A stretch of DNA of 64,000 bases from Christensenella timonensis (GTDB lineage: Bacteria > Bacillota > Clostridia > Christensenellales > Christensenellaceae). The notes under the pieces are model-generated. The model did not search any database, was not told the origin of the DNA, and was given only the letters and a program-made list of their open reading frames with translations. The stretch lies in contig NZ_FLKP01000002.1 of assembly GCF_900087015.1 (NCBI RefSeq), positions 1,054,001-1,118,000 on the forward strand. The letters run 5' to 3'. The position numbers and the translations under genes were made by a program. Positions 1 through 64,000 of this stretch are shown here, in pieces. Each line of letters starts with the position of its first letter. Position 1 is the stretch's first letter.

Positions 1-168
1 TTACAAATATTACAAACAACGAAATATCTTTGCAATAACCATCAAGGGCAAGCGCAGAAAGCTGTGCAGAAGCGGCATGGCAGGGCGGGACGATTCCCGC
101 GGCTGGATCAGGGCTCACTATAAGGATTCATATATTGATAAAAATTTATATTATCAGGAGGAAAGATC
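1..168. other. Unassigned 5' stretch before deoC
   Basis: No gene recognised. Two plus-strand frames are open from the window edge: one reaches a TAA at 121-123, the other a TGA at 170-172 that would overlap the deoC start as ATGA. Neither translation resembles a family I know, so this may be the tail of an upstream gene or an untranslated leader. No good promoter was seen. Confidence 0.4.
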
Positions 169-900
169 ATGAAACCTACGAAGAAAGCAAGCGAGATGTC
201 GGTAAAGGAATTGGCTGCATACATTGACCAGTCTGTTTTGAAGCCGGAGTTTACACAGGACGATATCCGTAAGTATATCCAGGAAGGGATCGACTTTGGC
301 TGCATCACAGTATGCATCAACCCGGCGTCCCTCGATATCGCAGCGGAGCTGACAAAGGGAACGGATACGAAGATCTGCGTGGTATGCGACTTCCCGTTCG
401 GTCTTTCGACAACTGCTTCCAAAGTGATGCAGGCGGAAGAATATTGTAAGAGGGGCGACGTATTCGAGCTGGATATCGTTGCGAACTATGGATGGCTGCG
501 CAGCGGCATGTACAAAGAAGTGGAAGAGGATATCAAGGCAGTCGTAGACGTATGCCATAAATACGGTACGGCAGTCAAGGTGATCATTGAAACAGATTCC
601 CTGACGCTGGACGAGATCAAGGAAGGTACGAAAGCGGCCGTACGCGCTGGCGCAGACTTCATCAAGAGCTCGACGGGTTTCTATACGGGCGGCAAGAGCG
701 AAGGCGCAACGGTGGAGGTTGTGCAGGCGATGATGGATGCCGGCGAAGGCAAGATCAAAGTCAAAGGTTCCGGCGGGATCCGCACGAGAGAACATTTCCT
801 AAAGCTGATCGACATGGGCATCGACCGCATGGGCGTTGGCTATCGCTCCACACCGGATGTGCTTGGCGTAACGATCGAAGAAGTCAGGAAGCAGAAATAA
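169..900 (+). CDS. deoC: Deoxyribose-phosphate aldolase
   Basis: A 243-residue class I aldolase that cleaves 2-deoxy-D-ribose 5-phosphate into glyceraldehyde 3-phosphate and acetaldehyde in the cytoplasm. The sequence shows CDFPFG at 73-78, Asp102 in LDIVANYG, the Schiff-base Lys166 in FIKSSTGFYTGG and the second active-site Lys199 in VKGSGGIRT, the usual DeoC set. GGAGG at 157-161 sits seven bases before the ATG, and the length is normal for the family. No phosphopentomutase, nucleoside phosphorylase or nucleoside transporter is adjacent, so the usual salvage context is missing; a flavoprotein, a GntR regulator and a sugar importer follow instead. A related aldolase acting on another deoxy-sugar phosphate is possible. 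Family sure, substrate in this context inferred. Confidence 0.93.
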   Translation: MKPTKKASEMSVKELAAYIDQSVLKPEFTQDDIRKYIQEGIDFGCITVCINPASLDIAAELTKGTDTKICVVCDFPFGLSTTASKVMQAEEYCKRGDVFELDIVANYGWLRSGMYKEVEEDIKAVVDVCHKYGTAVKVIIETDSLTLDEIKEGTKAAVRAGADFIKSSTGFYTGGKSEGATVEVVQAMMDAGEGKIKVKGSGGIRTREHFLKLIDMGIDRMGVGYRSTPDVLGVTIEEVRKQK

Positions 901-915
901 CTTTTTCATAATTGC

Positions 916-950
916 TATGCTGCATGCGCCTCCAAGGCGCATGCAGCATA
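916..950 (+). other. Perfect 15-bp hairpin after deoC
   Basis: Arms 916-930 and 936-950 are fully complementary (TATGCTGCATGCGCC on the left) with a five-base loop. No T-run follows, so it is not a canonical intrinsic terminator. It may protect the 3' end of the deoC message or lower read-through into the next gene. Confidence 0.5.
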
Positions 951-1061
951 AAAACCTCGAGGTTTGGCCCCGTCTAACCAACTTTCAGTAAATTATTTAA
1001 CGTTTTTTTAAGAAGTAAAATTTAATCACAGTCTCATTATTTTTAAACGGAGGTAAAAAAG

Positions 1062-3176
1062 ATGGCTTTTGAACACATTTTTCAACCGATCAAAATCAAG
1101 AACATGGTCGTACCGAACAGAACGGTGCATGTTCCGACGGATATTAGTTCGGCAGATCCGGATGGCGGCATCAATGACCGTGTAATCCGGTATCATGAAG
1201 AGATCGCAAAGGGCGGTACGGGCCTCATCATCGTGGGCGCTTCCACACCGAACAGGCACACGGGACGTCCGACGGTAACCTGTATTTCTGCTGACGAAGA
1301 TTATTATATCCCAGGTCTTCACATGCTTGCAAAAGCGATGCAGAAGCACGGCGCAAAATGTGCGGTACAGATCCAGCATCCGGGCCGCCAGGCGGCATAC
1401 CCGAGAAAAGGGCAGATTTCCTGCTCGGATATGGTATCCTACCTGCCGGGCAGCGCTGGCCACGAGGTCGTTTATGCAGGCGGACAGGCACACGGCAAGA
1501 TCGCCCGCGAGATGACGGTAGAGGAAGTATACGATCTGGCAGAACGCTTTGCAGAAGCTGCGTGGCGCGTAAAAGAAGCCGGCTTTGACTGCGTGGAGCT
1601 GCATGCTGCACACGGTTACATGATCGCACAGTTCATGAGCCCGGCCACAAACACAAGAAACGACCGCTTTGGCGGAAAATATGAAAACCGCATGCGTTTC
1701 ATCCTGGAGATCATCGACAGGATCAAACAAAAGTGTGGCGAAGACTTCCCGATTCTGGTAAGATATTCCGGTGAAGAATGGAAGCACGACGGCAGGAAGC
1801 TTGACGAATCCATCAAGATCGCAAAGACGCTGGAAGAAGCGGGCGTTGCGGCGCTTGATATCTCGGCCGGCATCTTCGACCTTGCAGAAACGGTTATGGA
1901 TCCGATGTATTATACGGAAGGCTGGAACACGTATTCCGCAGAAGCGATCAAAAAGGCTGTCAATATCCCGGTCATCACCAGCCACACACTGCGCAGCCCC
2001 GAATATTGCGACCAGATTATCGCAGAGGGCAAGACGGATATGGTCGGTTTCTCGCGCCAGATGCTTGCAGACCCGTACTGGGCGAACAAAGCAAAAGCAG
2101 GCGATGTAGACAGCATCCGCAAGTGCATCAGCTGCCTCGTTGGCTGCTGGTCCGAATCCCTGATGATCAAGCACGAAATGCGCTGCGCGGTCAACCCGGC
2201 GATCGGCGATACGCGTTTCCTCGATATGAAACCGGCGAACAAAGGCTTGAAGGTCGCGATCGTCGGCGGCGGTATCGCAGGTATGGAAGCGGCAAGGATC
2301 GCGACCCTGCGCGGACACGACGTGACACTGTATGAAAAGGACAGCGAGCTTGGCGGTATCCTCCGTACATGCTGTATGGTTCCGCCGAAGGGCAAGATGA
2401 AATGGTATATGGATTGGATGCGCCGCCAGATGAAAGAGCTGAACGTCAACATCAAGCTCAACACGGAAGCAACGGTCGATATGCTCAAGGGTTATGACGT
2501 TGTACTGTGCGGTACGGGCAGCAATCCGGTGATCCCGGATATCCCGGGCAAGGAAAAGGGCGTGAAGTTTGAAGACGTGCTGGTATGCGTGAAGAAGAAC
2601 TGTGAATACTGGCCGCAGTGCGGTAAGCGCGAGCCTGCCAAGGTTGGTCAGAAGGTCGTTGTTTACGGCAACCACTACGGCGCTACGGATACGGCGGAGG
2701 CGCTGGCGCTTCGCGGCAAGGAAATCATCTATGTGACACAGGACAGCGAATTTGCACCGCACATCGAAAACGTACATAAAGAAGTATTGAAAGTGCGTTT
2801 TGCAGGAGGTAACGGCGGCGGACTGCCGGAAGAGCATCCGATCAAGATCCCGGTAGATGTGAAGCTCTCGACGACATTGCTTGAGATCAAAGACGGCAGC
2901 GTTGTCCTGATGGACAGCAAGTTCAATAAATACGAAGTAGAATGTGATACTGTCGTATTCGGCGAATATGCATCCAACACGAAGCTGTATGACGAGTTGG
3001 TTGCGGCAGGCGTGCTCGTAGGCAACATCGGCGACTCCAGGAAGATCCGCAACGTGCGTGGCGCGATGACGGATGGTGCGGACGCAGGACTGATGCTGGA
3101 CGAGGGCCTGTTCATGAACGCAAATAACGTCCTTTCGAGCAATCTGCCGATGGATGTTGAAAAAATGATGAAATAA
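1062..3176 (+). CDS. Old-yellow-enzyme family flavin/iron-sulfur oxidoreductase (2,4-dienoyl-CoA reductase type)
   Basis: A 704-residue reductase built like FadH/BaiH: an N-terminal FMN TIM barrel (about 1-340) with HAAHGY at 181-186, a [4Fe-4S] motif of Cys355, Cys358, Cys362 and Cys375, then a FAD/NAD(P)-binding half beginning with AIVGGGIAGMEAA near 400. Such enzymes pass electrons from NAD(P)H through FAD and the cluster to FMN and reduce an activated C=C or related substrate. GGAGG lies a few bases before the ATG. It follows deoC in the same direction, so they may be co-transcribed. The barrel start (NRTVHVPTDIS) and the C-terminal half are divergent from fatty-acid type FadH. In a sugar-catabolic setting its substrate is unknown; I would not assume dienoyl-CoA. 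Confidence 0.82.
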   Translation: MAFEHIFQPIKIKNMVVPNRTVHVPTDISSADPDGGINDRVIRYHEEIAKGGTGLIIVGASTPNRHTGRPTVTCISADEDYYIPGLHMLAKAMQKHGAKCAVQIQHPGRQAAYPRKGQISCSDMVSYLPGSAGHEVVYAGGQAHGKIAREMTVEEVYDLAERFAEAAWRVKEAGFDCVELHAAHGYMIAQFMSPATNTRNDRFGGKYENRMRFILEIIDRIKQKCGEDFPILVRYSGEEWKHDGRKLDESIKIAKTLEEAGVAALDISAGIFDLAETVMDPMYYTEGWNTYSAEAIKKAVNIPVITSHTLRSPEYCDQIIAEGKTDMVGFSRQMLADPYWANKAKAGDVDSIRKCISCLVGCWSESLMIKHEMRCAVNPAIGDTRFLDMKPANKGLKVAIVGGGIAGMEAARIATLRGHDVTLYEKDSELGGILRTCCMVPPKGKMKWYMDWMRRQMKELNVNIKLNTEATVDMLKGYDVVLCGTGSNPVIPDIPGKEKGVKFEDVLVCVKKNCEYWPQCGKREPAKVGQKVVVYGNHYGATDTAEALALRGKEIIYVTQDSEFAPHIENVHKEVLKVRFAGGNGGGLPEEHPIKIPVDVKLSTTLLEIKDGSVVLMDSKFNKYEVECDTVVFGEYASNTKLYDELVAAGVLVGNIGDSRKIRNVRGAMTDGADAGLMLDEGLFMNANNVLSSNLPMDVEKMMK

Positions 3177-3211
3177 GAAAAAAAATGATAAAAAGTGTAC
3201 CAAAATGATGA

Positions 3212-3226
3212 ATTGTGTGATACAAT
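3212..3226 (+). promoter_or_regulatory. Inverted repeat over -10 before the GntR gene
   Basis: ATTGT-N5-ACAAT (3212-3216 and 3222-3226) is a perfect inverted repeat whose right half forms the likely -10 TACAAT at 3221-3226. A GntR-type dimer bound here would block its own gene; autoregulation is inferred from position only. Confidence 0.4.
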
Positions 3227-3262
3227 AGGAATCGTGGTACGGAAGTAAGAGGTAAGAAGGAC

Positions 3263-4039
3263 ATGAGCCCTATATTTGACAGCGAAATTCAATTTGAGAG
3301 CAAGCTGCCTTTGCATTACCAGATCATGATGATCATCAAGCGGAATATTGCCTCGAAGAATATCCTGCCGGGCGACAAACTGCCGACAGAAGAAGAATTT
3401 TGCAATGTATTTGGCGTCAGCCGCTCCACTGTCCGGGCCGCGATCGGCGAGCTCGAAGAGGAAGGCATGGTGACCAGGGTTCGTGGAAAAGGAACCTTTA
3501 TCTCAAAGACAAAGCTGAAGAGGAAAATGGAACAGGTGTACAGCTTCTCTCATCAAATGGAAGCTTCCAGCCTTGTTCCTTCCTCGAGGCTTCTGGAATT
3601 CAAGACGATTGCCGCTTCCGACGGGCTGATCGACCTGTTCGGCCTGGAGGAAAACGACCCGGTTTACGAGATCGTGCGGCTTAGGATGGCGAACGGGGAA
3701 CCGCTTCTTTTGGAAACGACATTCCTGCCTGTAAAGGTACATCCGACGCTGCGCGCAGAAGTTTTGGAAAGCGGGTCGCTGTATGATTCGCTGCGGGATG
3801 AGGCGAAGATTTCGCCCTATATCGCAGAGGAAACGTACGAAAGCATCGTGTTTGAAGAAAGCATCTGCAAAATGCTGGAATGTCAATATCCTACATGCGG
3901 TTTTTATGTAGAGCGTATTACGCGGCAGGAATCCGGCGACGCCTATGAGCTGACGCAGTCGTTCATGCGCGGAGACCGCTCTAAAATTTCTATCACGCTG
4001 CAGCAGGATATCTACACATTTAATCGAAGTATTGACTAA
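3263..4039 (+). CDS. GntR family transcriptional regulator with UTRA effector domain
   Basis: A 258-residue HutC-subfamily regulator. Residues about 15-80 form the winged helix-turn-helix (LPLHYQIM, GDKLPTEEEFCNVFGVSR, GKGTFIS); residues about 100-250 match a UTRA ligand domain (NDPVYEIVRLR, GEPLLLETTFLP). UTRA domains usually sense a small sugar phosphate or amine and release DNA on binding. The gene lies between the flavoprotein and the lipoprotein gene of a sugar importer, so it probably controls that transporter and itself. Two palindromes nearby (3212-3226 and 4107-4126) are candidate operators. The start is supported by AAGGA just upstream. Confidence 0.9.
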   Translation: MSPIFDSEIQFESKLPLHYQIMMIIKRNIASKNILPGDKLPTEEEFCNVFGVSRSTVRAAIGELEEEGMVTRVRGKGTFISKTKLKRKMEQVYSFSHQMEASSLVPSSRLLEFKTIAASDGLIDLFGLEENDPVYEIVRLRMANGEPLLLETTFLPVKVHPTLRAEVLESGSLYDSLRDEAKISPYIAEETYESIVFEESICKMLECQYPTCGFYVERITRQESGDAYELTQSFMRGDRSKISITLQQDIYTFNRSID

Positions 4040-4046
4040 ACAGCTA

Positions 4047-4076
4047 TTGACGCAGTCACGAAATGTGGTTTACAAT
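4047..4076 (+). promoter_or_regulatory. Promoter of the first sugar ABC operon
   Basis: TTGACG at 4047-4052, 18 bases, then TACAAT at 4071-4076, a good SigA-type match about 80 bases before the lipoprotein start. Confidence 0.55.
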
Positions 4077-4106
4077 TGACAAAGCAATACAAAGAAAGAT
4101 TTCAGT

Positions 4107-4126
4107 TTATCCGCATGAGCGGATAA
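4107..4126 (+). promoter_or_regulatory. Candidate operator palindrome
   Basis: TTATCCGC-ATGA-GCGGATAA is a perfect 8-bp inverted repeat in the 5' leader of the sugar-binding lipoprotein gene, downstream of the promoter. Location and symmetry suggest a repressor roadblock site, most simply for the neighbouring GntR protein; a LacI-type regulator is an alternative. Confidence 0.5.
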
Positions 4127-4155
4127 TTAACAAATATTTTATGGAGGAAAGTAAA

Positions 4156-5343
4156 ATGAAAAAAGTCTTAGTAGTTGTTATGTGCTTAGTACTTGCAGCT
4201 GCAATGTTCGTTGGTTGTACGGCAGCGCCGGCAGCTTCCGAAACACCTGCAGCAAGCGAAAGCGCTGCGGCTTCTGAATCGGTTGCGCCGTCCGAGAGCG
4301 CAAGCGAGCCGGTTCAGTCCGATGAGAGCGGTGATGAAGCGGAGACAGGCGGCGTTATGAAGATCGTTCCTGAAGGCGACATCGTAATCGGTATCTCTAC
4401 TGGTTCTTCCGGTACATCGTGGCGTGATATCATGATCGACAACATGAAAACAGTCGGTGATGAGTACAAAGAAGCTGGCAGAATCAAAGACTATAAAATC
4501 GTGAACAACACGACAAACGGCGACGCGAACGAGCAGGCGCAGATCCTTCGTCAGTTCGTAGACGATCCGGAAGTGAATGTGATCATGGTGAACCCTAACG
4601 ATAACACGGCTCTTTCCGAAGTTATCGCTGATGCGCAGAAGGCTGGTAAGCTGGTAGTTGTGTATGACGCTACGGCTGAAGCTCCGGGCGCATTGCAGGT
4701 AACGCTGGACCACTATGCTTGGAACACCAAGAATGTTGAAGCTATTTCCAAAGGCGCTGGCGGCAAGGGCAATGCCATCGAGATCTCTGGTCTTGACGGA
4801 CATCCGGCTAATAACGAACGTATCCGCGCTACGCAGGACGTTCTGAAAAACTATCCTGACATCAAGCTGCTCCAGAGCACGCCTGGTGGCTGGGATCAGA
4901 CAAAGGCAAAAGAAGCTACGGCACAGATCCTGTCTTCTGGTCAGGAAATCGACATTGTGTATACACAGGATGGTATGGCATATGGCGTACTGCAGGCATT
5001 CCAGGATGCCGGCAAACTGCCCAAAGCAATGTATGGCGATCCGGGCACAGCATTCTTCAAGGCTTGGAAAGAACTGCGTGATTCTGGTGCTGACTTCAAA
5101 GCTTTCTCGCAGCCGAATCCTCCGGGAATCGGTGCAACCGCGATGCGTCTTGCAGTCAACATGGCAGAAGGTAAAGACCTCGACGAAACAAAACTCGATG
5201 GAAATATTTACTACTATGTAGTTAACTCTTTCTATACGGATGAAAACTTTGACGAAGGTTGGGAACAGCTGAAAGATCAGTCCGACGATTATCTGCTGAC
5301 AGAGTACTTCACAGAAGAACAGGCGCTTGAACTGTTCAAATAA
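4156..5343 (+). CDS. Sugar ABC transporter substrate-binding lipoprotein
   Basis: A 395-residue type I periplasmic-binding lipoprotein of the ribose/xylose class. It begins with a lipoprotein signal peptide ending at FVGC with Cys21 as the lipidated residue, then an Ala/Ser/Glu-rich linker to about 65, then the binding domain, opening with IVIGISTGSSGTSWRD and containing VDDPEVNVIMVNPND, the usual sugar-binder pattern. ATG 4156 is chosen over an in-frame upstream start because GGAGG precedes it and the signal peptide starts there. It heads a four-gene importer with the ATPase and two permeases downstream. The sugar is not evident from sequence. Confidence 0.92.
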   Translation: MKKVLVVVMCLVLAAAMFVGCTAAPAASETPAASESAAASESVAPSESASEPVQSDESGDEAETGGVMKIVPEGDIVIGISTGSSGTSWRDIMIDNMKTVGDEYKEAGRIKDYKIVNNTTNGDANEQAQILRQFVDDPEVNVIMVNPNDNTALSEVIADAQKAGKLVVVYDATAEAPGALQVTLDHYAWNTKNVEAISKGAGGKGNAIEISGLDGHPANNERIRATQDVLKNYPDIKLLQSTPGGWDQTKAKEATAQILSSGQEIDIVYTQDGMAYGVLQAFQDAGKLPKAMYGDPGTAFFKAWKELRDSGADFKAFSQPNPPGIGATAMRLAVNMAEGKDLDETKLDGNIYYYVVNSFYTDENFDEGWEQLKDQSDDYLLTEYFTEEQALELFK

Positions 5344-5376
5344 TCTTAGCTGATTAAAAGCAGAACTGAAACTTAC

Positions 5377-5407
5377 TACGGGAGCAGGCATCATGCCTGC
5401 TCCCGTA
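5377..5407 (+). other. Intercistronic hairpin in sugar ABC operon
   Basis: Perfect 14-bp arms (5377-5390, 5394-5407) around a three-base loop, without a T-run. Such hairpins after binding-protein genes commonly protect the upstream message and give much more binding protein than membrane components. Confidence 0.6.
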
Positions 5408-5458
5408 AATTAAGTACACAGAAGAATAAATTCACGATGGGAAGGGTGTGAATTTTGG

Positions 5459-6976
5459 ATGGTTTTACTGGAAGCGAAAAACATAACGAAAAGTTTTGGC
5501 GGTGTCGCAGCTTTAAGTAATGGTAACCTGACGTGCAGGAAGGGGAAAATTACAGGCCTTCTGGGCGCGAACGGTTCGGGTAAAAGCACAATCTCCAAAA
5601 TCATTACCGGGGTGTATCTGGCCGACGGTGGTACGGTTACATATAACGGCAATGAGGTAAGCTACAAAAACCCGATTGACGCAAAAAAAGCCGGCATTTC
5701 GATGGCTTTTCAAAACTTGAGCCTGCTGCCGGATCTTACGGTATGGCAGAACATTGTGCTCAGTTTTGAAAAGAAAAATAAGTTGTTCTTAGATAATAAG
5801 GACGCGAAGGAATTATCCCAGAAAATACTTAATGAGTTTATGCCCGGATTCGATATCGAAAGACGGGTAAGTGAATTGGATTCGAGTGAAATGCAGATCG
5901 TTGAGATTGCCAAAGCGATTTCCGAGGATCCGCAATTATTGATATTGGACGAACCGACGGCAGCGCTTGAGCAGGCGCAGGTAAAAGCGCTTTTTAAATA
6001 TATGCGCAAGTTGGCCGATCAGGGGGTCGCCATGATCTTTACATCCCACCGTCTGTGGGAAGTTCTTGAGATGTGCGACGATATCGTCGTGTTCCGCAAC
6101 GGTAGTAATGTGGGCGAAATAGACTTTGAAAAGCAGGAGAAAAATCCTGATGAAATCGTACGTCTGATTACTGGGGATGTGGAATGCATCAATACTGTAA
6201 AAGAATACCAGCCGATTTCCAATGAAGATAAATTAAAAATTGAAGATCTGAACTATGGAAAATATCTGCGTGGTGTTTCTCTCGAAGTTAAAAAGGGCGA
6301 AGTGCTTGGTATTGGCGGACTTGCCGGCCAAGGACAGACGGAGCTGATGCTTGCCCTTGCAGGTAATTATAAGGAAGCGAAGTGCACAGCAACGATCGAT
6401 GGTGAGCCAATCAAGTTAACACAGCCTGTGAATGCGGTCAGAAAGGGCATACTGCTTGTCCCTGGTGATCGCCAGAAGGAAGGGCTGATGCTCAAGGACT
6501 CCGTGTACACAAATATGATTTTCCCAAAATTAGCTCTGAAAAAGCAGCCTCTCTTTACGCCTACGAAGAAATATCGTGAAGAGTGCGAGCAGATCGTAAA
6601 AACGCTGTCTATCAAGACTGCGGGGATCGATCTTTCCGTAGATAAGCTCTCGGGTGGTAATCAGCAAAAAGTCGTTGTCGGCAAATGGCTGCCATTCGAT
6701 ACGAATGTGCTGCTTCTTGCCGACCCGGCAAAAGGTGTTGACGTAGGTGCAAAGCACGATCTTTATGAGTTCATCATGAAGATGGTGAAAGAAAAAAATA
6801 TGAGCGTTATCCTGTATGCAAGTGACAACGACGAGCTTGTGAGTTACTGTGACCGCGTTTTGGTCATGTACGAAGGCAAGATCGTCGGCGAGCTGAAGGG
6901 AAAAGAGATTTCAGACGAGGCAATCGTTGAAATGTCGCTGCAGGTAAAATCGCGGGAAGAGAGGGAAGTGCAATGA
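5459..6976 (+). CDS. Sugar ABC transporter ATP-binding protein (two NBDs)
   Basis: A 505-residue RbsA/MglA-type double ATPase. NBD1 has a clean Walker A (GANGSGKST) and Walker B (LLILDEPTAAL). NBD2 has the family's relaxed P-loop (GLAGQGQTEL) and LSGGNQQK, but its Walker B reads LLLADPAKGVD with Ala421 and Asp422 where Asp-Glu is usual, so NBD2 is unlikely to hydrolyse ATP normally. It energises import of the sugar delivered by the lipoprotein encoded just upstream. Its stop overlaps the next gene by four bases. GAAGGG upstream is a modest ribosome site. Family call firm, substrate unknown. Confidence 0.93.
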   Translation: MVLLEAKNITKSFGGVAALSNGNLTCRKGKITGLLGANGSGKSTISKIITGVYLADGGTVTYNGNEVSYKNPIDAKKAGISMAFQNLSLLPDLTVWQNIVLSFEKKNKLFLDNKDAKELSQKILNEFMPGFDIERRVSELDSSEMQIVEIAKAISEDPQLLILDEPTAALEQAQVKALFKYMRKLADQGVAMIFTSHRLWEVLEMCDDIVVFRNGSNVGEIDFEKQEKNPDEIVRLITGDVECINTVKEYQPISNEDKLKIEDLNYGKYLRGVSLEVKKGEVLGIGGLAGQGQTELMLALAGNYKEAKCTATIDGEPIKLTQPVNAVRKGILLVPGDRQKEGLMLKDSVYTNMIFPKLALKKQPLFTPTKKYREECEQIVKTLSIKTAGIDLSVDKLSGGNQQKVVVGKWLPFDTNVLLLADPAKGVDVGAKHDLYEFIMKMVKEKNMSVILYASDNDELVSYCDRVLVMYEGKIVGELKGKEISDEAIVEMSLQVKSREEREVQ

Positions 6977-8007
6977 GCGAAAAAGAAATGACGCACAGGA
7001 ATGGTTTCCAGAAATTTATGCACAGGCCCGAATTTGCAACGCTGATCATTTTTATCGCAATGATCGTGATTGTCGCGGCTCTGCAGGGAAACTTCTTTGA
7101 GCCTTCTTCATTGAGAAACAGTATCATATCGTGGACCCCTTTGATTCTGCTTGCAATGGGGCAGGCGGTCGTTATTATTGCAGGTGGTCTCGACTTATCA
7201 AGTGGTCCGGCGATGGCCTTTATGATGTGCGTGATGGCGAGCATCATGAAAAAGGATGACCCGTCGACTGGCCTTCCAGCTCTATTGATGGGCCTGGTGG
7301 TCATGTTGGTTGTGGGTATTGTCAATGGCGTGGCTGTTGGATACTTAAAGCTTCCACCTATCATTGCGACGTTTGCAACGTCTTATGTATGGCTGGGTGC
7401 ATCGCTGTTTATCATGCCGACACCAGGTGGCGAATGTGTAAATTGGATGCGTGCGTTTTATGATTTTGCATCGGTAGAGGCCATGCCAGAAGCATTAAAA
7501 GCATTTGGCCAGGCGATTCCGACAGGTGTGTTACTCATTATTGCGGCAGTTGTAATATGGTACTGCGTAAGCAGGACCAGGACAGGCCGTTACATCTATG
7601 CGGTCGGTTCCAACCGTACGGTTGCATACCAGAGCGGCATTAATACATCCAAGGTACAGCTCTTAGCGTATATGATCAATGCTATCTTCATTTTTTTCTG
7701 TGCGCTTTTCATGGTCGCACAGAACCAGGCAGGCAGCGCGCGTATCGGTGATCCGCTGACATTGCAGTGCGTTGCAGCCGCGGTAGTTGGCGGCGTGGCC
7801 TTAACAGGTGGTAAAGGGAATGTATTCATGGCAATCGTTGGCGCGATCATCATGAGCCTTGTTAGCAAGCTGATCTATGTTGCGAATGTAGAGAGCGCAT
7901 ATCAGTCGCTCGTTTCGGGCATCATCATCATTGCGGCAATCGCAAGCTCCACGATTTATACAACAATCAACGAAAGGGCATTGTTGAAAGGGGGGCAAGC
8001 TAAATGA
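6973..8007 (+). CDS. Sugar ABC transporter permease
   Basis: A 344-residue RbsC-family inner-membrane permease with about eight to ten hydrophobic segments. The conserved GQAVVIIAGGLDLSSGPAMA (about 56-75) and VVGGVALTGGKGN near the C terminus are typical. It starts inside the ATPase stop codon (ATGA) and overlaps the next permease by four bases, so the three are translationally coupled. Two different permeases follow, suggesting a heterodimeric channel rather than the RbsC homodimer. Confidence 0.92.
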   Translation: MSEKEMTHRNGFQKFMHRPEFATLIIFIAMIVIVAALQGNFFEPSSLRNSIISWTPLILLAMGQAVVIIAGGLDLSSGPAMAFMMCVMASIMKKDDPSTGLPALLMGLVVMLVVGIVNGVAVGYLKLPPIIATFATSYVWLGASLFIMPTPGGECVNWMRAFYDFASVEAMPEALKAFGQAIPTGVLLIIAAVVIWYCVSRTRTGRYIYAVGSNRTVAYQSGINTSKVQLLAYMINAIFIFFCALFMVAQNQAGSARIGDPLTLQCVAAAVVGGVALTGGKGNVFMAIVGAIIMSLVSKLIYVANVESAYQSLVSGIIIIAAIASSTIYTTINERALLKGGQAK

Positions 8008-9002
8008 ATCCGCAGGAAAATATATTAAAGAAAAGAGCGCTGGGAAAAGGATTCCAGAAATATAGTAAACTTGTTATCGCGGCGGTATTGATCGTAATAT
8101 TATTTGCCGTAGGTGAAATTGTAGTTAAAAATACGACAGGTGGGACATTTGCTTCCTTTGAGCAAGTCTTGCTGATGCTGAAGTTTGCGACGTATATTGC
8201 GCTCTTTGGTTTGGCGCAGATGCTCGTGATCAGCGCTGGCGGCGACATCGACCTTTCGGTCGGATACATCGCGACGCTCGTGGCCGTATTGTCTGCAAAG
8301 TTTATGGACGGCCAAAACGAGAATCTCTGGATCGCGATTTTGATTGCAATCGGTATTGGTTGCCTGGTTGGTCTTGCAAACGGTCTGTTGACACACTTTG
8401 TAAAACTGCCTTCGTTAGTCGTTACAATGGCAATGGCAAATATCCTGCAAGGCGTTGTCAATGTCTATGCAGCCGGTTCCAGTATCACAGGCGCGCCTTC
8501 TCCGGTATTGAATGAGGTTGCGGCAAAGATGACGGGAATTTTCCCGAACATACTTTGGGTATTGATCATCGCGACTGTAGTCATCATGGTGATCATGTAC
8601 AAAACAAAAATCGGCGTGAAGCTGTTAGGCGTTGGATCGAACCCCACGGCGGCCTACCTTTCAGGTATCAATGTCAAGCGTGTAAGGACGATCGCTTTCA
8701 TGTTCAGCGGTATCATTGCAGGGCTTGTAGGCTTGTTGCTGATTGGCAACCTGGGACAGGCGTTCAAGGACATGGCTTCACAGTATGTCATGCCGAGTAT
8801 TGCTGCAGTCGTTGTCGGTGGCATCTCCCTTAACGGTGGTGAAGGAAATTTTATTGGCGTTATCTTGGGGGCGGCGGTCTTACAGACACTAACGAACCTG
8901 TTCGTTGCATTCGGATGGGGCGATGCAGGTAAATGGCTTGGATATGGACTGATTTTGCTCTTCATGCTGATTGCATATGTCCGTGAGAAAATAAGCAGAT
9001 AA
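8004..9002 (+). CDS. Sugar ABC transporter permease (second subunit)
   Basis: A 332-residue RbsC-family permease, paralogous to the preceding one, with the motifs AQMLVISAGGDIDLSVGYIA (about 72-91) and VVVGGISLNGGEGN. It overlaps the first permease by four bases and ends the importer operon; a strong terminator follows at 9045-9087. The two permeases probably form a heterodimer in the membrane. Confidence 0.92.
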   Translation: MNPQENILKKRALGKGFQKYSKLVIAAVLIVILFAVGEIVVKNTTGGTFASFEQVLLMLKFATYIALFGLAQMLVISAGGDIDLSVGYIATLVAVLSAKFMDGQNENLWIAILIAIGIGCLVGLANGLLTHFVKLPSLVVTMAMANILQGVVNVYAAGSSITGAPSPVLNEVAAKMTGIFPNILWVLIIATVVIMVIMYKTKIGVKLLGVGSNPTAAYLSGINVKRVRTIAFMFSGIIAGLVGLLLIGNLGQAFKDMASQYVMPSIAAVVVGGISLNGGEGNFIGVILGAAVLQTLTNLFVAFGWGDAGKWLGYGLILLFMLIAYVREKISR

Positions 9003-9044
9003 GATGAAGAGTATAAAAGGTTTTAATTGGATCTGAGCTTTTAG

Positions 9045-9087
9045 CACACCATTGTAAATGGTACACGTTTACAATGGTGTGTTTTTT
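9045..9087 (+). terminator. Intrinsic terminator after sugar ABC operon
   Basis: Fourteen-base complementary arms (9045-9058 and 9068-9081) followed by six T residues at 9082-9087. Confidence 0.9.
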
Positions 9088-9127
9088 AGGGAATCAACAA
9101 TGAAAGTAACCAATGGGAGGTACCGTT

Positions 9128-10162
9128 ATGACGAAAATGTATGAAGAGATATTGGAGCAGCCGCGCGTTCTCGCAGGAATCCGCGAAAAAAACAAAGGAA
9201 CCCTGGAAAAACTGCTGGAAGAAATCAAAAAGGCGGATATCCGCCAGGTGGTGATCGCTGCGCGCGGGACGTCCGATCATTGCGCAATCTATGCGAAATA
9301 CCTGATCGAAATGCTTTTGAAGCTGCCGGTATCCCTTTCCGCACCTTCGGTCAACACGCTGTATGGCTCGCAGATCGTATACCGGGACGCGCTGGTGATC
9401 GGGATATCGCAGTCGGGCATGGCGGAGGATGTACTGAGCGTTTTGAAGGACGCGAACAAAAGCGGCATGATCACCGTGGCGGTGACAAACAATACACAGT
9501 CCCCCATGGCTGCGGAAGCGCGTTTTAACCTGGATTGCGCGGCAGGACTGGAGAAGAGCGTCGCCGCAACCAAAACATTTACGGCGCAAATGTTTTGCCT
9601 GGCGACGCTGATCGTTATGTGGTCGGGTAACAAAGAACTGGCGGCGGCGCTGGAGGTGCTGCCGCAGGGGATCGAAAAAGAAGTAGCCAAAGCGCCGGAG
9701 GTGATGGCACTTGCAAAGGAGTACACCTTTATGCAGAGCTGTATCGTTCTGGGACGCGGGCTGCAATACCCGATCGCCCTCGAAGCTTCCCTTAAGATGA
9801 TGGAAACGACATATACCAATGCACGCGGGTTCGCGGTTTCGGATTTCCAGCATGGGCCGCTGGCACTCATCTCCGACAACCTGCCGGTATTCATTTATTG
9901 CGCGAGCGACGAGGCGAAGGCGGACGTACTGGCCGCTGCCAAACGCTATGCGGAGCTGGGGGCATATATCCTGATGGTGACGGACGATCCGGAGAACGCG
10001 CAGGATGCGGACAAGTGCCTTCTTGTCGAAAAAAGCTCGAAATATACGGCGCCGTTCCATATGGTGGTGACGGCCCAGATGTTTGCCTGCGGGCTTGCGG
10101 AGGCAAAACGATGCAGTCCGGATGCGCCGCGGCATATCCAGAAGGTAACGATCACAAAGTAA
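9128..10162 (+). CDS. SIS-domain sugar-phosphate protein (GlmS isomerase-like, AgaS/NagB-II type)
   Basis: A 344-residue protein of two SIS domains resembling the isomerase half of glucosamine-6-phosphate synthase without the glutaminase half. Visible are ARGTSDHCAIYAKY and ISQSGMAEDV in SIS1, KSVAATKTF, EASLKMMETTY and DFQHGPLAL in SIS2. This architecture fits amino-sugar-phosphate deaminase/isomerases or deglycases (AgaS, NagB-II, FrlB). ATG 9128 is chosen because GGGAGG is seven bases upstream; an ATG at 9113 overlaps that ribosome site. It lies between two terminators, so it is probably its own unit, and suggests that an amino sugar or glycated compound may be among the substrates handled here. 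Confidence 0.82.
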   Translation: MTKMYEEILEQPRVLAGIREKNKGTLEKLLEEIKKADIRQVVIAARGTSDHCAIYAKYLIEMLLKLPVSLSAPSVNTLYGSQIVYRDALVIGISQSGMAEDVLSVLKDANKSGMITVAVTNNTQSPMAAEARFNLDCAAGLEKSVAATKTFTAQMFCLATLIVMWSGNKELAAALEVLPQGIEKEVAKAPEVMALAKEYTFMQSCIVLGRGLQYPIALEASLKMMETTYTNARGFAVSDFQHGPLALISDNLPVFIYCASDEAKADVLAAAKRYAELGAYILMVTDDPENAQDADKCLLVEKSSKYTAPFHMVVTAQMFACGLAEAKRCSPDAPRHIQKVTITK

Positions 10163-10172
10163 AGGCAGGCCG

Positions 10173-10210
10173 AAAAATCCTCCGCGTAAGATTCGCGGGG
10201 GATTTTTTTT
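10173..10210 (+). terminator. Intrinsic terminator after SIS gene
   Basis: AAAAATCC-TCCGCG pairs with CGCGGGGGATTTTT around a seven-base loop and runs into eight T residues. Confidence 0.88.
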
Positions 10211-10220
10211 CCTGATTTGT

Positions 10221-10228
10221 GGTATAAT
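10221..10228 (+). promoter_or_regulatory. Extended -10 promoter of the fucU-like gene
   Basis: TGGTATAAT ends at 10228, an extended -10 element 31 bases before the start codon; no clear -35. It directly follows the terminator, so fucU starts a new unit. Confidence 0.5.
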
Positions 10229-10258
10229 GAAATCAAAAAACACAGGAGGAACAATGTC

Positions 10259-10696
10259 ATGTTAAAAGGAATACCGGAAATCATTTCCCCGGAACTGATG
10301 AAAACGATCATGGAAATGGGGCATGGCGATGAGATTTGCTTTGGCGACGTAAACTTTCCTGCGCAGTCCATGGGAAAGGACAACCGGGTGATCCGTGCAG
10401 ACGGCCATACGGTGACAGACCTTCTTGATGCGGTACTCCAGTTTTTCCCGCTGGATGTCTTTGTGGAGCAGCCTGTCGCAGTCATGGATCCGGGCGGCAG
10501 CCCGCGTCCGGAGGTATGGGATGAATTTGAATCCATCATCAAAAACAGGGACTTTTCCAACGCCTATAAGGATTTTGAACAAGTTGAGCGCTTTGCGTTT
10601 TATGAGCGCGCCAAAAAGTGTTTTGCCGTAGTGGCAACGAGCGAAAGCGCAGGCTACAGCTGCGTTATCCTCAAAAAAGGGGTTATTTTCAAATAG
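10259..10696 (+). CDS. fucU: FucU/RbsD-family sugar mutarotase
   Basis: A 145-residue RbsD/FucU protein that interconverts anomers of a free sugar (fucose or ribose class) in the cytoplasm. Typical are MLKGIPEIISPELMK at the N terminus, MGHGDEI with the catalytic His22, and FYERAKKCFAVVATSE near the C terminus. FucU-like rather than RbsD-like by length and these motifs. ATG 10259 has CAGGAGGA nine bases upstream. It begins a unit with an iron alcohol dehydrogenase and a membrane protein. Presence of a mutarotase shows that free reducing sugar enters the cell, in keeping with the ABC importer upstream. Confidence 0.88.
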   Translation: MLKGIPEIISPELMKTIMEMGHGDEICFGDVNFPAQSMGKDNRVIRADGHTVTDLLDAVLQFFPLDVFVEQPVAVMDPGGSPRPEVWDEFESIIKNRDFSNAYKDFEQVERFAFYERAKKCFAVVATSESAGYSCVILKKGVIFK

Positions 10697-10716
10697 GCCG
10701 TTTGAAGGAGAACAGC

Positions 10717-11808
10717 ATGGAATTCACGTTTCAAGTGCCCACGGAGATCATCGTAGGGCAGGGATGTATCAGGAAAAATGCGGAGAAGTTTTCGCAGTTT
10801 GGTAAAAAGGCGCTGGTCGTAAAATCAGCCTCGGCAGAAAAAAACGGTTCCCTTGCGGACATCCTGCATGCTTTGCGCGAGCAAGGGATCGAGGGGAAGG
10901 TGCTCGATTCCGTGCCTGCAAACCCCACGCCGGAAGATGTGCAGGCGCTGTGCGGGTATGCACCGGAATTCTCGTTTGTCGTTGCTGTGGGCGGCGGCAG
11001 TGCGATCGACGCGGCAAAGGGTGTGGCGGTTCTGGCAGCAAACGATGTGCCGCCGTCGGCTATGTATGATAAATCTTACCGGAATACGCCCCTGCCCGTC
11101 ATAGCGGTACCCACGACTTGCGGAACGGGAAGTGAAGTGACGGCGGTGTCTGTACTCACGGTAGGGGAGTCCAAGCAGTCGTTTTCCAGCCCGGACCTGC
11201 TGCCCAAGGCGGCGTTTTTGGATGCCGGTTATTTAAAGACGCTGCCCATGCGCGTGATGCTCGATACGGCGCTGGATGCGCTTTCGCACAGTGTGGAGGC
11301 ATATTTGCTTGCGGATTCGTGGTCGAATGACATGATCGCGGAGCAGGCGTTCCGCAATTTTGCGAAATATAAGGAAGCGCTAGAGCGGCGCGAGTTTACT
11401 GACGAAGATAGGGCATTGATGCTTTATACGGCGACGCTGGGCGGGATCGCGATCTATGTCGGCGGTACGAGCGCGGTGCACACGATGGGATATCCGATCA
11501 CGGTCTTAAAAGATATCCCGCACGGGCGCGCATGCGCGCTCACGCTGGGAGAATATATTGGGTTTGTTTATGATGCGAACAAGGAAAAAGTGGACACGAT
11601 GTGTAAGCTGCTCCAAGTCGACGGGATCCGAGGATTTCAGGAAATGCTGAAAGGCCTGATTGGGGAAACGGCGGTGTACACCGAAGAAGAAATACGCGGC
11701 TTCGTGGAGATCGCGGCGGAAGCGGCGATGAAAAAGAAAAATGCAAAACCGATCACGAGGGAAGATATTTTCGCGCTGTATTGCAAAGCCCTGTGCCCGC
11801 AAAAGTGA
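10717..11808 (+). CDS. Iron-containing alcohol dehydrogenase
   Basis: A 363-residue group III, metal-dependent NAD(P) alcohol dehydrogenase. The dinucleotide site GGGSAIDAAKG, the PTTCGTGSEVTAVSV block and metal ligands in DALSHSVEAY, HTMGYP and HGRACAL are present. Enzymes of this family reduce short aldehydes such as lactaldehyde or acetaldehyde, or oxidise 1,2-propanediol and glycerol. ATG 10717 follows AAGGAG and gives the family's N terminus (FQVPTEIIVGQG); the frame is open further upstream but that part is not family-like. It sits 20 bases after fucU. Acetaldehyde from DeoC or lactaldehyde from deoxyhexoses are plausible substrates; this is inference. Confidence 0.88.
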   Translation: MEFTFQVPTEIIVGQGCIRKNAEKFSQFGKKALVVKSASAEKNGSLADILHALREQGIEGKVLDSVPANPTPEDVQALCGYAPEFSFVVAVGGGSAIDAAKGVAVLAANDVPPSAMYDKSYRNTPLPVIAVPTTCGTGSEVTAVSVLTVGESKQSFSSPDLLPKAAFLDAGYLKTLPMRVMLDTALDALSHSVEAYLLADSWSNDMIAEQAFRNFAKYKEALERREFTDEDRALMLYTATLGGIAIYVGGTSAVHTMGYPITVLKDIPHGRACALTLGEYIGFVYDANKEKVDTMCKLLQVDGIRGFQEMLKGLIGETAVYTEEEIRGFVEIAAEAAMKKKNAKPITREDIFALYCKALCPQK

Positions 11809-11819
11809 AAGGATAAGGT

Positions 11820-12797
11820 ATGTCAAAATCATTGAGCGAAGTGTTCAGCTCTGCGTGGAGCATGGCAAAAAGGAATTTTGTGGCATTGTTTGTGCCGACG
11901 GTCATATACGTCGGAGTAGTGCTTTTGCTTTATGGGATCAATGCTTCAGGTGAATTGACAAGCCTGACCCGTATGGATCAGGCCGGCTATGTGCCGCAGG
12001 GCGCCCCGATATGGACGTCCGCGGTGATGTTTGCCATATCTGTTTTCCTGGCCCCTCTGTACAGCGGTTTCATTACGGCGGTGCTGCGGGGAACAAGTAT
12101 CACCGGAAAGCCTACGCCCATGCGGGCTGCGTGGCAGGCAGCGTGTGCAAACTATACGAAATACCTGCTGACAACCCTGACACAAATCCTCTTCGGCTTT
12201 GTTTTCGCTATGGTGATCGCGGTCATCGCAGTCGTGGCGGTCTTCGTATCAGCCCTTCAGAACATGGTGGATTGGGCGGTCTATTCGCCCGACGTATGGG
12301 AGGCGCTGGCAACGCTCTTTTCCGCACTGTTTCCGGCGATCGTCATCATGGCGGTCATCGGGTGGTTTTACCAGTTCAGCCAGATGTTCCTTTCATACAT
12401 ACCGGGCATGGAACAAACGCAGGGCTTCAAGGCATTTTTCAGCAGTTTTCGTTATATCTACAGGGGAAACTTCCTGAAAAATCTGGGGCATATCCTGTTG
12501 GCAGAGGTGATACAGGGGCTCATTACGGGCCTGGTCGCCGTTATTTTCTTCCTGCCGTTCTTTGTGAACCTGGGAATGTGCATCAATATGGATTCGCTTG
12601 TCACGGCAGAACAGATCCTTCATCCGCTGATGTGGGGACTGCCGCTTTATATGCTCGTGGGCGGCCTCGTGTCGAGCCTGATGAGCGTGTTCTTTACCCC
12701 CTACTATTTCGAGGTATACCAAAGCGCCAAAGCGGAAACAGACCGCAGGGAGGCGGCAAAGGGAGCGGCGATTCCGCAATACCCATATGGACGGTAA
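11820..12797 (+). CDS. Multi-pass membrane protein of unknown function
   Basis: A 325-residue integral membrane protein with six or seven hydrophobic segments (about 20-40, 68-90, 122-150, 170-195, 220-250, 275-300) and a charged C-terminal tail. There is no catalytic motif I recognise. The layout resembles the DUF975/glycerophosphoryl-diester-associated membrane families, but I cannot place it with confidence. It is 11 bases after the alcohol dehydrogenase and shares the bidirectional terminator at 12801-12831, so it is the last gene of that unit; a functional link is not evident. Confidence 0.7.
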   Translation: MSKSLSEVFSSAWSMAKRNFVALFVPTVIYVGVVLLLYGINASGELTSLTRMDQAGYVPQGAPIWTSAVMFAISVFLAPLYSGFITAVLRGTSITGKPTPMRAAWQAACANYTKYLLTTLTQILFGFVFAMVIAVIAVVAVFVSALQNMVDWAVYSPDVWEALATLFSALFPAIVIMAVIGWFYQFSQMFLSYIPGMEQTQGFKAFFSSFRYIYRGNFLKNLGHILLAEVIQGLITGLVAVIFFLPFFVNLGMCINMDSLVTAEQILHPLMWGLPLYMLVGGLVSSLMSVFFTPYYFEVYQSAKAETDRREAAKGAAIPQYPYGR

Positions 12798-12800
12798 ATC

Positions 12801-12831
12801 AAAAGAACCGGCTAAAAGGCCGGTTCTTTTT
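12801..12831. terminator. Bidirectional intrinsic terminator
   Basis: AAAAGAACCGGC pairs with GCCGGTTCTTTT around a short loop; T-runs are present in both directions. It separates the plus-strand membrane gene from the minus-strand ABC permease. Confidence 0.88.
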
Positions 12832-12839
12832 GTATCGTT

Positions 12840-13487
12840 TCAAAAATCCATTTTTTCAAAATGTCTTACGGATTTTTTATAAGATAGGAAAGTCAAAAGC
12901 GCATAGAGCAGGATGCCAGCTGCCAGTACGGCAAGCTGGTAACCAAGGAAGCCGGGAACCATCGTTTTGATGTAATCGTGGAAGAACGGAATGGCGTAAG
13001 CCGCACCCTCGGCCGCCATCATGACAGTGCCGATACCGAGGCAAGCGACGAGGAAGGGGATGCCGATCTTACTGGTATCCTTATGGTGCATGGTGAAAAA
13101 AATCAGGTTAAAGATACCGAACACGATAAAGGCAAAGCCGAAAAAGGCGATATTTGCATCCATGCCTGCCTCATTACCGGAAGGAAACAGCTGGTGGTTC
13201 AGTACGGCAAACGGGATGGCAATGATGATTTGAAGCACCTCCAGGAAAATGACCATCAGGAACCGCGCCCTGACCGTATCCTTTTTGGGGATGGGCAGCA
13301 TCATGGAATAGTAGTCGTCCTTATTTTCACGCGCAGTCATGCTCATCATGAAAATCCCCAGGCATACATAGAAGAAAACGATCAGGTAGGGATAACTGGG
13401 AATGAGGAGCATGCTTGAAAAGGCGAGGAACATGATGTTTACCGGATGGAGCACGAGCCGCAGCTCTTTATATAACAGGTTTTTCAT
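12840..13487 (-). CDS. ABC-2 type permease
   Basis: A 215-residue membrane protein with about six hydrophobic segments (MFLAFSSMLLIPSYPYLIVF and onward), encoded two bases after the adjacent ATPase. It resembles the ABC-2 membrane subunits of small Gram-positive exporters whose N terminus reads MKNLLYKELRL. With the ATPase upstream it should form a homodimeric exporter; cargo unknown (drug, peptide or lipid). Last gene of the AbrB-ATPase-permease operon. Confidence 0.85.
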   Translation of the reverse strand: MKNLLYKELRLVLHPVNIMFLAFSSMLLIPSYPYLIVFFYVCLGIFMMSMTARENKDDYYSMMLPIPKKDTVRARFLMVIFLEVLQIIIAIPFAVLNHQLFPSGNEAGMDANIAFFGFAFIVFGIFNLIFFTMHHKDTSKIGIPFLVACLGIGTVMMAAEGAAYAIPFFHDYIKTMVPGFLGYQLAVLAAGILLYALLTFLSYKKSVRHFEKMDF

Positions 13488-13489
13488 GG

Positions 13490-14332
13490 TCAGCCCTCCT
13501 TTTCGATGTGTACCATAATATCTTCCAGGATCGCGTCGCGTACCCGGGCGTTTTGGATGGGCAGGTCGCCTGTCTTTACAAGCCCGCTCATGCCGTGGCG
13601 GTCGCGCTTACAGCCAATGAGCTTTTGCCGGGCATTTTCAGGAAGCTGGCCTTTCTGGAATTCGACGACCTTGTAGCTTGCGAGGAAGGGATCCATTCCT
13701 TCGCAGGCGATGAGCCTGCCGTTTTTGATGTAGATGATGTTGTCCGCGCATTTTTCAAGGTCGGATGTGATGTGCGTGGAAAAAAGGATGCTCATATGTT
13801 CCTGCTCGACGAGATCCATGAAAATATCGAGAAGGTCGTCGCGCGATACGGGGTCAAGGCCGCTGGTGGGCTCGTCTAGGATCAAAAGCTCGGCATGATG
13901 TGAAAGTGCCAGTACCAAGGGATATTTGACCTTCATTCCCTCCGAAAGCTGGTCGGGCGTCTTTTCTTCATCGAGCGCAAAAAGCCGCATGTATTTGCGG
14001 TAAGCCACATCATCCCATGCGCGGAAGAAGCGGCGGGTCACTTCTGTGATCGTTTTCAGTTTCTTTTTGGGATAATAATCGATTCCGCCGGTCACAAAAC
14101 CGACCTTTTGCTTGATGTTGAGTTCGTCCCCGCAAAAGGGCTTGCCCCAGAAGCGGATATCGCCGCTATCCGGATGTACAAAATTCAACAGGGACTTGAG
14201 CGTGGTAGACTTACCCGCACCGTTACGCCCGATGAAACCGGTGATGCTGCCGGGTTTCAGGACAAAAGAAACATCCTTTAAAGAAAAAGCGGGGTAATGT
14301 TTCTCAAGGTCAGATACGGATAATACGTCCAT
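13490..14332 (-). CDS. ABC transporter ATP-binding protein (BcrA/YtrB type)
   Basis: A roughly 280-residue ATPase with Walker A GRNGAGKST, Walker B LLILDEPTSGLDP and STHI as H-loop. The ABC signature is degenerate: the usual LSGGQ position reads QLSEGMKVK. Similar LSEGM-type signatures are common in YtrB-like exporters. Three ATG codons in a row (14338, 14335, 14332) are possible; 14332 has the best distance to the AAGGGG ribosome site. It lies between an AbrB-like regulator and an ABC-2 permease. Confidence 0.9.
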   Translation of the reverse strand: MDVLSVSDLEKHYPAFSLKDVSFVLKPGSITGFIGRNGAGKSTTLKSLLNFVHPDSGDIRFWGKPFCGDELNIKQKVGFVTGGIDYYPKKKLKTITEVTRRFFRAWDDVAYRKYMRLFALDEEKTPDQLSEGMKVKYPLVLALSHHAELLILDEPTSGLDPVSRDDLLDIFMDLVEQEHMSILFSTHITSDLEKCADNIIYIKNGRLIACEGMDPFLASYKVVEFQKGQLPENARQKLIGCKRDRHGMSGLVKTGDLPIQNARVRDAILEDIMVHIEKEG

Positions 14333-14343
14333 CATCATACCCC

Positions 14344-14592
14344 TTACTTTTCTTCTTCGTCGTGTTTGCCCAGCGGACTTGTGTTTAGAATCTGGTTGGT
14401 GTAGTCCACAAAGGTCTCGTTGCGTACGATCGCAATGCCCTGGCGGCTGTCCGCCAAAAGCAGCAACGTATCGCCCGGCTTGATGCCGAACATGTCACGC
14501 GCAGTCTTAGGGATCACGATCTGGCCTTTTTCGCCTACCTTCACCGTGCCCATGAACCGCCCTTCCGGAAATCCGCCTTTTTGATCTGCCAT
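14344..14592 (-). CDS. AbrB/SpoVT-family DNA-binding protein
   Basis: An 82-residue swapped-hairpin regulator: MGTVKVGEKGQIVIPKTARD (14-33) and FGIKPGDTLLLLADSRQGIA form the AbrB fold that dimerises on DNA. A short N-terminal tail of 13 residues precedes it; the start at 14592 has GAGGAG upstream. It is the first gene of an operon with an ABC exporter and is therefore the probable regulator of it. Its own promoter carries four 9-bp direct repeats (14619-14654) that are good candidates for its binding sites. Confidence 0.9.
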   Translation of the reverse strand: MADQKGGFPEGRFMGTVKVGEKGQIVIPKTARDMFGIKPGDTLLLLADSRQGIAIVRNETFVDYTNQILNTSPLGKHDEEEK

Positions 14593-14618
14593 CGTATATT
14601 CGCTCCTCAAATTCCAAC

Positions 14619-14654
14619 ATTTCATACTTGTTATACTTTTCATACAAATCATAC
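14619..14654 (-). repeat. Four tandem 9-bp repeats over the AbrB-operon promoter
   Basis: On the minus strand the units GTATGATTT, GTATGAAAA, GTATAACAA and GTATGAAAT follow without gap. The first contains the -10 and the rest lie on the start of transcription and early leader. Regular spacing and location argue for an operator, most simply for the adjacent AbrB-type protein. Confidence 0.6.
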
Positions 14655-14676
14655 TATTCTTACAGCTTTTTGTCAA
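14648..14676 (-). promoter_or_regulatory. Promoter of the AbrB-ABC operon
   Basis: On the minus strand TTGACA (14676-14671), 17 bases, TATGAT (14653-14648): a near-consensus SigA promoter. Confidence 0.8.
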
Positions 14677-14690
14677 TATGAAAAAGACAA

Positions 14691-14723
14691 GGAAACAGAA
14701 AACGGCCGGAATATTTCCGGCCG
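14691..14723 (-). terminator. Terminator of the minus-strand alcohol dehydrogenase
   Basis: CGGCCGGAA/TTCCGGCCG arms with a three-base loop; reading the minus strand they are followed by TTTTCTGTTT. Confidence 0.75.
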
Positions 14724-14756
14724 CTTTCATAAGAGGATTGATGCTTAAGCAATTTT

Positions 14757-15926
14757 TTAAAATTCTACATCCTTGCCATAAAAAGCGCAGTCGAGCACTT
14801 TGCGCATAGCTTCTACATCCGTCTGGCGCGGGTTGCTGCCCGTGCAAGGGTCTGCGGTCGCGTTTTCGGCAATGAACTGCGCAACCTTTAAGTAATCTTC
14901 CTCGGAAACGCCGTTTTCCTGATAGGACTGCTTGATGCCGAGTTTAGCGTTCAGTTCCTTGATGGCGTCCACAAGCGAATTGATGAGCTGCTGGGACGTT
15001 GCGCCCGGCAGGCCGAGCGCCCTTGCGATGTCTGCAAGGCGTTCAGGTACCGCCTTCGCATTGTATTCAATGACGAACGGAAGGAGGATCGCGTTGCAGC
15101 GGCCGTGCGGGATATCGAACTGCGCGCCCGTCTTATGCGCAAGCGAGTGGCAGATGCCGAGAAGCGCATTGGAGAACGCCATACCCGCCATACACTGCGC
15201 AATGTGCATATTGCCCCGTGCCTGCTCATTGCCGTCTACGGAAGCCATGATGTTTTCATAGATCATCTGGATGGCTTTTAAGGCAAGCGCATCAGAAAAT
15301 GGGCTGTGCAGTGCGGCAACATAAGCCTCGATTGCGTGCGTGAGCGCATCCATACCGGTATCTGCTGTCAATGACTTCGGCATGGTAAGCGGAATGTTGC
15401 TGTCGAGGATCGCAATGTCCGGCGTGATCTCAAAATCCGCCAGCGGGTATTTGATCAACGTTTTATAGTCGGTGATGACGGAAAAAGCGGTGACCTCCGT
15501 CGCCGTGCCCGAAGTGGACGGGATGGCTACGAAGATTGCTTTCTGCCGCAGCTTCGGCATCGTGAAAGGATCCTTGATGTCATCAAATGTCTTTTCCGGG
15601 TATTCGTAGAAAACCCACATCGCCTTGGCTGCGTCGATAGGGGAGCCGCCGCCGATGGATACGATCACATCCGGCTCGAACTCGCGCATCGCCTGCGCGC
15701 CGCGGTATACCGTTTCTACGGACGGATCGGGCTCGACGCCCTCGAAAAGTTTTGTCTCAAGACCTGCGTCGTGCAGTATCTTTTGAAGCTTATCCAAAAA
15801 ACCGAATTTCTGCATGGAACTTCCGCCCGTGACGATGATCGCCCTTTTGTAGCCCTTGAGGCAGGAAAGCTCCTCGATTGCATCAGGTCCAAAATACAGA
15901 TCGCGTGGTAAAGTAAATCTAGCCAT
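14757..15926 (-). CDS. Iron-containing alcohol dehydrogenase (butanol/1,3-propanediol type)
   Basis: A 389-residue group III dehydrogenase with GGGSPIDAAKA, PSTSGTATEVTAFSV, and the metal-ligand blocks DALTHAIEAY and LAHKTGAQFDIPHG. The longer form and these motifs match the clostridial propanediol/butanol dehydrogenase branch, different from the 363-residue enzyme at 10717. It would reduce an aldehyde with NAD(P)H as a fermentation step. ATG 15926 gives the family N terminus ARFTLPRDLYFGPDA; a TTG at 15947 is an alternative. It is a single-gene unit with a clear promoter and terminator. Confidence 0.92.
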   Translation of the reverse strand: MARFTLPRDLYFGPDAIEELSCLKGYKRAIIVTGGSSMQKFGFLDKLQKILHDAGLETKLFEGVEPDPSVETVYRGAQAMREFEPDVIVSIGGGSPIDAAKAMWVFYEYPEKTFDDIKDPFTMPKLRQKAIFVAIPSTSGTATEVTAFSVITDYKTLIKYPLADFEITPDIAILDSNIPLTMPKSLTADTGMDALTHAIEAYVAALHSPFSDALALKAIQMIYENIMASVDGNEQARGNMHIAQCMAGMAFSNALLGICHSLAHKTGAQFDIPHGRCNAILLPFVIEYNAKAVPERLADIARALGLPGATSQQLINSLVDAIKELNAKLGIKQSYQENGVSEEDYLKVAQFIAENATADPCTGSNPRQTDVEAMRKVLDCAFYGKDVEF

Positions 15927-15967
15927 AATATAAACCAATCCTTTCAAATAAAATATTTTACATTTAT

Positions 15968-15996
15968 ATATAAACAGTTTGTTAAAAAAATATCAA
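15968..15996 (-). promoter_or_regulatory. Promoter of the minus-strand alcohol dehydrogenase
   Basis: On the minus strand TTGATA (15996-15991), 17 bases, TTATAT (15973-15968), about 42 bases before the start codon. Confidence 0.6.
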
Positions 15997-16085
15997 TATA
16001 AATTTGCCGGGCGCGCTGTACAAAAATTTTAATATTTATTGTTAATATGGTAATTTTGGATCGTGTGTAGCAGGGCTGCTGGTGT

Positions 16086-16093
16086 GGTATAAT
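16086..16093 (+). promoter_or_regulatory. Extended -10 placed for a leaderless message
   Basis: TGGTATAAT ends at 16093, only six bases before the ATG at 16100. Transcription starting about seven bases after the -10 would begin at or next to the start codon. No Shine-Dalgarno sequence is visible. Confidence 0.45.
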
Positions 16094-16099
16094 ACTGGT

Positions 16100-17842
16100 A
16101 TGCAAAAGCTCGCAAAATATCTGAAAAATTACAAAAAAGAAGTGATCCTGGGGCCGATTTTCAAGCTTATTGAGGCGATATTGGAGCTGATCGTCCCGTT
16201 GATCATGGCCAATATCATCGATATCGGCATCAAAGGATCGGACAGCGGCTATGTGTGGCGTATGGGAGGACTGATGATCGCTTTGGCGGCGATCGGGCTG
16301 ACGTGCGCGCTCATCTGCCAGTTTTTTGCCGCCAAGGCGTCGCAGGGCTTCGGTACGGATCTGCGCAACAAGCTGTTTGCGCACATCAACAGTTTGTCGC
16401 ACGCAGAGATCGATAAGCTGGGTACGCCGTCGCTCATTACGCGTATCACCAACGATGTGAACCAGCTGCAGGTGGCGGTGGCAATGCTCATCCGCCTGGT
16501 GATCCGCGCGCCGTTTCTGGTGATTGGCGCGACGGTCATGGCGATGGTCATCGATTTACAGCTGTCGCTTATATTTATCGCAGCGGCGGCAGGCATCGCA
16601 GTGGTGCTGTACCTGGTTATGAGCCGCAGCGTACCCTTTTACAACACGATCCAGAAGCTTCTGGACAGGATATCATTGGTAACGCGTGAGAACCTTTCGG
16701 GCGCGCGCGTCATTCGTGCGTTCTCCAAACAGAAAAAGGAGAGGGAGCGCTTTGCACAGGCAGCCGGCGAGCAGCAGGAGGCGGCAGTACGCGTGGGAAA
16801 AATATCCGCGCTGTTAAACCCGCTCACCTACCTGATCGTCAATTTGGGGATCGTGGCTATTATCTGGTTCGGCGGCGGCGCGGTCAACACCGGACATCTG
16901 GAGCAGGGACAGATCGTGGCGCTTGTCAATTATATGACGCAGATATTATTGGCGCTTATCGTGGTGGCCAACCTGGTCATCATTTTTACGCGTGCTTCCG
17001 CATCGGCGGCGCGCGTCAATGAGGTATTGGATACGAGCAGTAGCTTAAGTGATGCGGGCAATGGCAACAGCGGTGCTCAAAAGATCGAAGATGCGCCGAA
17101 GATCGAATTTGAGCGGGTTTTTTTCCGCTATGGAAACAACGGCGGGGAATGGGCGCTGAAGGATATTTCCTTGCGCATTTACAGGGGGCAGACGGTCGGC
17201 GTGATCGGCGGGACGGGCAGCGGAAAATCCACGCTTGTCAACCTGATCCCACGGTTTTACGATGCTTCACAGGGCCGCGTGCTGATGGACGGCGTAAATG
17301 TGCGCGACTATACGTTGCCTGGGCTGCGCGGGGAGATCGGTATCGTGCCGCAGCGTGCGGTGTTGTTTACTGGGACGATACGCGACAATATGCGTTGGCG
17401 GGATGAAAACGCCACCGATGGGCAGATTATAGAAGCGCTCAAGGTAGCGCAGGCCTGGGAGTTTGTGGAAAAGCTGCCGCAAACGCTGGATACGATGATC
17501 CAGCAGGGCGGACAGAATCTTTCGGGAGGACAAAAGCAAAGGCTGACCATTGCACGGGCGATTGTGGGCGGCCCGCAGATACTGATCTTGGACGACAGCG
17601 CCTCGGCGCTGGATTTTGCGACGGATGCGGCGCTCAGGAAAGCGATCCGCCGGTTTGGAAACGGGATTACGGTGATCATGGTTTCCCAGCGCGCGACCAC
17701 CGTGAAAAATGCGGATAAGATCATCGTCATGGACGAAGGCGCAGTCGCAGGGATCGGCACGCATGACGAGCTGTTTGAGGACAATGAAATATACCGCGAG
17801 ATTTGTTTGTCCCAGTTTGAGAGAAACGAGGTGGGCAAATGA
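16100..17842 (+). CDS. ABC exporter half-transporter, degenerate-site subunit
   Basis: A 580-residue TMD-NBD fusion (six membrane segments to about 320, NBD from about 340). Walker A is GGTGSGKST and the signature LSGGQKQRL is intact, but the Walker B reads LILDDSASALD with Asp499 in place of the catalytic Glu, and the H-loop is VSQR with Gln530 in place of His. These are the marks of the non-catalytic partner in heterodimeric exporters such as BmrCD or TM287/288. The partner follows with a four-base overlap. Substrates are usually lipophilic drugs or lipids. ATG 16100 is preferred to the upstream GTG at 16082. Confidence 0.93.
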   Translation: MQKLAKYLKNYKKEVILGPIFKLIEAILELIVPLIMANIIDIGIKGSDSGYVWRMGGLMIALAAIGLTCALICQFFAAKASQGFGTDLRNKLFAHINSLSHAEIDKLGTPSLITRITNDVNQLQVAVAMLIRLVIRAPFLVIGATVMAMVIDLQLSLIFIAAAAGIAVVLYLVMSRSVPFYNTIQKLLDRISLVTRENLSGARVIRAFSKQKKERERFAQAAGEQQEAAVRVGKISALLNPLTYLIVNLGIVAIIWFGGGAVNTGHLEQGQIVALVNYMTQILLALIVVANLVIIFTRASASAARVNEVLDTSSSLSDAGNGNSGAQKIEDAPKIEFERVFFRYGNNGGEWALKDISLRIYRGQTVGVIGGTGSGKSTLVNLIPRFYDASQGRVLMDGVNVRDYTLPGLRGEIGIVPQRAVLFTGTIRDNMRWRDENATDGQIIEALKVAQAWEFVEKLPQTLDTMIQQGGQNLSGGQKQRLTIARAIVGGPQILILDDSASALDFATDAALRKAIRRFGNGITVIMVSQRATTVKNADKIIVMDEGAVAGIGTHDELFEDNEIYREICLSQFERNEVGK

Positions 17843-19578
17843 ACAGGCATGTGTTAAAACGTTTGTTCGGATATTTGAAGCCGTATGCCGCCTTCCTCGT
17901 ATTTGCACTGATAAGTGCGGTCGTGAATGTGGCTATGACGTTATGGGCGCCGGTATTGATCGGACAGGCGGTGGATCTGATCGTCGGTACGGGAAACGTT
18001 GCTTTTGCAAAGATTCTCCCCATACTGGCGGCGCTGGGCGTGGCGATCGGCCTTGCAGTCCTGTTCCAGTGGCTGATGACCCTGTGTACCAACCAGGCGA
18101 CATACCGCACGGTGCGCGATTTGCGCGTAGACGTATTCAATAAATTGACGGAAGTTCCTTTCAGGGCCATCGATGGGCGGCCGCACGGAGACTTGATCAG
18201 CCGGGTAGTGAACGATATCGACCAGATATCGGATGGGTTGCTGCAAGGCTTTTCGCAGCTTTTTACAGGGATCGTCACGATCGTCGGCACGCTGCTCTTC
18301 ATGCTGTCCATCAATGTATCCATCGCACTGGTGGTGATCCTTGTCACGCCGCTTTCGTTCTTTGTAGCGGCCTTTATCGCCAAGCGTTCCTACAATATGT
18401 TCCGCAAGCAGGCGGAGGTGCGCGGGGAGATCGGCGGGTACGTGGAGGAAATGATCGGCAACCAGAAGGTCGTCAAAGCCTTTGGATATGAGGAAAAAGC
18501 GCAGCGGAAATTTGAAGAGATCAATGGCAGGCTTTATTATTTCGGCGTGCGCTCGCAGTTTTATTCGTCCATGACCAACCCATGCACGCGTTTCGTAAAC
18601 GCGATCGTCTATGCCGCGGTCGGGATCGTGGGTGCGCTGACAGCGATCGCAGGCGGTATTTCCATCGGGCAGCTGACCAGCTTTTTGATCTATGCGAACC
18701 AATATACCAAGCCGTTCAACGAGATATCCGGCGTGGTGACGGAGCTGCAAAACGCGTTCGCCTCCGCGCGGCGCGTATTTGAGATATTGGATGAGCCGGA
18801 GCAGACGCCGGACAAAAGGGACGCGATAGTGATGACAAAAAGCGACGGCCGCGTAGAAATGAAAGACGTATCCTTTTCCTATACGCCGGACAGGAAGCTG
18901 ATCGAGGGACTGAACCTGGTCACAAAATCGGGTGAGCGCGTGGCGATCGTCGGCCCCACAGGCAGCGGCAAGACGACGATCATCAATCTGTTGATGCGCT
19001 TTTATGATGTAGACAAGGGAGAAATCAGTATCGATGGGGTGGATATCAGGACGATCACCCGCAACAGCATGCGCAGTATGTATGGGATGGTGCTGCAGGA
19101 AACATGGCTTTTTGCAGGCAGCGTGCGCGATAATATTGCCTATGGCAAGCCGGGTGCGACGGAGGATGAGATCATCGCCGCGGCGAAGGCGGCCCATGCC
19201 CACGGCTTTATTATGCGTTTGAAGGACGGATATGACACCATCATCGCAGAGGACGGCGGGAATATTTCGCAGGGACAAAAGCAGCTGTTGTGTATTGCGC
19301 GGGTGATGCTGGTGGAGCCGCCGATGCTGATCCTTGACGAGGCGACAAGCAGCATCGATACGCGTACGGAAATGCAGATACAGCGTGCGTTTGAGAAGCT
19401 GATGGAAGGACGCACGAGCTTTGTGGTGGCGCACCGCCTGTCCACCATCCGCGAGTCGGACTGTATCCTCGTCATGCGCGACGGGCATATCGTAGAGCAG
19501 GGCACACACGATGAATTGCTTGCAAGGAAGGGATTTTATGCGCGGCTTTATAACAGTCAGTTTGAAAAAGAGGGTTAG
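17839..19578 (+). CDS. ABC exporter half-transporter, catalytic subunit
   Basis: A 579-residue TMD-NBD protein pairing with the preceding gene. Walker A GPTGSGKTT, Walker B LILDEATSSID with catalytic Glu, and VAHRLSTI with the H-loop His are all canonical, while its signature reads ISQGQKQLL instead of LSGGQ. The pair therefore has one good site (this Walker A/B with the partner's LSGGQ) and one degenerate site, as in known heterodimeric multidrug exporters. ATGA overlap ensures equal translation. Confidence 0.94.
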   Translation: MNRHVLKRLFGYLKPYAAFLVFALISAVVNVAMTLWAPVLIGQAVDLIVGTGNVAFAKILPILAALGVAIGLAVLFQWLMTLCTNQATYRTVRDLRVDVFNKLTEVPFRAIDGRPHGDLISRVVNDIDQISDGLLQGFSQLFTGIVTIVGTLLFMLSINVSIALVVILVTPLSFFVAAFIAKRSYNMFRKQAEVRGEIGGYVEEMIGNQKVVKAFGYEEKAQRKFEEINGRLYYFGVRSQFYSSMTNPCTRFVNAIVYAAVGIVGALTAIAGGISIGQLTSFLIYANQYTKPFNEISGVVTELQNAFASARRVFEILDEPEQTPDKRDAIVMTKSDGRVEMKDVSFSYTPDRKLIEGLNLVTKSGERVAIVGPTGSGKTTIINLLMRFYDVDKGEISIDGVDIRTITRNSMRSMYGMVLQETWLFAGSVRDNIAYGKPGATEDEIIAAAKAAHAHGFIMRLKDGYDTIIAEDGGNISQGQKQLLCIARVMLVEPPMLILDEATSSIDTRTEMQIQRAFEKLMEGRTSFVVAHRLSTIRESDCILVMRDGHIVEQGTHDELLARKGFYARLYNSQFEKEG

Positions 19579-19622
19579 AGCGGCTGGTTTGTGTCTACAT
19601 ATAAAAAAAAGAGGTAGACAGT

Positions 19623-19805
19623 ATGCTTGAAAAATTGATTGCACGTGTAAATGAAACAAACAAGGAACTCATCTTAGGCGCACTGGAGGAATGCGAGACG
19701 CCGGAAGATATCAACCGGGTGGCGGAAGCCTACGGCATCGATATTTCTGATGCGGAAATGGATTACCTGCTGAACCGTAAGCAAGGGGAGACCTGCTCCG
19801 AATAA
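19623..19805 (+). CDS. Small acidic protein, Nif11-like
   Basis: A 60-residue acidic protein with GAGGT before its ATG. Residues 25-51 (ETPEDINRVAEAYGIDISDA then EMDYLLN) have the helix-turn-helix pattern seen in Nif11-type leader domains. It ends ETCSE, with one Cys and no double-Gly cleavage site or core-like tail, and no peptide-modifying enzyme is near, so a RiPP precursor is not supported. It lies 44 bases after the exporter pair and is probably co-transcribed. Function unknown. Confidence 0.6.
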   Translation: MLEKLIARVNETNKELILGALEECETPEDINRVAEAYGIDISDAEMDYLLNRKQGETCSE

Positions 19806-19835
19806 CGCAATATCCGGAGCTGTACACGGGAAGAT

Positions 19836-21434
19836 TCAATAGATATTCCCGCCGTATTCCTCAATAAATTCTTCGTAAGTGCCTTGTTTATCGATGATAC
19901 CGTCCGGGGTAAAGCGGATGATTCGGTTGGCGATGGTATCGATGAATTCGTGGTCGTGCGAGGCAAACAGGATCGCGCCTTTGAAATCCACCAATCCATT
20001 GTTGACAGCGGTGATGGATTCGAGATCCAGATGGTTGGTCGGCTGGTCCAGCACGAGCACGTTGGAGCCGAACATCATCATGCGCGACAGCATACAGCGT
20101 ACGCGCTCGCCGCCCGACAGGACGCCTACCTGCTTAAAAACGTCCTCGCCGGAAAAGAGCATGCGCCCGCAAAAGCCGCGCAAATACGTTTCGGTCGTAT
20201 CTTTTGAATATTGCCGAAGCCAGTCGAGGATATTCAGGTCGCATCCGTCGAAGAATGCAGAATTATCTTTGGGGAAATAGGACTGCGTTGTCGTCCCGCC
20301 CCATTTGAAGGTTCCCTCGTCGCTCTCCATCTCGCCCATCAATATCTGGAAAAGGGTAGTCGCTGCGATCTCGGTATCTCCCAAGAACGCGATCTTATCC
20401 TCGCGTCCCATGACAAAGCTTACGTTATTCAACACTTTTTCGCCGTCGATCGTCTTGGAAAGCCCTTCGACGGTAAGCACTTCCTTGCCGATCCCGCGGT
20501 CGGGCGTAAAGCCAACGAACGGATAGCGGCGGGAGGAAGCGGGCATTTCTTCAAACTCAAGCTTCTCCAAAAGCTTTTTGCGCGAGGTCGCCTGCCTTGA
20601 CTTGGATTTATTGGCGGAGAAACGTTGGATGAATGCCTGCAGCTCCTTCGCCTTTTCTTCGTTCTTCTTGTTTTGGTCGCGCGTCATTTTCTGGATCAGT
20701 TGGCTGGATTCGTACCAGAACTCATAGTTGCCCACATACATTTTGATCTTGCCAAAATCGATATCCACCATGTGCGTGCAAACCGTGTTCAGGAAGTGGC
20801 GGTCGTGCGATACGATGATCAGCGTCCCCTCGTAATCCATCAGGAAATCTTCCAGCCAGTGTACGCTCGCGACGTCAAGGTGGTTGGTCGGCTCGTCTAA
20901 AAGGATGATATCCGGCTTGCCGAACAGCGCCTGCGCGAGCAGCACCTTGATTTTTTCATTATCCGGCAGGGAGGACATCGGCTGGTAGAGGATGTCCTCG
21001 GAAAGCCCCAGCCCCTGGATCAGCTTGGATGCGTCGGATTCCGCCTCCCAGCCATTGAGCTCTGCAAATTCGCCTTCCAGCTCGCCCGCGCGGATGCCGT
21101 CCTCGTCTGAAAAGTCCGGCTTTGCATACAGTGCGTCTTTCTCCTTCGTGATCTCCGCAAGGCGGGGGTTGCCCATGATGATCGTCTCTAAAACCGTATA
21201 TTCATCGAACGCAAAATGATCCTGCTTTAAAACGGACATACGCGTGTTTTCCTGTATGTGCACATCGCCTGTCGTGGATTCCAGGTCGCCGGACAGGATG
21301 CGCAGGAAAGTCGACTTGCCCGCCCCGTTTGCACCGATGATGCCGTAACAGTTTCCCGGCGTAAATTTGAGGTTCACGCCTGAAAACAGGTTTGTTCCGC
21401 TGAAATTGAGACTCAAGTTTGTTACTGTTATCAT
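19836..21434 (-). CDS. ABC-F family ATPase, YbiT-like
   Basis: A 532-residue soluble protein with two NBDs and a linker rich in basic residues (FSANKSKSRQATSRKKLLEK), collinear with E. coli YbiT. ABC-F proteins bind the ribosomal E site and modulate elongation or protect against antibiotics. NBD1 has Walker A GANGAGKST and Walker B ILLDEPTNHLD but a degenerate signature (SSLPDNEKIK), a family trait. NBD2 keeps LSGGERVR but its P-loop reads GDTEIAATT (352-360, no Lys) and its Walker B is LVLDQPTNHLD with Gln464 for the catalytic Glu. Only one composite ATP site can be active. No membrane segments. Resistance function cannot be inferred. Confidence 0.93.
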   Translation of the reverse strand: MITVTNLSLNFSGTNLFSGVNLKFTPGNCYGIIGANGAGKSTFLRILSGDLESTTGDVHIQENTRMSVLKQDHFAFDEYTVLETIIMGNPRLAEITKEKDALYAKPDFSDEDGIRAGELEGEFAELNGWEAESDASKLIQGLGLSEDILYQPMSSLPDNEKIKVLLAQALFGKPDIILLDEPTNHLDVASVHWLEDFLMDYEGTLIIVSHDRHFLNTVCTHMVDIDFGKIKMYVGNYEFWYESSQLIQKMTRDQNKKNEEKAKELQAFIQRFSANKSKSRQATSRKKLLEKLEFEEMPASSRRYPFVGFTPDRGIGKEVLTVEGLSKTIDGEKVLNNVSFVMGREDKIAFLGDTEIAATTLFQILMGEMESDEGTFKWGGTTTQSYFPKDNSAFFDGCDLNILDWLRQYSKDTTETYLRGFCGRMLFSGEDVFKQVGVLSGGERVRCMLSRMMMFGSNVLVLDQPTNHLDLESITAVNNGLVDFKGAILFASHDHEFIDTIANRIIRFTPDGIIDKQGTYEEFIEEYGGNIY

Positions 21435-21472
21435 TTCTTACTCCGTTTACTGTTTTTTACCCAATTCTGTCC

Positions 21473-21481
21473 ATTATACCA
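21473..21481 (-). promoter_or_regulatory. Extended -10 of the ABC-F gene
   Basis: Minus-strand TGGTATAAT, with TTAACA about 18 bases upstream as a weak -35, about 40 bases before the ATG. Confidence 0.45.
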
Positions 21482-21532
21482 TAAAACGGGTGGATATGTT
21501 AAAATATAGATATTAATTTAACAAAGGACAAT

Positions 21533-22585
21533 ATGCAGGTCAGGGAAACGGTATCAGTCTGGCAAAAGCTGGAGCAGGCAAAAAAGCCGATCGTGCTTTA
21601 CGGCATGGGAGACGGCGCGGATAAAATATTGAATGAGCTGGGCAGGCGGGGGATCCCTGCCGCGGGCGTCTTTGCCAGCGATGAATTTTGCCGCGGACAG
21701 ACGTTCCGGGGCTTTGGGGTGACGAATTATGCGCAGGCAAAGGAACGGTTTGGCGACATGATCGTGCTGGTCGCGTTCGGGACGCAGCTCCCGGAGGTAA
21801 TGGAGCGTATCAAAAGGATCGCAAAGGAGCAGGAGCTTTATGCGCCGGATGTTCCTGTTGCGGGAGGGGAAGCCGTTTTTGACAAAGCGTTCCTGGAAAA
21901 ATACCGCGATGCCTTTGAAACGGCATACGGCTTGTTGGCTGACGGGCTGTCCAGAAGGACGTTTACCAACATGATCGATTATAAATTGAGCGGGAAACTT
22001 TCTTACCTGCTGGACTGCGAAAGCAGTGCATCGGAGGCATACGGAAATATTTTAAGGCTCCAAGATGATGAAATTTATGTGGACGCAGGCGCATATACGG
22101 GGGATACGGTAAAGGAATTCCTGCATTATGCGGGAAGTTATCGCCGGATCGTGGCCATAGAACCGGATGAAAAGAACTTTGTAAAGCTGGAAAAAAATAC
22201 ACGGGGGATGCACGGCCTGTCTTTGTATCACTGCGCTGCCTATGACAAGGATATGCAGGTCAGCTTTGACACCCGCGGCGGGCGCAATTCGTCGGTCGGC
22301 GGGCGGGGAAAGCCGGTGTGTGCACGGCGTATCGACGATCTTCTTGCGGGAAGGGCGGCAACATATATCAAGATGGATGTGGAAGGGCAGGAAGAAGCGG
22401 CGCTGTTGGGCGCGCGCAGGACGATTACGGGTCATAAGCCGAAGCTGCTCGTTTCCGCATACCACAGGAATAACGACCTGTTCCGTATCCCGCTGCTGGT
22501 AAAAGAAATGCGGGAAGATTACAAAGTATTCCTGCGGCACTTTCCCTATATTCCCGCATGGGACACCAATTATTATTTCATATGA
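21533..22585 (+). CDS. FkbM-family methyltransferase
   Basis: A 350-residue protein. The C-terminal two thirds (about 175-345) is an FkbM SAM-dependent O-methyltransferase: IYVDAGAYTGDTVKEFL is motif I, RIVAIEPDEKNF gives the acidic residue after strand 2, and TYIKMDVEGQEEAALLGA is the characteristic KMDVEG block. The N-terminal part (about 1-110, KPIVLYGMGDGADKILNELG) looks like a Rossmann-like nucleotide or sugar-binding segment. FkbM enzymes methylate sugar or polyketide hydroxyls. Substrate unknown; AAGGA precedes the ATG. Divergent from the ABC-F gene. Confidence 0.85.
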   Translation: MQVRETVSVWQKLEQAKKPIVLYGMGDGADKILNELGRRGIPAAGVFASDEFCRGQTFRGFGVTNYAQAKERFGDMIVLVAFGTQLPEVMERIKRIAKEQELYAPDVPVAGGEAVFDKAFLEKYRDAFETAYGLLADGLSRRTFTNMIDYKLSGKLSYLLDCESSASEAYGNILRLQDDEIYVDAGAYTGDTVKEFLHYAGSYRRIVAIEPDEKNFVKLEKNTRGMHGLSLYHCAAYDKDMQVSFDTRGGRNSSVGGRGKPVCARRIDDLLAGRAATYIKMDVEGQEEAALLGARRTITGHKPKLLVSAYHRNNDLFRIPLLVKEMREDYKVFLRHFPYIPAWDTNYYFI

Positions 22586-22597
22586 AAACCGGCCTGG

Positions 22598-22948
22598 TCA
22601 AGCCGGTGGGGCAGAATCCCGGCCGGTTGCTTCCAGCTTGAAAATCACGGGGCGCAGGCCGTCGTTACAGCTTACGATGGCGATGCCGGGCTGCTTGATC
22701 CAGTCGCCGTAATAGAACCGGAAATCTTCCGCGCCGTGGGCGAGTGCAAACACATATTGGTAGATGGCCTTCCAGGCTTCGTCGCACAGCCCGTCGGGCC
22801 TTGCGTAGTCTGCATAAAAGACCTGCCCGGGTTTGAGCATCGGGCATGGGCCCAGGCCATCGACGCCGTATTCAGCGGCCAGCTCCTGGTCGAGCGTTGT
22901 CTTTAATACCGTGATCTTTACCTGTTTCATGTGTTTGGGATTTTTCAT
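22598..22948 (-). CDS. TIGR04076-family protein
   Basis: A 116-residue soluble protein recognised by CDEAWKAIYQYVFALAHG and YYGDWIKQPGIAIVSCNDGL, hallmarks of the TIGR04076 family of short clostridial proteins of unknown function. Conserved Cys residues (CPML, LCDEAW, SCNDG) could bind a metal or cluster; this is speculation. GGAGG six bases upstream supports the start at 22948. A TGTTATAAT -10 lies just upstream, next to the terminator of the MacB operon, so it is its own unit. Confidence 0.8.
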   Translation of the reverse strand: MKNPKHMKQVKITVLKTTLDQELAAEYGVDGLGPCPMLKPGQVFYADYARPDGLCDEAWKAIYQYVFALAHGAEDFRFYYGDWIKQPGIAIVSCNDGLRPVIFKLEATGRDSAPPA

Positions 22949-22981
22949 AACCGATTCCTCCGTTCTTTTCTCGATTATAAC

Positions 22982-23028
22982 ACAAAAGAAAAGACGTGCG
23001 CCGGTATTTTATCCGGAGGCACGTCTTT
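22982..23028 (-). terminator. Terminator of the MacB-type efflux operon
   Basis: Minus-strand AAAGACGTGC and GCACGTCTTT arms with internal pairing, followed by TTTTCTTTT. Confidence 0.8.
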
Positions 23029-23040
23029 GCAAATGCCGGC

Positions 23041-24207
23041 TTACTCTGTCCGGAGCGCGTCGATGGGAGCCATCTTCGCCGCTTTATTGGCAGGATTGAT
23101 CCCAAAGATCACACCGATGGCCATCGAGAAGGCCACGGCAAGCAGCGTGATGTTGCCGGACATGGTATAGGCCGTATCCAGCGCGGCCGACAGGATCGTG
23201 AGCAGCCCCCATGAGGCGGCAACGCCGATCAGCCCGCCCAACGTACTTACGACCAGGGCTTCGATCAGGAATTGAAGCAAAATACGTTTTCGTCCCGCGC
23301 CGATCGCTTTGCGGATCCCGATTTCCCGTGTGCGCTCAGCAACGGAAACCAGCATGATGTTCATGATGCCAATGCCGCCCACGAGCAGCGAGATGCCCGC
23401 GATGCCGCCAAACATGAGCGCCATCGTATCGGTGATGGAATCCATGGATTCCAGGATCGTCGACTGGTTCATGATGGAAAAGGCATCTTCATCTTTGAAC
23501 TTTGCCATCAGTGCGGCAGTGACGTCCTCCTCCGCCTGGTCGACCAGCGTAGCGTCGCTGGCCGTCAGCGTAAAGGAGGTCACGCCCGGGATGTAAAACA
23601 TACGCTGGGCGGTGGTGTAGGGGATGATGATGTTGCTGTTTTCCGAGCCCATCAGGCTTTCGCCCGCATCCTCGAGCACACCGACGACAAGGAAGCTGCG
23701 CCCATCGACAGAGATGGTCTCCCCGACGATATCTGTACGGCCGAACAGGTCGTCCGCCACGTCCGTACCGACAACAGCGACCGCAGAATTGTTTTCTACA
23801 TCCGGGGACTTTATGAACCGGCCCGACTGCACGGAAAGGTCGTTGATATCCGCGTAGGCAGGGACGCTGCCTACGACGGAAGCCGTGGCAGACGTATCGC
23901 CGGCCTTGAGCGTGGCGTTCTGCGCCGTGGTGGGCGCGGAAAAGCCGATGCTTTCGTATTCGTCCGCAAAGCCGGTGACCTCGGAAAGCGTCAGGGGCTG
24001 GTAGCGCGAACTGGTCACGGATACGCTGATGGTGCTCGCGCCCAGGTTCTCAAGCTCGGAAGTAACGGAGTTCGTTGTACTGGAGACGATAGAGACCAGT
24101 ACGACGACAGCCATGATGCCGATGATGATGCCCAGCATCGTCAGGAACGAACGCAATTTGTTGCCCAGTACGGAAGCAAATGCCATTCTGAATGATTGTA
24201 ATATCAT
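23041..24207 (-). CDS. MacB/FtsX-type ABC permease
   Basis: A 388-residue permease: one N-terminal membrane helix (MLGIIIGIMAVVVLVSI), a large extracellular domain (about 45-265), then three helices with the conserved ERTREIGIRKAIGAGRKRIL loop at about 285-304. This is the MacB/YknZ architecture for mechanotransmission of efflux. ATG 24207 overlaps the ATPase stop by four bases and is preferred over longer alternatives. It pairs with the ATPase and membrane-fusion protein upstream. Confidence 0.93.
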   Translation of the reverse strand: MILQSFRMAFASVLGNKLRSFLTMLGIIIGIMAVVVLVSIVSSTTNSVTSELENLGASTISVSVTSSRYQPLTLSEVTGFADEYESIGFSAPTTAQNATLKAGDTSATASVVGSVPAYADINDLSVQSGRFIKSPDVENNSAVAVVGTDVADDLFGRTDIVGETISVDGRSFLVVGVLEDAGESLMGSENSNIIIPYTTAQRMFYIPGVTSFTLTASDATLVDQAEEDVTAALMAKFKDEDAFSIMNQSTILESMDSITDTMALMFGGIAGISLLVGGIGIMNIMLVSVAERTREIGIRKAIGAGRKRILLQFLIEALVVSTLGGLIGVAASWGLLTILSAALDTAYTMSGNITLLAVAFSMAIGVIFGINPANKAAKMAPIDALRTE

Positions 24208-24878
24208 GCGCCCACATCCTCCATAACCTGGCCGTCCAATATCCTGATGCACCGTTGCGCTTGCCGCGCGATCTGGTCGTCGTGCGTGATCAGGACGATC
24301 GTGTTGCCGTTTTTATGGAGTTCGGAAAACAGCTCCAATATTTCCACTCCCGTTTTGTGGTCAAGGTTGCCGGTCGGTTCGTCCGCCAAGATCAACGACG
24401 GCTGCGTAACCAGCGCCCGTGCGATCGCTACGCGCTGCTGCTGGCCGCCGGAAAGCTCCGCGGGCTTGTGGTGGATACGGTCGGCAAGCCCCATGCGGGA
24501 CAGCGCCTCGACGGCGCGCCGGTTGTATTCTTTTTTGGGCACGCCCTGGTAGATGAGGGGGAGCTCCACATTTTCAAGAGCGCTCAATTTATTGAGCAGA
24601 TTGAAATTCTGGAATACGAAGCCGATCTTGAAGTTACGCACGCGCGTCAGCTCGTCCTCCGTATAATCGTCGATCTCCTGTCCGTCCAGAATATATTCGC
24701 CGCTGTCGGCCGTATCGAGGCAGCCGATGATATTCATCAGCGTGGATTTTCCGCTGCCCGACGGGCCTATGATGGCGACGAATTCGCCGTCGGCTATCCG
24801 GAGGGAAGCATGGTTTAAGGCATAGAGCTTCTCGTTCCCGATCTCATATATTTTGGACACGTCTTTCATCTGGATCAT
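24204..24878 (-). CDS. MacB/LolD-type ABC ATPase
   Basis: A 224-residue ATPase with Walker A GPSGSGKST, signature LSGGQQQRVAIARAL, Walker B LILADEPTGNLD and LITHDD. LADEPTGNLD is diagnostic of the MacB/LolD/FtsE group. AAGGAGG upstream supports the start. It lies 12 bases after the adaptor gene and overlaps the permease gene, forming a YknXYZ-like efflux operon for peptides, toxins or drugs. Confidence 0.95.
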   Translation of the reverse strand: MIQMKDVSKIYEIGNEKLYALNHASLRIADGEFVAIIGPSGSGKSTLMNIIGCLDTADSGEYILDGQEIDDYTEDELTRVRNFKIGFVFQNFNLLNKLSALENVELPLIYQGVPKKEYNRRAVEALSRMGLADRIHHKPAELSGGQQQRVAIARALVTQPSLILADEPTGNLDHKTGVEILELFSELHKNGNTIVLITHDDQIARQAQRCIRILDGQVMEDVGA

Positions 24879-24890
24879 AAGCTGCCCTCC

Positions 24891-26735
24891 TTAGCTGCCC
24901 ATCGGGCCACCGCCGGTGCCGCCCGGCATACCGCCGCCGCTGGGCATTTCTACACCGCCGCCCGGCATACCGCCCATGCCACCGCCGGGGAAAGTGGATT
25001 GCCCGGAAGAATCGGTGGATGCGGATTGTTCATATATGATCTGCTCCCCTTCGGAAAGCCCGGAAGTGATCTCCACATTGGTACCGTCCGAAAGGCCGGT
25101 TTCCACCGTTCTTCGTTCACTCATACCACTCTCGCCGTCCGGACTGCCCGCAACCAGTACAAATTTTTCGCTGCCGGATTCCTGAAGGGCGTCGAGCGGG
25201 ATCAGCAGCACGTTTTCGCTGGTGGCGATGGAAATCGTCGCCGTCGCGTTCATGCCGGCCATGACGGCCGCATCGCCGACGTCCGTTAAGGTGATGGTGA
25301 CGGGGTAGGTCGTCACGCCCGACTGGATATTGCCGGAAGCGGATATTTTGCTGACCGTACCATGGAAAGTCTCCTCAGGAAGCGCATCTAGGACGATGGT
25401 TACGTCCTGTCCCTCCTGCACGGACATGATATCAAGTTCGTCAATGCTGACGCTTCCCGTATAGCCGTTGCCCGGCATGATGGTGCTCTGGGGCGTATTG
25501 CCGGTTACCGGATTATTGATATAGATTTCGGTTATGCCGCTGATGGGAATGATGGTATCCGTGGAGGGATCGGCAAGCGGTATGGTATTGGAACCGCTTT
25601 GTGCGGCTGCGGACAGGAGCAGGATGGAACTTTCTGCTGTCTCCAAAGAACCAGAGGCCATGGAAACTGCAGGCGTTCCCGTAGCGGACAAAGACTGCGC
25701 ACTGCTGGAAGAGCTGTCCGTTGCAGAAGAATCGGATGTGCCTGATATGGACACGCTGCTGACCGTTCCCGCCGTTTTTGCGGTAATCGTATTCGTCTGC
25801 TCATACTGTAATAGTGTGCGTAGTACATCCTCGTATTGCGTCCGTTCCGCGAGCAGGGAAGCGTATTCTTCAGAAGCACCGGCTTCCTGTAAGGTGATGA
25901 GCGTAGCGCCGCTGCCGACACTTTCATTGAGGGAAACATCGACGCTTGCAACCGTTCCCCCGTTGCCCAGGATATGGATGGGGGCATTGATTTCAAGGGT
26001 ACCCGTACCAAGCTGCGTTCCATCCTCTGCTGCGATATTTACCGTGTCGCCATACGTGGGGCCGTTATCCGTCAGGGTGACCGTACACGATCCGGCGGAG
26101 AGGGAGGTTACGGTACCTGTTTTTGTCGTGCCGTCGGAAAGCGTCACGACAACGCTGCTGCCGGAAGAAACCGTATCTGCCGCCGCAGGCTGGAACGTTA
26201 CCTTCATTTTACCGTCGATGGAAAGTACGACCAGCGAACCGCTTGCGTTGATCGTTGATTGTGTGTCCATTCCTTCTTCCGCAAAAATCTGTTTAATACG
26301 GCCGGAAACGTAGGTGGTGATATATCTGGAACTGCTCTCGTCTTTGGCACTGTCTATTTGGGAATCGAGCGAAGAAAGCGTGGATTGTGTATCGGAAATC
26401 GCCGCCTTTACAGACGCAGGATCGAGCGTTGCGAGCGTATCGCCCTCGGCAACGGTATCCCCCGCTTCCACAAGGACGCTTTCCACAGTAACGCCGGACG
26501 GGATCTTGATATCCGCAGTCTCTTGCGTAGCGAGGTTGCCGGAACCGACAACCGTTGTTTCGATCGTCCCTGTTTCAACGGTCGCAGTCTGCATGATAGA
26601 AGCCATAGCGCTGGCATCCGGCCGGAAGAGGCCAGGTACTAAAAAAACTGCGAGCAAAACTGCCGCAGCTATGATTGCGGTCAATACAATCCATTTCTTT
26701 TTGGTCATCTTCTTGTTTTTTTTGTTCTTACTCAT
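24891..26735 (-). CDS. Membrane-fusion/adaptor protein of MacAB-like efflux system
   Basis: A 614-residue protein, longer than the usual 350-450. It has a basic N terminus, one membrane helix (about 15-33), a biotinyl-lipoyl half (ADIKIPSGVTVESVLVEAGD), an Asp/Ser-rich middle with extra beta segments and a Ser/Ala-rich stretch near 330-370, a beta-barrel part (SVSIDELDIMSVQEGQDVTI), and a tail of Gly, Met and Pro (GGGMGGMPGGGVEMPSG). This is the HlyD/MacA-like adaptor that links the permease to substrate on the outer face. AGGAGG is five bases before the start. The inserted domains and tail are unusual; their role is unknown. Confidence 0.87.
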   Translation of the reverse strand: MSKNKKNKKMTKKKWIVLTAIIAAAVLLAVFLVPGLFRPDASAMASIMQTATVETGTIETTVVGSGNLATQETADIKIPSGVTVESVLVEAGDTVAEGDTLATLDPASVKAAISDTQSTLSSLDSQIDSAKDESSSRYITTYVSGRIKQIFAEEGMDTQSTINASGSLVVLSIDGKMKVTFQPAAADTVSSGSSVVVTLSDGTTKTGTVTSLSAGSCTVTLTDNGPTYGDTVNIAAEDGTQLGTGTLEINAPIHILGNGGTVASVDVSLNESVGSGATLITLQEAGASEEYASLLAERTQYEDVLRTLLQYEQTNTITAKTAGTVSSVSISGTSDSSATDSSSSSAQSLSATGTPAVSMASGSLETAESSILLLSAAAQSGSNTIPLADPSTDTIIPISGITEIYINNPVTGNTPQSTIMPGNGYTGSVSIDELDIMSVQEGQDVTIVLDALPEETFHGTVSKISASGNIQSGVTTYPVTITLTDVGDAAVMAGMNATATISIATSENVLLIPLDALQESGSEKFVLVAGSPDGESGMSERRTVETGLSDGTNVEITSGLSEGEQIIYEQSASTDSSGQSTFPGGGMGGMPGGGVEMPSGGGMPGGTGGGPMGS

Positions 26736-26857
26736 GAACGCCTCCTGAACGTTTCCGTTTTTTGATCATGTGTTCATTATGGAAGCGGTATGTGAAGGCT
26801 GTATGAAAAAGAGGTGAAGAATGGCTTAAGATTGGATCATTGCCGGTGCATTGACAA

Positions 26858-26886
26858 TTGACTTTTACTATCCGTTATGCTATCAT
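26858..26886 (+). promoter_or_regulatory. Promoter of tRNA-Leu(CAA)
   Basis: TTGACT at 26858-26863, 17 bases, TATCAT at 26881-26886, about 20 bases before the tRNA. Confidence 0.75.
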
Positions 26887-26905
26887 TTTTAAGTCAACAT
26901 TTCAG

Positions 26906-26992
26906 GCCGAAGTGGTGGAACTGGCAGACGCGCTGGACTCAAAATCCTGTGGTAGCGATACCGTGTGGGTTCGATTCCCACCTTCGGCACCA
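26906..26992 (+). tRNA. tRNA-Leu (CAA)
   Basis: Acceptor arms GCCGAAG and CTTCGGC with discriminator A and an encoded CCA at 26990-26992. The anticodon loop CTCAAAA gives anticodon CAA, reading UUG. A long variable arm and a GGTTCGATTCC T-arm are present, as expected for tRNA-Leu. The anticodon stem has one T-T mismatch by my pairing. Confidence 0.95.
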
Positions 26993-26994
26993 AT

Positions 26995-27028
26995 AAAAAG
27001 CCTTTAACCATGCGGTTAGAGGCTTTTT
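26995..27028 (+). terminator. Terminator after tRNA-Leu(CAA)
   Basis: AAAAAGCCT...AGGCTTTTT hairpin with inner TTAACC/GGTTA pairing, three bases after the tRNA CCA. Confidence 0.8.
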
Positions 27029-27158
27029 GATTTCTGCTTTTCGATCGGTCATAGGTACCGATAAACCGGCCCTGCATTCCTGTCTTTTATAATGGCGCCG
27101 CCGCTGTGGAAGAACATCATAGGGGCTTTGGAAAGATAGGGGCGGAAGAATATATGGA

Positions 27159-27410
27159 TTACTTTAAAAACTGCCTGATACGTTTTCGGTTTTGCCGGTA
27201 TCTGCAAATACCGACCGTCAGAAAGAAGATGCCGGCGCCGATAAAGGCAATGCCCACAGGAACCGCAAAGGGCAATTCCAGGAGAATGATGATCCCGGCG
27301 CCCGAAGCGACAAAACCAATAAAAGTGCGGACATAAGCAAGGAAGGTGCGCTCGTTCGCCAGCATGGTACGCTCATAGGCTAGCTGGTCGGTGGTCGATT
27401 TATTATCCAT
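27159..27410 (-). CDS. DUF202-family small membrane protein
   Basis: An 83-residue protein matching DUF202 (YidH-like): the motif ANERTFLAYVRTFIGFVASG leads into the first of two membrane helices (about 28-48 and 50-70), with a basic C terminus. Function unknown in the family. An extended -10 TGGTATAAT lies on the minus strand at 27451-27443. Confidence 0.85.
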   Translation of the reverse strand: MDNKSTTDQLAYERTMLANERTFLAYVRTFIGFVASGAGIIILLELPFAVPVGIAFIGAGIFFLTVGICRYRQNRKRIRQFLK

Positions 27411-27506
27411 ACAAGCCTCGCATAAAAATTTTTGATTACCAAATTATACCATGTGAGGCTAAGCGGGGCAAGAGCATACCATTGCGAACCCCGCCTTCGA
27501 CAACGG

Positions 27507-27535
27507 AAAATCCGTTTAAAAAAAACGGATTTTTT
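27507..27535 (+). terminator. Intrinsic terminator with no gene in front of it
   Basis: AAAATCCGTTT pairs with AAACGGATTTT and is followed by further T residues. It lies between divergent genes (DUF202 to the left, glycosyltransferase to the right), so no visible gene ends here. GCGGGG/CCCCGC pairing at about 27463-27494 precedes it. A small RNA from about 27450 is possible. Confidence 0.6.
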
Positions 27536-27696
27536 ATGGTAAGCACATCAGTTTTTTAAGTTTTCTTTAACTTTGCTGTAAACGGCTCCCGTTTTGTTGT
27601 ATCTGCGTCCTGTTCGTGGTAACGTTAAAATGGTTTTTTTGATTTATGATGCATAGAAGATACAATTTGGTTTTAAAGTAATACGGTAAGCAGGGT

Positions 27697-29082
27697 ATGC
27701 GCAGAAGGGCACATGGCAAAATGACAGCAAAATTGGGGAAAACAACAGTTTGGGACGTGGTCAGGCGGGAGCACATCATATTTTTGGCGCTCGTCTTTGT
27801 TTTCTATTTTTTCTGGAGTCTGGCCCAGCCGCCGCTGGCAGCGCCGGACGAAGGGATGCGCTACCAGATCCCGCAGTTCCTTTTTGAAAATGGTTACCTG
27901 CCGCACGGGGCGGAGGAAGCGATCCGTAACCCGCAATGGGGAATTTCTTATGGGTTTGCGCCATATGTTTCCCAGATCCTGGGTGTGCCGTTCATGAAAA
28001 TTGCAGGAATATATACAAGCGATCCCGGCACTCTCGTCGTGGCGGCGCGTTTGGTGAACGTTATTTTTGCAACGCTTACGGTATGGATCAGCTTCAAAAT
28101 CGCGGCGCGTTTGTTCGGGCGGAGGATATACCGCCTGCTTTTTGTCGTGCTGGTTGCGTTTTTGCCGCAGTTCATCTTCCTTTCCAGCTATATCAACAAC
28201 GACATGATGGCAATCTTTTCAACCTCCCTGATCGTACTTGCCTGGGTAAGCGGGATAAAGGACAGGTGGCCGGTCAAAAGCTGCGTGATCCTTGGGATCG
28301 GTATGGGGCTGTGCGCACTTTCCTATTACAATGCATATGGTTTTTTGCTGTTGAGCGTAGTCCTGTTCTTTGCCTCCAACCTGCTGCTGGAAAAACGCAG
28401 CTTCCGCGAAAAGGAATTCCGCAAATCCGTCTATATTGTGGCAGGTTTGTTTTTGGCGATCGCGGCATGGTGGTTTATCCGCAATTATATCATTTATGAC
28501 GGGGATATCCTTGGTTTCCGGACGACGGAGCACTACCAGGAGCTTTATGCGATAGACAAGCTGAAGCCTTCTATGGTTGAAACTATCCAGCGGCAGGGAA
28601 TACCTCTCGGCGAAATGCTTGTGCAAAGAGGCTGGCTGCTGTTTACCTATTTGAGTATGGTTGGCTGCTTCGGTGCAATGGATATCTGGCTGCCTGTGTG
28701 GGTGTATGCGGTCTATACGGTCATCTTTGCCGTAGGAATGGCAGGATGTATCATGGCGCTTGTACGGTTTGCAAGGAGCGGGAACACGGACGGGAAACGC
28801 AGGAAATGGCTGCTGGGAACCTGTATGGTACTGGCAATCGTGATCCCCGTCGTTTTGAGCGCATATTATTCATACACGAGCGATTACCAGCCGCAGGGCA
28901 GGTACATACTTTCCTGCCTGATCCCGCTGATGCTTTTTATGACGGTCGGGATCAAAACGATACTGGAGAAAATTTGCAAAAATAAAAAAAGTGTGGCAAT
29001 TGCCCTGGCAGTTATTTGCCTGGCAGTCGCAGGGATCGCCGTTTACTGCTATTTCGGCGTATTATTACCTGCTTACCCCTGA
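27697..29082 (+). CDS. Membrane glycosyltransferase, GT-C/DUF2142-like
   Basis: A 461-residue multi-pass protein with about ten hydrophobic segments. The first external loop contains PPLAAPDEGMRYQIPQFL, with the acidic pair typical of lipid-phosphate-sugar dependent GT-C enzymes, and NNDMMAIFSTSLIVLAW later matches DUF2142/PMT-like proteins. It likely transfers a sugar from a polyprenyl phosphate donor at the outer face. The start is uncertain between ATG 27697 and ATG 27721; neither has a strong ribosome site. First gene of an operon with an aminotransferase and an ATP-grasp enzyme. Acceptor unknown. Confidence 0.75.
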   Translation: MRRRAHGKMTAKLGKTTVWDVVRREHIIFLALVFVFYFFWSLAQPPLAAPDEGMRYQIPQFLFENGYLPHGAEEAIRNPQWGISYGFAPYVSQILGVPFMKIAGIYTSDPGTLVVAARLVNVIFATLTVWISFKIAARLFGRRIYRLLFVVLVAFLPQFIFLSSYINNDMMAIFSTSLIVLAWVSGIKDRWPVKSCVILGIGMGLCALSYYNAYGFLLLSVVLFFASNLLLEKRSFREKEFRKSVYIVAGLFLAIAAWWFIRNYIIYDGDILGFRTTEHYQELYAIDKLKPSMVETIQRQGIPLGEMLVQRGWLLFTYLSMVGCFGAMDIWLPVWVYAVYTVIFAVGMAGCIMALVRFARSGNTDGKRRKWLLGTCMVLAIVIPVVLSAYYSYTSDYQPQGRYILSCLIPLMLFMTVGIKTILEKICKNKKSVAIALAVICLAVAGIAVYCYFGVLLPAYP

Positions 29083-29105
29083 AAAATAAGGAGAATGGAA
29101 CATCA

Positions 29106-30251
29106 ATGATTCGTTTTAATATCCCGCCTTGTGCGCCTAAAAGCCTCGAATATGTAAAAAAGGCGGTGGAAAATCACCAGATCTGCGGCGATGGGGAATT
29201 TACACAGCGCTGCAGCCAATGGCTGAAACTGCATTGCATGGCGGTAAACGTATTTCTGACTACGTCATGTACGCATGCACTGGAAATGGCAGCGCTGCTG
29301 TGCAGTATTATGCCGGGCGATGAAGTGATCATGCCGTCGTATACGTTTGTTTCCACGGCGAATGCCTTTGTGCTGCGCGGTGCAAAGATCGTATTTGTGG
29401 ATATCCGACCAGATACGATGAACATCGATGAAAGGCTTGTCGAGGATGCAATCACAGAACGGACGAAAGTGATCGTTCCCGTGCACTATGCAGGAATACC
29501 CTGTGAAATGGACGAGCTCAACCGGATAGCCAAAAAGCACGGACTGCTCGTGGTGGAGGACGCGGCACAGGCAGTGCTTTCCAGATATCACGGTAAAGCG
29601 GCGGGCACGCTTGGCGATTTCGGCTGCTTCAGCTTCCATGAAACCAAAAATTTCAGTATGGGGGAAGGCGGCGCGCTGCTTTTCAACAGTCCGGAATATA
29701 CGGAAGAAGCGGAGATCATCCGGGAAAAGGGGACGAACAGGAGCAAATTTTTCCGTGGACAGGTCGACAAATATACATGGATGGATTGCGGGTCGTCCTA
29801 TCTTCCCAGCGATATCAATGCGGCTTATTTGCTGGCGCAGTTAGAACAGGCAAAAGAAATCGTCGGCAGCCGTATGGACAGTTGGAACCATTACCATACG
29901 GGATTTGAGAAATTAAGCGAAAAGGGGCTGGTCGAGCGGCCGGTGATCCCCGATGGGTGTACGCACAATGCACATATGTATTATATCAAGGTGAAGGACC
30001 TTGGCGAGCGGACGGAGCTGATTTCTTTTTTGCAGAGCAAATACATTGAAACGGCTTTCCATTATATCCCGCTGCATAATGCGCCGGCCGGTAAGGAATT
30101 TGGCCGTTTCCACGGAGAAGACCGTTATACGACGGTGGAAAGCGAACGGCTTTTGCGGCTGCCGCTTTACTACGATATGAACAGCGACGATATCCAATAT
30201 GTGATACGGAGCATCTATGAATTCTATTTGCATAAAGGTACGGTAAAATGA
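29106..30251 (+). CDS. DegT/DnrJ/EryC1 aminotransferase, WecE/RffA-like
   Basis: A 381-residue PLP enzyme. The PLP lysine is Lys181 in FSFHETKNFSMGEGGALL, a block characteristic of dTDP-4-amino-4,6-dideoxygalactose transaminase (WecE); Asp152 in VVEDAAQ is the pyridine-N partner. It probably aminates a nucleotide 4-keto-6-deoxyhexose. ATG 29106 with AAGGAG upstream gives the family N terminus (IRFNIPP); upstream codons in frame lie in the glycosyltransferase gene. It overlaps the following ATP-grasp gene by four bases, so the two act together, for example in making a modified amino sugar. Confidence 0.92.
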   Translation: MIRFNIPPCAPKSLEYVKKAVENHQICGDGEFTQRCSQWLKLHCMAVNVFLTTSCTHALEMAALLCSIMPGDEVIMPSYTFVSTANAFVLRGAKIVFVDIRPDTMNIDERLVEDAITERTKVIVPVHYAGIPCEMDELNRIAKKHGLLVVEDAAQAVLSRYHGKAAGTLGDFGCFSFHETKNFSMGEGGALLFNSPEYTEEAEIIREKGTNRSKFFRGQVDKYTWMDCGSSYLPSDINAAYLLAQLEQAKEIVGSRMDSWNHYHTGFEKLSEKGLVERPVIPDGCTHNAHMYYIKVKDLGERTELISFLQSKYIETAFHYIPLHNAPAGKEFGRFHGEDRYTTVESERLLRLPLYYDMNSDDIQYVIRSIYEFYLHKGTVK

Positions 30252-31390
30252 AAAGGATTGCCATCGTTGGAGCGGGAGAATTCCAAAACCCGCTCATATT
30301 GAAAGCAAAAGAGATGGGTTATGAAACGCATGTTTTTGCCTGGAAGTGCGGCGACCCGGGCGAACAGGCAGCGGACTTTTTTTATCCTGTCAGCATCGTA
30401 GAGAAGGAAGAGATCCTTGGAATATGCCGCGGGATGCAGCCGGAAGGGATCGTCTCAATCGCCTCAGACCTGGCGATGGTCACAGTCAATTACGTCGCGC
30501 GCGAGCTGGAACTAGCGGGGAACAACGACGTGTGCACGCTGCGCACGACGAATAAGTTTGAAATGCGCAAAGCACTGTGCGATGCGGGAATCCCCACGCC
30601 TCGTTTTTGCCTGCTCGGCGTACAATGCAAGTCGCTGCCCCAGGATATGCATTATCCTTTGATTGTGAAACCGACAGACCGCTCCGGCAGCCGCGGGATT
30701 ACGAAAGTGGAAAATCCACAGGAGCTCATGGAGGCGGTGGACTGCGCGACGGCATATTCGTTCGAGCAAAAAGCGATCGCGGAAGAATTTATCGAGGGAG
30801 AGGAATACAGCTGCGAAAGCATTTCGTTTGCGGGAAAGCACACATGCCTTGCGATCACCAAAAAGTATACGACGGGCGCACCGCATTATATCGAAACGGG
30901 CCATGTGCAGCCTGCGGAATTTACAGAACGGGAAAGCGATAAAATCAAAATGGCGGTGACCTGTGCGCTTGATGCGCTCGATATTACCGTGGGCGCTTCG
31001 CATGCGGAGTTTAGAATCGGGCCAGACGGCGAAGTGCGTATCATAGAGGTCGGGGCGCGCATGGGTGGAGACTGTATCGGTTCGCACCTGGTTCCGCTTT
31101 GCACCGGATATGACTTCCTGAAAATGGTGATCGATGCGGCCTGCGGCAGGAAGCCGGAACTGGCCGCGGGGGATAAGGAAGAGGTTGCTGCGATACGCTT
31201 CATACTTACGGAAGGCGACCGGGAACAGCTGGAACAAATACGCCGGATCGCCCCCGGCATCATCGCCGCAGAAAGCCCGCTGAAGCCGTTTAACCCGGAA
31301 GGAGTGCTCGATAGCTCTACGCGCGCCGGGTATTATATCCTTGCGGGAAACAGGGAAAAAATCGTGGATTTCTTCGGCATGACCTTATGA
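30248..31390 (+). CDS. ATP-grasp enzyme
   Basis: A 380-residue protein with an N-terminal Rossmann-like part (IAIVGAGEFQNPLI) and an ATP-grasp domain from about 110: YPLIVKPTDRSGSRGITKV binds ATP, EEFIEGEEYSCESISF follows, and the Mg-binding end reads RIIEVGARMGGDCIGSHLVP. Such enzymes ligate a carboxylate to an amine. Translational coupling to the WecE-like aminotransferase suggests the amino sugar (or a derived amine) is the acceptor, giving an N-acyl or aminoacyl sugar; this is inference. Carbamoyl-phosphate or biotin carboxylase roles are excluded by size and context. Confidence 0.88.
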   Translation: MKRIAIVGAGEFQNPLILKAKEMGYETHVFAWKCGDPGEQAADFFYPVSIVEKEEILGICRGMQPEGIVSIASDLAMVTVNYVARELELAGNNDVCTLRTTNKFEMRKALCDAGIPTPRFCLLGVQCKSLPQDMHYPLIVKPTDRSGSRGITKVENPQELMEAVDCATAYSFEQKAIAEEFIEGEEYSCESISFAGKHTCLAITKKYTTGAPHYIETGHVQPAEFTERESDKIKMAVTCALDALDITVGASHAEFRIGPDGEVRIIEVGARMGGDCIGSHLVPLCTGYDFLKMVIDAACGRKPELAAGDKEEVAAIRFILTEGDREQLEQIRRIAPGIIAAESPLKPFNPEGVLDSSTRAGYYILAGNREKIVDFFGMTL

Positions 31391-31420
31391 GCGTATGCGT
31401 ATTATCTCGAAGGAACCGTT

Positions 31421-31449
31421 TTGATATTTCAGCCATACCATGTTATAAT
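31421..31449 (+). promoter_or_regulatory. Promoter of the ECF sigma gene
   Basis: TTGATA at 31421-31426, 17 bases, TATAAT at 31444-31449 preceded by TG, so also an extended -10. It looks SigA-dependent; no AAC/CGTC-type ECF self-promoter was seen. Confidence 0.75.
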
Positions 31450-31495
31450 AAGGCGGAAATCATTTCAAAAAATCATTCGGCTTCAAAGGGCGGTT

Positions 31496-32035
31496 ATGCA
31501 GGAAAAAGAGTGGATACTGGAGGCGCAGAAAGGGGATAGCGATGCTTTTTGTGCGCTGATCGGTAAATACGAAAACAAAATATATAACATTGCGTATAAA
31601 TTCATGCAGAACAGCTTTGACGCGCAGGACGCAGCCCAGGATGCGATTATCAAAATGTATGGCAGCATCCGGAAGTTTTCGTTCCAGTCGGCGTTTTCCA
31701 CATGGATGTACCGTGTGGTGGCCAATACGTGCCTTGACCTGATCCGCCGGCGTAAGCCGTCCGTACCCATGGAAGAATATACGGACGCCGCTGTGAGCAG
31801 GGACGGCAACCCGGACGAACAGGCGGAAAACAACGAGCTCGGCAGGAGCATCCGCGCGGCAGTGCAGGAACTGAGTGAAAAATACCGCACGGTACTCATC
31901 TTAAAGGACATGGAAGGCTTGAAGTATGAGGAAGTGGCGGAGATATTGTCCATTACGCCGGGAACGGTGAAGTCCCGTTTGTTCCGCGCACGTGAAAAGC
32001 TGCGCAGGATCTTGGAGGAAAAACGGATCGTCTGA
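31496..32035 (+). CDS. ECF-family RNA polymerase sigma factor
   Basis: A 179-residue sigma-70 factor with region 2 (AQDAAQDAIIKMYGSIRKF, about 46-64) and region 4 (EGLKYEEVAEILSITPGTVK then SRLFRAREKL). It directs RNA polymerase to a small stress or envelope regulon. ATG 31496 gives the family N terminus (EWILEAQKGD). No anti-sigma gene with a zinc motif follows; instead a secreted SIMPL lipoprotein gene starts 67 bases downstream, separated by a TGCGTCT/AGACGCA hairpin. Confidence 0.92.
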   Translation: MQEKEWILEAQKGDSDAFCALIGKYENKIYNIAYKFMQNSFDAQDAAQDAIIKMYGSIRKFSFQSAFSTWMYRVVANTCLDLIRRRKPSVPMEEYTDAAVSRDGNPDEQAENNELGRSIRAAVQELSEKYRTVLILKDMEGLKYEEVAEILSITPGTVKSRLFRAREKLRRILEEKRIV

Positions 32036-32102
32036 CCTGTATGGAACATAAATCCCCCTTGCTGCGTCTAATGGGAAAAGACGCAATCGAGGAGGAACGA
32101 TT

Positions 32103-32846
32103 ATGAAAAAAGGATTACTGGCTGCCGTTGCCATTTTGTGTATTGGTGCGTTTTTGCTGGCCGGGTGTGCCCAGCAGGTACAGCCGATCGGCGAACAGGC
32201 GGCAGCTTCTGCGACACCGGACAGCAAGCAGCAGGAGCAGAGCACGCTTACCTTAAGTGCAACAGAGACTGTGAAAGCCGCGCCGGACGTGGCATATATT
32301 TCGATCGGCGTACGTACAACGGGAAGCAGTGCGGAAGAAGCGCAGCGAGAAAACGCGCGGATCGCCGAGGGCTTTCTTACGGCGATTAAGGCGCAGGGCG
32401 TCAGCGAAGAAGACGTACAGACGCAAAATATCAATATTTACCAGGACTATGAAGACGCGAAGAAGACAGTGATGGAAAACACCTACAAAGTCACGGTGAA
32501 AAATGTGGACTCTGTGGGCAGCGTGATCGATGCGGCGGCAGCGGCAGGCGCCAATTATACCTATTCCCTTTCGTTTGACGTGCAAGACCGGGACACGGTA
32601 TATATGCAGGCGTTGTCACAGGCGATGGAGTCTGTGGGTACAAAAGCCAAGGCGATGGCCATGGCCGGCGGGTATACGATCGTGCGCCCGATCTCTATCA
32701 CGGAATCGGGTGCGGACAATGACGTGATGCCGTATGAATACGCGGCGGGCACGATGGACTCGAGGGCGGAAGGCGCGGCGACACAGGTAACGCCGCAGGA
32801 TATCGAGGTATCAGCCACGGTATCGGGTACTTACCTGATCCAGTAA
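32103..32846 (+). CDS. SIMPL-domain (DUF541) lipoprotein
   Basis: A 247-residue lipoprotein: signal peptide with lipobox LLAGC (Cys22), a Gln/Ser-rich linker, then a SIMPL/DUF541 domain with LTLSATETVKAAPDVAYIS near the start and YTYSLSFDVQDRD mid-way, ending ISATVSGTYLIQ-like (VSATVSGTYL). The family is periplasmic or extracellular, related to BP26/YggE, of uncertain role in envelope stress. GAGGAGG precedes the start. It follows an ECF sigma gene, and a strong terminator follows it. Confidence 0.88.
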   Translation: MKKGLLAAVAILCIGAFLLAGCAQQVQPIGEQAAASATPDSKQQEQSTLTLSATETVKAAPDVAYISIGVRTTGSSAEEAQRENARIAEGFLTAIKAQGVSEEDVQTQNINIYQDYEDAKKTVMENTYKVTVKNVDSVGSVIDAAAAAGANYTYSLSFDVQDRDTVYMQALSQAMESVGTKAKAMAMAGGYTIVRPISITESGADNDVMPYEYAAGTMDSRAEGAATQVTPQDIEVSATVSGTYLIQ

Positions 32847-32861
32847 AACCGATCTTGTTGC

Positions 32862-32894
32862 AAAAGGCGGCTTCGAGCTGGAGGCCGCCTTTTT
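32862..32894 (+). terminator. Terminator after the SIMPL gene
   Basis: AAAAGGCGGC pairs with GCCGCCTTTTT, five T residues at the end. Confidence 0.88.
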
Positions 32895-32977
32895 GATGCC
32901 TGCCGCGCGGGAATTGACGGGATTTGCAAAACAGAGTAGAATAAGACATATTTTTGAATCAGAGCGGAGAGATAACA

Positions 32978-33961
32978 GTGGGCAGGAAAAAGGCAGGCGG
33001 ACAGGAAAAACCGATCATGTCCCGGAAGGATCTTTTGATCAAGGTTGCAAAGATGTACTATATTGAACGTAAAACGCAGCAGGAGATATCAGAGAGCATA
33101 TTCCTCTCCCGTTCCAATGTATCGCGGCTGTTGAAGGCATGCGTAGACCAGAAGATCGTGGAATTTTACATCAACGATACCTCGTCCATAGACCAGGAGC
33201 TGCAAAACAAACTGAAAAAGAGGTTCGCGCTCAAAGACGCGATCGTGATCCCGTCGGAATCGGATCGCGACCTGACAAAGATGAAGCTGGGGGAGGCGGT
33301 TGCCGCTTATTTACGTATGCACCTGAAAACGGGGATGACGCTGGGCGTATCGTGGGGGACTACGCTTTATTATGTGTCTTCCATGTTCAAGCATATGGCG
33401 GATACATCGGTGGACGTCGTACAACTGGTAGGCGGTATGGGCGCCAAAAGCATCGATACGGACGGAAGCGAGATCACGCGCCGGATCGCAAAAACGTTGA
33501 ACGGCGACGCATATGTAGCGCGCGTTCCATACATTGTACAAAGCCGAAAATTGCATGACCTGCTTCTCAAAGAGCCGGATATCCAGGCGCATTTTGAGCG
33601 TGCGGCAAAGGTAGATATCGCCCTGGTCGGCATGGGCGCGGCGCAAAAATCCTTGAGCTCGTCGCGCAGGGCCGGTTATTTGAGTGATACGGATATGGAA
33701 AAGCTGGAAAAGGAAGGCGCGGTGGCAGACATCTGCGGCATACAGATCGACGCGCAGGGCAAGCCGTGCGCAGAAGAGTTCAGCGGGCGCATCATTGGTA
33801 TCGGGTACGAGGCGATCCGGCGGATTCCGCAGGTGATGGGTGTTTCCGTCGGTGTGGAAAAGACGGACGCGATTCTGTCTTCCCTGAAAAGCGGGATCAT
33901 CAGCGTACTTGCCATCGATGAGGCGGCGGCGTTCTCGGTGCTCGAACGGGAGGAAGGATGA
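32978..33961 (+). CDS. SorC/DeoR-type sugar-binding transcriptional regulator
   Basis: A 327-residue SorC-family regulator: an N-terminal helix-turn-helix (TQQEISESIFLSRSNVSRLL, about 32-51) and a large sugar-isomerase-like effector domain with MTLGVSWGTTLYYV, VQLVGGMGAK and DICGIQIDAQGKP, the usual SorC/CggR/DeoR-Bs blocks. It senses a phosphorylated sugar and represses or activates catabolic genes. GTG 32978 with GGAGAG seven bases upstream is chosen over a TTG at 32954. It is immediately upstream of the first glycyl radical enzyme, whose promoter carries a 14-bp inverted repeat, so it most likely controls that gene cluster. Confidence 0.9.
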   Translation: MGRKKAGGQEKPIMSRKDLLIKVAKMYYIERKTQQEISESIFLSRSNVSRLLKACVDQKIVEFYINDTSSIDQELQNKLKKRFALKDAIVIPSESDRDLTKMKLGEAVAAYLRMHLKTGMTLGVSWGTTLYYVSSMFKHMADTSVDVVQLVGGMGAKSIDTDGSEITRRIAKTLNGDAYVARVPYIVQSRKLHDLLLKEPDIQAHFERAAKVDIALVGMGAAQKSLSSSRRAGYLSDTDMEKLEKEGAVADICGIQIDAQGKPCAEEFSGRIIGIGYEAIRRIPQVMGVSVGVEKTDAILSSLKSGIISVLAIDEAAAFSVLEREEG

Positions 33962-34008
33962 CAATATTTTTCTAAAACTTTCAATTTCTTATTTTTTCTT
34001 ATAAAAAC

Positions 34009-34037
34009 TTGTATTATGTAAAAAGTGTTGTTATACT
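34009..34037 (+). promoter_or_regulatory. Promoter of glycyl radical enzyme 1
   Basis: TTGTAT at 34009-34014, 17 bases, TATACT at 34032-34037. The -10 lies inside the inverted repeat 34020-34058. Confidence 0.65.
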
Positions 34038-34058
34038 ATGGGTGTAACAACACTTTTT
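34020..34058 (+). promoter_or_regulatory. 14-bp inverted repeat over the GRE1 promoter
   Basis: AAAAAGTGTTGTTA (34020-34033) is exactly complementary to 34045-34058, centred just upstream of the predicted start of transcription. As DNA it is a good operator for the adjacent SorC dimer/tetramer; as RNA, with six T residues at its end, it could instead be the terminator of the SorC gene. Both uses are compatible. Confidence 0.65.
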
Positions 34059-34112
34059 TGATGATATTCACAAGGAAGACAATGGAATAAAGGGCTTTTT
34101 GGAGGCGTAACC

Positions 34113-36548
34113 ATGGAAAAAATTTTGAAAAAACGTACGCTGCAATTGGGAATCGACAGTTCGGACATCCTTTCCAAAGACAGTGGCATCTATAAAAGGA
34201 CGCAGGCGCAAAGGCAGTCGCTCATCGATACCGTGCCGCATGTATGCATCGAGCGGGCACGCATCGTGACGCAGGTTTACAAGGAGACGGAGAGCCTGCA
34301 CATATTGACCCGCCGTGCACGTGCTTTTGAGGCGGTACTCAAGCAAATGAGCATCTTTATCCTGGATGGGGAGCTGATCGCGGGACACCAATCCTCCATG
34401 CGGCGCAGCGCGCCGCTGTTCCCGGAATTTGCCGTGGAATGGATCAAGGACGAGATTGACATGTTTGAAACGCGTCCACAGGATAAGTTCGTATTTCCAC
34501 AGGAGGCAAAGAAGGAATTCTTAGAGGGGATATATCCTTATTGGAAAGGAAAAACGCTGGAAGACAACGTGTTCCAGTATATGACGGAAGATATCCGGGC
34601 GCTGCGCTTTGATTCCAGCGTATTCACGCTGGGGATCCACGAAAGCGGCGGCCTTGGACACCTGATGTTCGACTATAACAAAGTGCTGGCATTGGGCTTT
34701 GACGGCATCAAAAAACAGATCGCGCGGTATATGGCGGAATTAAAGCCGTACGAACCGGACTCCATGAAAAAGAGGCTGTTTTACGAATCTTGTATCATGA
34801 TTTGCGACGCAGTGATCGCCTTTGCGCGGCGCTACAGCATATTGGCGCACGAGATGGCGGAGAGGGAAACGGACGAAAAGCGCAGGCAGGAGCTGTTGAA
34901 GATATCTGAAAACTGCGCGCATGTCCCGGAATTTCCGGCGCGTAATTTCTACGAAGCGCTGCAGAGCTTCTGGTTTATGCAGGTCATTCCGCAGATTTAC
35001 GACAACGGCGTTTCTATTTCGCCCGGACGTTTCGACCAATACATGTATCCGTTCTATGAAAAGGATATCCTGGCAGGCGCGCTCAGCAAGGCAGAAGCGC
35101 AGGGCCTGCTGGAAGCGGTATGGATCAAGTTTACGGAGCCGATCAAGCTTTATAACAAGGCGGACGCGGCGTTTTTTGCAGGCTACCCAATGGGGCAGAA
35201 CTTGATCGTAGGCGGACAGGACGAGCTTGGATACGACGCGACCAACGACTTATCTTACCGGTGTTTGGAGGCGCACAGGCATATCCTGCTGGCGCAGCCC
35301 AATTTTTCGGTGCGTTTGCATAACCGTTCGCCGCAGGAATTTAAGATCAAGGTAGTAGAAACGGTCAAATGCGGCAGCGGCATGCCGCAGATGGTGAGCG
35401 ACGAAGTATTTATCCCCTCGTTGATGAAGCTGGGGGTTACCTTAAAGGAAGCGCGCAATTATGCGCTGATCGGCTGCGTCGAGGCGGCTCCGCTCCACAC
35501 ATGGGGGCGCTATAACGGCGGTTATATCAACCTGGTCAAAATGGTGGAGCTGGCCCTGACAAACGGGCAGTGCCTGATTTCCGGGAAACAGGTTTCCGTC
35601 AAGTCGGGCGACGCGACGCAATTCACGTGTTTTGACGATGTATTGGAAGCCTACCGCAAGCAGGTCGAATATTGCACACAGCGGCTGGTGACGTGGAACA
35701 ATTATGTGGATATGGTGCACGAGGAATGTATGCCCACCCCCTTTACCTCTATGCTCATCGACGACTGTATCGCGCAGGGAAAAGACGTGACTGCGGGCGG
35801 AGCGCGGTATAACTGGACAGGGCCTTCCGGCATCGGTATCGCCAACGCGGGAGATGCGCTTTATGCAGTAAAGAAAGCGGTGTTCGATGATAAATTGATG
35901 ACGATGGAGGAACTAATCGGCCTGATGAGGACAGATTTTGAAGGCCATGAGGATACGCGGCTTTTCCTGTGGAATAGGATTGACAAATACGGCAATGACA
36001 AAAGCGAAGTAGACGACATCACTAAGCTGGCAGTGGATATGTTCTTAGACGAGCTGGAACAGTACAATTGTTACCGGAACGGCCCGTTTGTGGCATCTCT
36101 GCTGCCGGTTTCCTCCTATGTGGCGTTCGGCTGGATGACAGGCGCGTCGCCGGACGGACGGCATGCGCGCGAGCCCATTGCGGATGGAATCTCGCCGCAG
36201 AACGGCGTAGATGTGAGCGGGCCGACCGCGGCGGCAAAATCCGTGGCGCATATCGACCATGTGCGGTGTGCGAACGGAATCATCTTCAACCAGAAATATA
36301 ATGCGGAAACCCTGAAGGGCGAGGGCGCGGACAAGAAGATGGTAGATTTCATCACAACATACAATACGCTGGGGGGCGCACATATCCAGCTCAACGTCAT
36401 CGATTCGGATACGCTGCGCGACGCTAAGGCGCATCCGGAAAAACACAAGGGGCTGGTTGTGCGTGTGGCGGGCTACAGCGCGTTTTTCAATGAGCTGGCT
36501 GAAGAGATACAGGACAGCATCATAGAGCGGACAGAACATCAGATTTAA
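34113..36548 (+). CDS. Glycyl radical enzyme 1 (GCVE-type lyase/dehydratase family)
   Basis: An 811-residue glycyl radical enzyme. Cys455 in LIGCVEAAP is the thiyl residue and Glu457 the likely general base; Gly787 in VRVAGYSAFF is the radical glycine, 24 residues from the C terminus as usual. The Glu after the Cys argues against pyruvate formate-lyase (which has a Cys-Cys pair) and for the eliminase branch (diol, choline, hydroxyproline, anhydrosugar phosphate, sulfonate enzymes). The residue after Glu is Ala, not the Pro of GCVEP enzymes. No N-terminal microcompartment-targeting extension and no shell genes are present. About half identical by eye to the enzyme at 41642. Neighbours (SorC regulator, activase, sugar importer, lyxose-isomerase-like cupin) point to a sugar or polyol substrate; not determined. 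Confidence 0.9.
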   Translation: MEKILKKRTLQLGIDSSDILSKDSGIYKRTQAQRQSLIDTVPHVCIERARIVTQVYKETESLHILTRRARAFEAVLKQMSIFILDGELIAGHQSSMRRSAPLFPEFAVEWIKDEIDMFETRPQDKFVFPQEAKKEFLEGIYPYWKGKTLEDNVFQYMTEDIRALRFDSSVFTLGIHESGGLGHLMFDYNKVLALGFDGIKKQIARYMAELKPYEPDSMKKRLFYESCIMICDAVIAFARRYSILAHEMAERETDEKRRQELLKISENCAHVPEFPARNFYEALQSFWFMQVIPQIYDNGVSISPGRFDQYMYPFYEKDILAGALSKAEAQGLLEAVWIKFTEPIKLYNKADAAFFAGYPMGQNLIVGGQDELGYDATNDLSYRCLEAHRHILLAQPNFSVRLHNRSPQEFKIKVVETVKCGSGMPQMVSDEVFIPSLMKLGVTLKEARNYALIGCVEAAPLHTWGRYNGGYINLVKMVELALTNGQCLISGKQVSVKSGDATQFTCFDDVLEAYRKQVEYCTQRLVTWNNYVDMVHEECMPTPFTSMLIDDCIAQGKDVTAGGARYNWTGPSGIGIANAGDALYAVKKAVFDDKLMTMEELIGLMRTDFEGHEDTRLFLWNRIDKYGNDKSEVDDITKLAVDMFLDELEQYNCYRNGPFVASLLPVSSYVAFGWMTGASPDGRHAREPIADGISPQNGVDVSGPTAAAKSVAHIDHVRCANGIIFNQKYNAETLKGEGADKKMVDFITTYNTLGGAHIQLNVIDSDTLRDAKAHPEKHKGLVVRVAGYSAFFNELAEEIQDSIIERTEHQI

Positions 36549-36573
36549 AAAGCCTACAACTACTTTTTTCATT

Positions 36574-36620
36574 TTTAGGCAGGGCGATGGAAAGAAATTC
36601 AAACCGTCGCCCTGCCTAAA
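36574..36620 (+). other. Perfect 14-bp hairpin after GRE1
   Basis: TTTAGGCAGGGCGA (36574-36587) pairs with 36607-36620 around a 19-base loop. The sequence after it is A-rich, not T-rich, so it is not a standard terminator; it may stabilise the GRE1 message. Confidence 0.55.
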
Positions 36621-36663
36621 TTAAAAGAAAAAATAAAAAAATCTAAAAAATAATAAAAAACTA

Positions 36664-36692
36664 TTGAAATACTATAATCAATCTGCTATGAT
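36664..36692 (+). promoter_or_regulatory. Promoter of the activase/ABC/GRE2 operon
   Basis: TTGAAA at 36664-36669, 17 bases, TATGAT at 36687-36692, giving a start near 36700. Confidence 0.75.
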
Positions 36693-36897
36693 AAGCACAT
36701 AAAAGAGAGCGGAGGCTGACTGGGGTACATTTCCGGCAGGAAACGCAGATCACATTAAGAACAATCACAAAGGATTACAACAATAAATATGCAGCGGGAC
36801 AAAACGGTGTACGTGGGTAAAAAGGATAGCAGTTGTCTTTTGTAACGCCGTCTGCTGGAGTGGATCGATATCAGAAACGCGAAAGGGCAATTTATTC

Positions 36898-37791
36898 ATG
36901 GAACCGACCGGAATGATTTTTAATATACAGCGCTACAGCCTGCACGACGGGGACGGCATACGTACCAATATTTTTATGAAAGGATGCCCGCTAAAGTGCA
37001 AATGGTGTTCAAACCCGGAATCGCAGAACTATTTTCCGGAAATGAGCCTTGTGGCGGATAACTGTATGGGCTGCGGCCATTGTTACAAGGTTTGCGAAAC
37101 CAAGGCGCTCACGCCCGATGCATGGAACAGGACATTGTGCACAGGCTGTGGAAAATGCGAATTCATCTGTCCCACTGGCGCACGGGAGATCATGGGGAAA
37201 CGCATGAGCGTCGAGGAAGTGACACAAGAAGTCATGAAAGACCATCCGTTTTACCAGACGTCGGACGGCGGCGTTACCTTCTCGGGCGGCGAACCGCTCA
37301 CGCAGAGCGAATTTTTAGAGCAGCTGGCGATCCGCCTGAAAGGGAATTTCATCCATCTGGCGGTGGAAACCTGCGGGCAGTTCGACTGGGAAAAGGGCAA
37401 AAAAGTACTGGATTATGTAGATCAGATATTGTTTGACATAAAGCACATGGACAGCGCAACCCATAAGGAGCTGACGGGCCTCGGCAACGAGACGATACTG
37501 GAAAACGCACGCAAGGCGGCGCAGCTTAAAAAGGACATGATCGTGCGATTACCGGTGATCGGCGGATATAACAGCGATGACGAGAATATCAAAAAGACAG
37601 CGGCCTTTGCAAAGGAGATCGGCGTTGGGGAAATGCACCTGCTGCCATATCACCGTTTTGGAGAGTCCAAATACAAGAAGATGCATATGGTATATGACTG
37701 CGACGACGCATATACGCCGGACGACCAGGAAATGCAGCGGTTAAAAGGGCTGGCGGAAGGTTACGGCCTTACGGTCAGGATTGGCGGGTAA
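36898..37791 (+). CDS. Glycyl radical enzyme activating enzyme (radical SAM)
   Basis: A 297-residue activase. Cys30, Cys34 and Cys37 (CPLKCKWC) bind the radical-SAM [4Fe-4S] cluster; two further ferredoxin clusters are formed by Cys56/59/62/66 and Cys81/84/87/91. This three-cluster layout is typical of activases for the dehydratase-type glycyl radical enzymes rather than of the shorter PflA. GGVTFSGGEPL (residues about 120-130) is the SAM-binding GGE block. It cleaves SAM to a deoxyadenosyl radical that abstracts hydrogen from the glycine of its partner. It is the only activase in the window, lying between two glycyl radical enzyme genes, so it probably serves both. Confidence 0.95.
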   Translation: MEPTGMIFNIQRYSLHDGDGIRTNIFMKGCPLKCKWCSNPESQNYFPEMSLVADNCMGCGHCYKVCETKALTPDAWNRTLCTGCGKCEFICPTGAREIMGKRMSVEEVTQEVMKDHPFYQTSDGGVTFSGGEPLTQSEFLEQLAIRLKGNFIHLAVETCGQFDWEKGKKVLDYVDQILFDIKHMDSATHKELTGLGNETILENARKAAQLKKDMIVRLPVIGGYNSDDENIKKTAAFAKEIGVGEMHLLPYHRFGESKYKKMHMVYDCDDAYTPDDQEMQRLKGLAEGYGLTVRIGG

Positions 37792-37843
37792 TCATTTTAA
37801 AAGTGAAATAGATGAAGAATGATGGTTGAAGGAGGGAAAAGAA

Positions 37844-39358
37844 TTGCCGGACACAAAAGCACTTGAAATGAAGAATATAACAAAAAGCTTCATGGGCGTC
37901 CATGCGTTAAAAGATGTCAGTTTTTCGGCGTACAAGGGGAAAGTCAACGTACTGATAGGCGAAAACGGGGCAGGGAAATCTACCCTGATGAAAATACTGG
38001 CTGGCGCATACCACAAGGATTCCGGAGAAATTTTCATTGATGGGAAAGAGGTAGAGATACACAACCCGAACGACTCGATGGCCAACAAGGTCGCGATGAT
38101 CTACCAGGAGCTTAACCTGTGCCGAGATATGACGGTTCAGGAAAACGTGTTCCTGGGAAAAGAGATCACCAAGGGCATGCTCATCAATAAGAAGGAAACA
38201 ATGAAGCGCACCGCGGATTTGATGAAAAGATACGAGATGGGGATCAATCCCACCGACGTGGTGAGCAAACTAAGCGTTGCCAAGCAGCAGATGCTGGAGA
38301 TCGTCAAGGCGCTTTCCGTGGATGCGAAGATCATTGTTATGGACGAGCCGACCTCGTCGCTCACGCTGCAGGAAGTGGAACACCTGTTCCGCATTATCAA
38401 GCAGCTGACGGAAGACGGCGTAACGATCATTTACATTTCGCACCGTATGGAAGAGCTGTTTGAGATCGGGAACTATATCACGGTCATGCGCGACGGCGAA
38501 TACATCGGCGAATGGCCGATCGAGCAGGTAACGCAGGACCAGCTGATCACCTCGATGGTGGGACGCGAGATCACGCAGATGTTCCCCAAGCAGGAAGTAC
38601 CCATCGGCGATACCGTACTGAAGGTCGAGGGGCTGACGAAAAAAGGCGTGTTCAACGATATCAGCTTTGAACTGAAGCGCGGGGAGATCCTCGGGTTTTC
38701 CGGGCTGGTGGGCGCAGGGCGTACGGAGGTGGCGCTTTCCATTTTCGGGGCTATGAAGCATGACAGCGGCGAGATCAGCGTGGACGGGAAAAAGGTAAAG
38801 ATCAGGAACCCGTACGACGCGATGAAGCATAAACTGGCATATCTGCCGGAAGACAGAAAAGTACTGGGCGTTGACCTGAACAGCAAAATCAGGAATAACA
38901 TCAGCGTGACGAACATGGATAAGATCACAAAGGCAGGTTTCCTCAATTTCAAAAAGGAAACGGAGATATGCAACGAGGCGGTCAGGCAGCTTAGGATCAA
39001 GACGCCGTCCATCATGCAGCTCGTGGGAAACCTTTCGGGCGGTAACCAACAGAAAGTTGCGCTCGCAAAATGGATCACGCGGGACGTGGACGTACTGATC
39101 CTGGATGAGCCGACAAGAGGCGTTGACGTCGGCGCGAAAGAAGAAATACATAAGATCATTGTGGAGCTTGCGCGGCAGGGGATCGGCATCATCCTGATCT
39201 CGTCCGAGCTGCCCGAGGTACTGGGGATGTCCGACCGGATCATCGTCATGCACGAAGGAGAGATGAAGGCGGTACTGAATGCACAGGAAGCGACGCAAGA
39301 GAGGATCATGTCATATTCGGTGGGAAACACAGAACAAATTGAAGGGGGACTCAGTTAA
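37844..39358 (+). CDS. Sugar ABC transporter ATP-binding protein (two NBDs)
   Basis: A 504-residue RbsA-type double ATPase. NBD1: Walker A GENGAGKST, Walker B IIVMDEPTSSL. NBD2: relaxed P-loop GLVGAGRTEV, signature LSGGNQQKVALAKWI and Walker B LILDEPTRGVDVGAK, all canonical for the family. TTG 37844 has GGAGGG seven bases upstream and is preferred to an upstream in-frame TTG. It begins a complete importer (ATPase, permease, binding protein) between the activase and the second glycyl radical enzyme, in the same operon, so it very likely imports the substrate of that enzyme. Confidence 0.93.
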   Translation: MPDTKALEMKNITKSFMGVHALKDVSFSAYKGKVNVLIGENGAGKSTLMKILAGAYHKDSGEIFIDGKEVEIHNPNDSMANKVAMIYQELNLCRDMTVQENVFLGKEITKGMLINKKETMKRTADLMKRYEMGINPTDVVSKLSVAKQQMLEIVKALSVDAKIIVMDEPTSSLTLQEVEHLFRIIKQLTEDGVTIIYISHRMEELFEIGNYITVMRDGEYIGEWPIEQVTQDQLITSMVGREITQMFPKQEVPIGDTVLKVEGLTKKGVFNDISFELKRGEILGFSGLVGAGRTEVALSIFGAMKHDSGEISVDGKKVKIRNPYDAMKHKLAYLPEDRKVLGVDLNSKIRNNISVTNMDKITKAGFLNFKKETEICNEAVRQLRIKTPSIMQLVGNLSGGNQQKVALAKWITRDVDVLILDEPTRGVDVGAKEEIHKIIVELARQGIGIILISSELPEVLGMSDRIIVMHEGEMKAVLNAQEATQERIMSYSVGNTEQIEGGLS

Positions 39359-39360
39359 TT

Positions 39361-40329
39361 ATGGACAAGGAAGTAGCATTGGCAAAGGAAAATACGGTGT
39401 GGGGGAAGATCAAACGTTTCCCGCAGCTCAGTATCGTATGTGCGTTTATCGTATTGTTCGTAGTACTCTCAATTGCCTCGGATTCGTTCCTTACGGAAAG
39501 TAACCTGATCAACGTAGTGCGGCAGGCTTCTCCGTCGCTGATCGTGGCAATCGGTATGACGTTCGTGCTGATTTTGGGCGGGATCGACCTTTCGGTTGGT
39601 TCGGTTGCCTGCCTGGCGGGAACGCTCGCGGCAGGGTTTATGACCACAAACGGCCTTTCGGTACCGGTGGGATTGCTGTTGGGGCTGTTGGTAGGCGCAG
39701 CGATCGGGCTTATCAACGGTATCATCATCGCTAAGGTAAAAATCCCGGCATTCATCGTAACGCTGGCGCTGATGAGTACGGCGCGCGGCCTGGCGCTCGT
39801 TTACACGGGCGGCCGTCCGATCACGAATATCCCGGAAGCGGCATTGCAGCTCGGCAGGGGCTATGTAGGGGCGATCCCGATCCCGGTCATCATCATGATC
39901 GTGGTGGTAGCGGTTGCATGGATCGTCTTAAGCTCCACAAAATTTGGCCGCCACGTATACGCGACCGGCGGCAACGAAGAGTGTGCGCGGCTTTCCGGTA
40001 TCAAGGTAGACTGGACGAAGATCGCGGTCTATACGATCAGCGGTTTTACGGCCGGCCTCACAGGTATCCTGCTCACGATGCGCCTGGCATCCGGCCAGCC
40101 GACATTGGGACAGGGCATGGAGCTCGACGCGATCGCGGCGGTCGTCCTCGGCGGAACGGCGCTGACAGGCGGCAAGGGGTACATCTTTGGTACGATCATC
40201 GGCTGCCTGTTCATGCAGCTGTTGAGCAACGGCTTCAACATTTTGGGTATTTCGTCCTTCTGGCAGCAGGTATTTACAGGTATCATCCTGCTTGTGGCGG
40301 TCAGCCTGTACGAAAAAGGGAATAAATAA
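39361..40329 (+). CDS. Sugar ABC transporter permease
   Basis: A 322-residue RbsC-family permease with about eight to ten membrane segments. IGMTFVLILGGIDLSVGSVA (about 62-81) and VVLGGTALTGGKGYIFG are the family motifs. It follows the ATPase by two bases. Only one permease is encoded here, so a homodimeric channel is expected, unlike the two-permease importer at 7-9 kb. Confidence 0.93.
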   Translation: MDKEVALAKENTVWGKIKRFPQLSIVCAFIVLFVVLSIASDSFLTESNLINVVRQASPSLIVAIGMTFVLILGGIDLSVGSVACLAGTLAAGFMTTNGLSVPVGLLLGLLVGAAIGLINGIIIAKVKIPAFIVTLALMSTARGLALVYTGGRPITNIPEAALQLGRGYVGAIPIPVIIMIVVVAVAWIVLSSTKFGRHVYATGGNEECARLSGIKVDWTKIAVYTISGFTAGLTGILLTMRLASGQPTLGQGMELDAIAAVVLGGTALTGGKGYIFGTIIGCLFMQLLSNGFNILGISSFWQQVFTGIILLVAVSLYEKGNK

Positions 40330-40383
40330 GTTAAGTTTGCACGGAGAAACCGTGCGCAATATAAATAAAACGGAGGAAAAGAA

Positions 40384-41466
40384 ATGAAGAAAGTATTGGT
40401 ATTGGTACTTGCAGTGGCTATGGCAGTTACAGCTTTTGTTGGCTGTGCTGCTCCGGCTGCTCAAGAATCCTCGGCGGCTCCTTCTGAGAGCGCAGCTGCT
40501 CCCAGCGAAAGCGCGGCAGCCAGCGAAGGTGCAGAATCTGCAGCACCGGCAGCGGATGGAGACATCACGATCGGCCTTACACTGATGGACTACAACTTCC
40601 CCTTCTTCCAGGATATGCTGGCAGCAGCTAAGAAGGAAGCGGAAGCACAGGGCGTTAAGCTCATCGACCTTGACGGTGCGGGCGATGTCCAGAAGCAGCT
40701 CGAGGGTGTTGAAGATATGATCAGCGGTACGAAAGTAAACGCGCTTATCTTAAACCCGGTTGACTCGGCAGCGATCTCCCCGGCGACTCTGGAAGCAAAT
40801 GCGGCTGGCATCCCGGTTGTAACGGTTGACGTTCGTTCCGAGCAGGGCGACGTTGTGGCCCATGTAGCATCCAACAACATGGATATCGGACGTGAAGCAG
40901 GCAAATATGCTGTAGAGCTCTTAAAAGAAAGAAACGGTTCCGAAAAGGGCAAAGTACTGATCATCGGCTATCCGCAGATCACATCCATCTCCGACCGTGC
41001 GGCTGGTTTCCAGGAAATCATGGAACAGTATCCTGACATCGAAGTGGTTGAACAGGATCCGACGAACCTGAACGTACAGGAAGCGCAGACACTGATGGAG
41101 AACCTGACGCAGACCTATCCGGAAGGAACGCTGGACATCGTATACGGCGCAAACGCAACGAATGCGGTAGGCGTTATCTCCGCGACAGAAGCAGCGGGCA
41201 GAACAGACTATGACATCATCGGCGTGGACGACGATCCGGAAATCCTGAACGCAATCTCCAAGAACGGCGTAACGGCTGCAACGGTTGTACAGGCTCCGAT
41301 CGAAATGGGCAAACTGGCAGTACAGATCGCTGTTAAGGCGGCAAAGGGCGAAACGATCGACGAATCCGAAGTTGCTACTCCCCTGACGGTTGTGACGAGG
41401 GAAACATACGCGGACTTCATGAAGACATACGAACAGAACCAGAAAGACATCGAAGCTTATAAATAA
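40384..41466 (+). CDS. Sugar ABC transporter substrate-binding lipoprotein
   Basis: A 360-residue ribose-type binding lipoprotein. Signal peptide ends at FVGC (Cys21), followed by an Ala/Ser/Glu linker to about 55. The binding domain starts ITIGLTLMDYNFPFFQDMLA, close to RbsB-like proteins, and includes GTKVNALILNPVDSAAISP and DYDIIGVDDDPEIL. It delivers a pentose-, hexose- or polyol-sized ligand to the permease encoded upstream. GGAGG precedes the start. A hairpin follows the gene (41498-41531), as expected for a highly expressed binding protein. Confidence 0.93.
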   Translation: MKKVLVLVLAVAMAVTAFVGCAAPAAQESSAAPSESAAAPSESAAASEGAESAAPAADGDITIGLTLMDYNFPFFQDMLAAAKKEAEAQGVKLIDLDGAGDVQKQLEGVEDMISGTKVNALILNPVDSAAISPATLEANAAGIPVVTVDVRSEQGDVVAHVASNNMDIGREAGKYAVELLKERNGSEKGKVLIIGYPQITSISDRAAGFQEIMEQYPDIEVVEQDPTNLNVQEAQTLMENLTQTYPEGTLDIVYGANATNAVGVISATEAAGRTDYDIIGVDDDPEILNAISKNGVTAATVVQAPIEMGKLAVQIAVKAAKGETIDESEVATPLTVVTRETYADFMKTYEQNQKDIEAYK

Positions 41467-41497
41467 GAAACACCAGTAAGATTTGGTTCGATATGGT

Positions 41498-41531
41498 TTT
41501 GAGGCAGGGACGTAAGGCTCCCTGTCTCAAA
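41498..41531 (+). other. Hairpin between binding protein and GRE2 genes
   Basis: TTTGAGGCAGGGA pairs with 41519-41531 with one G-T pair. No T-run follows. It may stabilise the binding-protein message or partially stop transcription before GRE2. Confidence 0.55.
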
Positions 41532-41574
41532 GCTGTATCTTGGAAAAATAAAAGTGAAGAATTTGGATATACGG

Positions 41575-41598
41575 TAATTGCCAAAGAGGGGGCAATTA
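41575..41598 (+). promoter_or_regulatory. Inverted repeat upstream of GRE2
   Basis: TAATTGCC-N8-GGCAATTA is a perfect 8-bp repeat followed 14 bases later by TATACT (41612-41617), a possible -10. It could be an operator for an internal GRE2 promoter; the -35 is poor. Confidence 0.4.
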
Positions 41599-41641
41599 TT
41601 TCAGATAGATATTATACTCAAACCATAAGGAGGCAATCGCT

Positions 41642-44059
41642 ATGGGAACCACGGAAATGTTTTTGAATATCCAGGATGTAATGACCCCGGATACGGAGGA
41701 ATATAAAAGATGCCAGCGTCTAAAAGACAGTCTCATCAACGTACAGTCAGAGGTCTGTCTGGAGCGTGCGCATATCGTAACGCGCGTTTACAAGGAAACG
41801 GAAGGGGAAGACGCTTACGTCAGGAAAGCGAAAGCTTTTGACGCGGTCTTAAAGGAAATGAGCCTGTTCGTTGTTGACGATGAGCTCATTTGCGGGCACC
41901 AGGCAAGCAAGAGAAGGAGCGCGCCGCTTTTCCCAGAATTCGCTGTAGACTGGGTAGATAAAGAGATCGAAACCTTCCCCACCAGGGCGCAGGATAAATT
42001 CATGATCACGCCCGAACAGATCGCGGACTACCGTGAAAACATCGTATCGTATTGGCGCGGCAAGACTTTCTTTGACCGTATGATGAGCTATATGACGGAA
42101 GACGTTAATTTACTGCGCGAGGACGCGGGGCTCTTCAGTGTTGGCCTGCATGAGGACGGCGGCCTGGGCCACGTGGCGCTCACCTATGAAAAGCTGCTCA
42201 AAAAGGGCTTTGACGGCATCAAAAACGATATCAACGAACAAATGGATCAACTGGTGGACTGGAAAGCGGAGGACATGCAGAAGCGCAAGTTCTACAACGC
42301 TTGCCTTTCCATCTGCGATTCCATGATCGCTTTTGCACACCGCTATGCAGACCTGACGGCGGAGCTCGCGGCGAAAGAAACGAATGCAAAGCGCAAGGCG
42401 GAGCTGCTGCGCATGTCCGAAAACTGCAAACGTGTCCCGGAATTTCCTGCGCGCGACTTCTATGAAGCCTTGCAGAGCATGTGGTTCGTGCAGGTCGCGG
42501 TGCAAATTTACGACAACGGCGTATCCATCACGCCCGGACGTTTCGACCAGTATGTGTATCCGTACTATGAACAGGATATCTTAAGCGGGAAGCTGACGAA
42601 GATCCAGGCCCAGGAGCTTTTGGAATGTTTCTGGATCAAATTTACGGAGCCGATCAAAATCTACTGTGAAAAGGACGCCGCTTTCCATGCGGGTTACCCG
42701 ATGGGCCAGAACCTGGCGATCGGCGGGATCCGCCCCGACGGTACGGACGGTACGAACGACCTTTCCTACCGCTGTTTGGAGGCGCATTCGCATATCCTTT
42801 TGATGCAGCCAAACTTCTCGGTACGCCTGCACAGGGGCAGCCCGTTTGAATTCGTAAAACGCACCTGCGAAGCGATCCGCATGGGCAACGGTATGCCGCA
42901 GCTCGTCAACGACGAGGTATATGTCCCGGCGATGATGAACGTGGGCGTTCCTTTCGAGGAAGCGCGCGATTATGTGCCGGTGGGCTGCGTGGAAACGACG
43001 CCGCTCAACACATGGGGGCGCTGCAACGGCGGTTACTTCAACTTGAGCAAGGTTGTGGAGCTGACATTAGGCAACGGCGTGTGCGGGATCAGCGGCAAGC
43101 AGGTATCGCCCGCGACAGGCGACCCGCGTACGTTCAAGACGTTCGACGAATTTTTGGAAGCATATAAAAAGCAAATGAACTACTGCATGAGCAAGCTCGT
43201 GAAATGGGACAATATCATCGATATGGTGCATGCAGACCTGTCGCCCACACCGCTTACGTCCATGCTGGTGGACGACTGTATCGCCAACGGCAAAGACGTC
43301 ACGGCAGGCGGCGCGCGTTACAACTGGACAGGCCCTCTTGGCGTAGGGATCGCGAACGCAGGCGACTCGCTGTATGCGATCAAGAAGGTCGTATTTGAAG
43401 ACAAGCTTTACACGATGGACCAGATACTGGACGCTTTGAAGGACAACTTCAAAAACGAACAGCCGCTGCGTGAGTTTTTGGCGAACAAGGTGCCGAAGTA
43501 CGGCAACGACCTGGCGGCGCCGGACGAGATGGTCAAGATCGCGACAGATATCTATTTCGACTCCATGAAAGGATACGAGACCTACCGCGGAGGCCCGTTT
43601 GTGGCTGCGTTGCTGCCCGTTGCTTCCTACGTGGCGTTTGGCATGGCTACGGCGGCGCTGCCGGACGGCAAGCCTTCGGGAGAACCGCTCGCAGACGGCA
43701 TCTCGCCGGATTATGGCGTAGACAAACAAGGGCCGACGGCTGTCATGAAATCCGTTTCCAAAATCGACCACATCCGCTGCGCAAACGGCGTGATCTTCAA
43801 TCAGAAGATTTCACCGATGGCGGTATCCACGCCCGAGGGCATGAAAAAATGGGTGGATATGGTCATGACGTATATCAACCTGGGCGGCGGGCACGTACAG
43901 TTCAACATCGTTTCGGCAGATACTTTAAGGGAAGCGCAGGAAACGCCTGACAAGTACAAGGGACTGGTGGTACGCGTTGCAGGCTACAGCGCATTCTTCA
44001 ATGAACTGGCCGAAGAGGTACAGGACAGCATCATCGCGAGAACGGAACACGAACTTTAA
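41642..44059 (+). CDS. Glycyl radical enzyme 2 (GCVE-type lyase/dehydratase family)
   Basis: An 805-residue glycyl radical enzyme paralogous to the one at 34113. Cys449 in PVGCVETTP is the thiyl residue with Glu451 as likely base; Gly781 in VRVAGYSAFF is the radical glycine. The shared blocks GGARYNWTGP and FTEPIK, and the NTWGRCNGGY segment after the active Cys (HTWGRYNGGY in the paralogue), set the pair apart from the pyruvate formate-lyase type. Strong AAGGAGG upstream. It is in one operon direction with the activase, the sugar importer and the cupin isomerase at 44077. Family and catalytic residues are clear; the reaction is inferred as radical dehydration or C-O cleavage of the imported sugar or polyol. 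Confidence 0.9.
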   Translation: MGTTEMFLNIQDVMTPDTEEYKRCQRLKDSLINVQSEVCLERAHIVTRVYKETEGEDAYVRKAKAFDAVLKEMSLFVVDDELICGHQASKRRSAPLFPEFAVDWVDKEIETFPTRAQDKFMITPEQIADYRENIVSYWRGKTFFDRMMSYMTEDVNLLREDAGLFSVGLHEDGGLGHVALTYEKLLKKGFDGIKNDINEQMDQLVDWKAEDMQKRKFYNACLSICDSMIAFAHRYADLTAELAAKETNAKRKAELLRMSENCKRVPEFPARDFYEALQSMWFVQVAVQIYDNGVSITPGRFDQYVYPYYEQDILSGKLTKIQAQELLECFWIKFTEPIKIYCEKDAAFHAGYPMGQNLAIGGIRPDGTDGTNDLSYRCLEAHSHILLMQPNFSVRLHRGSPFEFVKRTCEAIRMGNGMPQLVNDEVYVPAMMNVGVPFEEARDYVPVGCVETTPLNTWGRCNGGYFNLSKVVELTLGNGVCGISGKQVSPATGDPRTFKTFDEFLEAYKKQMNYCMSKLVKWDNIIDMVHADLSPTPLTSMLVDDCIANGKDVTAGGARYNWTGPLGVGIANAGDSLYAIKKVVFEDKLYTMDQILDALKDNFKNEQPLREFLANKVPKYGNDLAAPDEMVKIATDIYFDSMKGYETYRGGPFVAALLPVASYVAFGMATAALPDGKPSGEPLADGISPDYGVDKQGPTAVMKSVSKIDHIRCANGVIFNQKISPMAVSTPEGMKKWVDMVMTYINLGGGHVQFNIVSADTLREAQETPDKYKGLVVRVAGYSAFFNELAEEVQDSIIARTEHEL

Positions 44060-44076
44060 GGGAAGAAGGGAAGGCT

Positions 44077-44610
44077 ATGACACGGGAAGAAGCAAGGTTA
44101 AGGGCGCTGGAGTATTTCGACAAAGCGCACATCTACCTAAAGGAAGAGGAACGGCAGAATCTGGAGATCGCGGATATGGGGCTTGACGACCTGGAGACGT
44201 ACGGGATACAGATACATGTCTATGTGGATACGGACAGGTGCAGCGCCAAAGAAATGGTACTGTTCCCTTACCAAATCTGTCCGGAGCAGCGCCATCCCCC
44301 GTTCGGAGATTATCCGGGCAAAGAAGAATCCTTCCGCGTAAGGGAGGGGGAGCTCTATGTCTATACAGAGGGCGAACCTGTAGAAAAGTCGAAAATGAAG
44401 GCCAGGATCCCGGCGGGGAAGGAAGACACGTTTACGGTTTTCCACGAGATCGTCTTAAAAAAAGGAGACCAGTACACGATGCCTCCTAATACGACACACT
44501 GGATATGCGGGGGCAAGGACGGCTGCGTGGTGAGCGAATTTGCCACCTACAACCGGGACGATCTGGATATCTATACGGATCCGCAGGTAGCGCGCATGAA
44601 CGGCGTCTGA
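44077..44610 (+). CDS. D-lyxose ketol-isomerase-like cupin
   Basis: A 177-residue cupin resembling the D-lyxose/D-mannose isomerase family. Metal ligands are probably in PEQRHPPFGDYPGKEESFRV (a His and a Glu, about 70-89) and PPNTTHWICGG (a His near 145). The typical C-terminal VVSEFATYNRDDLDIYTDP is present. Such enzymes interconvert aldose and ketose forms of C2-epimer-type sugars with Mn2+. GAAGG before the ATG and a 17-base gap to GRE2 place it in that operon. It may isomerise either the imported sugar or the deoxy product of the radical enzyme; the true substrate may differ from lyxose. Confidence 0.85.
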   Translation: MTREEARLRALEYFDKAHIYLKEEERQNLEIADMGLDDLETYGIQIHVYVDTDRCSAKEMVLFPYQICPEQRHPPFGDYPGKEESFRVREGELYVYTEGEPVEKSKMKARIPAGKEDTFTVFHEIVLKKGDQYTMPPNTTHWICGGKDGCVVSEFATYNRDDLDIYTDPQVARMNGV

Positions 44611-44704
44611 TACCTGTCGTAAAACTGATTGGATCGGCAAGCTGCAGGGTGATAGCCAAGGGCTGTTCCCCTGTGTCTTACTAAAAACAGCTTCATTAAA
44701 ATCA

Positions 44705-44732
44705 TTGTGTATTGTTTAATAAATGATATAAT
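44705..44732 (+). promoter_or_regulatory. Promoter of the DeoR regulator gene
   Basis: TTGTGT at 44705-44710, 16 bases, TATAAT at 44727-44732. Upstream, CAGGG/CCCTG with inner AGCC/GGCT at about 44645-44673 can form a hairpin. Confidence 0.5.
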
Positions 44733-44799
44733 TATAGGTATAAAAGTATGACGTGGAGCGGAAAAAATCCGCTTTATGAAAGGACTGAAGGAGAAAACT

Positions 44800-45582
44800 G
44801 TGTTTCCAGCACAAAGAATTGCAGCATTAAAACAAATCGTACGGGAACAAAAGACGGTGGATATTGCGACACTGTGCTCGGCGCTCAACGTGAGCGATGT
44901 TACGGTACGGAAATATTTGGACCAGCTAGAGCAGGAGGGCTTCCTGAAAAAGATGCATGGCGGCGCCATGCTGATGGAAGAGGAAAGCGAAATCGCTTTC
45001 GATACGATGCCCGAATCTGACGATATGCTGGAAAAAGAGGATATTGAACAGATCGCCAGCCTTGCGGTATCGCTGATCGAGGATGGGGATTCCATTTTTA
45101 TCGGACAGGGGAACCTGTGTCTGGCGCTGGCAAAAAAATTGCATGCCGTCAGCAACCTGACGGTGATCACCAATAATATCAATGCGGTGCCGGATATCTT
45201 GCCCAACGTAAGAAAACTTTTCTTTATCGGCGGGGAGGTGCTCGTCCAGAATGGGAACATGTATTCGTGCGGGACGAAAGCGATCAACCAGCTGGAAGAT
45301 ATCTTTGTGCAAAAGGCATTCATCGGCGTAGATGGGATCGATATGTCCATCGGCGTGACAGTCAACGATTTTGAGCTTTACGAGATCATCGAGAAGATCG
45401 TGGATATCTCGCGGGAAGTTGTGGTATTGGCAGAACACACGAAGTGTGATAAAATTGGGTTACATAAGATTGCAAATCTTGATCAATTCAAAATATATGT
45501 GTCAGATAAAAGGTTGGACGAAAAATACAAACAGTACTTTTTCGAAAGGGATATTAAAATCCTGACTTCTTATGATATTTAA
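44800..45582 (+). CDS. DeoR-family transcriptional regulator
   Basis: A 260-residue DeoR/GlpR-type regulator. The N terminus (FPAQRIAALKQIVREQ) and helix-turn-helix ALNVSDVTVRKYLDQLEQEG (about 30-49) precede KKMHGGAML, the classic DeoR wing. The C-terminal sugar-phosphate sensor has GQGNLCLALAKKL and VVLAEHTKCDKIG. GTG 44800 is chosen because AAGGAG lies six bases upstream; an in-frame ATG at 44776 lacks a close ribosome site. Such repressors are released by a phosphosugar intermediate. It follows the radical enzyme operon and precedes an orphan sugar ABC ATPase. Confidence 0.9.
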   Translation: MFPAQRIAALKQIVREQKTVDIATLCSALNVSDVTVRKYLDQLEQEGFLKKMHGGAMLMEEESEIAFDTMPESDDMLEKEDIEQIASLAVSLIEDGDSIFIGQGNLCLALAKKLHAVSNLTVITNNINAVPDILPNVRKLFFIGGEVLVQNGNMYSCGTKAINQLEDIFVQKAFIGVDGIDMSIGVTVNDFELYEIIEKIVDISREVVVLAEHTKCDKIGLHKIANLDQFKIYVSDKRLDEKYKQYFFERDIKILTSYDI

Positions 45583-45602
45583 CAATACGATGGGTGATAC
45601 TA

Positions 45603-47108
45603 TTGAACGATAAGATAGTAGAGATGAAAAACATCTCATTGACGCTGGATACCAATAACGTCTTGAGCAATGCTGATTTTTACCTGAAAAAGGGCGAAGT
45701 CTGCTCAATTTTGGGAGAAAACGGCGCCGGTAAATCCACCTTAATGAAAGTGCTCACGGGAAGTTATCCGCGCTATACGGGGGACATCCGCTTGGATGGA
45801 CAGGAAGAAGCCGTTGACAGTGTTGTGAAGGCGCAGAAGAACGGGATCAGGATGATTCACCAGGAGTCCCAGTTGATCAATGAATTCAATGTAGAACAGA
45901 ATATCTTTTCGGGCAATGAGATCTGTTATCCGGGCCTGCCGTTTATCAACAAAAAGCTGCAGCGCCAAAAAGCACGGGAGATCCTCGATTTCCTGCAGAC
46001 GGATATCGATATCAACGCGCCGGTGCAGAGTTTGAACATCGCACAGAAAAAAATGGTCGAGATAGCCCGTTCCCTTGTCTACAGTGTAAAAGTGCTGGTG
46101 CTTGACGAGGTGACGGCCTCTTTTACGTCCTATGACAGGCAGACGCTTTTTGAGATCATCCGCAAGCTCAAGGAAGAGGGGATCGCGGTCGTCTTTATTT
46201 CGCACAAGATCGAGGAAGTGCTGGAAATCGCCGACCGGATCGTGATCATGCGCGACGGGAAAACGGTCGAGGACAAACCGATCGAGAATAATTCCGTTTA
46301 TATCGACGTAGACCATATTCTTTTGGAAATGGCAGGGGACGATTACATCAACCGTTATCCCAAAACAAAGGCGAAGATCGGCAATGTGGTCATGAAGATG
46401 CATAAGGTGTCTAACGCGCAGAAAACGGTGATGGACGCGAGCCTGTATATCCGCGAGGGAGAGATCGTAGGGATCGCGGGGCTGGTGGGGGCGGGAAAGT
46501 CGAGCCTGGCCAAGCTCATCGCCGGCGTTGAGCCCATCGAGAAGGGCGAGTGTTATTATAAAGGAAAACCGATGCAGACCAGTAAGCTGGATCAATTCGT
46601 AAAGGACGGCATCATCTACTTAGCGGAGGACTGCGCGAGCAACCTGATCTTAAAGCAGGATGTACAGTACAATATGTCCCTGTCGTCGCTGGACCAGTTT
46701 ATCCATACGGCGCTCATCAGCCACAACAAAGTCCAGAAAAATGCAAAGTATTATATCGACAAGCTTGACTTAAGGAAGGTGTCGCCGCATACGACGGTAC
46801 AGTGGCTGTCGCGCGGGACGCAGCAAAAGGTTGCGCTGAGCAAATGGCTGAAAGCACAGGCGCAGGTGATGGTTTTGGACGAGCCGTCCATCAGCCTGGA
46901 TATTGCCTCCAAGGTGGAGCTTTACAATATCCTGAATAAAATATCGCATACAGGCAAATCCATATTCATGGTGTCTTCCGATTTGACGGAGCTCATCGGG
47001 ATGTGCGACCGCATCTATGTCATGTTCTCTGGCAAGATCGCCGCAGAGCTTGATTCCAAGGAAGCAAATTCCGTGCGCATCCTCCAATATGCATCAGGGA
47101 AAATGTAA
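45603..47108 (+). CDS. Orphan divergent sugar ABC ATP-binding protein (two NBDs)
   Basis: A roughly 501-residue RbsA-like ATPase without a permease or binding protein next to it. NBD1: Walker A GENGAGKST, Q-loop IHQESQLI, Walker B LVLDEVTASF with Val where Pro is usual. NBD2: P-loop GLVGAGKSSL, which is better than the family norm, but the signature reads LSRGTQQK rather than LSGGNQQK and the Walker B VMVLDEPSISLDIASK departs from DEPTRGIDVGAK. TTG 45603 is supported by GGGTGAT; GTG 45594 is the alternative. It follows the DeoR gene by 20 bases and ends at a strong terminator. It may energise the importer at 37-41 kb or permeases elsewhere, or have a regulatory role. Confidence 0.85.
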   Translation: MNDKIVEMKNISLTLDTNNVLSNADFYLKKGEVCSILGENGAGKSTLMKVLTGSYPRYTGDIRLDGQEEAVDSVVKAQKNGIRMIHQESQLINEFNVEQNIFSGNEICYPGLPFINKKLQRQKAREILDFLQTDIDINAPVQSLNIAQKKMVEIARSLVYSVKVLVLDEVTASFTSYDRQTLFEIIRKLKEEGIAVVFISHKIEEVLEIADRIVIMRDGKTVEDKPIENNSVYIDVDHILLEMAGDDYINRYPKTKAKIGNVVMKMHKVSNAQKTVMDASLYIREGEIVGIAGLVGAGKSSLAKLIAGVEPIEKGECYYKGKPMQTSKLDQFVKDGIIYLAEDCASNLILKQDVQYNMSLSSLDQFIHTALISHNKVQKNAKYYIDKLDLRKVSPHTTVQWLSRGTQQKVALSKWLKAQAQVMVLDEPSISLDIASKVELYNILNKISHTGKSIFMVSSDLTELIGMCDRIYVMFSGKIAAELDSKEANSVRILQYASGKM

Positions 47109-47117
47109 CAAGGCCAT

Positions 47118-47147
47118 AAAAAGCCGCGGAGCGCTCCGCGGCTTTTT
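47118..47147. terminator. Bidirectional terminator between ABC ATPase and LacI genes
   Basis: GCCGCGGAG/CTCCGCGGC stem with two central bases, flanked by A-run and T-run, serving both converging genes. Confidence 0.9.
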
Positions 47148-47164
47148 TGTCGTCAGGTCTATCC

Positions 47165-48229
47165 TCACCAGTCGTATAAGTCCCAGGTCGTCTCCCGCTC
47201 GGCTTCCGTTGATTTGCGCGGGATGATGGTGGTGCTCAGGTAGGTCGGCTTTTTATAGTTGGGGGATTGGTGGTCGTCGGTAAACTCAAGCATACGCGAC
47301 ATAGCCATCCGCCCCATCTGGTATCCCGGCACATCCACAGTGGAAAGGGATGGCTCGATGAGCGTTCCTGCGTAAATATTATCGACGCCGATCACCGCAA
47401 CGTCCTGCGGGATATGGCGGCCGAGATCTTTCAGGGCCTTGATCGCGCCGATCCCTGTTTCATCATTGGCGGCAAATACTGCGGTAATGTCCGTCTTGAG
47501 CATCAGGTCGCGCGTACACGCATATCCGCTTTCAGGGGTAAACAAGCCTTCGCGGACATAGGCGGGGTTAAAGGGGATGCCGTGCTCTTTGAGGGCCCGC
47601 AAATAACCCTGATAGCGCTTGATACTCACATCCCGCGCCATAGGGCCGGAAATGTGGGCGATTTTTTTATGGCCCAGGCCGATCAGGTATTCCACCGTAT
47701 CATAGGCGGCCTGCTCGTAGTCGGACAGGATCGATTCGACGCCCGGAATCTTTAAATGGCGTTCCAGGCTGATCACAGGGATCTTTTTTTTGCCGCTGAC
47801 AAGTTCCCTTATGGTATCAAGGCATTCCTGGCCATAATCGTTCTGTTCATTGGCGTAGGAGGAGAGGATGACGCCGTCCGGCATACTGTATAAAAACCGC
47901 ACGAGCGAATCGTATTCCCTCTTTAGGTCGCTTCCCGTTGCATATACGTTGATCAGGTATTCGCTGCCGAGGGCAACGTCTTGTATCCCTTTGAGGATGC
48001 CCGCATGGAAGGGATGGTAAAAAGTCGGCAGGATGACGCCGACGACAAAAGACCTGTTCCCGCGCAGGCGGCTTGCCATGGGGTTTGGGATATAACCGAG
48101 CTGCTCGATGGCATCGTTGACGCGCTTCACGAGTTCCGGCCTTACATATTTATTACCGGTGCGTACATTGGAAACAGTGGCTTGCGAGACACCGGCCAGT
48201 TTTGCAACATCTTTTATGCTTGCTGGCAT
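47165..48229 (-). CDS. LacI-family transcriptional regulator
   Basis: A 354-residue LacI/PurR regulator. The helix-turn-helix SIKDVAKLAGVSQATVSNVR and hinge GYIPNPMASRLRG (about 45-57) are followed by a periplasmic-binding-like effector domain (RSFVVGVILPTFYHPFHAGI, DVAVIGVDNIYAGTLIEP). It senses a free sugar. A palindrome TAAAACGTTTTA lies in its own leader at 48245-48256, suggesting autoregulation. It converges on the orphan ABC ATPase gene and is the third regulator in the radical-enzyme region, after SorC and DeoR; which genes it controls is unknown. Confidence 0.92.
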   Translation of the reverse strand: MPASIKDVAKLAGVSQATVSNVRTGNKYVRPELVKRVNDAIEQLGYIPNPMASRLRGNRSFVVGVILPTFYHPFHAGILKGIQDVALGSEYLINVYATGSDLKREYDSLVRFLYSMPDGVILSSYANEQNDYGQECLDTIRELVSGKKKIPVISLERHLKIPGVESILSDYEQAAYDTVEYLIGLGHKKIAHISGPMARDVSIKRYQGYLRALKEHGIPFNPAYVREGLFTPESGYACTRDLMLKTDITAVFAANDETGIGAIKALKDLGRHIPQDVAVIGVDNIYAGTLIEPSLSTVDVPGYQMGRMAMSRMLEFTDDHQSPNYKKPTYLSTTIIPRKSTEAERETTWDLYDW

Positions 48230-48244
48230 ACTTTTTCTTCCTTC

Positions 48245-48256
48245 TAAAACGTTTTA
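48245..48256 (-). promoter_or_regulatory. LacI-type operator palindrome
   Basis: TAAAACGTTTTA, a perfect 12-bp palindrome with the central CG typical of LacI-family sites, 15 bases before the lacI-family start codon. Confidence 0.6.
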
Positions 48257-48428
48257 CTGTGTTATACAAAAAAAGCTATTCTTTGATAAATAGCGTATTT
48301 TGACGTTATTCATTATACTATAATTGCAGGGGTATTACAATAAGACACGCGTGAAATATTGTGCAAATAAATAACAGATGGACTGGCCGCAAAAGCCATT
48401 ATAGAAAGCAAAACGCATAGGCATACGG

Positions 48429-48683
48429 TCATGGTAAAACGCTAAAATCCTTTGCCAGCGCAAGCTTTTGTTCCCGCGGTAGACGCTTGATGGCGACTTC
48501 GCGCCGCATCGCTTCTGCTTTGGTGGGGAAAGTCTCAAAATAAAACAGCGAGACGGGGCGGCGCGCTTTGGTATATTTGGCGCCTCTGCCGGCATTATGC
48601 AGGCTGATCCGCTTCGTAAGGTTATTCGTCCATCCGGTGTACAGCGTACCGTCGGAACAGCGAAGAATGTATACATAGTTCAT
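48429..48683 (-). CDS. GIY-YIG domain protein
   Basis: An 84-residue single-domain protein of the UPF0213/YhbQ type: MNYVYILRCSDGTLYTGWTN carries the (G/Y)-Y-(I/V) and YTG parts of the GIY-YIG nuclease core, followed by Arg30 and the Glu in TKAEAMRREVAIKRL. Members are small structure-specific nucleases of unclear role in DNA maintenance. No partner genes are adjacent. Confidence 0.88.
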   Translation of the reverse strand: MNYVYILRCSDGTLYTGWTNNLTKRISLHNAGRGAKYTKARRPVSLFYFETFPTKAEAMRREVAIKRLPREQKLALAKDFSVLP

Positions 48684-48902
48684 AGAACCATTGTAACAAA
48701 TGCAAGGAAAAAAGTCTAAGAAGAAAAAAGGCTTCCATAGCGGAAGCCAAGAGAAGAAATTTATGTCAACGCCGCAGCATTATTTTTTGACTACCCCAAC
48801 CCCGTGGGGATGTAGGGCCGAGGTAGAATTTGTATGATCTAATCATAACCGGCTTTCATGAAGCCAAAATGAAAAAAGTATGAACAAAGTGTAAAGTAAG
48901 CA
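48684..48902. other. Intergenic stretch with hairpins
   Basis: No gene seen. It contains a terminator-like hairpin at 48722-48748, a CCCC/GGGG pairing near 48799-48817 and GGCTT/AAGCC pairing near 48852-48867. A transcribed 3' region of the flavodoxin-like gene is the simplest reading. Confidence 0.4.
48722..48748 (-). terminator. Minus-strand terminator
   Basis: GGCTTCC/GGAAGCC stem with a five-base loop; on the minus strand it is followed by TTTTTT. Lies about 155 bases beyond the flavodoxin-like gene. Confidence 0.65.
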
Positions 48903-49451
48903 TCAGAGGCTTTTGCCCAATGATTCCGCTTTTTGCAGCGCGGCGGGGGCGATGCTGCCCGTTTCATTGGCGCCGCCCTGCCAGACAATGCCTTTGTCTT
49001 TCCAGCCCAGGTATTCGATGATCATTTGATATCCCTGGGACACATAATCGTATTCCGGTGCAGTGGGATCGCCGCCGCACAGCAGCAAAGCGCTTTCCTT
49101 CACAGCCAATGGACGCAGGCCGCCCTTACCGCCGTAAGCGTACAGCTTATCGATCGCCGCCTTCATCTGCGCAGGAAAACCCATCCAGTATACCGGCGCG
49201 CAGAAAACCATGACGTCGCAGCTTTCCAAAAGCGGCTCCAGCTCATGGAAATCGTCTTTCTCGATGCAGGCATGCCCGTCTTCCCAGCACCGGTCGCAGG
49301 CGGTGCAGCCGCCGATCTTTTTGATTCCCGCCTCAAATTTTACGGCAGTATGCCCGCTTGCCTGCGCGCCCCTTATCAGCGCGTCCGCCAACAAGTCGCT
49401 GTTGCCTCCGCGGAGGGGACTTCCTGTCAGTACCAGTATCTTTTTACCCAT
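48903..49451 (-). CDS. Flavodoxin-fold NAD(P)H-dependent oxidoreductase
   Basis: A 182-residue FMN-binding protein of the iron-sulfur-flavoprotein/WrbA-like group. LVLTGSPLRGGNSDLLADAL (about 5-24) binds the FMN phosphate, and VFCAPVYWMGFPAQMKAAID is the second flavin loop. Between them GGCTACDRCWEDGHACIEKD holds Cys residues spaced CxxCxxC...C, as in archaeal/clostridial iron-sulfur flavoproteins that bind a [4Fe-4S] cluster. Likely an electron-transfer or quinone/oxygen-detoxifying reductase. Single-gene unit. Confidence 0.88.
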   Translation of the reverse strand: MGKKILVLTGSPLRGGNSDLLADALIRGAQASGHTAVKFEAGIKKIGGCTACDRCWEDGHACIEKDDFHELEPLLESCDVMVFCAPVYWMGFPAQMKAAIDKLYAYGGKGGLRPLAVKESALLLCGGDPTAPEYDYVSQGYQMIIEYLGWKDKGIVWQGGANETGSIAPAALQKAESLGKSL

Positions 49452-49506
49452 CTCACTTACACTCCTTTGCAGAACGTTTTATTTTATTATATATGTAATG
49501 GGGAAA

Positions 49507-49549
49507 TAAAAAAAGGGGTTCAAACCACAATCGCGGTTGAACCCCTTTT
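49507..49549 (-). terminator. Terminator after tRNA-Leu(GAG)
   Basis: AAAAGGGGTTCAA/TTGAACCCCTTTT arms; on the minus strand it ends in seven T residues, immediately after the tRNA. Confidence 0.88.
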
Positions 49550-49552
49550 AGC

Positions 49553-49636
49553 TGGTGCGGTAGATGGGACTTGAACCCATACGTCATGGACACACGCCCC
49601 TCAAACGTGCCTGTCTGCCGATTCCAGCACTACCGC
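49553..49636 (-). tRNA. tRNA-Leu (GAG)
   Basis: On the minus strand GCGGTAG pairs with CTACCGC, discriminator A and encoded CCA follow. The anticodon loop TTGAGGG gives GAG, reading CUC/CUU. A GGTTCAAGTCC T-arm and a long variable arm fit tRNA-Leu. Confidence 0.95.
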
Positions 49637-49660
49637 ATGAATAATGAATCAGCAAGAAAT

Positions 49661-49689
49661 ATTATAGTATACCTTAAGGGCTAAGTCAA
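49661..49689 (-). promoter_or_regulatory. Promoter of tRNA-Leu(GAG)
   Basis: Minus-strand TTGACT (49689-49684), 17 bases, TATAAT (49666-49661). Confidence 0.8.
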
Positions 49690-49701
49690 GCGTTCCAAAA
49701 G

Positions 49702-49732
49702 AAAAAGAGCGGCGTATTTCACCGCTCTTTTT
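49702..49732 (-). terminator. Terminator of the repeat-bearing membrane protein gene
   Basis: AAAAAGAGCGG/CCGCTCTTTTT arms; T-run on the minus strand, five bases after the stop codon. Confidence 0.85.
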
Positions 49733-49736
49733 GCTG

Positions 49737-51143
49737 TTATTTCTTTTTGTGGCGTGCCACCCGGGAACCGACCTTCGGGGCTTTTGGGTCGCGCGGAACG
49801 TCCGTCTTTGCAGGATCGTCTGTGGCGGCGGAAGCACGGTTCAGGTAATGCTCGGGAGCATCGGTACTGTCAGAAATATCCGCAGTGCTCTTTTTATATC
49901 CTTTGGGCTGCTGCGTATAGCGGCTGACATCCGAAAGGTCATATCCCTTGGGTTGCTGCGTATAGCGGCTGATGTCGGAAAGATCGTAACCCTCCGGCGT
50001 TTTGGGATCAGCTTCCTGCACCCGGGATCCTTCGGGCTGCTGCGTATAGCGGCTGACGTCCGAAAGGTCATAACCGCTTGGCTGCTGTGTATAGCGGCTG
50101 ATATCCGCCTGATAGCGGTCGTTGAATTCTTCCGCGCTGGTTTTGGGTGCTTCGGGCGCAGGGCCGACATGGTCTTCCGGAAGCGCAGGCTTGCTGGTGT
50201 CGCCACCCCTGCTCTTTTTCTTACGGCTCTTCATAAGGAGGATAACGATGATCACGACGGCGATGACGACTGCCGCACCGATCACATAGAATACGAAATT
50301 CGGATCGTTATAATAGGCGTTTTGGATGTTATCGCCCAGGTTCGCAAAAAACGAACCAACCGCGGCAAAGCCGGTTGGTGCAGGAGTTGGCTCCGGCGAC
50401 GGGGCGGGCGTCACAACAACAGCGGTGGTCGGCTGTGGCGTCGGCGCGGGGCTCGGCGACGGGGCAGCGGTCACTGCGGCTGCGGCGGTACTGAATTGAA
50501 GGGAATTCAACGGAACCATGGCTTGGTTCAAATAGGTATCGGCCTCGTCGTTTTGATAGAGTAGCGTCACGCTGAAACTGGTATTGTTCTGCGCGAGCAT
50601 ATAAATCCTCGTTGTGTATCCGTTGTCCTCCGCGTGGCGGCCGGTCAGCACGATCGCGGTTTTGCCGTTCAATTGCTCGGTCGTATGGGGATCAAAGACA
50701 TAGTCTGCGCCAAATTCAGCCTGCTTCTGTGCAACAAGGAAATTGACCTGGTCGTCGTTTAACATGGAGATATCCGTAACGGGGGGCATACTTTCCGCAG
50801 GTGTGTCCGAAGAGATCCCTTCCATCGCGTCGGCGCCCGCAGCTCCGGTCGAAGCAGTGAGGGCGAGCGGCGTTTCCGTAACGTCGAGGGAATAGTTGAG
50901 CGCATTATCCGTTTCCGTTGCATAAGACGCGATCAAAATCGCGAGGTTTTCGTTTTTATCCTGTATGGATGCGAGCAGCTCCGGCGACATGTTCGTCCCG
51001 CCGGGCGTGTAATAATAGGTACCGCTGCCCTCTGGTATCTCTATGCTGAAATCCCCCGCGGGGTCGCTGTAGGGAAGTGCGAACGCGCATACCGGAACCA
51101 TGATCGCAATGATGAATGCTATAACAGCAGTAATTTTTTTCAA
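49737..51143 (-). CDS. Membrane-anchored protein with RYTQQP repeats
   Basis: A 468-residue protein I do not recognise as a whole. It has a cleavable signal peptide (ends VCAFA, about 22), an extracellular domain (about 23-225) with FSIEIPEGSGTYYYTPGG and KTAIVLTGRHAEDNG, a Pro/Thr/Ala-rich stretch (about 228-265), one membrane helix (about 290-310), a basic stop-transfer (KSRKKKSRGG) and a cytoplasmic tail. The tail carries four copies of a unit DLSD(V/I)SRYTQQP(K/S/E)G(Y/S), the copies separated by 2-17 residues. Tyr/Thr/Ser-rich repeats could be docking or phosphorylation sites. Promoter at 51191-51219, terminator after the gene: a single unit. Confidence 0.75.
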   Translation of the reverse strand: MKKITAVIAFIIAIMVPVCAFALPYSDPAGDFSIEIPEGSGTYYYTPGGTNMSPELLASIQDKNENLAILIASYATETDNALNYSLDVTETPLALTASTGAAGADAMEGISSDTPAESMPPVTDISMLNDDQVNFLVAQKQAEFGADYVFDPHTTEQLNGKTAIVLTGRHAEDNGYTTRIYMLAQNNTSFSVTLLYQNDEADTYLNQAMVPLNSLQFSTAAAAVTAAPSPSPAPTPQPTTAVVVTPAPSPEPTPAPTGFAAVGSFFANLGDNIQNAYYNDPNFVFYVIGAAVVIAVVIIVILLMKSRKKKSRGGDTSKPALPEDHVGPAPEAPKTSAEEFNDRYQADISRYTQQPSGYDLSDVSRYTQQPEGSRVQEADPKTPEGYDLSDISRYTQQPKGYDLSDVSRYTQQPKGYKKSTADISDSTDAPEHYLNRASAATDDPAKTDVPRDPKAPKVGSRVARHKKK

Positions 51144-51190
51144 AATAGACCTCCTTAAACAGCTGGGTTATCCCGGTTGATCTGCTCTTT

Positions 51191-51219
51191 ATTATAGTAT
51201 AACGAACAGGCGTTTTCAA
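51191..51219 (-). promoter_or_regulatory. Promoter of the repeat-bearing membrane protein gene
   Basis: Minus-strand TTGAAA (51219-51214), 17 bases, TATAAT (51196-51191). Confidence 0.75.
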
Positions 51220-51223
51220 TCAG

Positions 51224-52633
51224 TCAGGATTTTTTTCTGCCGCGTTTTTCGTACTGCAGGAACTTATCGTCAAAATCCCTGGTCTGGGAAACGATGACGC
51301 CGGACAAGACGAGCAGGCAAATCAGGTTAGGGATCGCCATCAGCCCGTTTGCGGTGTCGGAAAAGTCCCAAACGATCTCGAGCGTTGTGATCGCGCCGAT
51401 AAAGACAACTGCGGCAAATAGCGCGCGGTAAATATATTTTGCCTTCATGGAGGGGATCAAAAACTCAAGGCTCTTTTCCCCATAATAGCTCCAGCCGAGG
51501 ATGGTGGAGAAGGCAAAGAGGATGAGGCCGATGGTTACGATACCGCTGCCCACAGGGCCCATGACGCTGTCGAAAGCGAGGATCGTGAGCGAAGCGCCTG
51601 TAACGAGGCTGCCGTCTGCTGCGAGGCTCCCAAGGACGCCGGAAGAAGCGATGGCAAGGCCGGTCAGCGTACAAACGATGATCGTGTCAAAAAACGTACC
51701 TGTCATGTTGATGTAACCCTGTCGGCACGGATGGTCGGTTTTGGCGGCTGCGGCAGCAATTGGCGCGCTGCCCAGTCCCGCTTCGTTGGAAAACACACCG
51801 CGCGCAACGCCGAAACGCAGGGCGGTCGCGAAGGTAAAGCCGGCAACGCCGCCTAAGATGGAACGCGGGGCAAATGCGCTTTGCATGATCTGTCCAAAAC
51901 CGGCGGGCAGGTGATCGAGGTTGGAAAAAATAATGATCAAACAGCCGACCGCGTAAAATATGGCCATCACGGGAACGATCTTGGAAGAAACGCTTCCAAT
52001 GGATTTGATGCCGCCCAAAAGCACGATACCCACCAATACGGCGATCACGATGCCGGTGATCCACGTGGGCACTGCAAAGGTATTGGAAACAGCCTCGGCG
52101 ATCGAATTGATCTGCGTCAGGTTTCCGATCCCAAAGGAAGCGATGACGGCAAATACTGCAAAGGCAATGGAAAGGACAGTGCCCAGCCATTTTACCTTGA
52201 AGCCGTTTTTGATGGAGAACATCGGCCCGCCGGACATTTCGCCGTTGGCATTTTTTTCGCGGTAAAATACGGCAAGTACGGATTCGCCGTATTTGGTCGC
52301 CAGGCCAAAAACCGCGGATACCCACATCCAGAAGAGGGCGCCGGGGCCGCCTAGCGTCATCGCTGTCGCTACGCCTACGATATTACCCGTGCCGATCGTC
52401 GCGGCAAGTGCGGTCATCAGGGACTGGAACGGCGAGATATCGCCGCTGTCCGTATTGTCTGCCTTGCGGATGCTGTGCTTTGAAAAAACCTGCCGGAGCG
52501 CATACCCCAAATTCCGCAGGGGGCGAAACTGCAGGCGGATCATCAGAAAGACGCCCGTCCCTACCAGCAGGGCAAGCATAACAGGCCCCCAAACAAAATC
52601 GTTGATACTCTTAAGAATCTCTGGAAATGTCAT
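51224..52633 (-). CDS. Alanine/glycine:cation symporter (AGCS family)
   Basis: A 469-residue secondary transporter with about eleven membrane segments. Family signatures GTGNIVGVATAMTLGGPGAL (about 79-98) and FSNEAGLGSAPIAAAAAKT are clear. It takes up alanine or glycine with Na+ (or H+). ATG 52633 has a G-rich ribosome site; an in-frame ATG at 52645 would overlap it. It lies divergent from the riboswitch-controlled RibU gene and upstream of the repeat-protein promoter. Confidence 0.95.
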   Translation of the reverse strand: MTFPEILKSINDFVWGPVMLALLVGTGVFLMIRLQFRPLRNLGYALRQVFSKHSIRKADNTDSGDISPFQSLMTALAATIGTGNIVGVATAMTLGGPGALFWMWVSAVFGLATKYGESVLAVFYREKNANGEMSGGPMFSIKNGFKVKWLGTVLSIAFAVFAVIASFGIGNLTQINSIAEAVSNTFAVPTWITGIVIAVLVGIVLLGGIKSIGSVSSKIVPVMAIFYAVGCLIIIFSNLDHLPAGFGQIMQSAFAPRSILGGVAGFTFATALRFGVARGVFSNEAGLGSAPIAAAAAKTDHPCRQGYINMTGTFFDTIIVCTLTGLAIASSGVLGSLAADGSLVTGASLTILAFDSVMGPVGSGIVTIGLILFAFSTILGWSYYGEKSLEFLIPSMKAKYIYRALFAAVVFIGAITTLEIVWDFSDTANGLMAIPNLICLLVLSGVIVSQTRDFDDKFLQYEKRGRKKS

Positions 52634-52715
52634 AAAAACCCCCATCCTCTGACTTGTTGCATTTCAATACCATTCATTCTATAATAAAAGGCTTTTTACT
52701 GTCAATTTTGCCGCC

Positions 52716-52744
52716 TTGACAGGTACCGGGTGATGCGGTATGAT
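52716..52744 (+). promoter_or_regulatory. Promoter of the first FMN riboswitch transcript
   Basis: TTGACA at 52716-52721, 17 bases, TATGAT at 52739-52744; transcription would begin near 52751, just at the aptamer. Confidence 0.85.
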
Positions 52745-52760
52745 AAATACAAAGTGAATG

Positions 52761-52876
52761 TAGTCTTCGGGGCAGGGCGTAAATCCCTACCGGCAGTACA
52801 GCCTGCGAACTCCTGTTATCAGGAGCCGATGCGGTGGAATTCCGCAGCCGACAGTTAAAGTCTGGATGAGAGAAGA
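52761..52876 (+). promoter_or_regulatory. FMN riboswitch (RFN element) 1
   Basis: Conserved blocks TCTTCGGGGCAGGG, ATCCCTACCGGCAGTA, GCCTGCGA, GCCGATGCGGTGGAATTCCG and GCCGACAGTTAAAGTCTGGA in order define the FMN aptamer. Binding FMN should favour the terminator at 52898-52932 and switch off the riboflavin transporter gene. Confidence 0.96.
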
Positions 52877-52897
52877 AAAATATTGTTTTTCAATATG

Positions 52898-52932
52898 ATT
52901 TCCGGGGATGCTTGCATTCGCGGAAATTTTTT
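52898..52932 (+). terminator. Riboswitch-controlled terminator 1
   Basis: ATTTCCGGGGATGC pairs with GCATTCGCGGAAAT and runs into TTTTTT, directly before the GGAGG of ribU. An ATATTG/CAATAT hairpin at 52880-52896 lies between aptamer and terminator and may be part of the switching structure. Confidence 0.85.
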
Positions 52933-52947
52933 ATTGGAGGCCTTATC

Positions 52948-53571
52948 ATGGAAACACTTGCACAAAACGCAACACTAAAGAGGAAAATCACGAAAACGCA
53001 GTACATCACACGCGTAGCGATTTTGGCTGCGGTCGCATTCGTACTGATGTATGTAGAACTGCCGCTGCCCATCATCCCGCCGTGGCTGAAGCTGGATTTC
53101 TCGGAAATACCGGTGCTCCTGGGGGCGTTTGCCTTGGGGCCTGTTGCAGGGATCATTATCCAGGGCATCAAATGCCTGCTGTTTTTATTGATCCGCGGCA
53201 GCATGTCGGGCGGCGTGGGTGAGCTGGCAAACTTTTTGATCGGCGTGGCGTTTGTGGTCATCGCGGCATTCATTTACAAGAAAAAGCATAATTTTAAGTT
53301 TGCGATTATCGGTACCCTGATTGGTATCTTGGTGGCCGCAGTAGTAGCGGGTATCCTCAATTATTATGTACTGATTCCATTTTATGCCAATACCGGACTC
53401 ATGCCCATGGATGCGATCATCGCGGCATGTAAGGCGATCAATCCGGCGGCGGATTCGCTTCTTGGCTATGTATTGATCTTTGCGATGCCGTTCACGGCCT
53501 TCAAGCTCGCGGTCGACGCAGTGGTCGTTTTCCTGCTCTACAAGAAATTGGCGCGCTTCCTGCATAATTAG
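52948..53571 (+). CDS. ribU: ECF transporter S-component, riboflavin (RibU-like)
   Basis: A 207-residue membrane protein with six hydrophobic segments. YVELPLPIIPPWLKLDFSEI (about 33-52) carries the L1-loop pattern of RibU, which binds riboflavin; FALGPVAGIIIQGIKCLLF follows. It works with a shared energising module (EcfA/A'/T) not in this window. ATG 52948 with TTGGAGG eight bases upstream is the start; longer in-frame reading runs back into the terminator. The FMN riboswitch in front supports riboflavin as substrate. Confidence 0.93.
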   Translation: METLAQNATLKRKITKTQYITRVAILAAVAFVLMYVELPLPIIPPWLKLDFSEIPVLLGAFALGPVAGIIIQGIKCLLFLLIRGSMSGGVGELANFLIGVAFVVIAAFIYKKKHNFKFAIIGTLIGILVAAVVAGILNYYVLIPFYANTGLMPMDAIIAACKAINPAADSLLGYVLIFAMPFTAFKLAVDAVVVFLLYKKLARFLHN

Positions 53572-53641
53572 TATTTTTGATCGTATAGGGAAAGTAAAGT
53601 ATTCCGGCGTGGATGCTTGATAGATCATTTTTTAAAAGTGA

Positions 53642-53758
53642 ATGTAATCTTCGGGGCAGGGTGTAAATCCCTACCGGCAGTACAGCCTGCGAACTCCTGT
53701 TATCGGGAGCCGATGCGGTGGAATTCCGCAGCCGACAGTTAAAGTCTGGATGAAAGAA
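53642..53758 (+). promoter_or_regulatory. FMN riboswitch (RFN element) 2
   Basis: All conserved FMN-aptamer blocks are present as in copy 1. No good promoter is visible just upstream (TTGATC at 53578 with a poor TATTCC -10), so it may act on read-through from the first gene or on its own weak promoter. Confidence 0.95.
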
Positions 53759-53777
53759 GAATATTGTTTTCAATATG

Positions 53778-53812
53778 ATTTCCGGGGATGCTTACATTCG
53801 CGGAAATTTTTT
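53778..53812 (+). terminator. Riboswitch-controlled terminator 2
   Basis: ATTTCCGGGGATGC/ACATTCGCGGAAAT stem followed by TTTTTT, eight bases before the coding ribosome site. Confidence 0.85.
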
Positions 53813-53830
53813 ATTGGAGGTACTTATTTT

Positions 53831-54433
53831 ATGAAAACACTGGAAAACAAAAACAAACCTAAACTCACGACACGGAATATAACGTCGATCGCTGTCATGG
53901 CGGCGCTTTCGATCGTGCTGGTGTATCTGATCCGGATACCGATGTTCCTGCCGTTCCTCGAATACGATCCGGCAGATATACCGATTTTTATTACGACCTT
54001 CGCCTTTGGCCCGGGTATCGGCTTTATGCTTACAGTGGTCGTATCGGTTTTGCAGGGAGTCACTGTGAGCGCGTCCTCGGGCATGATTGGAATTGCGATG
54101 CATATCCTCGCAACCGGCTCGTTTGTACTGGTAGCCGGTAACATCTATAAACGAAATAAAACGAGGAAAAACGCTGTTGCGGCATTGGTAGCGGGCGTAG
54201 GAGCCTGGACGGCGATGATGGTGCTTTGGAATATCATTATGACGCCGCTTTTCATGGGCGTTCCGCGGGAGCAGGTATTGCTGTTGATCGTGCCGGCGAT
54301 CCTGCCCTTTAACCTGATCAAGGCGGGGATCAACGCTACGGTGACATTTGCGCTGTATAAATCGGTCGGAAGATTGTTCCGTATGCCCGGGGCGCAGGCA
54401 GCCGGGAAGAAACAGTGCATACATGGGGAATAA
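53831..54433 (+). CDS. ECF transporter S-component, second RibU-like protein
   Basis: A 200-residue S-component with five or six membrane segments. PMFLPFLEYDPADIPIFITT (about 36-55) and FAFGPGIGFMLTVVVSVLQG parallel the RibU pattern but differ at most positions from the first copy. The FMN riboswitch suggests a flavin or flavin precursor; a related substrate such as roseoflavin-like or lumichrome-like compounds cannot be excluded. ATG 53831 has TTGGAGG upstream. Tandem with ribU, likely an old duplication whose coding parts have diverged. Confidence 0.9.
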   Translation: MKTLENKNKPKLTTRNITSIAVMAALSIVLVYLIRIPMFLPFLEYDPADIPIFITTFAFGPGIGFMLTVVVSVLQGVTVSASSGMIGIAMHILATGSFVLVAGNIYKRNKTRKNAVAALVAGVGAWTAMMVLWNIIMTPLFMGVPREQVLLLIVPAILPFNLIKAGINATVTFALYKSVGRLFRMPGAQAAGKKQCIHGE

Positions 54434-54539
54434 CTGCTTCGGTACAAAGAAAACGTTGCGCTTCTTGCATAATTCGCGTTTTTACTATATTATATAACAT
54501 AAGTATTTTGATATATAATATGAGGAATGAAACGCGTTC

Positions 54540-54965
54540 ATGCAGGAGTTCTTAAGCGATAACGAACAAATGACAAAAGATTTTGCAAAAAAGCTGGCTT
54601 CCCGTTTGGTAAAAGGCAGCTTTCTTGCCGTTTATGGAGATTTGGGCGCGGGCAAAACAGCCTTTGTGAAGGGACTGGCGGAAGGGCTCCATGTAACGGA
54701 GACGGTCGTGAGCCCGACCTTTACCATCCTGCGCGCATATGAGAGCGGGCGCATGCCGCTGTACCACTTTGACGTGTATCGCATTGCGGACGAGGACGAG
54801 CTGTTTGAGATCGGCTTTGACGAATACGTGGCAGGTGACGGCGTGTGCGTGTGCGAATGGGCAGACCTGATCCCCGGCGCGCTGCCACAAAAGAGGCTGG
54901 ATATCAAAATAGAGCGCATGGGAGACACGCGGCGCAAGATCACGCTTGAAGAGGTGGATGCATGA
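54540..54965 (+). CDS. tsaE: tRNA t6A biosynthesis ATPase TsaE
   Basis: A 141-residue P-loop protein; VYGDLGAGKTAFVKGLAEGL holds the Walker A, SPTFTILRAYESG and YHFDVYRIADEDELFEIGFD are family blocks. TsaE drives the TsaB-TsaC-TsaD complex that makes threonylcarbamoyladenosine on ANN-decoding tRNAs. It overlaps tsaB by four bases. The ribosome site is weak: GAGGA lies 14-18 bases upstream and is closer to a short overlapping frame starting at 54527. Confidence 0.95.
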   Translation: MQEFLSDNEQMTKDFAKKLASRLVKGSFLAVYGDLGAGKTAFVKGLAEGLHVTETVVSPTFTILRAYESGRMPLYHFDVYRIADEDELFEIGFDEYVAGDGVCVCEWADLIPGALPQKRLDIKIERMGDTRRKITLEEVDA

Positions 54966-55648
54966 ATATACTGGGTATGGATACCACCGGGACGACATTA
55001 AGCGTCGCCATAAGCGAAGATGATTTATTGCTTTCGGAATTATATATCGACAGCGGAAAGAAACATTCGCAGACCCTGATGGTGGCGGTGGACAACGTAT
55101 TGCGCGCGGCCGGGAAGGATATCGCGGATATCGACGTGTTTGCGGTGTGCGCGGGGCCGGGGTCTTTTACGGGCATCCGCATCGGCGTTTCGGCATGTGC
55201 CGCAATGGCGCATGCGGCCGGGAAGCCTGTCGCAGCGGTCAGTACGCTTGACGCGCTGATGGCAAACGCGCCGCAGGATGGGAGCATCGTGTGTGCGGTG
55301 ATGGATGCGCGCAGGGAAGAAGTATATACCGCGGCTAAGCGGGGCACGCAGACGGTTGTGGGGGAATGCGCAATGCCCTTGAAGGAATTGGTAACAAAAC
55401 GGCTGCCGCAGGAAAAAATCGTATTTGCAGGTGACGCGGCGCTTAGGTTTGAAGATAAGATTCGGATGTATAATCCGCACAGTGTTTTTTTGCCGCCGCA
55501 GTTCATTATGCAGCGGGCGTCGTCCGTATGCGCGATCGCCTATGGACAGGCGCAAAACGGTGCGCTTTTGGCCTATGATGCCCTTTGCCCGCGGTATTTG
55601 CGGGAAAGCCAGGCGGAAAGATTGAGGAAAAAAGGCAGTGGAAAATAA
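54962..55648 (+). CDS. tsaB: tRNA t6A biosynthesis protein TsaB
   Basis: A 228-residue ASKHA-fold protein. ILGMDTTGTTLSVAISEDD at the N terminus, HSQTLMVAVDNVL and AVCAGPGSFTGIRIGVSACA are TsaB hallmarks. It is a structural partner of TsaD. It starts within the tsaE stop and ends 11 bases inside rimI, giving the common tsaE-tsaB-rimI order of Firmicutes. TsaD is not adjacent here. Confidence 0.95.
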   Translation: MNILGMDTTGTTLSVAISEDDLLLSELYIDSGKKHSQTLMVAVDNVLRAAGKDIADIDVFAVCAGPGSFTGIRIGVSACAAMAHAAGKPVAAVSTLDALMANAPQDGSIVCAVMDARREEVYTAAKRGTQTVVGECAMPLKELVTKRLPQEKIVFAGDAALRFEDKIRMYNPHSVFLPPQFIMQRASSVCAIAYGQAQNGALLAYDALCPRYLRESQAERLRKKGSGK

Positions 55649-56111
55649 CGGTATATCGATACGCAGGGCAGAAATCGGGGATCTGGAGCAGATTCATTAC
55701 TGTGAAAATACAAGCTTCGAGCTTCCGTGGTCGTACGCGATGCTTTACGATGATATCATCGAGAATGAAAACACAGTCTATCTTGTGGTCGAGCTTGACG
55801 GAAAAATCATCGGTTATGGCGGGATGTGGATCATCTTTGACGAGGCGCACATCACGAACGTATGTATTTTACCGGAGTACCGCGGCAGGGGATATGCTTA
55901 TGCGCTGATGCGCGAGCTGATCCATGCGGCGAAGGAACACGGCGCTGATGCGATGTCTTTGGAGGTGCGCGTATCCAACAAGGCGGCTTTAAGGCTTTAT
56001 AAGAAATGCGGGTTCACCATCCACGGTATCCGCAAACGGTATTACTCCAACAACGGCGAGGACGCTTACGTCATGTGGACGGAGCGCGGCCCGGGACTGG
56101 AGGGCTACTGA
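55638..56111 (+). CDS. rimI: Ribosomal protein S18 alanine N-acetyltransferase RimI
   Basis: A 157-residue GNAT acetyltransferase. NVCILPEYRGRGYAYALMRE contains the acetyl-CoA loop (RGRGYA), and VSNKAALRLYKKCGF is the RimI-type C-terminal block. GTG start overlapping tsaB. It acetylates the N terminus of S18 or of other proteins. Order with tsaB supports the symbol. Confidence 0.92.
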   Translation: MENNGISIRRAEIGDLEQIHYCENTSFELPWSYAMLYDDIIENENTVYLVVELDGKIIGYGGMWIIFDEAHITNVCILPEYRGRGYAYALMRELIHAAKEHGADAMSLEVRVSNKAALRLYKKCGFTIHGIRKRYYSNNGEDAYVMWTERGPGLEGY

Positions 56112-56112
56112 A

Positions 56113-56883
56113 TTGTTTGAGACGATAGACGGACTCAAGGTGCATTATGAGATCGAGGGAACAGGCAAGGATATCCTGTTGCTGCACGGCTGGGGCGCAT
56201 GCATCGAAAGCTTTGCGCCTGTTATCAATGCCCTAAAGGTACGCAGGCGCGTGATCGCGCTGGATTTCCCCGGCTTTGGGCGAAGCGAAATGCCGCAGGA
56301 GGAAATGACGGTCTATGACTATGCGGAGCTGACCGCGAAATGGATGCGTGAGATGGGCCTTGCGAAAACGGATATCATCTGCCATTCGTTCGGCGGGCGG
56401 GTGACGATGCTGCTGGCGTCGAAGTATCCGGAGCTTATAGGCAAGATCGCCTTTGTGGACGCGGCGGGCGTCAAGCCAAAGCGCGGCGCTAAGTATTATG
56501 CGAAGGTCTATACCTACAAGCTGTGCAAAAAGCTTGCCAAAAGGCCGGGTATGAAGAAGGCGGCGATGTTTTTCGGGCTGGATGTGGACAAACGTATCAA
56601 AAATGCGGGCAGCGACGATTATAAAAACCTGCCGGACTGCATGAAGAAAACGTTTGTCAATGTGGTGAACGAAGATTTGACGCCGTATTTAAAGGATATC
56701 AAGTCGCCGTCGCTTTTGATCTATGGCGAAAACGATACGGATACGCCGCTTTATATGGCGCAGACGATGGAAAAGGAGATCGCTGACGCGGGGCTGGTCG
56801 TATTAAAGGATGCGGGGCATTTCTCGTACCTGGACCAGTTTGGCCGGTTCATGGCGGTCATCAACAGTTTTTTCAGGGAATAA
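56113..56883 (+). CDS. Alpha/beta-fold hydrolase
   Basis: A 256-residue soluble hydrolase. Oxyanion HG in LLHGWGAC, nucleophile Ser97 in ICHSFGGR (Cys where the usual elbow has Gly), acid in LIYGENDTDTP and His in DAGHFSYLDQF. TTG start with GGAGGG upstream, one base after rimI. Substrate unknown; it is 13 bases before the MurF-like gene, so a link to cell-wall or lipid metabolism is possible but only positional. Confidence 0.9.
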   Translation: MFETIDGLKVHYEIEGTGKDILLLHGWGACIESFAPVINALKVRRRVIALDFPGFGRSEMPQEEMTVYDYAELTAKWMREMGLAKTDIICHSFGGRVTMLLASKYPELIGKIAFVDAAGVKPKRGAKYYAKVYTYKLCKKLAKRPGMKKAAMFFGLDVDKRIKNAGSDDYKNLPDCMKKTFVNVVNEDLTPYLKDIKSPSLLIYGENDTDTPLYMAQTMEKEIADAGLVVLKDAGHFSYLDQFGRFMAVINSFFRE

Positions 56884-56896
56884 CGGGGTAACGCGA

Positions 56897-58555
56897 ATGG
56901 ATGCAATGTATATGACGTGGGTAGTAATTTCGACATATCTGGTGTTTGGATCAGTCATCGCCGGGGCTGTACTATCTATGATAGCACAGGTGAAATATAT
57001 CCATATCATGCAGCTTGAGAGCTATCAGAACGAAGGGTTCTTAAACCGACTGAAGGAAAACCGCAGGAAGCTTTTGATGCCGCCGATGTTTCTCGGATGG
57101 ATCACGCTGGTGGGCTATTTCTTCTGGTCTTTGCTCGCGACGGCAGGCTCTGCCAATATTGGATTCTTTATCGCCTGCCTTGCCTGCTATGGCGCCGCCT
57201 TTGTATTCACAATTTGGTATATCGTCAAGTCGCGCAAAGGGGAAGCCAAAAAACCGTTGGTTTTTACCGCGCGGGTCAAGCGCCTGATCCTGTGCGAAAT
57301 CATTTTATATGCGGTCATTTGCTGCGTGATCCTGTTTGTCCCCTATATAAACTTTTTCCTGCCGCCGTTCGGGTATTTGGTTTTCATGATCCTGATGCCT
57401 TATATGACGCCGCTGGCGGTTAAGATCATGACGCCCGCCGAAAACAGGGTCAAGAACAGGTTCTTAAGCGAGGCAAAACGGAAGATCGACGCAAGGAACG
57501 ACCTAATCAAGATCGGTATCACAGGCAGCTATGGCAAGACGAGCGTGAAATTTATTTTGGGGACGATCTTAAAACAGAAATACAATACGCTGGTGCCGCC
57601 GCAGAGCTACAATACACCCATGGGCTTAACGCGTGTGATCCGCGAGCAGATGACGGACGCAAATGAGGTGTTCATTGCGGAAATGGGCGCGCGGCACGTG
57701 GGGGACATTGCGGAGCTTGTCGACCTTGTGCATCCGCAGATGGGTATTTTGACCTCCGTTGGGCCGCAGCATCTGGAAACATTTTACAACATCGAAAATA
57801 TCGTCAAAACAAAATACGAGTTGATCGCGGGGCTGCCCAAGGACACGGGCGTTGCGTTTTTCAACGGCGACAACGAATACTGCCGCGCGCTTTATGAAAA
57901 TACGGAGATACACAAGAAGATCCTGTACGCGATGGATTATGAAGGAGAAGCTGACGTGCGCGCAAAGGATATTGCGTTTTCCGCGGAAGGCAGCACGTTT
58001 ACGGTCGAATGTGCGCAGGGGGAATTTACCTGCACAACGAAGCTTTTGGGGCGGCACAATATCCTCAATATCTGCGGATGTATCGCGGTCGCGCTGGAAT
58101 TGGGGCTCACGGTGGAGCAGATCCGGCAGGGTGTGCTTCAGGCGCCGCCTGTGGAGCACAGATTGCAGATCGTACCCACAAGCAACGGGATCACGGTGAT
58201 CGACGACGCTTTCAATGCCAATCCGGCAGGGACGCGCGCGGCGCTCGATGTGCTGAAGTGTTTCAGCGGACAGCGCTTTGTGGTAACGCCGGGACTGGTA
58301 GAGCTCGGGGAGCGCGAAGCACAGGAAAATTTTGAGCTTGGCGAAGCGATGGCGCAGGTAGCGACGTATGCGTTCCTGATCGGGCCAAAGCATACGAAGC
58401 CTATCTATGAAGGGCTTGTGCGCAGCGGCTTCGCAGCGGACAATATCTATGTGGCAAAGACGCTGGGTGAAGCGACGAATGTCATGGGACACCTGACAAA
58501 GCCGGGCGATGTGATTTTGTTTGAAAATGACCTGCCCGACCATTATAATGAATAG
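56897..58555 (+). CDS. murF: MurF-like Mur ligase with N-terminal membrane domain
   Basis: A 552-residue protein in two parts. Residues about 1-180 hold four or five membrane segments (VISTYLVFGSVIAGAVLSMI, then others near 60, 85, 125 and 150). The rest is a Mur ligase: P-loop GITGSYGKTSVKFIL, central MGARHVGDIAELV, and the MurF-type DDAFNANPAGTRAAL. MurF adds D-Ala-D-Ala to UDP-MurNAc-tripeptide. The usual N-terminal substrate-binding domain of MurF is not apparent, being replaced by the membrane region. The next wall gene, ddl, makes its D-Ala-D-Ala substrate. It may be the MurF of this organism or a variant acting at the membrane. Confidence 0.85.
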   Translation: MDAMYMTWVVISTYLVFGSVIAGAVLSMIAQVKYIHIMQLESYQNEGFLNRLKENRRKLLMPPMFLGWITLVGYFFWSLLATAGSANIGFFIACLACYGAAFVFTIWYIVKSRKGEAKKPLVFTARVKRLILCEIILYAVICCVILFVPYINFFLPPFGYLVFMILMPYMTPLAVKIMTPAENRVKNRFLSEAKRKIDARNDLIKIGITGSYGKTSVKFILGTILKQKYNTLVPPQSYNTPMGLTRVIREQMTDANEVFIAEMGARHVGDIAELVDLVHPQMGILTSVGPQHLETFYNIENIVKTKYELIAGLPKDTGVAFFNGDNEYCRALYENTEIHKKILYAMDYEGEADVRAKDIAFSAEGSTFTVECAQGEFTCTTKLLGRHNILNICGCIAVALELGLTVEQIRQGVLQAPPVEHRLQIVPTSNGITVIDDAFNANPAGTRAALDVLKCFSGQRFVVTPGLVELGEREAQENFELGEAMAQVATYAFLIGPKHTKPIYEGLVRSGFAADNIYVAKTLGEATNVMGHLTKPGDVILFENDLPDHYNE

Positions 58556-58735
58556 GGAGCGTCGCTGGAACCTATGGTTCGGCTAACGACGCCACGGCAA
58601 GGGATGCCCATGGGCGCAAGCCGCAGGCGGCGCGAGAAGGGGAACAGCCTGCTGCCCAGATGCTACGCGAATGCGTTGTGTCAGACGTGCATGGCAGGTA
58701 CGGTAATGACATGAAGTATAAAATTTGCTGAGAGG
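58556..58735 (+). ncRNA. GC-rich structured intergenic element (candidate RNA)
   Basis: Between murF and ddl lie about 180 bases, more GC-rich than usual for intergenic DNA here, with nested complementary parts: GCGTCG/CGACGC enclosing GAACC-TAT-GGTTC, GCCCATGGGC, GCCGC/GCGGC, GCAGGC/GCCTGC and ACGC-GAAT-GCGT. I cannot match it to a known riboswitch, T-box, RNase P, tmRNA or 6S RNA. A plus frame runs through it from murF but looks non-coding. Leader of ddl or independent RNA are both possible. Confidence 0.4.
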
Positions 58736-58745
58736 TAATTTATAT

Positions 58746-59915
58746 ATGAAAAAAAATATGGCGGTGTTCTTTGGAGGCAGGAGCGTAGAGCACGATGTCT
58801 CCATCATCACCGGAAACCAGATCATCGAAAATGCGGACAAGGAAAAATATAACGTGTTTCCCGTTTATATTGCGCGCAACGGCCAGTGGTTTTGCGGCGA
58901 TGTGCTCCGCGATACGCAGTACTATAAAGATTTTGACCCGAACGACAAAAAGCTGACCAAAGTCTATTTGGAACCGCACCCGACCAAGGAGCTGAAATAC
59001 GCGACTAAATTCGGGACAAAGGTATTTGCGCAGATCGACGTGGCGATGCTGGCGATGCACGGCATGCATGGCGAGGACGGCACGCTGCAGGGCCTGATGG
59101 AGCTTGCGGACATCCCGTATTCCAGCGCGGGCGTGACGGGAAGCGCGACAGGCATGGATAAGATCGTCATGAAGTGCGCTTTTAGGGGCGCGGGGCTTCC
59201 GGTATTGCCGGCGGTGTATTTCGAGCGCAGCGCCTTCCGCGCCGATCCGCAAGCGGTGGTCAAAAAGACGGAGGAGGAGATCGGGTATCCGGTATTTGTG
59301 AAGCCGGCGAATCTCGGTTCTTCCATCGGCATCTCCAAAGCCACGAACGCACAGGAGCTTGAAAACGCGCTTGAGATAGCGTTTTCTTATGACCGGCGCG
59401 TACTGGCGGAGCATGCGGTGGAAAATTTGGTGGAGATCAACAGCGCCGTCCTTGGTTATGGCGGCGACGTCAAGGTGAGCCTTTTGGAGCAGCCGATTTC
59501 CTGGCAGGGATTTTTGGACTTTGAAGAAAAATACCTGCGCAGCGAGGGCGCGTCCAAGGGAATGAAGTCGCTTGCGCGCCAGATTCCGGCGCCCATCGAA
59601 AAGGAGCAGACGGACAAGATCGTGCAGATGTCTAAGGAGGTTTTCACGACGCTTGACCTAAAAGGCGTGGTGCGTATCGACTATATCATCGATAAGGATA
59701 CGAACCAGGTCTATGTGAACGAAGTCAATACGATCCCCGGATCTTTCGCATATTATTTGTACGAACCGATGGGCATCCCTTTTCAGGAGCTGATCGACGA
59801 GTGTGTACGCTGCGCGGAGATGCAAATGCGCGACAAACATGACAACAGCTATGCGTTCGATTCCAATATATTGGACAAGATGAAACAGGGCGGGCTAAAA
59901 GGGATCAAGAAGTAA
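58746..59915 (+). CDS. ddl: D-alanine--D-alanine ligase
   Basis: A 389-residue ATP-grasp ligase. [16 protein letters not shown] (Glu of the EHDVS block), [34 protein letters not shown], and [18 protein letters not shown] are the Ddl signatures; FEEKYLR keeps the Ddl-type loop, without a VanA/VanB-type His-containing loop, so D-Ala-D-Ala rather than D-lactate is expected. It supplies the dipeptide used by MurF encoded upstream. ATG 58746 follows GAGAGG; 389 residues is slightly long, with a C-terminal tail. Confidence 0.95.
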
Positions 59916-59946
59916 GCCGCCGGCGAAAAAACAGGAGGAGTTTGCG

Positions 59947-61158
59947 ATGCAGAAAATCAAAATGGCTGTGCCTCTCGTGGAGATGGACGGCGACGAAATG
60001 ACGAGGATCATCTGGGACATGATCAAAAAGAACCTGCTTACCCCCTATATCGACCTGAATACGGAGTACTACGACTTAGGGCTCCCATACAGGGACGAAA
60101 CGGACGACAAGGTTACCTATGATGCGGCGAACGCGATCAAGAAATACGGGGTTGGCGTGAAGTGCGCGACCATCACGCCCAACGCACAGCGTGTGGAAGA
60201 ATATAAACTCAAGGAAATGTACAAGAGCCCCAACGGGACGATCCGTGCGATCCTCGACGGAACGGTGTTCCGTGCCCCTATCGTTGTGGACGGCATTTCT
60301 CCTTCTGTCAAGACGTGGAAAAAACCCATCACCATCGCGCGCCACGCATACGGCGACGTTTACCGCAACACGGAATACCGCGTGAGCGCAAATACGAAAT
60401 TCGAGATGGTATTTGAAACAGACGGCAAGGAAACGCGGCTGCCTGTGTTTGAATACGAGGGCGGCGGTGTTGCGCAGGGGATGTACAACACAGACAAGTC
60501 CATCGGCAGTTTTGCGCGCAGTTGCTTTAACTATGCGATCGACACCAAGCAGGATCTCTGGTTCGCGACGAAGGACACGATCTCCAAGATATACGACCAC
60601 ACGTTCAAGGATATTTTCCAGGAGATCTATGATGGCGAATACAAGGAAAAATTTGAAGCGCTGGGCATCGAATATTTCTATACGCTGATCGACGATGCAG
60701 TCGCGCGCGTGATCCGTTCGGAAGGCGGCTATATCTGGGCGTGCAAAAACTATGACGGAGATGTGATGAGCGACATGGTGGCAACGGCGTTCGGCAGCCT
60801 CGCCATGATGACGTCCGTGCTTGTATCGCCGGACGGCAACTACGAATACGAGGCGGCGCACGGAACGGTGACGCGCCACTATTACAAGCATCTTGAGGGG
60901 GAAGAAACGTCCACCAATTCCATGGCGACAATCTTCGCATGGTCGGGCGCGCTCAAAAAACGCGGCGAATTGGACGGCAACAAGGAACTGGAAGCCTTTG
61001 GCGACGCATTGGAGCGTGCGTCCATCCGTACCATCGAGGAAGGCGTGATGACCAAGGACTTAGCGCTCCTGTGGGAAAAGGAAGAAAAGACGGTCGTCAA
61101 TACGGAAGGTTTTATCAAAGAAGTAGCCAAGAGACTGGATCAAGAATTGAGGGGTTAA
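59947..61158 (+). CDS. icd: NADP-dependent isocitrate dehydrogenase (eukaryote-like type)
   Basis: A 403-residue homodimeric type II isocitrate dehydrogenase. [15 protein letters not shown] near the N terminus, [16 protein letters not shown] (substrate site), HAYGDVYRN and [14 protein letters not shown] match the cytosolic/mitochondrial-like class rather than E. coli Icd. It oxidises isocitrate to 2-oxoglutarate with NADP+, giving glutamate carbon and NADPH. AGGAGG precedes the start. It is followed by a SEC-C protein after six bases. Confidence 0.95.
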
Positions 61159-61164
61159 GAAGCA

Positions 61165-61662
61165 ATGAAATTGTACGAACAATGGCAGCAGCTTGCGCAG
61201 ATGGCGCAGACGCCGCAGCAGCAACAGGCGTTTTGGGATGATTATTTTGCGGCGGAAACGCAGGTCTACAAAACGATCCTGGCGGACACCAGCGTCCTGC
61301 ATGAGGGGACGATGGGAGAGGTTGCAGCCAAATTCGATATGGAGCCGGTGGTTTTCTGCGGCTTTATGGACGGGATCAATACCAGCCTGAAAAAAGAGGT
61401 CGATGTTGAAAAGCTGGAGGAAGAAACGCCCATCAAGCTGGACATCGATTTTGAAAAACTTTTTTACAACATGAATGACGCGAAGGCAAAGTGGTTATAC
61501 ACACTAAAGGAATGGGACGGTGTGCTTAGCCAGGAGAAACGCGACGATATCACGCGGCAGTGGCGCATGGCGGGGCAGGCAAAAAGCGAAAAAACGGTGG
61601 GCAGGAACGACCCGTGCCCGTGTGGAAGCGGTAAGAAGTATAAGAAGTGCTGCGGGAAATAG
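61165..61662 (+). CDS. SEC-C motif protein
   Basis: A 165-residue protein with a helical N-terminal part ([20 protein letters not shown]) and a C-terminal SEC-C zinc motif, [20 protein letters not shown], as at the end of SecA. SEC-C-only proteins are frequent but of uncertain function, perhaps in protein export or ribosome contact. It lies between icd and the aldo/keto reductase, with AAG-rich spacing; the start at ATG 61165 is good. Confidence 0.88.
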
Positions 61663-61701
61663 CGCGGTATGCGGCTGGCCCGCGGCCAAAAGGAGCGGTG
61701 T

Positions 61702-62637
61702 ATGAAATATTTTAAAGTACCGAATACGAACCTTGAAGTATCCAATGTCGTCATGGGATGTATGCACTTAACGGAGCTTTCAAAGGCGGATGCTCGTAAG
61801 CTTATCGAGACGGCGCAGGAGCAGGGGATCAATTTTTTTGACCACGCCGATATTTACGACGATGGCAAATGCGAGACCCTGTTTGCAGAAGCGGTTGAAA
61901 TGAACGACGACAAGCGCGAGAAAATGATTCTCCAAAGCAAGTGCGGGATCGTAAAATGCCCCGGGGACTGGGCCTATTACGATTTTTCGAGGCAGCATAT
62001 CTTAGAAGCGGTCAAAGGTATCCTGAAGCGGTTAAAAACAGATTATCTGGATGTATTGCTGCTGCACAGGCCGGATACGATGATGCAGCCGGACGAGATC
62101 GCGGAAGCGTTCGATTACCTGCATGCCAAGGGCATGGTGCGTTATTTCGGCGTTTCCAACCAGAACCCCATGCAGATGCAGTTGATCCAGGGATCGGTGA
62201 AGCAGAAGCTTGCGTTCAACCAGCTTCAATTGAGCCTTGCCCATACGCCGCTCATCGATGCGGGCATGTCCGTCAATATGAAGCTTGACCAGAGCACGGA
62301 CAGGGATGGCAGTATCCTTGAGTATTGCAGGCTGAATGAGGTGACGGTACAGGCATGGTCGCCGTTCCAGAAGGGATTCTTTGACGGGCCGTTTTTGGGC
62401 GACAAGGAAAACTATGCGCAGCTTAACCGGGTGATCGACCGCCTGGCGGAAAAATACAGCGTACCGAATACGGCGATCGCCGTCGCGTGGATCACGCGCC
62501 ATCCGGCGAAGATGCAGGTCGTCACGGGGACGACCAAGCGGGCGCGGCTTGCCGATTGCTGCGCAGGGTCGCAGGTACCGCTCACCAAGCAGGAATGGTA
62601 CGAGCTGTATCGGGCGGCAGGGAATATGATCCCGTAA
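61702..62637 (+). CDS. Aldo/keto reductase
   Basis: A 311-residue TIM-barrel NADPH oxidoreductase of the YdhF-like group. The catalytic residues are visible: Asp and Tyr in FFDHADIYDDG, Lys in LQSKCGI, His in VLLLHRPD; GVSNQNPMQMQL lies near the nucleotide site. ATG 61702 follows AAAAGGAG. It reduces sugar or other aldehydes/ketones; the physiological substrate is unknown. A strong terminator follows. Confidence 0.92.
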   Translation: MKYFKVPNTNLEVSNVVMGCMHLTELSKADARKLIETAQEQGINFFDHADIYDDGKCETLFAEAVEMNDDKREKMILQSKCGIVKCPGDWAYYDFSRQHILEAVKGILKRLKTDYLDVLLLHRPDTMMQPDEIAEAFDYLHAKGMVRYFGVSNQNPMQMQLIQGSVKQKLAFNQLQLSLAHTPLIDAGMSVNMKLDQSTDRDGSILEYCRLNEVTVQAWSPFQKGFFDGPFLGDKENYAQLNRVIDRLAEKYSVPNTAIAVAWITRHPAKMQVVTGTTKRARLADCCAGSQVPLTKQEWYELYRAAGNMIP

Positions 62638-62650
62638 ACAAAGACTTGTA

Positions 62651-62686
62651 AAACGGTTCCGCAGTGAAATGCGGAACCGTTTTTTG
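62651..62686 (+). terminator. Intrinsic terminator after the aldo/keto reductase
   Basis: AAACGGTTCCGC pairs with GCGGAACCGTTT and is followed by further T residues. Confidence 0.92.
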
Positions 62687-62733
62687 TCCGACTTTTACGT
62701 GCGGTTTTAAGATGTAAAAAATGTATGTACAAA

Positions 62734-62762
62734 TTGCGCTTTTGGCTTATATGGGATATAAT
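62734..62762 (+). promoter_or_regulatory. Promoter of the last gene
   Basis: TTGCGC at 62734-62739, 17 bases, TATAAT at 62757-62762, 31 bases before the start codon. Confidence 0.65.
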
Positions 62763-62793
62763 GGGAGGCAGTACAGGAAAGCAAGGATAACCA

Positions 62794-64000
62794 ATGTATA
62801 CTGGAATTCCCAAAAAATTACATATGGTATGTGCATGTATGGTTGCGCTGCTCTTTTTGGCAGGTGCATTTTTTCCGGTTATAGGGCATGCTCAGGAAAA
62901 AAAGAATACCATTCGTGTCGCGTATCCGATCCAGCACGGCCTGACCGAGCTTGACGAAAATGGGAATTACAGCGGATATACCTATGAATATTTGCAGGAG
63001 ATCGCGCAGTATACCGGCTGGGATCTCGAATTCGTGCAGTTCGCAGGGGAAGTCGACGAGCAGCTCAACAGTGCCCTGGAAACGGTACAAAGCGGTGAAG
63101 TGGATGTGATGGGCGGTATCGTCTACAATGAGGAACTGGCGAAGATGTACGATTATCCGAGCTATAATTATGGGACGGGATATTCGACACTGAATGTGCT
63201 GGAAGATAACACGAAGATCAATGAGACCAACCTGAAAACACTGGATAATATAAGGATTGCAATCTATGAGAAAGCGGTCACGCGCAATGCCGAGCTGCAG
63301 CAATTTTGCGAGGCCAATGGACTTTCTCCCGAGATTATTTCCTTTGATTCGCTCAAAGGGGCGGAAGACGCGGTCCGCGATGGGCAGGCCGATGCGATGA
63401 TCGGGAATGACCTGACGCCGGTTGAGGGCATGCGCAGCGTCGCAAATTTTGCGCCTAAGCCATATTATTTTATTGCCACAAAAGGGGATACGGAAATCGT
63501 CAATGGCCTTAACGCGGCAATTTTGAAGATCAACGACGCCGATCCGTATTTTGCGACGACGCTTTATGAGAAATACTTCAAAAACGATACGGGTAAGCTG
63601 TATCTTTCAGATGAAGAACAGGAATATGTGCAAAATGCCGGAACCATTCGTGTGGGCGTCACGACGGGGAGGGCGCCTTTTCAATATGTGGACGAGCAAA
63701 GCGGTGAAGCAAAGGGGATTTCGATTGATTTGCTTGATTATATTTCAGAAAGCACGGGGCTTTCCTTTCAAATCGTGACCGCATCGGATTACGATGAACT
63801 GATGCAATTGGTGAATGACGGCGATGTGGAGATGATCGCAGGGATGAACTACGATTACGATACCGCCGCTGAATATGGAGCGGCGTTAACGCGGCCGTTC
63901 ATAACATCGCAGTCTGTGCTTGTCCTCAATAAGAAGGCGGAGAATAGTGATTTGACTGGCAAAAAAGTAGCGGTGGTCGAGGGCACGATCCTGCCGGAGG
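62794..64000 (+). CDS. Exported protein with tandem periplasmic-binding (SBP3) domains, 3' truncated
   Basis: The frame starts at ATG 62794 (AAGGA upstream) and is open to the window edge, at least 402 residues. A signal peptide or membrane helix (about 13-34, ending GHA) is followed by one SBP3-type domain (NTIRVAYPIQHGLTELDENG to about 265) and a second starting GTIRVGVTTGRAPFQYVDEQ near 285. Tandem SBP3 domains are typical of BvgS-type sensor kinases and of GGDEF/EAL or HD-GYP signalling proteins that sense amino acids or similar ligands. The output domain lies outside the window, so the type of signalling protein is unknown. Confidence 0.85.
   Translation, partial: MYTGIPKKLHMVCACMVALLFLAGAFFPVIGHAQEKKNTIRVAYPIQHGLTELDENGNYSGYTYEYLQEIAQYTGWDLEFVQFAGEVDEQLNSALETVQSGEVDVMGGIVYNEELAKMYDYPSYNYGTGYSTLNVLEDNTKINETNLKTLDNIRIAIYEKAVTRNAELQQFCEANGLSPEIISFDSLKGAEDAVRDGQADAMIGNDLTPVEGMRSVANFAPKPYYFIATKGDTEIVNGLNAAILKINDADPYFATTLYEKYFKNDTGKLYLSDEEQEYVQNAGTIRVGVTTGRAPFQYVDEQSGEAKGISIDLLDYISESTGLSFQIVTASDYDELMQLVNDGDVEMIAGMNYDYDTAAEYGAALTRPFITSQSVLVLNKKAENSDLTGKKVAVVEGTILPE

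Follow-up and report, generated by a model that had tools for sequence, protein, structure and literature searches.

Why should two almost identical FMN riboswitch leaders stand in series in front of two strongly diverged riboflavin-transporter genes? The question is raised by a locus of the gut bacterium Christensenella timonensis, whose genome (2,650,850 bases in 2 contigs; G000 below) contains the 64,000-nucleotide stretch analysed here, referred to as the window. We compared this genome with those of five congeners (G001–G005) and of two members of one other genus in the same family (G009 and G012, 91% and 72% complete, respectively).

Two FMN leaders and the genes behind them

The features needed below are, in window coordinates:

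51224..52645, minus strand: sodium:alanine symporter-like gene, the left synteny marker (82–88% identity in five of five congeners)
52716..52744, plus strand: sigma-70-type promoter before leader 1 (TTGACA-17-TATGAT, an 11/12 match to consensus)
52751..52947, plus strand: leader 1, with FMN aptamer, antiterminator/terminator and ribosome site; left copy of a direct repeat
52759..52881, plus strand: FMN riboswitch aptamer 1, RF00050 (cmscan 107.9 bits, E 3.8e-24)
52948..53571, plus strand: RibU1, an ECF S-component of the S. aureus RibU type (protein searches and tree); the probable inserted gene
53572..53634, plus strand: spacer separating RibU1 from leader 2 (promoter-like sites match at most 7/12)
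53635..53830, plus strand: leader 2, right copy of the direct repeat (cmscan, alignment and folding)
53643..53765, plus strand: FMN riboswitch aptamer 2, RF00050 (cmscan 112.5 bits, E 2.1e-25)
53831..54433, plus strand: RibU2, a riboflavin ECF S-component of the T. maritima RibU type and the gene resident in the genus
54540..54965, plus strand: tsaE-like gene, the right synteny marker (in five of five congeners, and also downstream of RibU1 in G012)

The names sodium:alanine symporter and tsaE are presumptive assignments of our own. Strong promoter-like sites stand back to back in this region, one at 52676–52705 (minus strand) for the symporter and that at 52716–52744 (plus strand) for leader 1. 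Further to the left is a gene at 49737–51143 (minus strand), whose 468-residue product begins with a signal-like segment, contains a single membrane-like stretch and carries C-terminal repeats recognised by eye (DISRYTQQP.., DVSRYTQQP..); it has matches near the leader in all five congeners and in G009.

Both aptamers score far above the RF00050 gathering cut-off of 66.2 bits, and they are the only FMN aptamers that cmscan detects in the whole genome. The two leaders start 884 bases apart, which defines the repeat unit, and are as alike as the initial annotation of this DNA had claimed: up to the GGAGG, pairwise alignment separates them by five substitutions plus indels of 3 nt and 1 nt, and local similarity pairs 52751–52958 with 53635–53841, thus reaching about 11 bases into both genes. 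In MAFFT alignments, on which the identities below are based, the placement of the 3-nt indel makes alignment columns 130, 132 and 134 resemble substitutions, and 8 differences are counted over 186 columns (95.7% identity). The annotation had also spoken of a single helix change that preserves pairing, which is broadly right for column 73 (A to G, turning U-A into U-G), but two more substitutions touch a predicted helix. Those at columns 15 and 167 fall in the predicted antiterminator, where G-U pairs become A-U in leader 2 and standard pairing is kept.

The proteins behind these leaders are indeed strongly diverged, being identical at 60 of 185 aligned residues. The Pfam family PF12822 (ECF_trnsprt) exceeds its cut-off in both; PF07155 (riboflavin S component) does so in RibU2, with no match listed for RibU1, and none of the NCBIfam models reaches its cut-off for either protein. 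The best solved relative is 3p5n for RibU1 (E 9.5e-32) and 5kc0 for RibU2 (E 8.8e-27); we take 3p5n to be S. aureus RibU, and 5kc0 and 5kbw to be T. maritima RibU. (RibU1 queries mostly began at codon 2, covering 52951–53571 behind the start codon at 52948, and the Pfam and NCBIfam searches used the whole protein.) In a midpoint-rooted tree of 102 proteins from loci L033–L061, L063–L091, L105–L124 and L141–L162, RibU2 falls inside a 27-member clade (support 0.999) and RibU1 outside it, paired at 0.999 with the RibU1 of G012. This tree leaves out hits that cover fewer than 140 residues, that include stops or that lie wholly inside another hit, the RibU2 fragment of G012 among them; some of its type labels are artefactual (RibU2 of G002 is tagged R1), and several loci, including that of G005, occur in it twice. 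Judged from these comparisons, RibU1 and RibU2 are not local duplicates of each other, and riboflavin is presumably the substrate of both.

In a draw of 396 genomes of the order, the nearest relative of RibU1 is that of G012 (74% identity), the next by score having 53%. We also considered a foreign base composition for RibU1 and rejected it, as its G+C percentages (50.7 overall, 64.3 at third positions) are close to those of RibU2 (51.6 and 63.7).

The tandem arrangement is uncommon, as had been proposed. Across 61 genomes, two FMN aptamers lie less than 10 kb apart only here, in a count made with stricter filters and from which contig breaks may conceal pairs, and eight other genomes carry two or three FMN aptamers at separate places. 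Within the same 61 genomes, the two RibU types lie side by side elsewhere only in G012.

The predicted switch

Folding predicts, in both leaders, a terminator with a U run and an antiterminator that uses the P1 strand, so that the expression platform of each is coupled to P1. The terminator segment has a predicted energy of −19.4 kcal/mol in both leaders, a value reached by 2 and 0 of 200 shuffles, respectively. Before the 3′ arm of the terminator has been made, the fold with the antiterminator core enforced equals the free minimum in seven of seven leaders; for whole leaders without ligand, the antiterminator state lies 0.5–5.5 kcal/mol below the terminator state (2.1 for leader 1 and 2.6 for leader 2). 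The 15 antiterminator pairs are formed in 97.0% of alignment cells, as against 32–70% for slid controls, and two pairs change on both sides; these scores come from the same sequences whose folding proposed the structure, and the covariation is modest. Of 500 shuffles, 112 match the antiterminator in cells paired, 33 in covariation score and 172 in the number of pair types, and the pair of columns 12–168 is broken in three of the seven leaders.

In the switch that these predictions suggest, FMN binding would hold the leader 5′ end and the P1 strand paired in P1, the terminator would form and the gene would be OFF. With no FMN, the 5′ end and the P1 strand would instead pair with the 5′ arm and loop of the terminator, giving the antiterminator and the ON state. 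The use of the same strands in two predicted structures would explain why both segments are invariant.

The locus in the congeners

Each of the five congeners has one FMN aptamer, versus two here, and all share the gene order symporter (minus strand), promoter, leader, RibU2, tsaE, tsaB and rimI, with RibU2 74–82% identical. RibU1 was found in none of the five, where the RibU1 query matched RibU2 only, and likewise not in G009, which is 91% complete and belongs to the same genus as G012.

The flanks of the two leaders divide the ancestral locus between them. The region upstream of leader 1 aligns with the promoter region of G002, the closest of the congeners, at a score of 97 (shuffle maximum 37), and in the other congeners 0, 18, 1 and 2 of 1000 shuffles score as high (G005, G001, G003 and G004); orthology upstream of leader 1 is thus clear for G002 only, and weak for the other four. 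Downstream of leader 1, the score against the start of RibU2 is 22 in G002 (459 of 1000 shuffles as high), and 274 of 1000 shuffles do as well in G005. The reverse holds for leader 2, downstream of which the match to the RibU2 start scores 80 in G002 (shuffle maximum 40) and 34 in G005 (maximum 30), while the region upstream scores 20 against G002, equalled by 339 of 1000 shuffles. By eye, a likeness of this upstream region to the pre-leader regions of the congeners had seemed plausible; it was rejected, being matched by 339, 329, 658, 999 and 619 of 1000 shuffles for G002, G005, G001, G003 and G004.

We consider it quite probable, from this distribution of orthologous sequence, that RibU1 arrived in an insertion that divided an ancestral leader–RibU2 locus and left the leader as a direct repeat. 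The ancestor of the genus would have had a single riboflavin-uptake locus consisting of promoter, FMN leader and RibU2. Insertion at the leader, with a repeat unit of 884 bases, would have brought in the anciently diverged RibU1 and left it flanked by two leader copies; leader 1 and RibU1 would now be served by the ancestral promoter, and RibU2 would retain its own start region behind leader 2. RibU1 itself was presumably acquired horizontally, and recombination within the leader is the likely route of its insertion.

The repeat could also have arisen by tandem duplication of leader and RibU2, with the first RibU2 later replaced by RibU1. The similarity that extends some 11 bases into the coding sequences would fit such a history, in which RibU1 would have been joined to the beginning of a RibU2. 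This history requires two events, though; a RibU2 query matches nothing between the leaders except RibU1 itself, and the region before leader 2 is unlike the congener pre-leader region and, taken alone, unlike the region after RibU2. We regard duplication followed by replacement as unlikely.

Why the leaders are so alike

The initial annotation offered two explanations for the likeness of the leaders, gene conversion or extreme selection. Strong selection is borne out by the congeners, where leaders of different species are 83.6–95.7% identical and some pairs are as similar as the two copies here: the leaders of G003 and G004 are 95.7% identical although 42.9% of 98 fourfold sites in ribU2 differ, and those of G001 and G003 are 95.6% identical with 60.8% of 97 such sites different. 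As a choice of two the proposal is incomplete, since it omits the explanation that the comparison supports, a leader copied at insertion. On these comparisons the similarity of leader 1 and leader 2 is inside the normal slow divergence of FMN leader RNA, and their likeness would stem from the copying of a single leader whose RNA class evolves very slowly.

Under conversion, an old tandem pair would have had its leaders repeatedly homogenised within the genome, and the annotation held that identity higher within than between genomes would reveal this. Run on the congeners, the comparison does give a higher value within the genome (95.7%, against 86.0–91.4% between either leader and those of the five congeners). 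The same is expected from a duplication after the split: with a single leader in all five congeners, such a duplication predicts the same identities and conversion is unneeded. Conversion must also contend with constraint that by itself yields equal identity between species, and with the absence of detected RibU1 from the congeners and G009.

That the copies are younger than the split from G002 is based on their higher identity and on few shared states. G002 has the leader 1 state at columns 15, 30 and 122 and shares with leader 1 the longer variant of the 3-nt indel; it has the leader 2 state at column 73, where its helix sequence differs, and at the 1-nt indel, and at column 167 it agrees with neither. 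In the leader tree, which ignores gaps, leader 2 is grouped with G002 at 38% bootstrap, and leaders 1 and 2 are not recovered as sisters. Our search turned up no other genome in which this locus has both leaders intact, and no second strain of the species.

A second instance in another genus

In G012 the order is RibU2, RibU1 (73–74% identical to RibU1 here) and tsaE, so that the two RibU genes stand in the opposite order to that of C. timonensis. The 309-base stretch between them (L098:10064-10372, minus strand) holds a decayed copy of the genome's own FMN leader: against the intact leader of G012 it scores 82 (none of 1000 shuffles as high, the best reaching 35), versus 57 against that of G009 and 48 against leader 1. 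As the intact leader is found on a different contig, at its end, its join to RibU2 is presumptive. That the decayed copy is closest, among the three compared, to the intact leader of its own genome is what conversion would give; against conversion, it has decayed beyond cmscan detection at E 10 and so was not being repaired, and the order of the RibU genes is reversed. Taking both genera together, we judge gene conversion to be quite improbable.

Either RibU1 reached this locus twice, each arrival accompanied by a duplicate of the leader already there, or an ancestral tandem was lost often. In the latter case both RibU genes would have stood in tandem in an ancestor shared with the genus of G012, with RibU1 mostly lost since and the order rearranged in C. 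timonensis. The sister relationship of the two RibU1 proteins (at the 0.999 support given above) and their presence at the same locus speak for such vertical inheritance, and protein identities between G000 and G012 leave room for it with several losses, since RibU1 lies within the range of its neighbours (tsaB 52%, tsaE 58%, RibU2 65% over 137 residues, rimI 72% and icd 85%). A possible trace of a RibU1–tsaE junction is also present, in that the end of RibU1 plus the spacer (53553–53603) resembles the stretch before tsaE (54458–54507), with 3 of 2000 shuffles as high; the corresponding figures are 8 of 2000 for the pre-tsaE stretch of G002 and 0.09–0.37 for G001, G003, G004 and G005. Taken alone, the spacer resembles the stretch after RibU1 in G012 (12 of 2000 shuffles as high), whereas the fraction of shuffles is 0.06 for the pre-tsaE stretch of G002 and 0.34 for that of G000 itself, and the tail codons of RibU1 may match by chance or convergence; with 28 comparisons overall, these similarities are a weak lead. 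As vertical inheritance further demands that RibU1 was lost from five congeners, from G009 and probably elsewhere in the family, and that gene order was swapped, we think it somewhat unlikely, and insertion of RibU1 at the resident leader remains our preferred reading.

Probable serial gating of RibU2

The annotation had described the two transporters as separately switched, which now appears doubtful. In all five congeners a promoter-like site matching 11–12 of 12 positions, with the same spacing, precedes the leader by 6–10 bases; before leader 2 the best such site matches 7 of 12, although a non-consensus promoter is possible there. A simple scan found no terminator-like site between RibU1 and leader 2, and the same scan missed both leader terminators. 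With no recognisable promoter at leader 2, transcription of RibU2 most likely depends on read-through past two FMN terminators in series. RibU2 would thus probably be gated twice, and be reached only via leader 1 and RibU1.

Known systems and significance

Taken singly, the parts of this locus are ordinary. The aptamers are like the standard FMN riboswitch (RFN element, RF00050, with antitermination platform) in every respect and the predicted platforms are alike too, the departure being that two copies stand in series with a gene between; both genes are ECF S-components with RibU (3p5n; 5kbw, 5kc0) as best solved relative, the departure here being that both RibU types adjoin. Their arrangement is unusual. 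According to Morales and Merino (2025, PMC12452182), riboflavin-synthesis genes of Bacillota can be preceded by two or even three FMN riboswitches, and tandems that bind the same ligand are expected to give a pseudo-cooperative output. Our locus resembles those tandems in having two riboswitches, each with its own terminator, that are predicted to act in series. It differs from them in that they share one regulatory region while RibU1 (52948–53571; 624 bases with the stop) separates the riboswitches here, so that only the second gene would see both. In C. difficile, one FMN riboswitch is reported to precede ribU, one the rib operon and a variant an efflux gene (PMC11477304). In a limited literature search we met no description of copied leaders in series with a different RibU type behind each, and nothing on conversion or copying of riboswitch leaders.

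The genus probably depends on riboflavin uptake. Lumazine synthase was found in 0 of its 6 genomes (control 14 of 14), and EcfT (CbiQ family, PF02361) in 6 of 6, with two matches in this genome; judged by lumazine synthase, the members are probable riboflavin auxotrophs, and with the EcfT family present in all, uptake is probably essential.

The probable event itself, a second RibU gained at a riboswitch with copying of the leader and strong constraint, is mostly ordinary. It nonetheless offers a route to near-identical riboswitches before very different genes without conversion: a leader copied at insertion, its likeness then preserved by constraint. The significance would be higher if either serial gating or leader-anchored recombination proved true. 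For the latter, one might speculate, though we think it rather unlikely, that the FMN leader is a recombination anchor through which riboflavin auxotrophs take up alternative RibU genes, with C. timonensis and G012 as independent instances; a leader–RibU cassette would recombine with the resident leader, FMN would control the newcomer from the outset, and two FMN terminators in series would now precede the old gene. As for serial gating, if leader 2 truly lacks a promoter, the locus would be a natural case of two riboswitches for one ligand acting in series across an intervening gene, and a single promoter would give two outputs of differing steepness.
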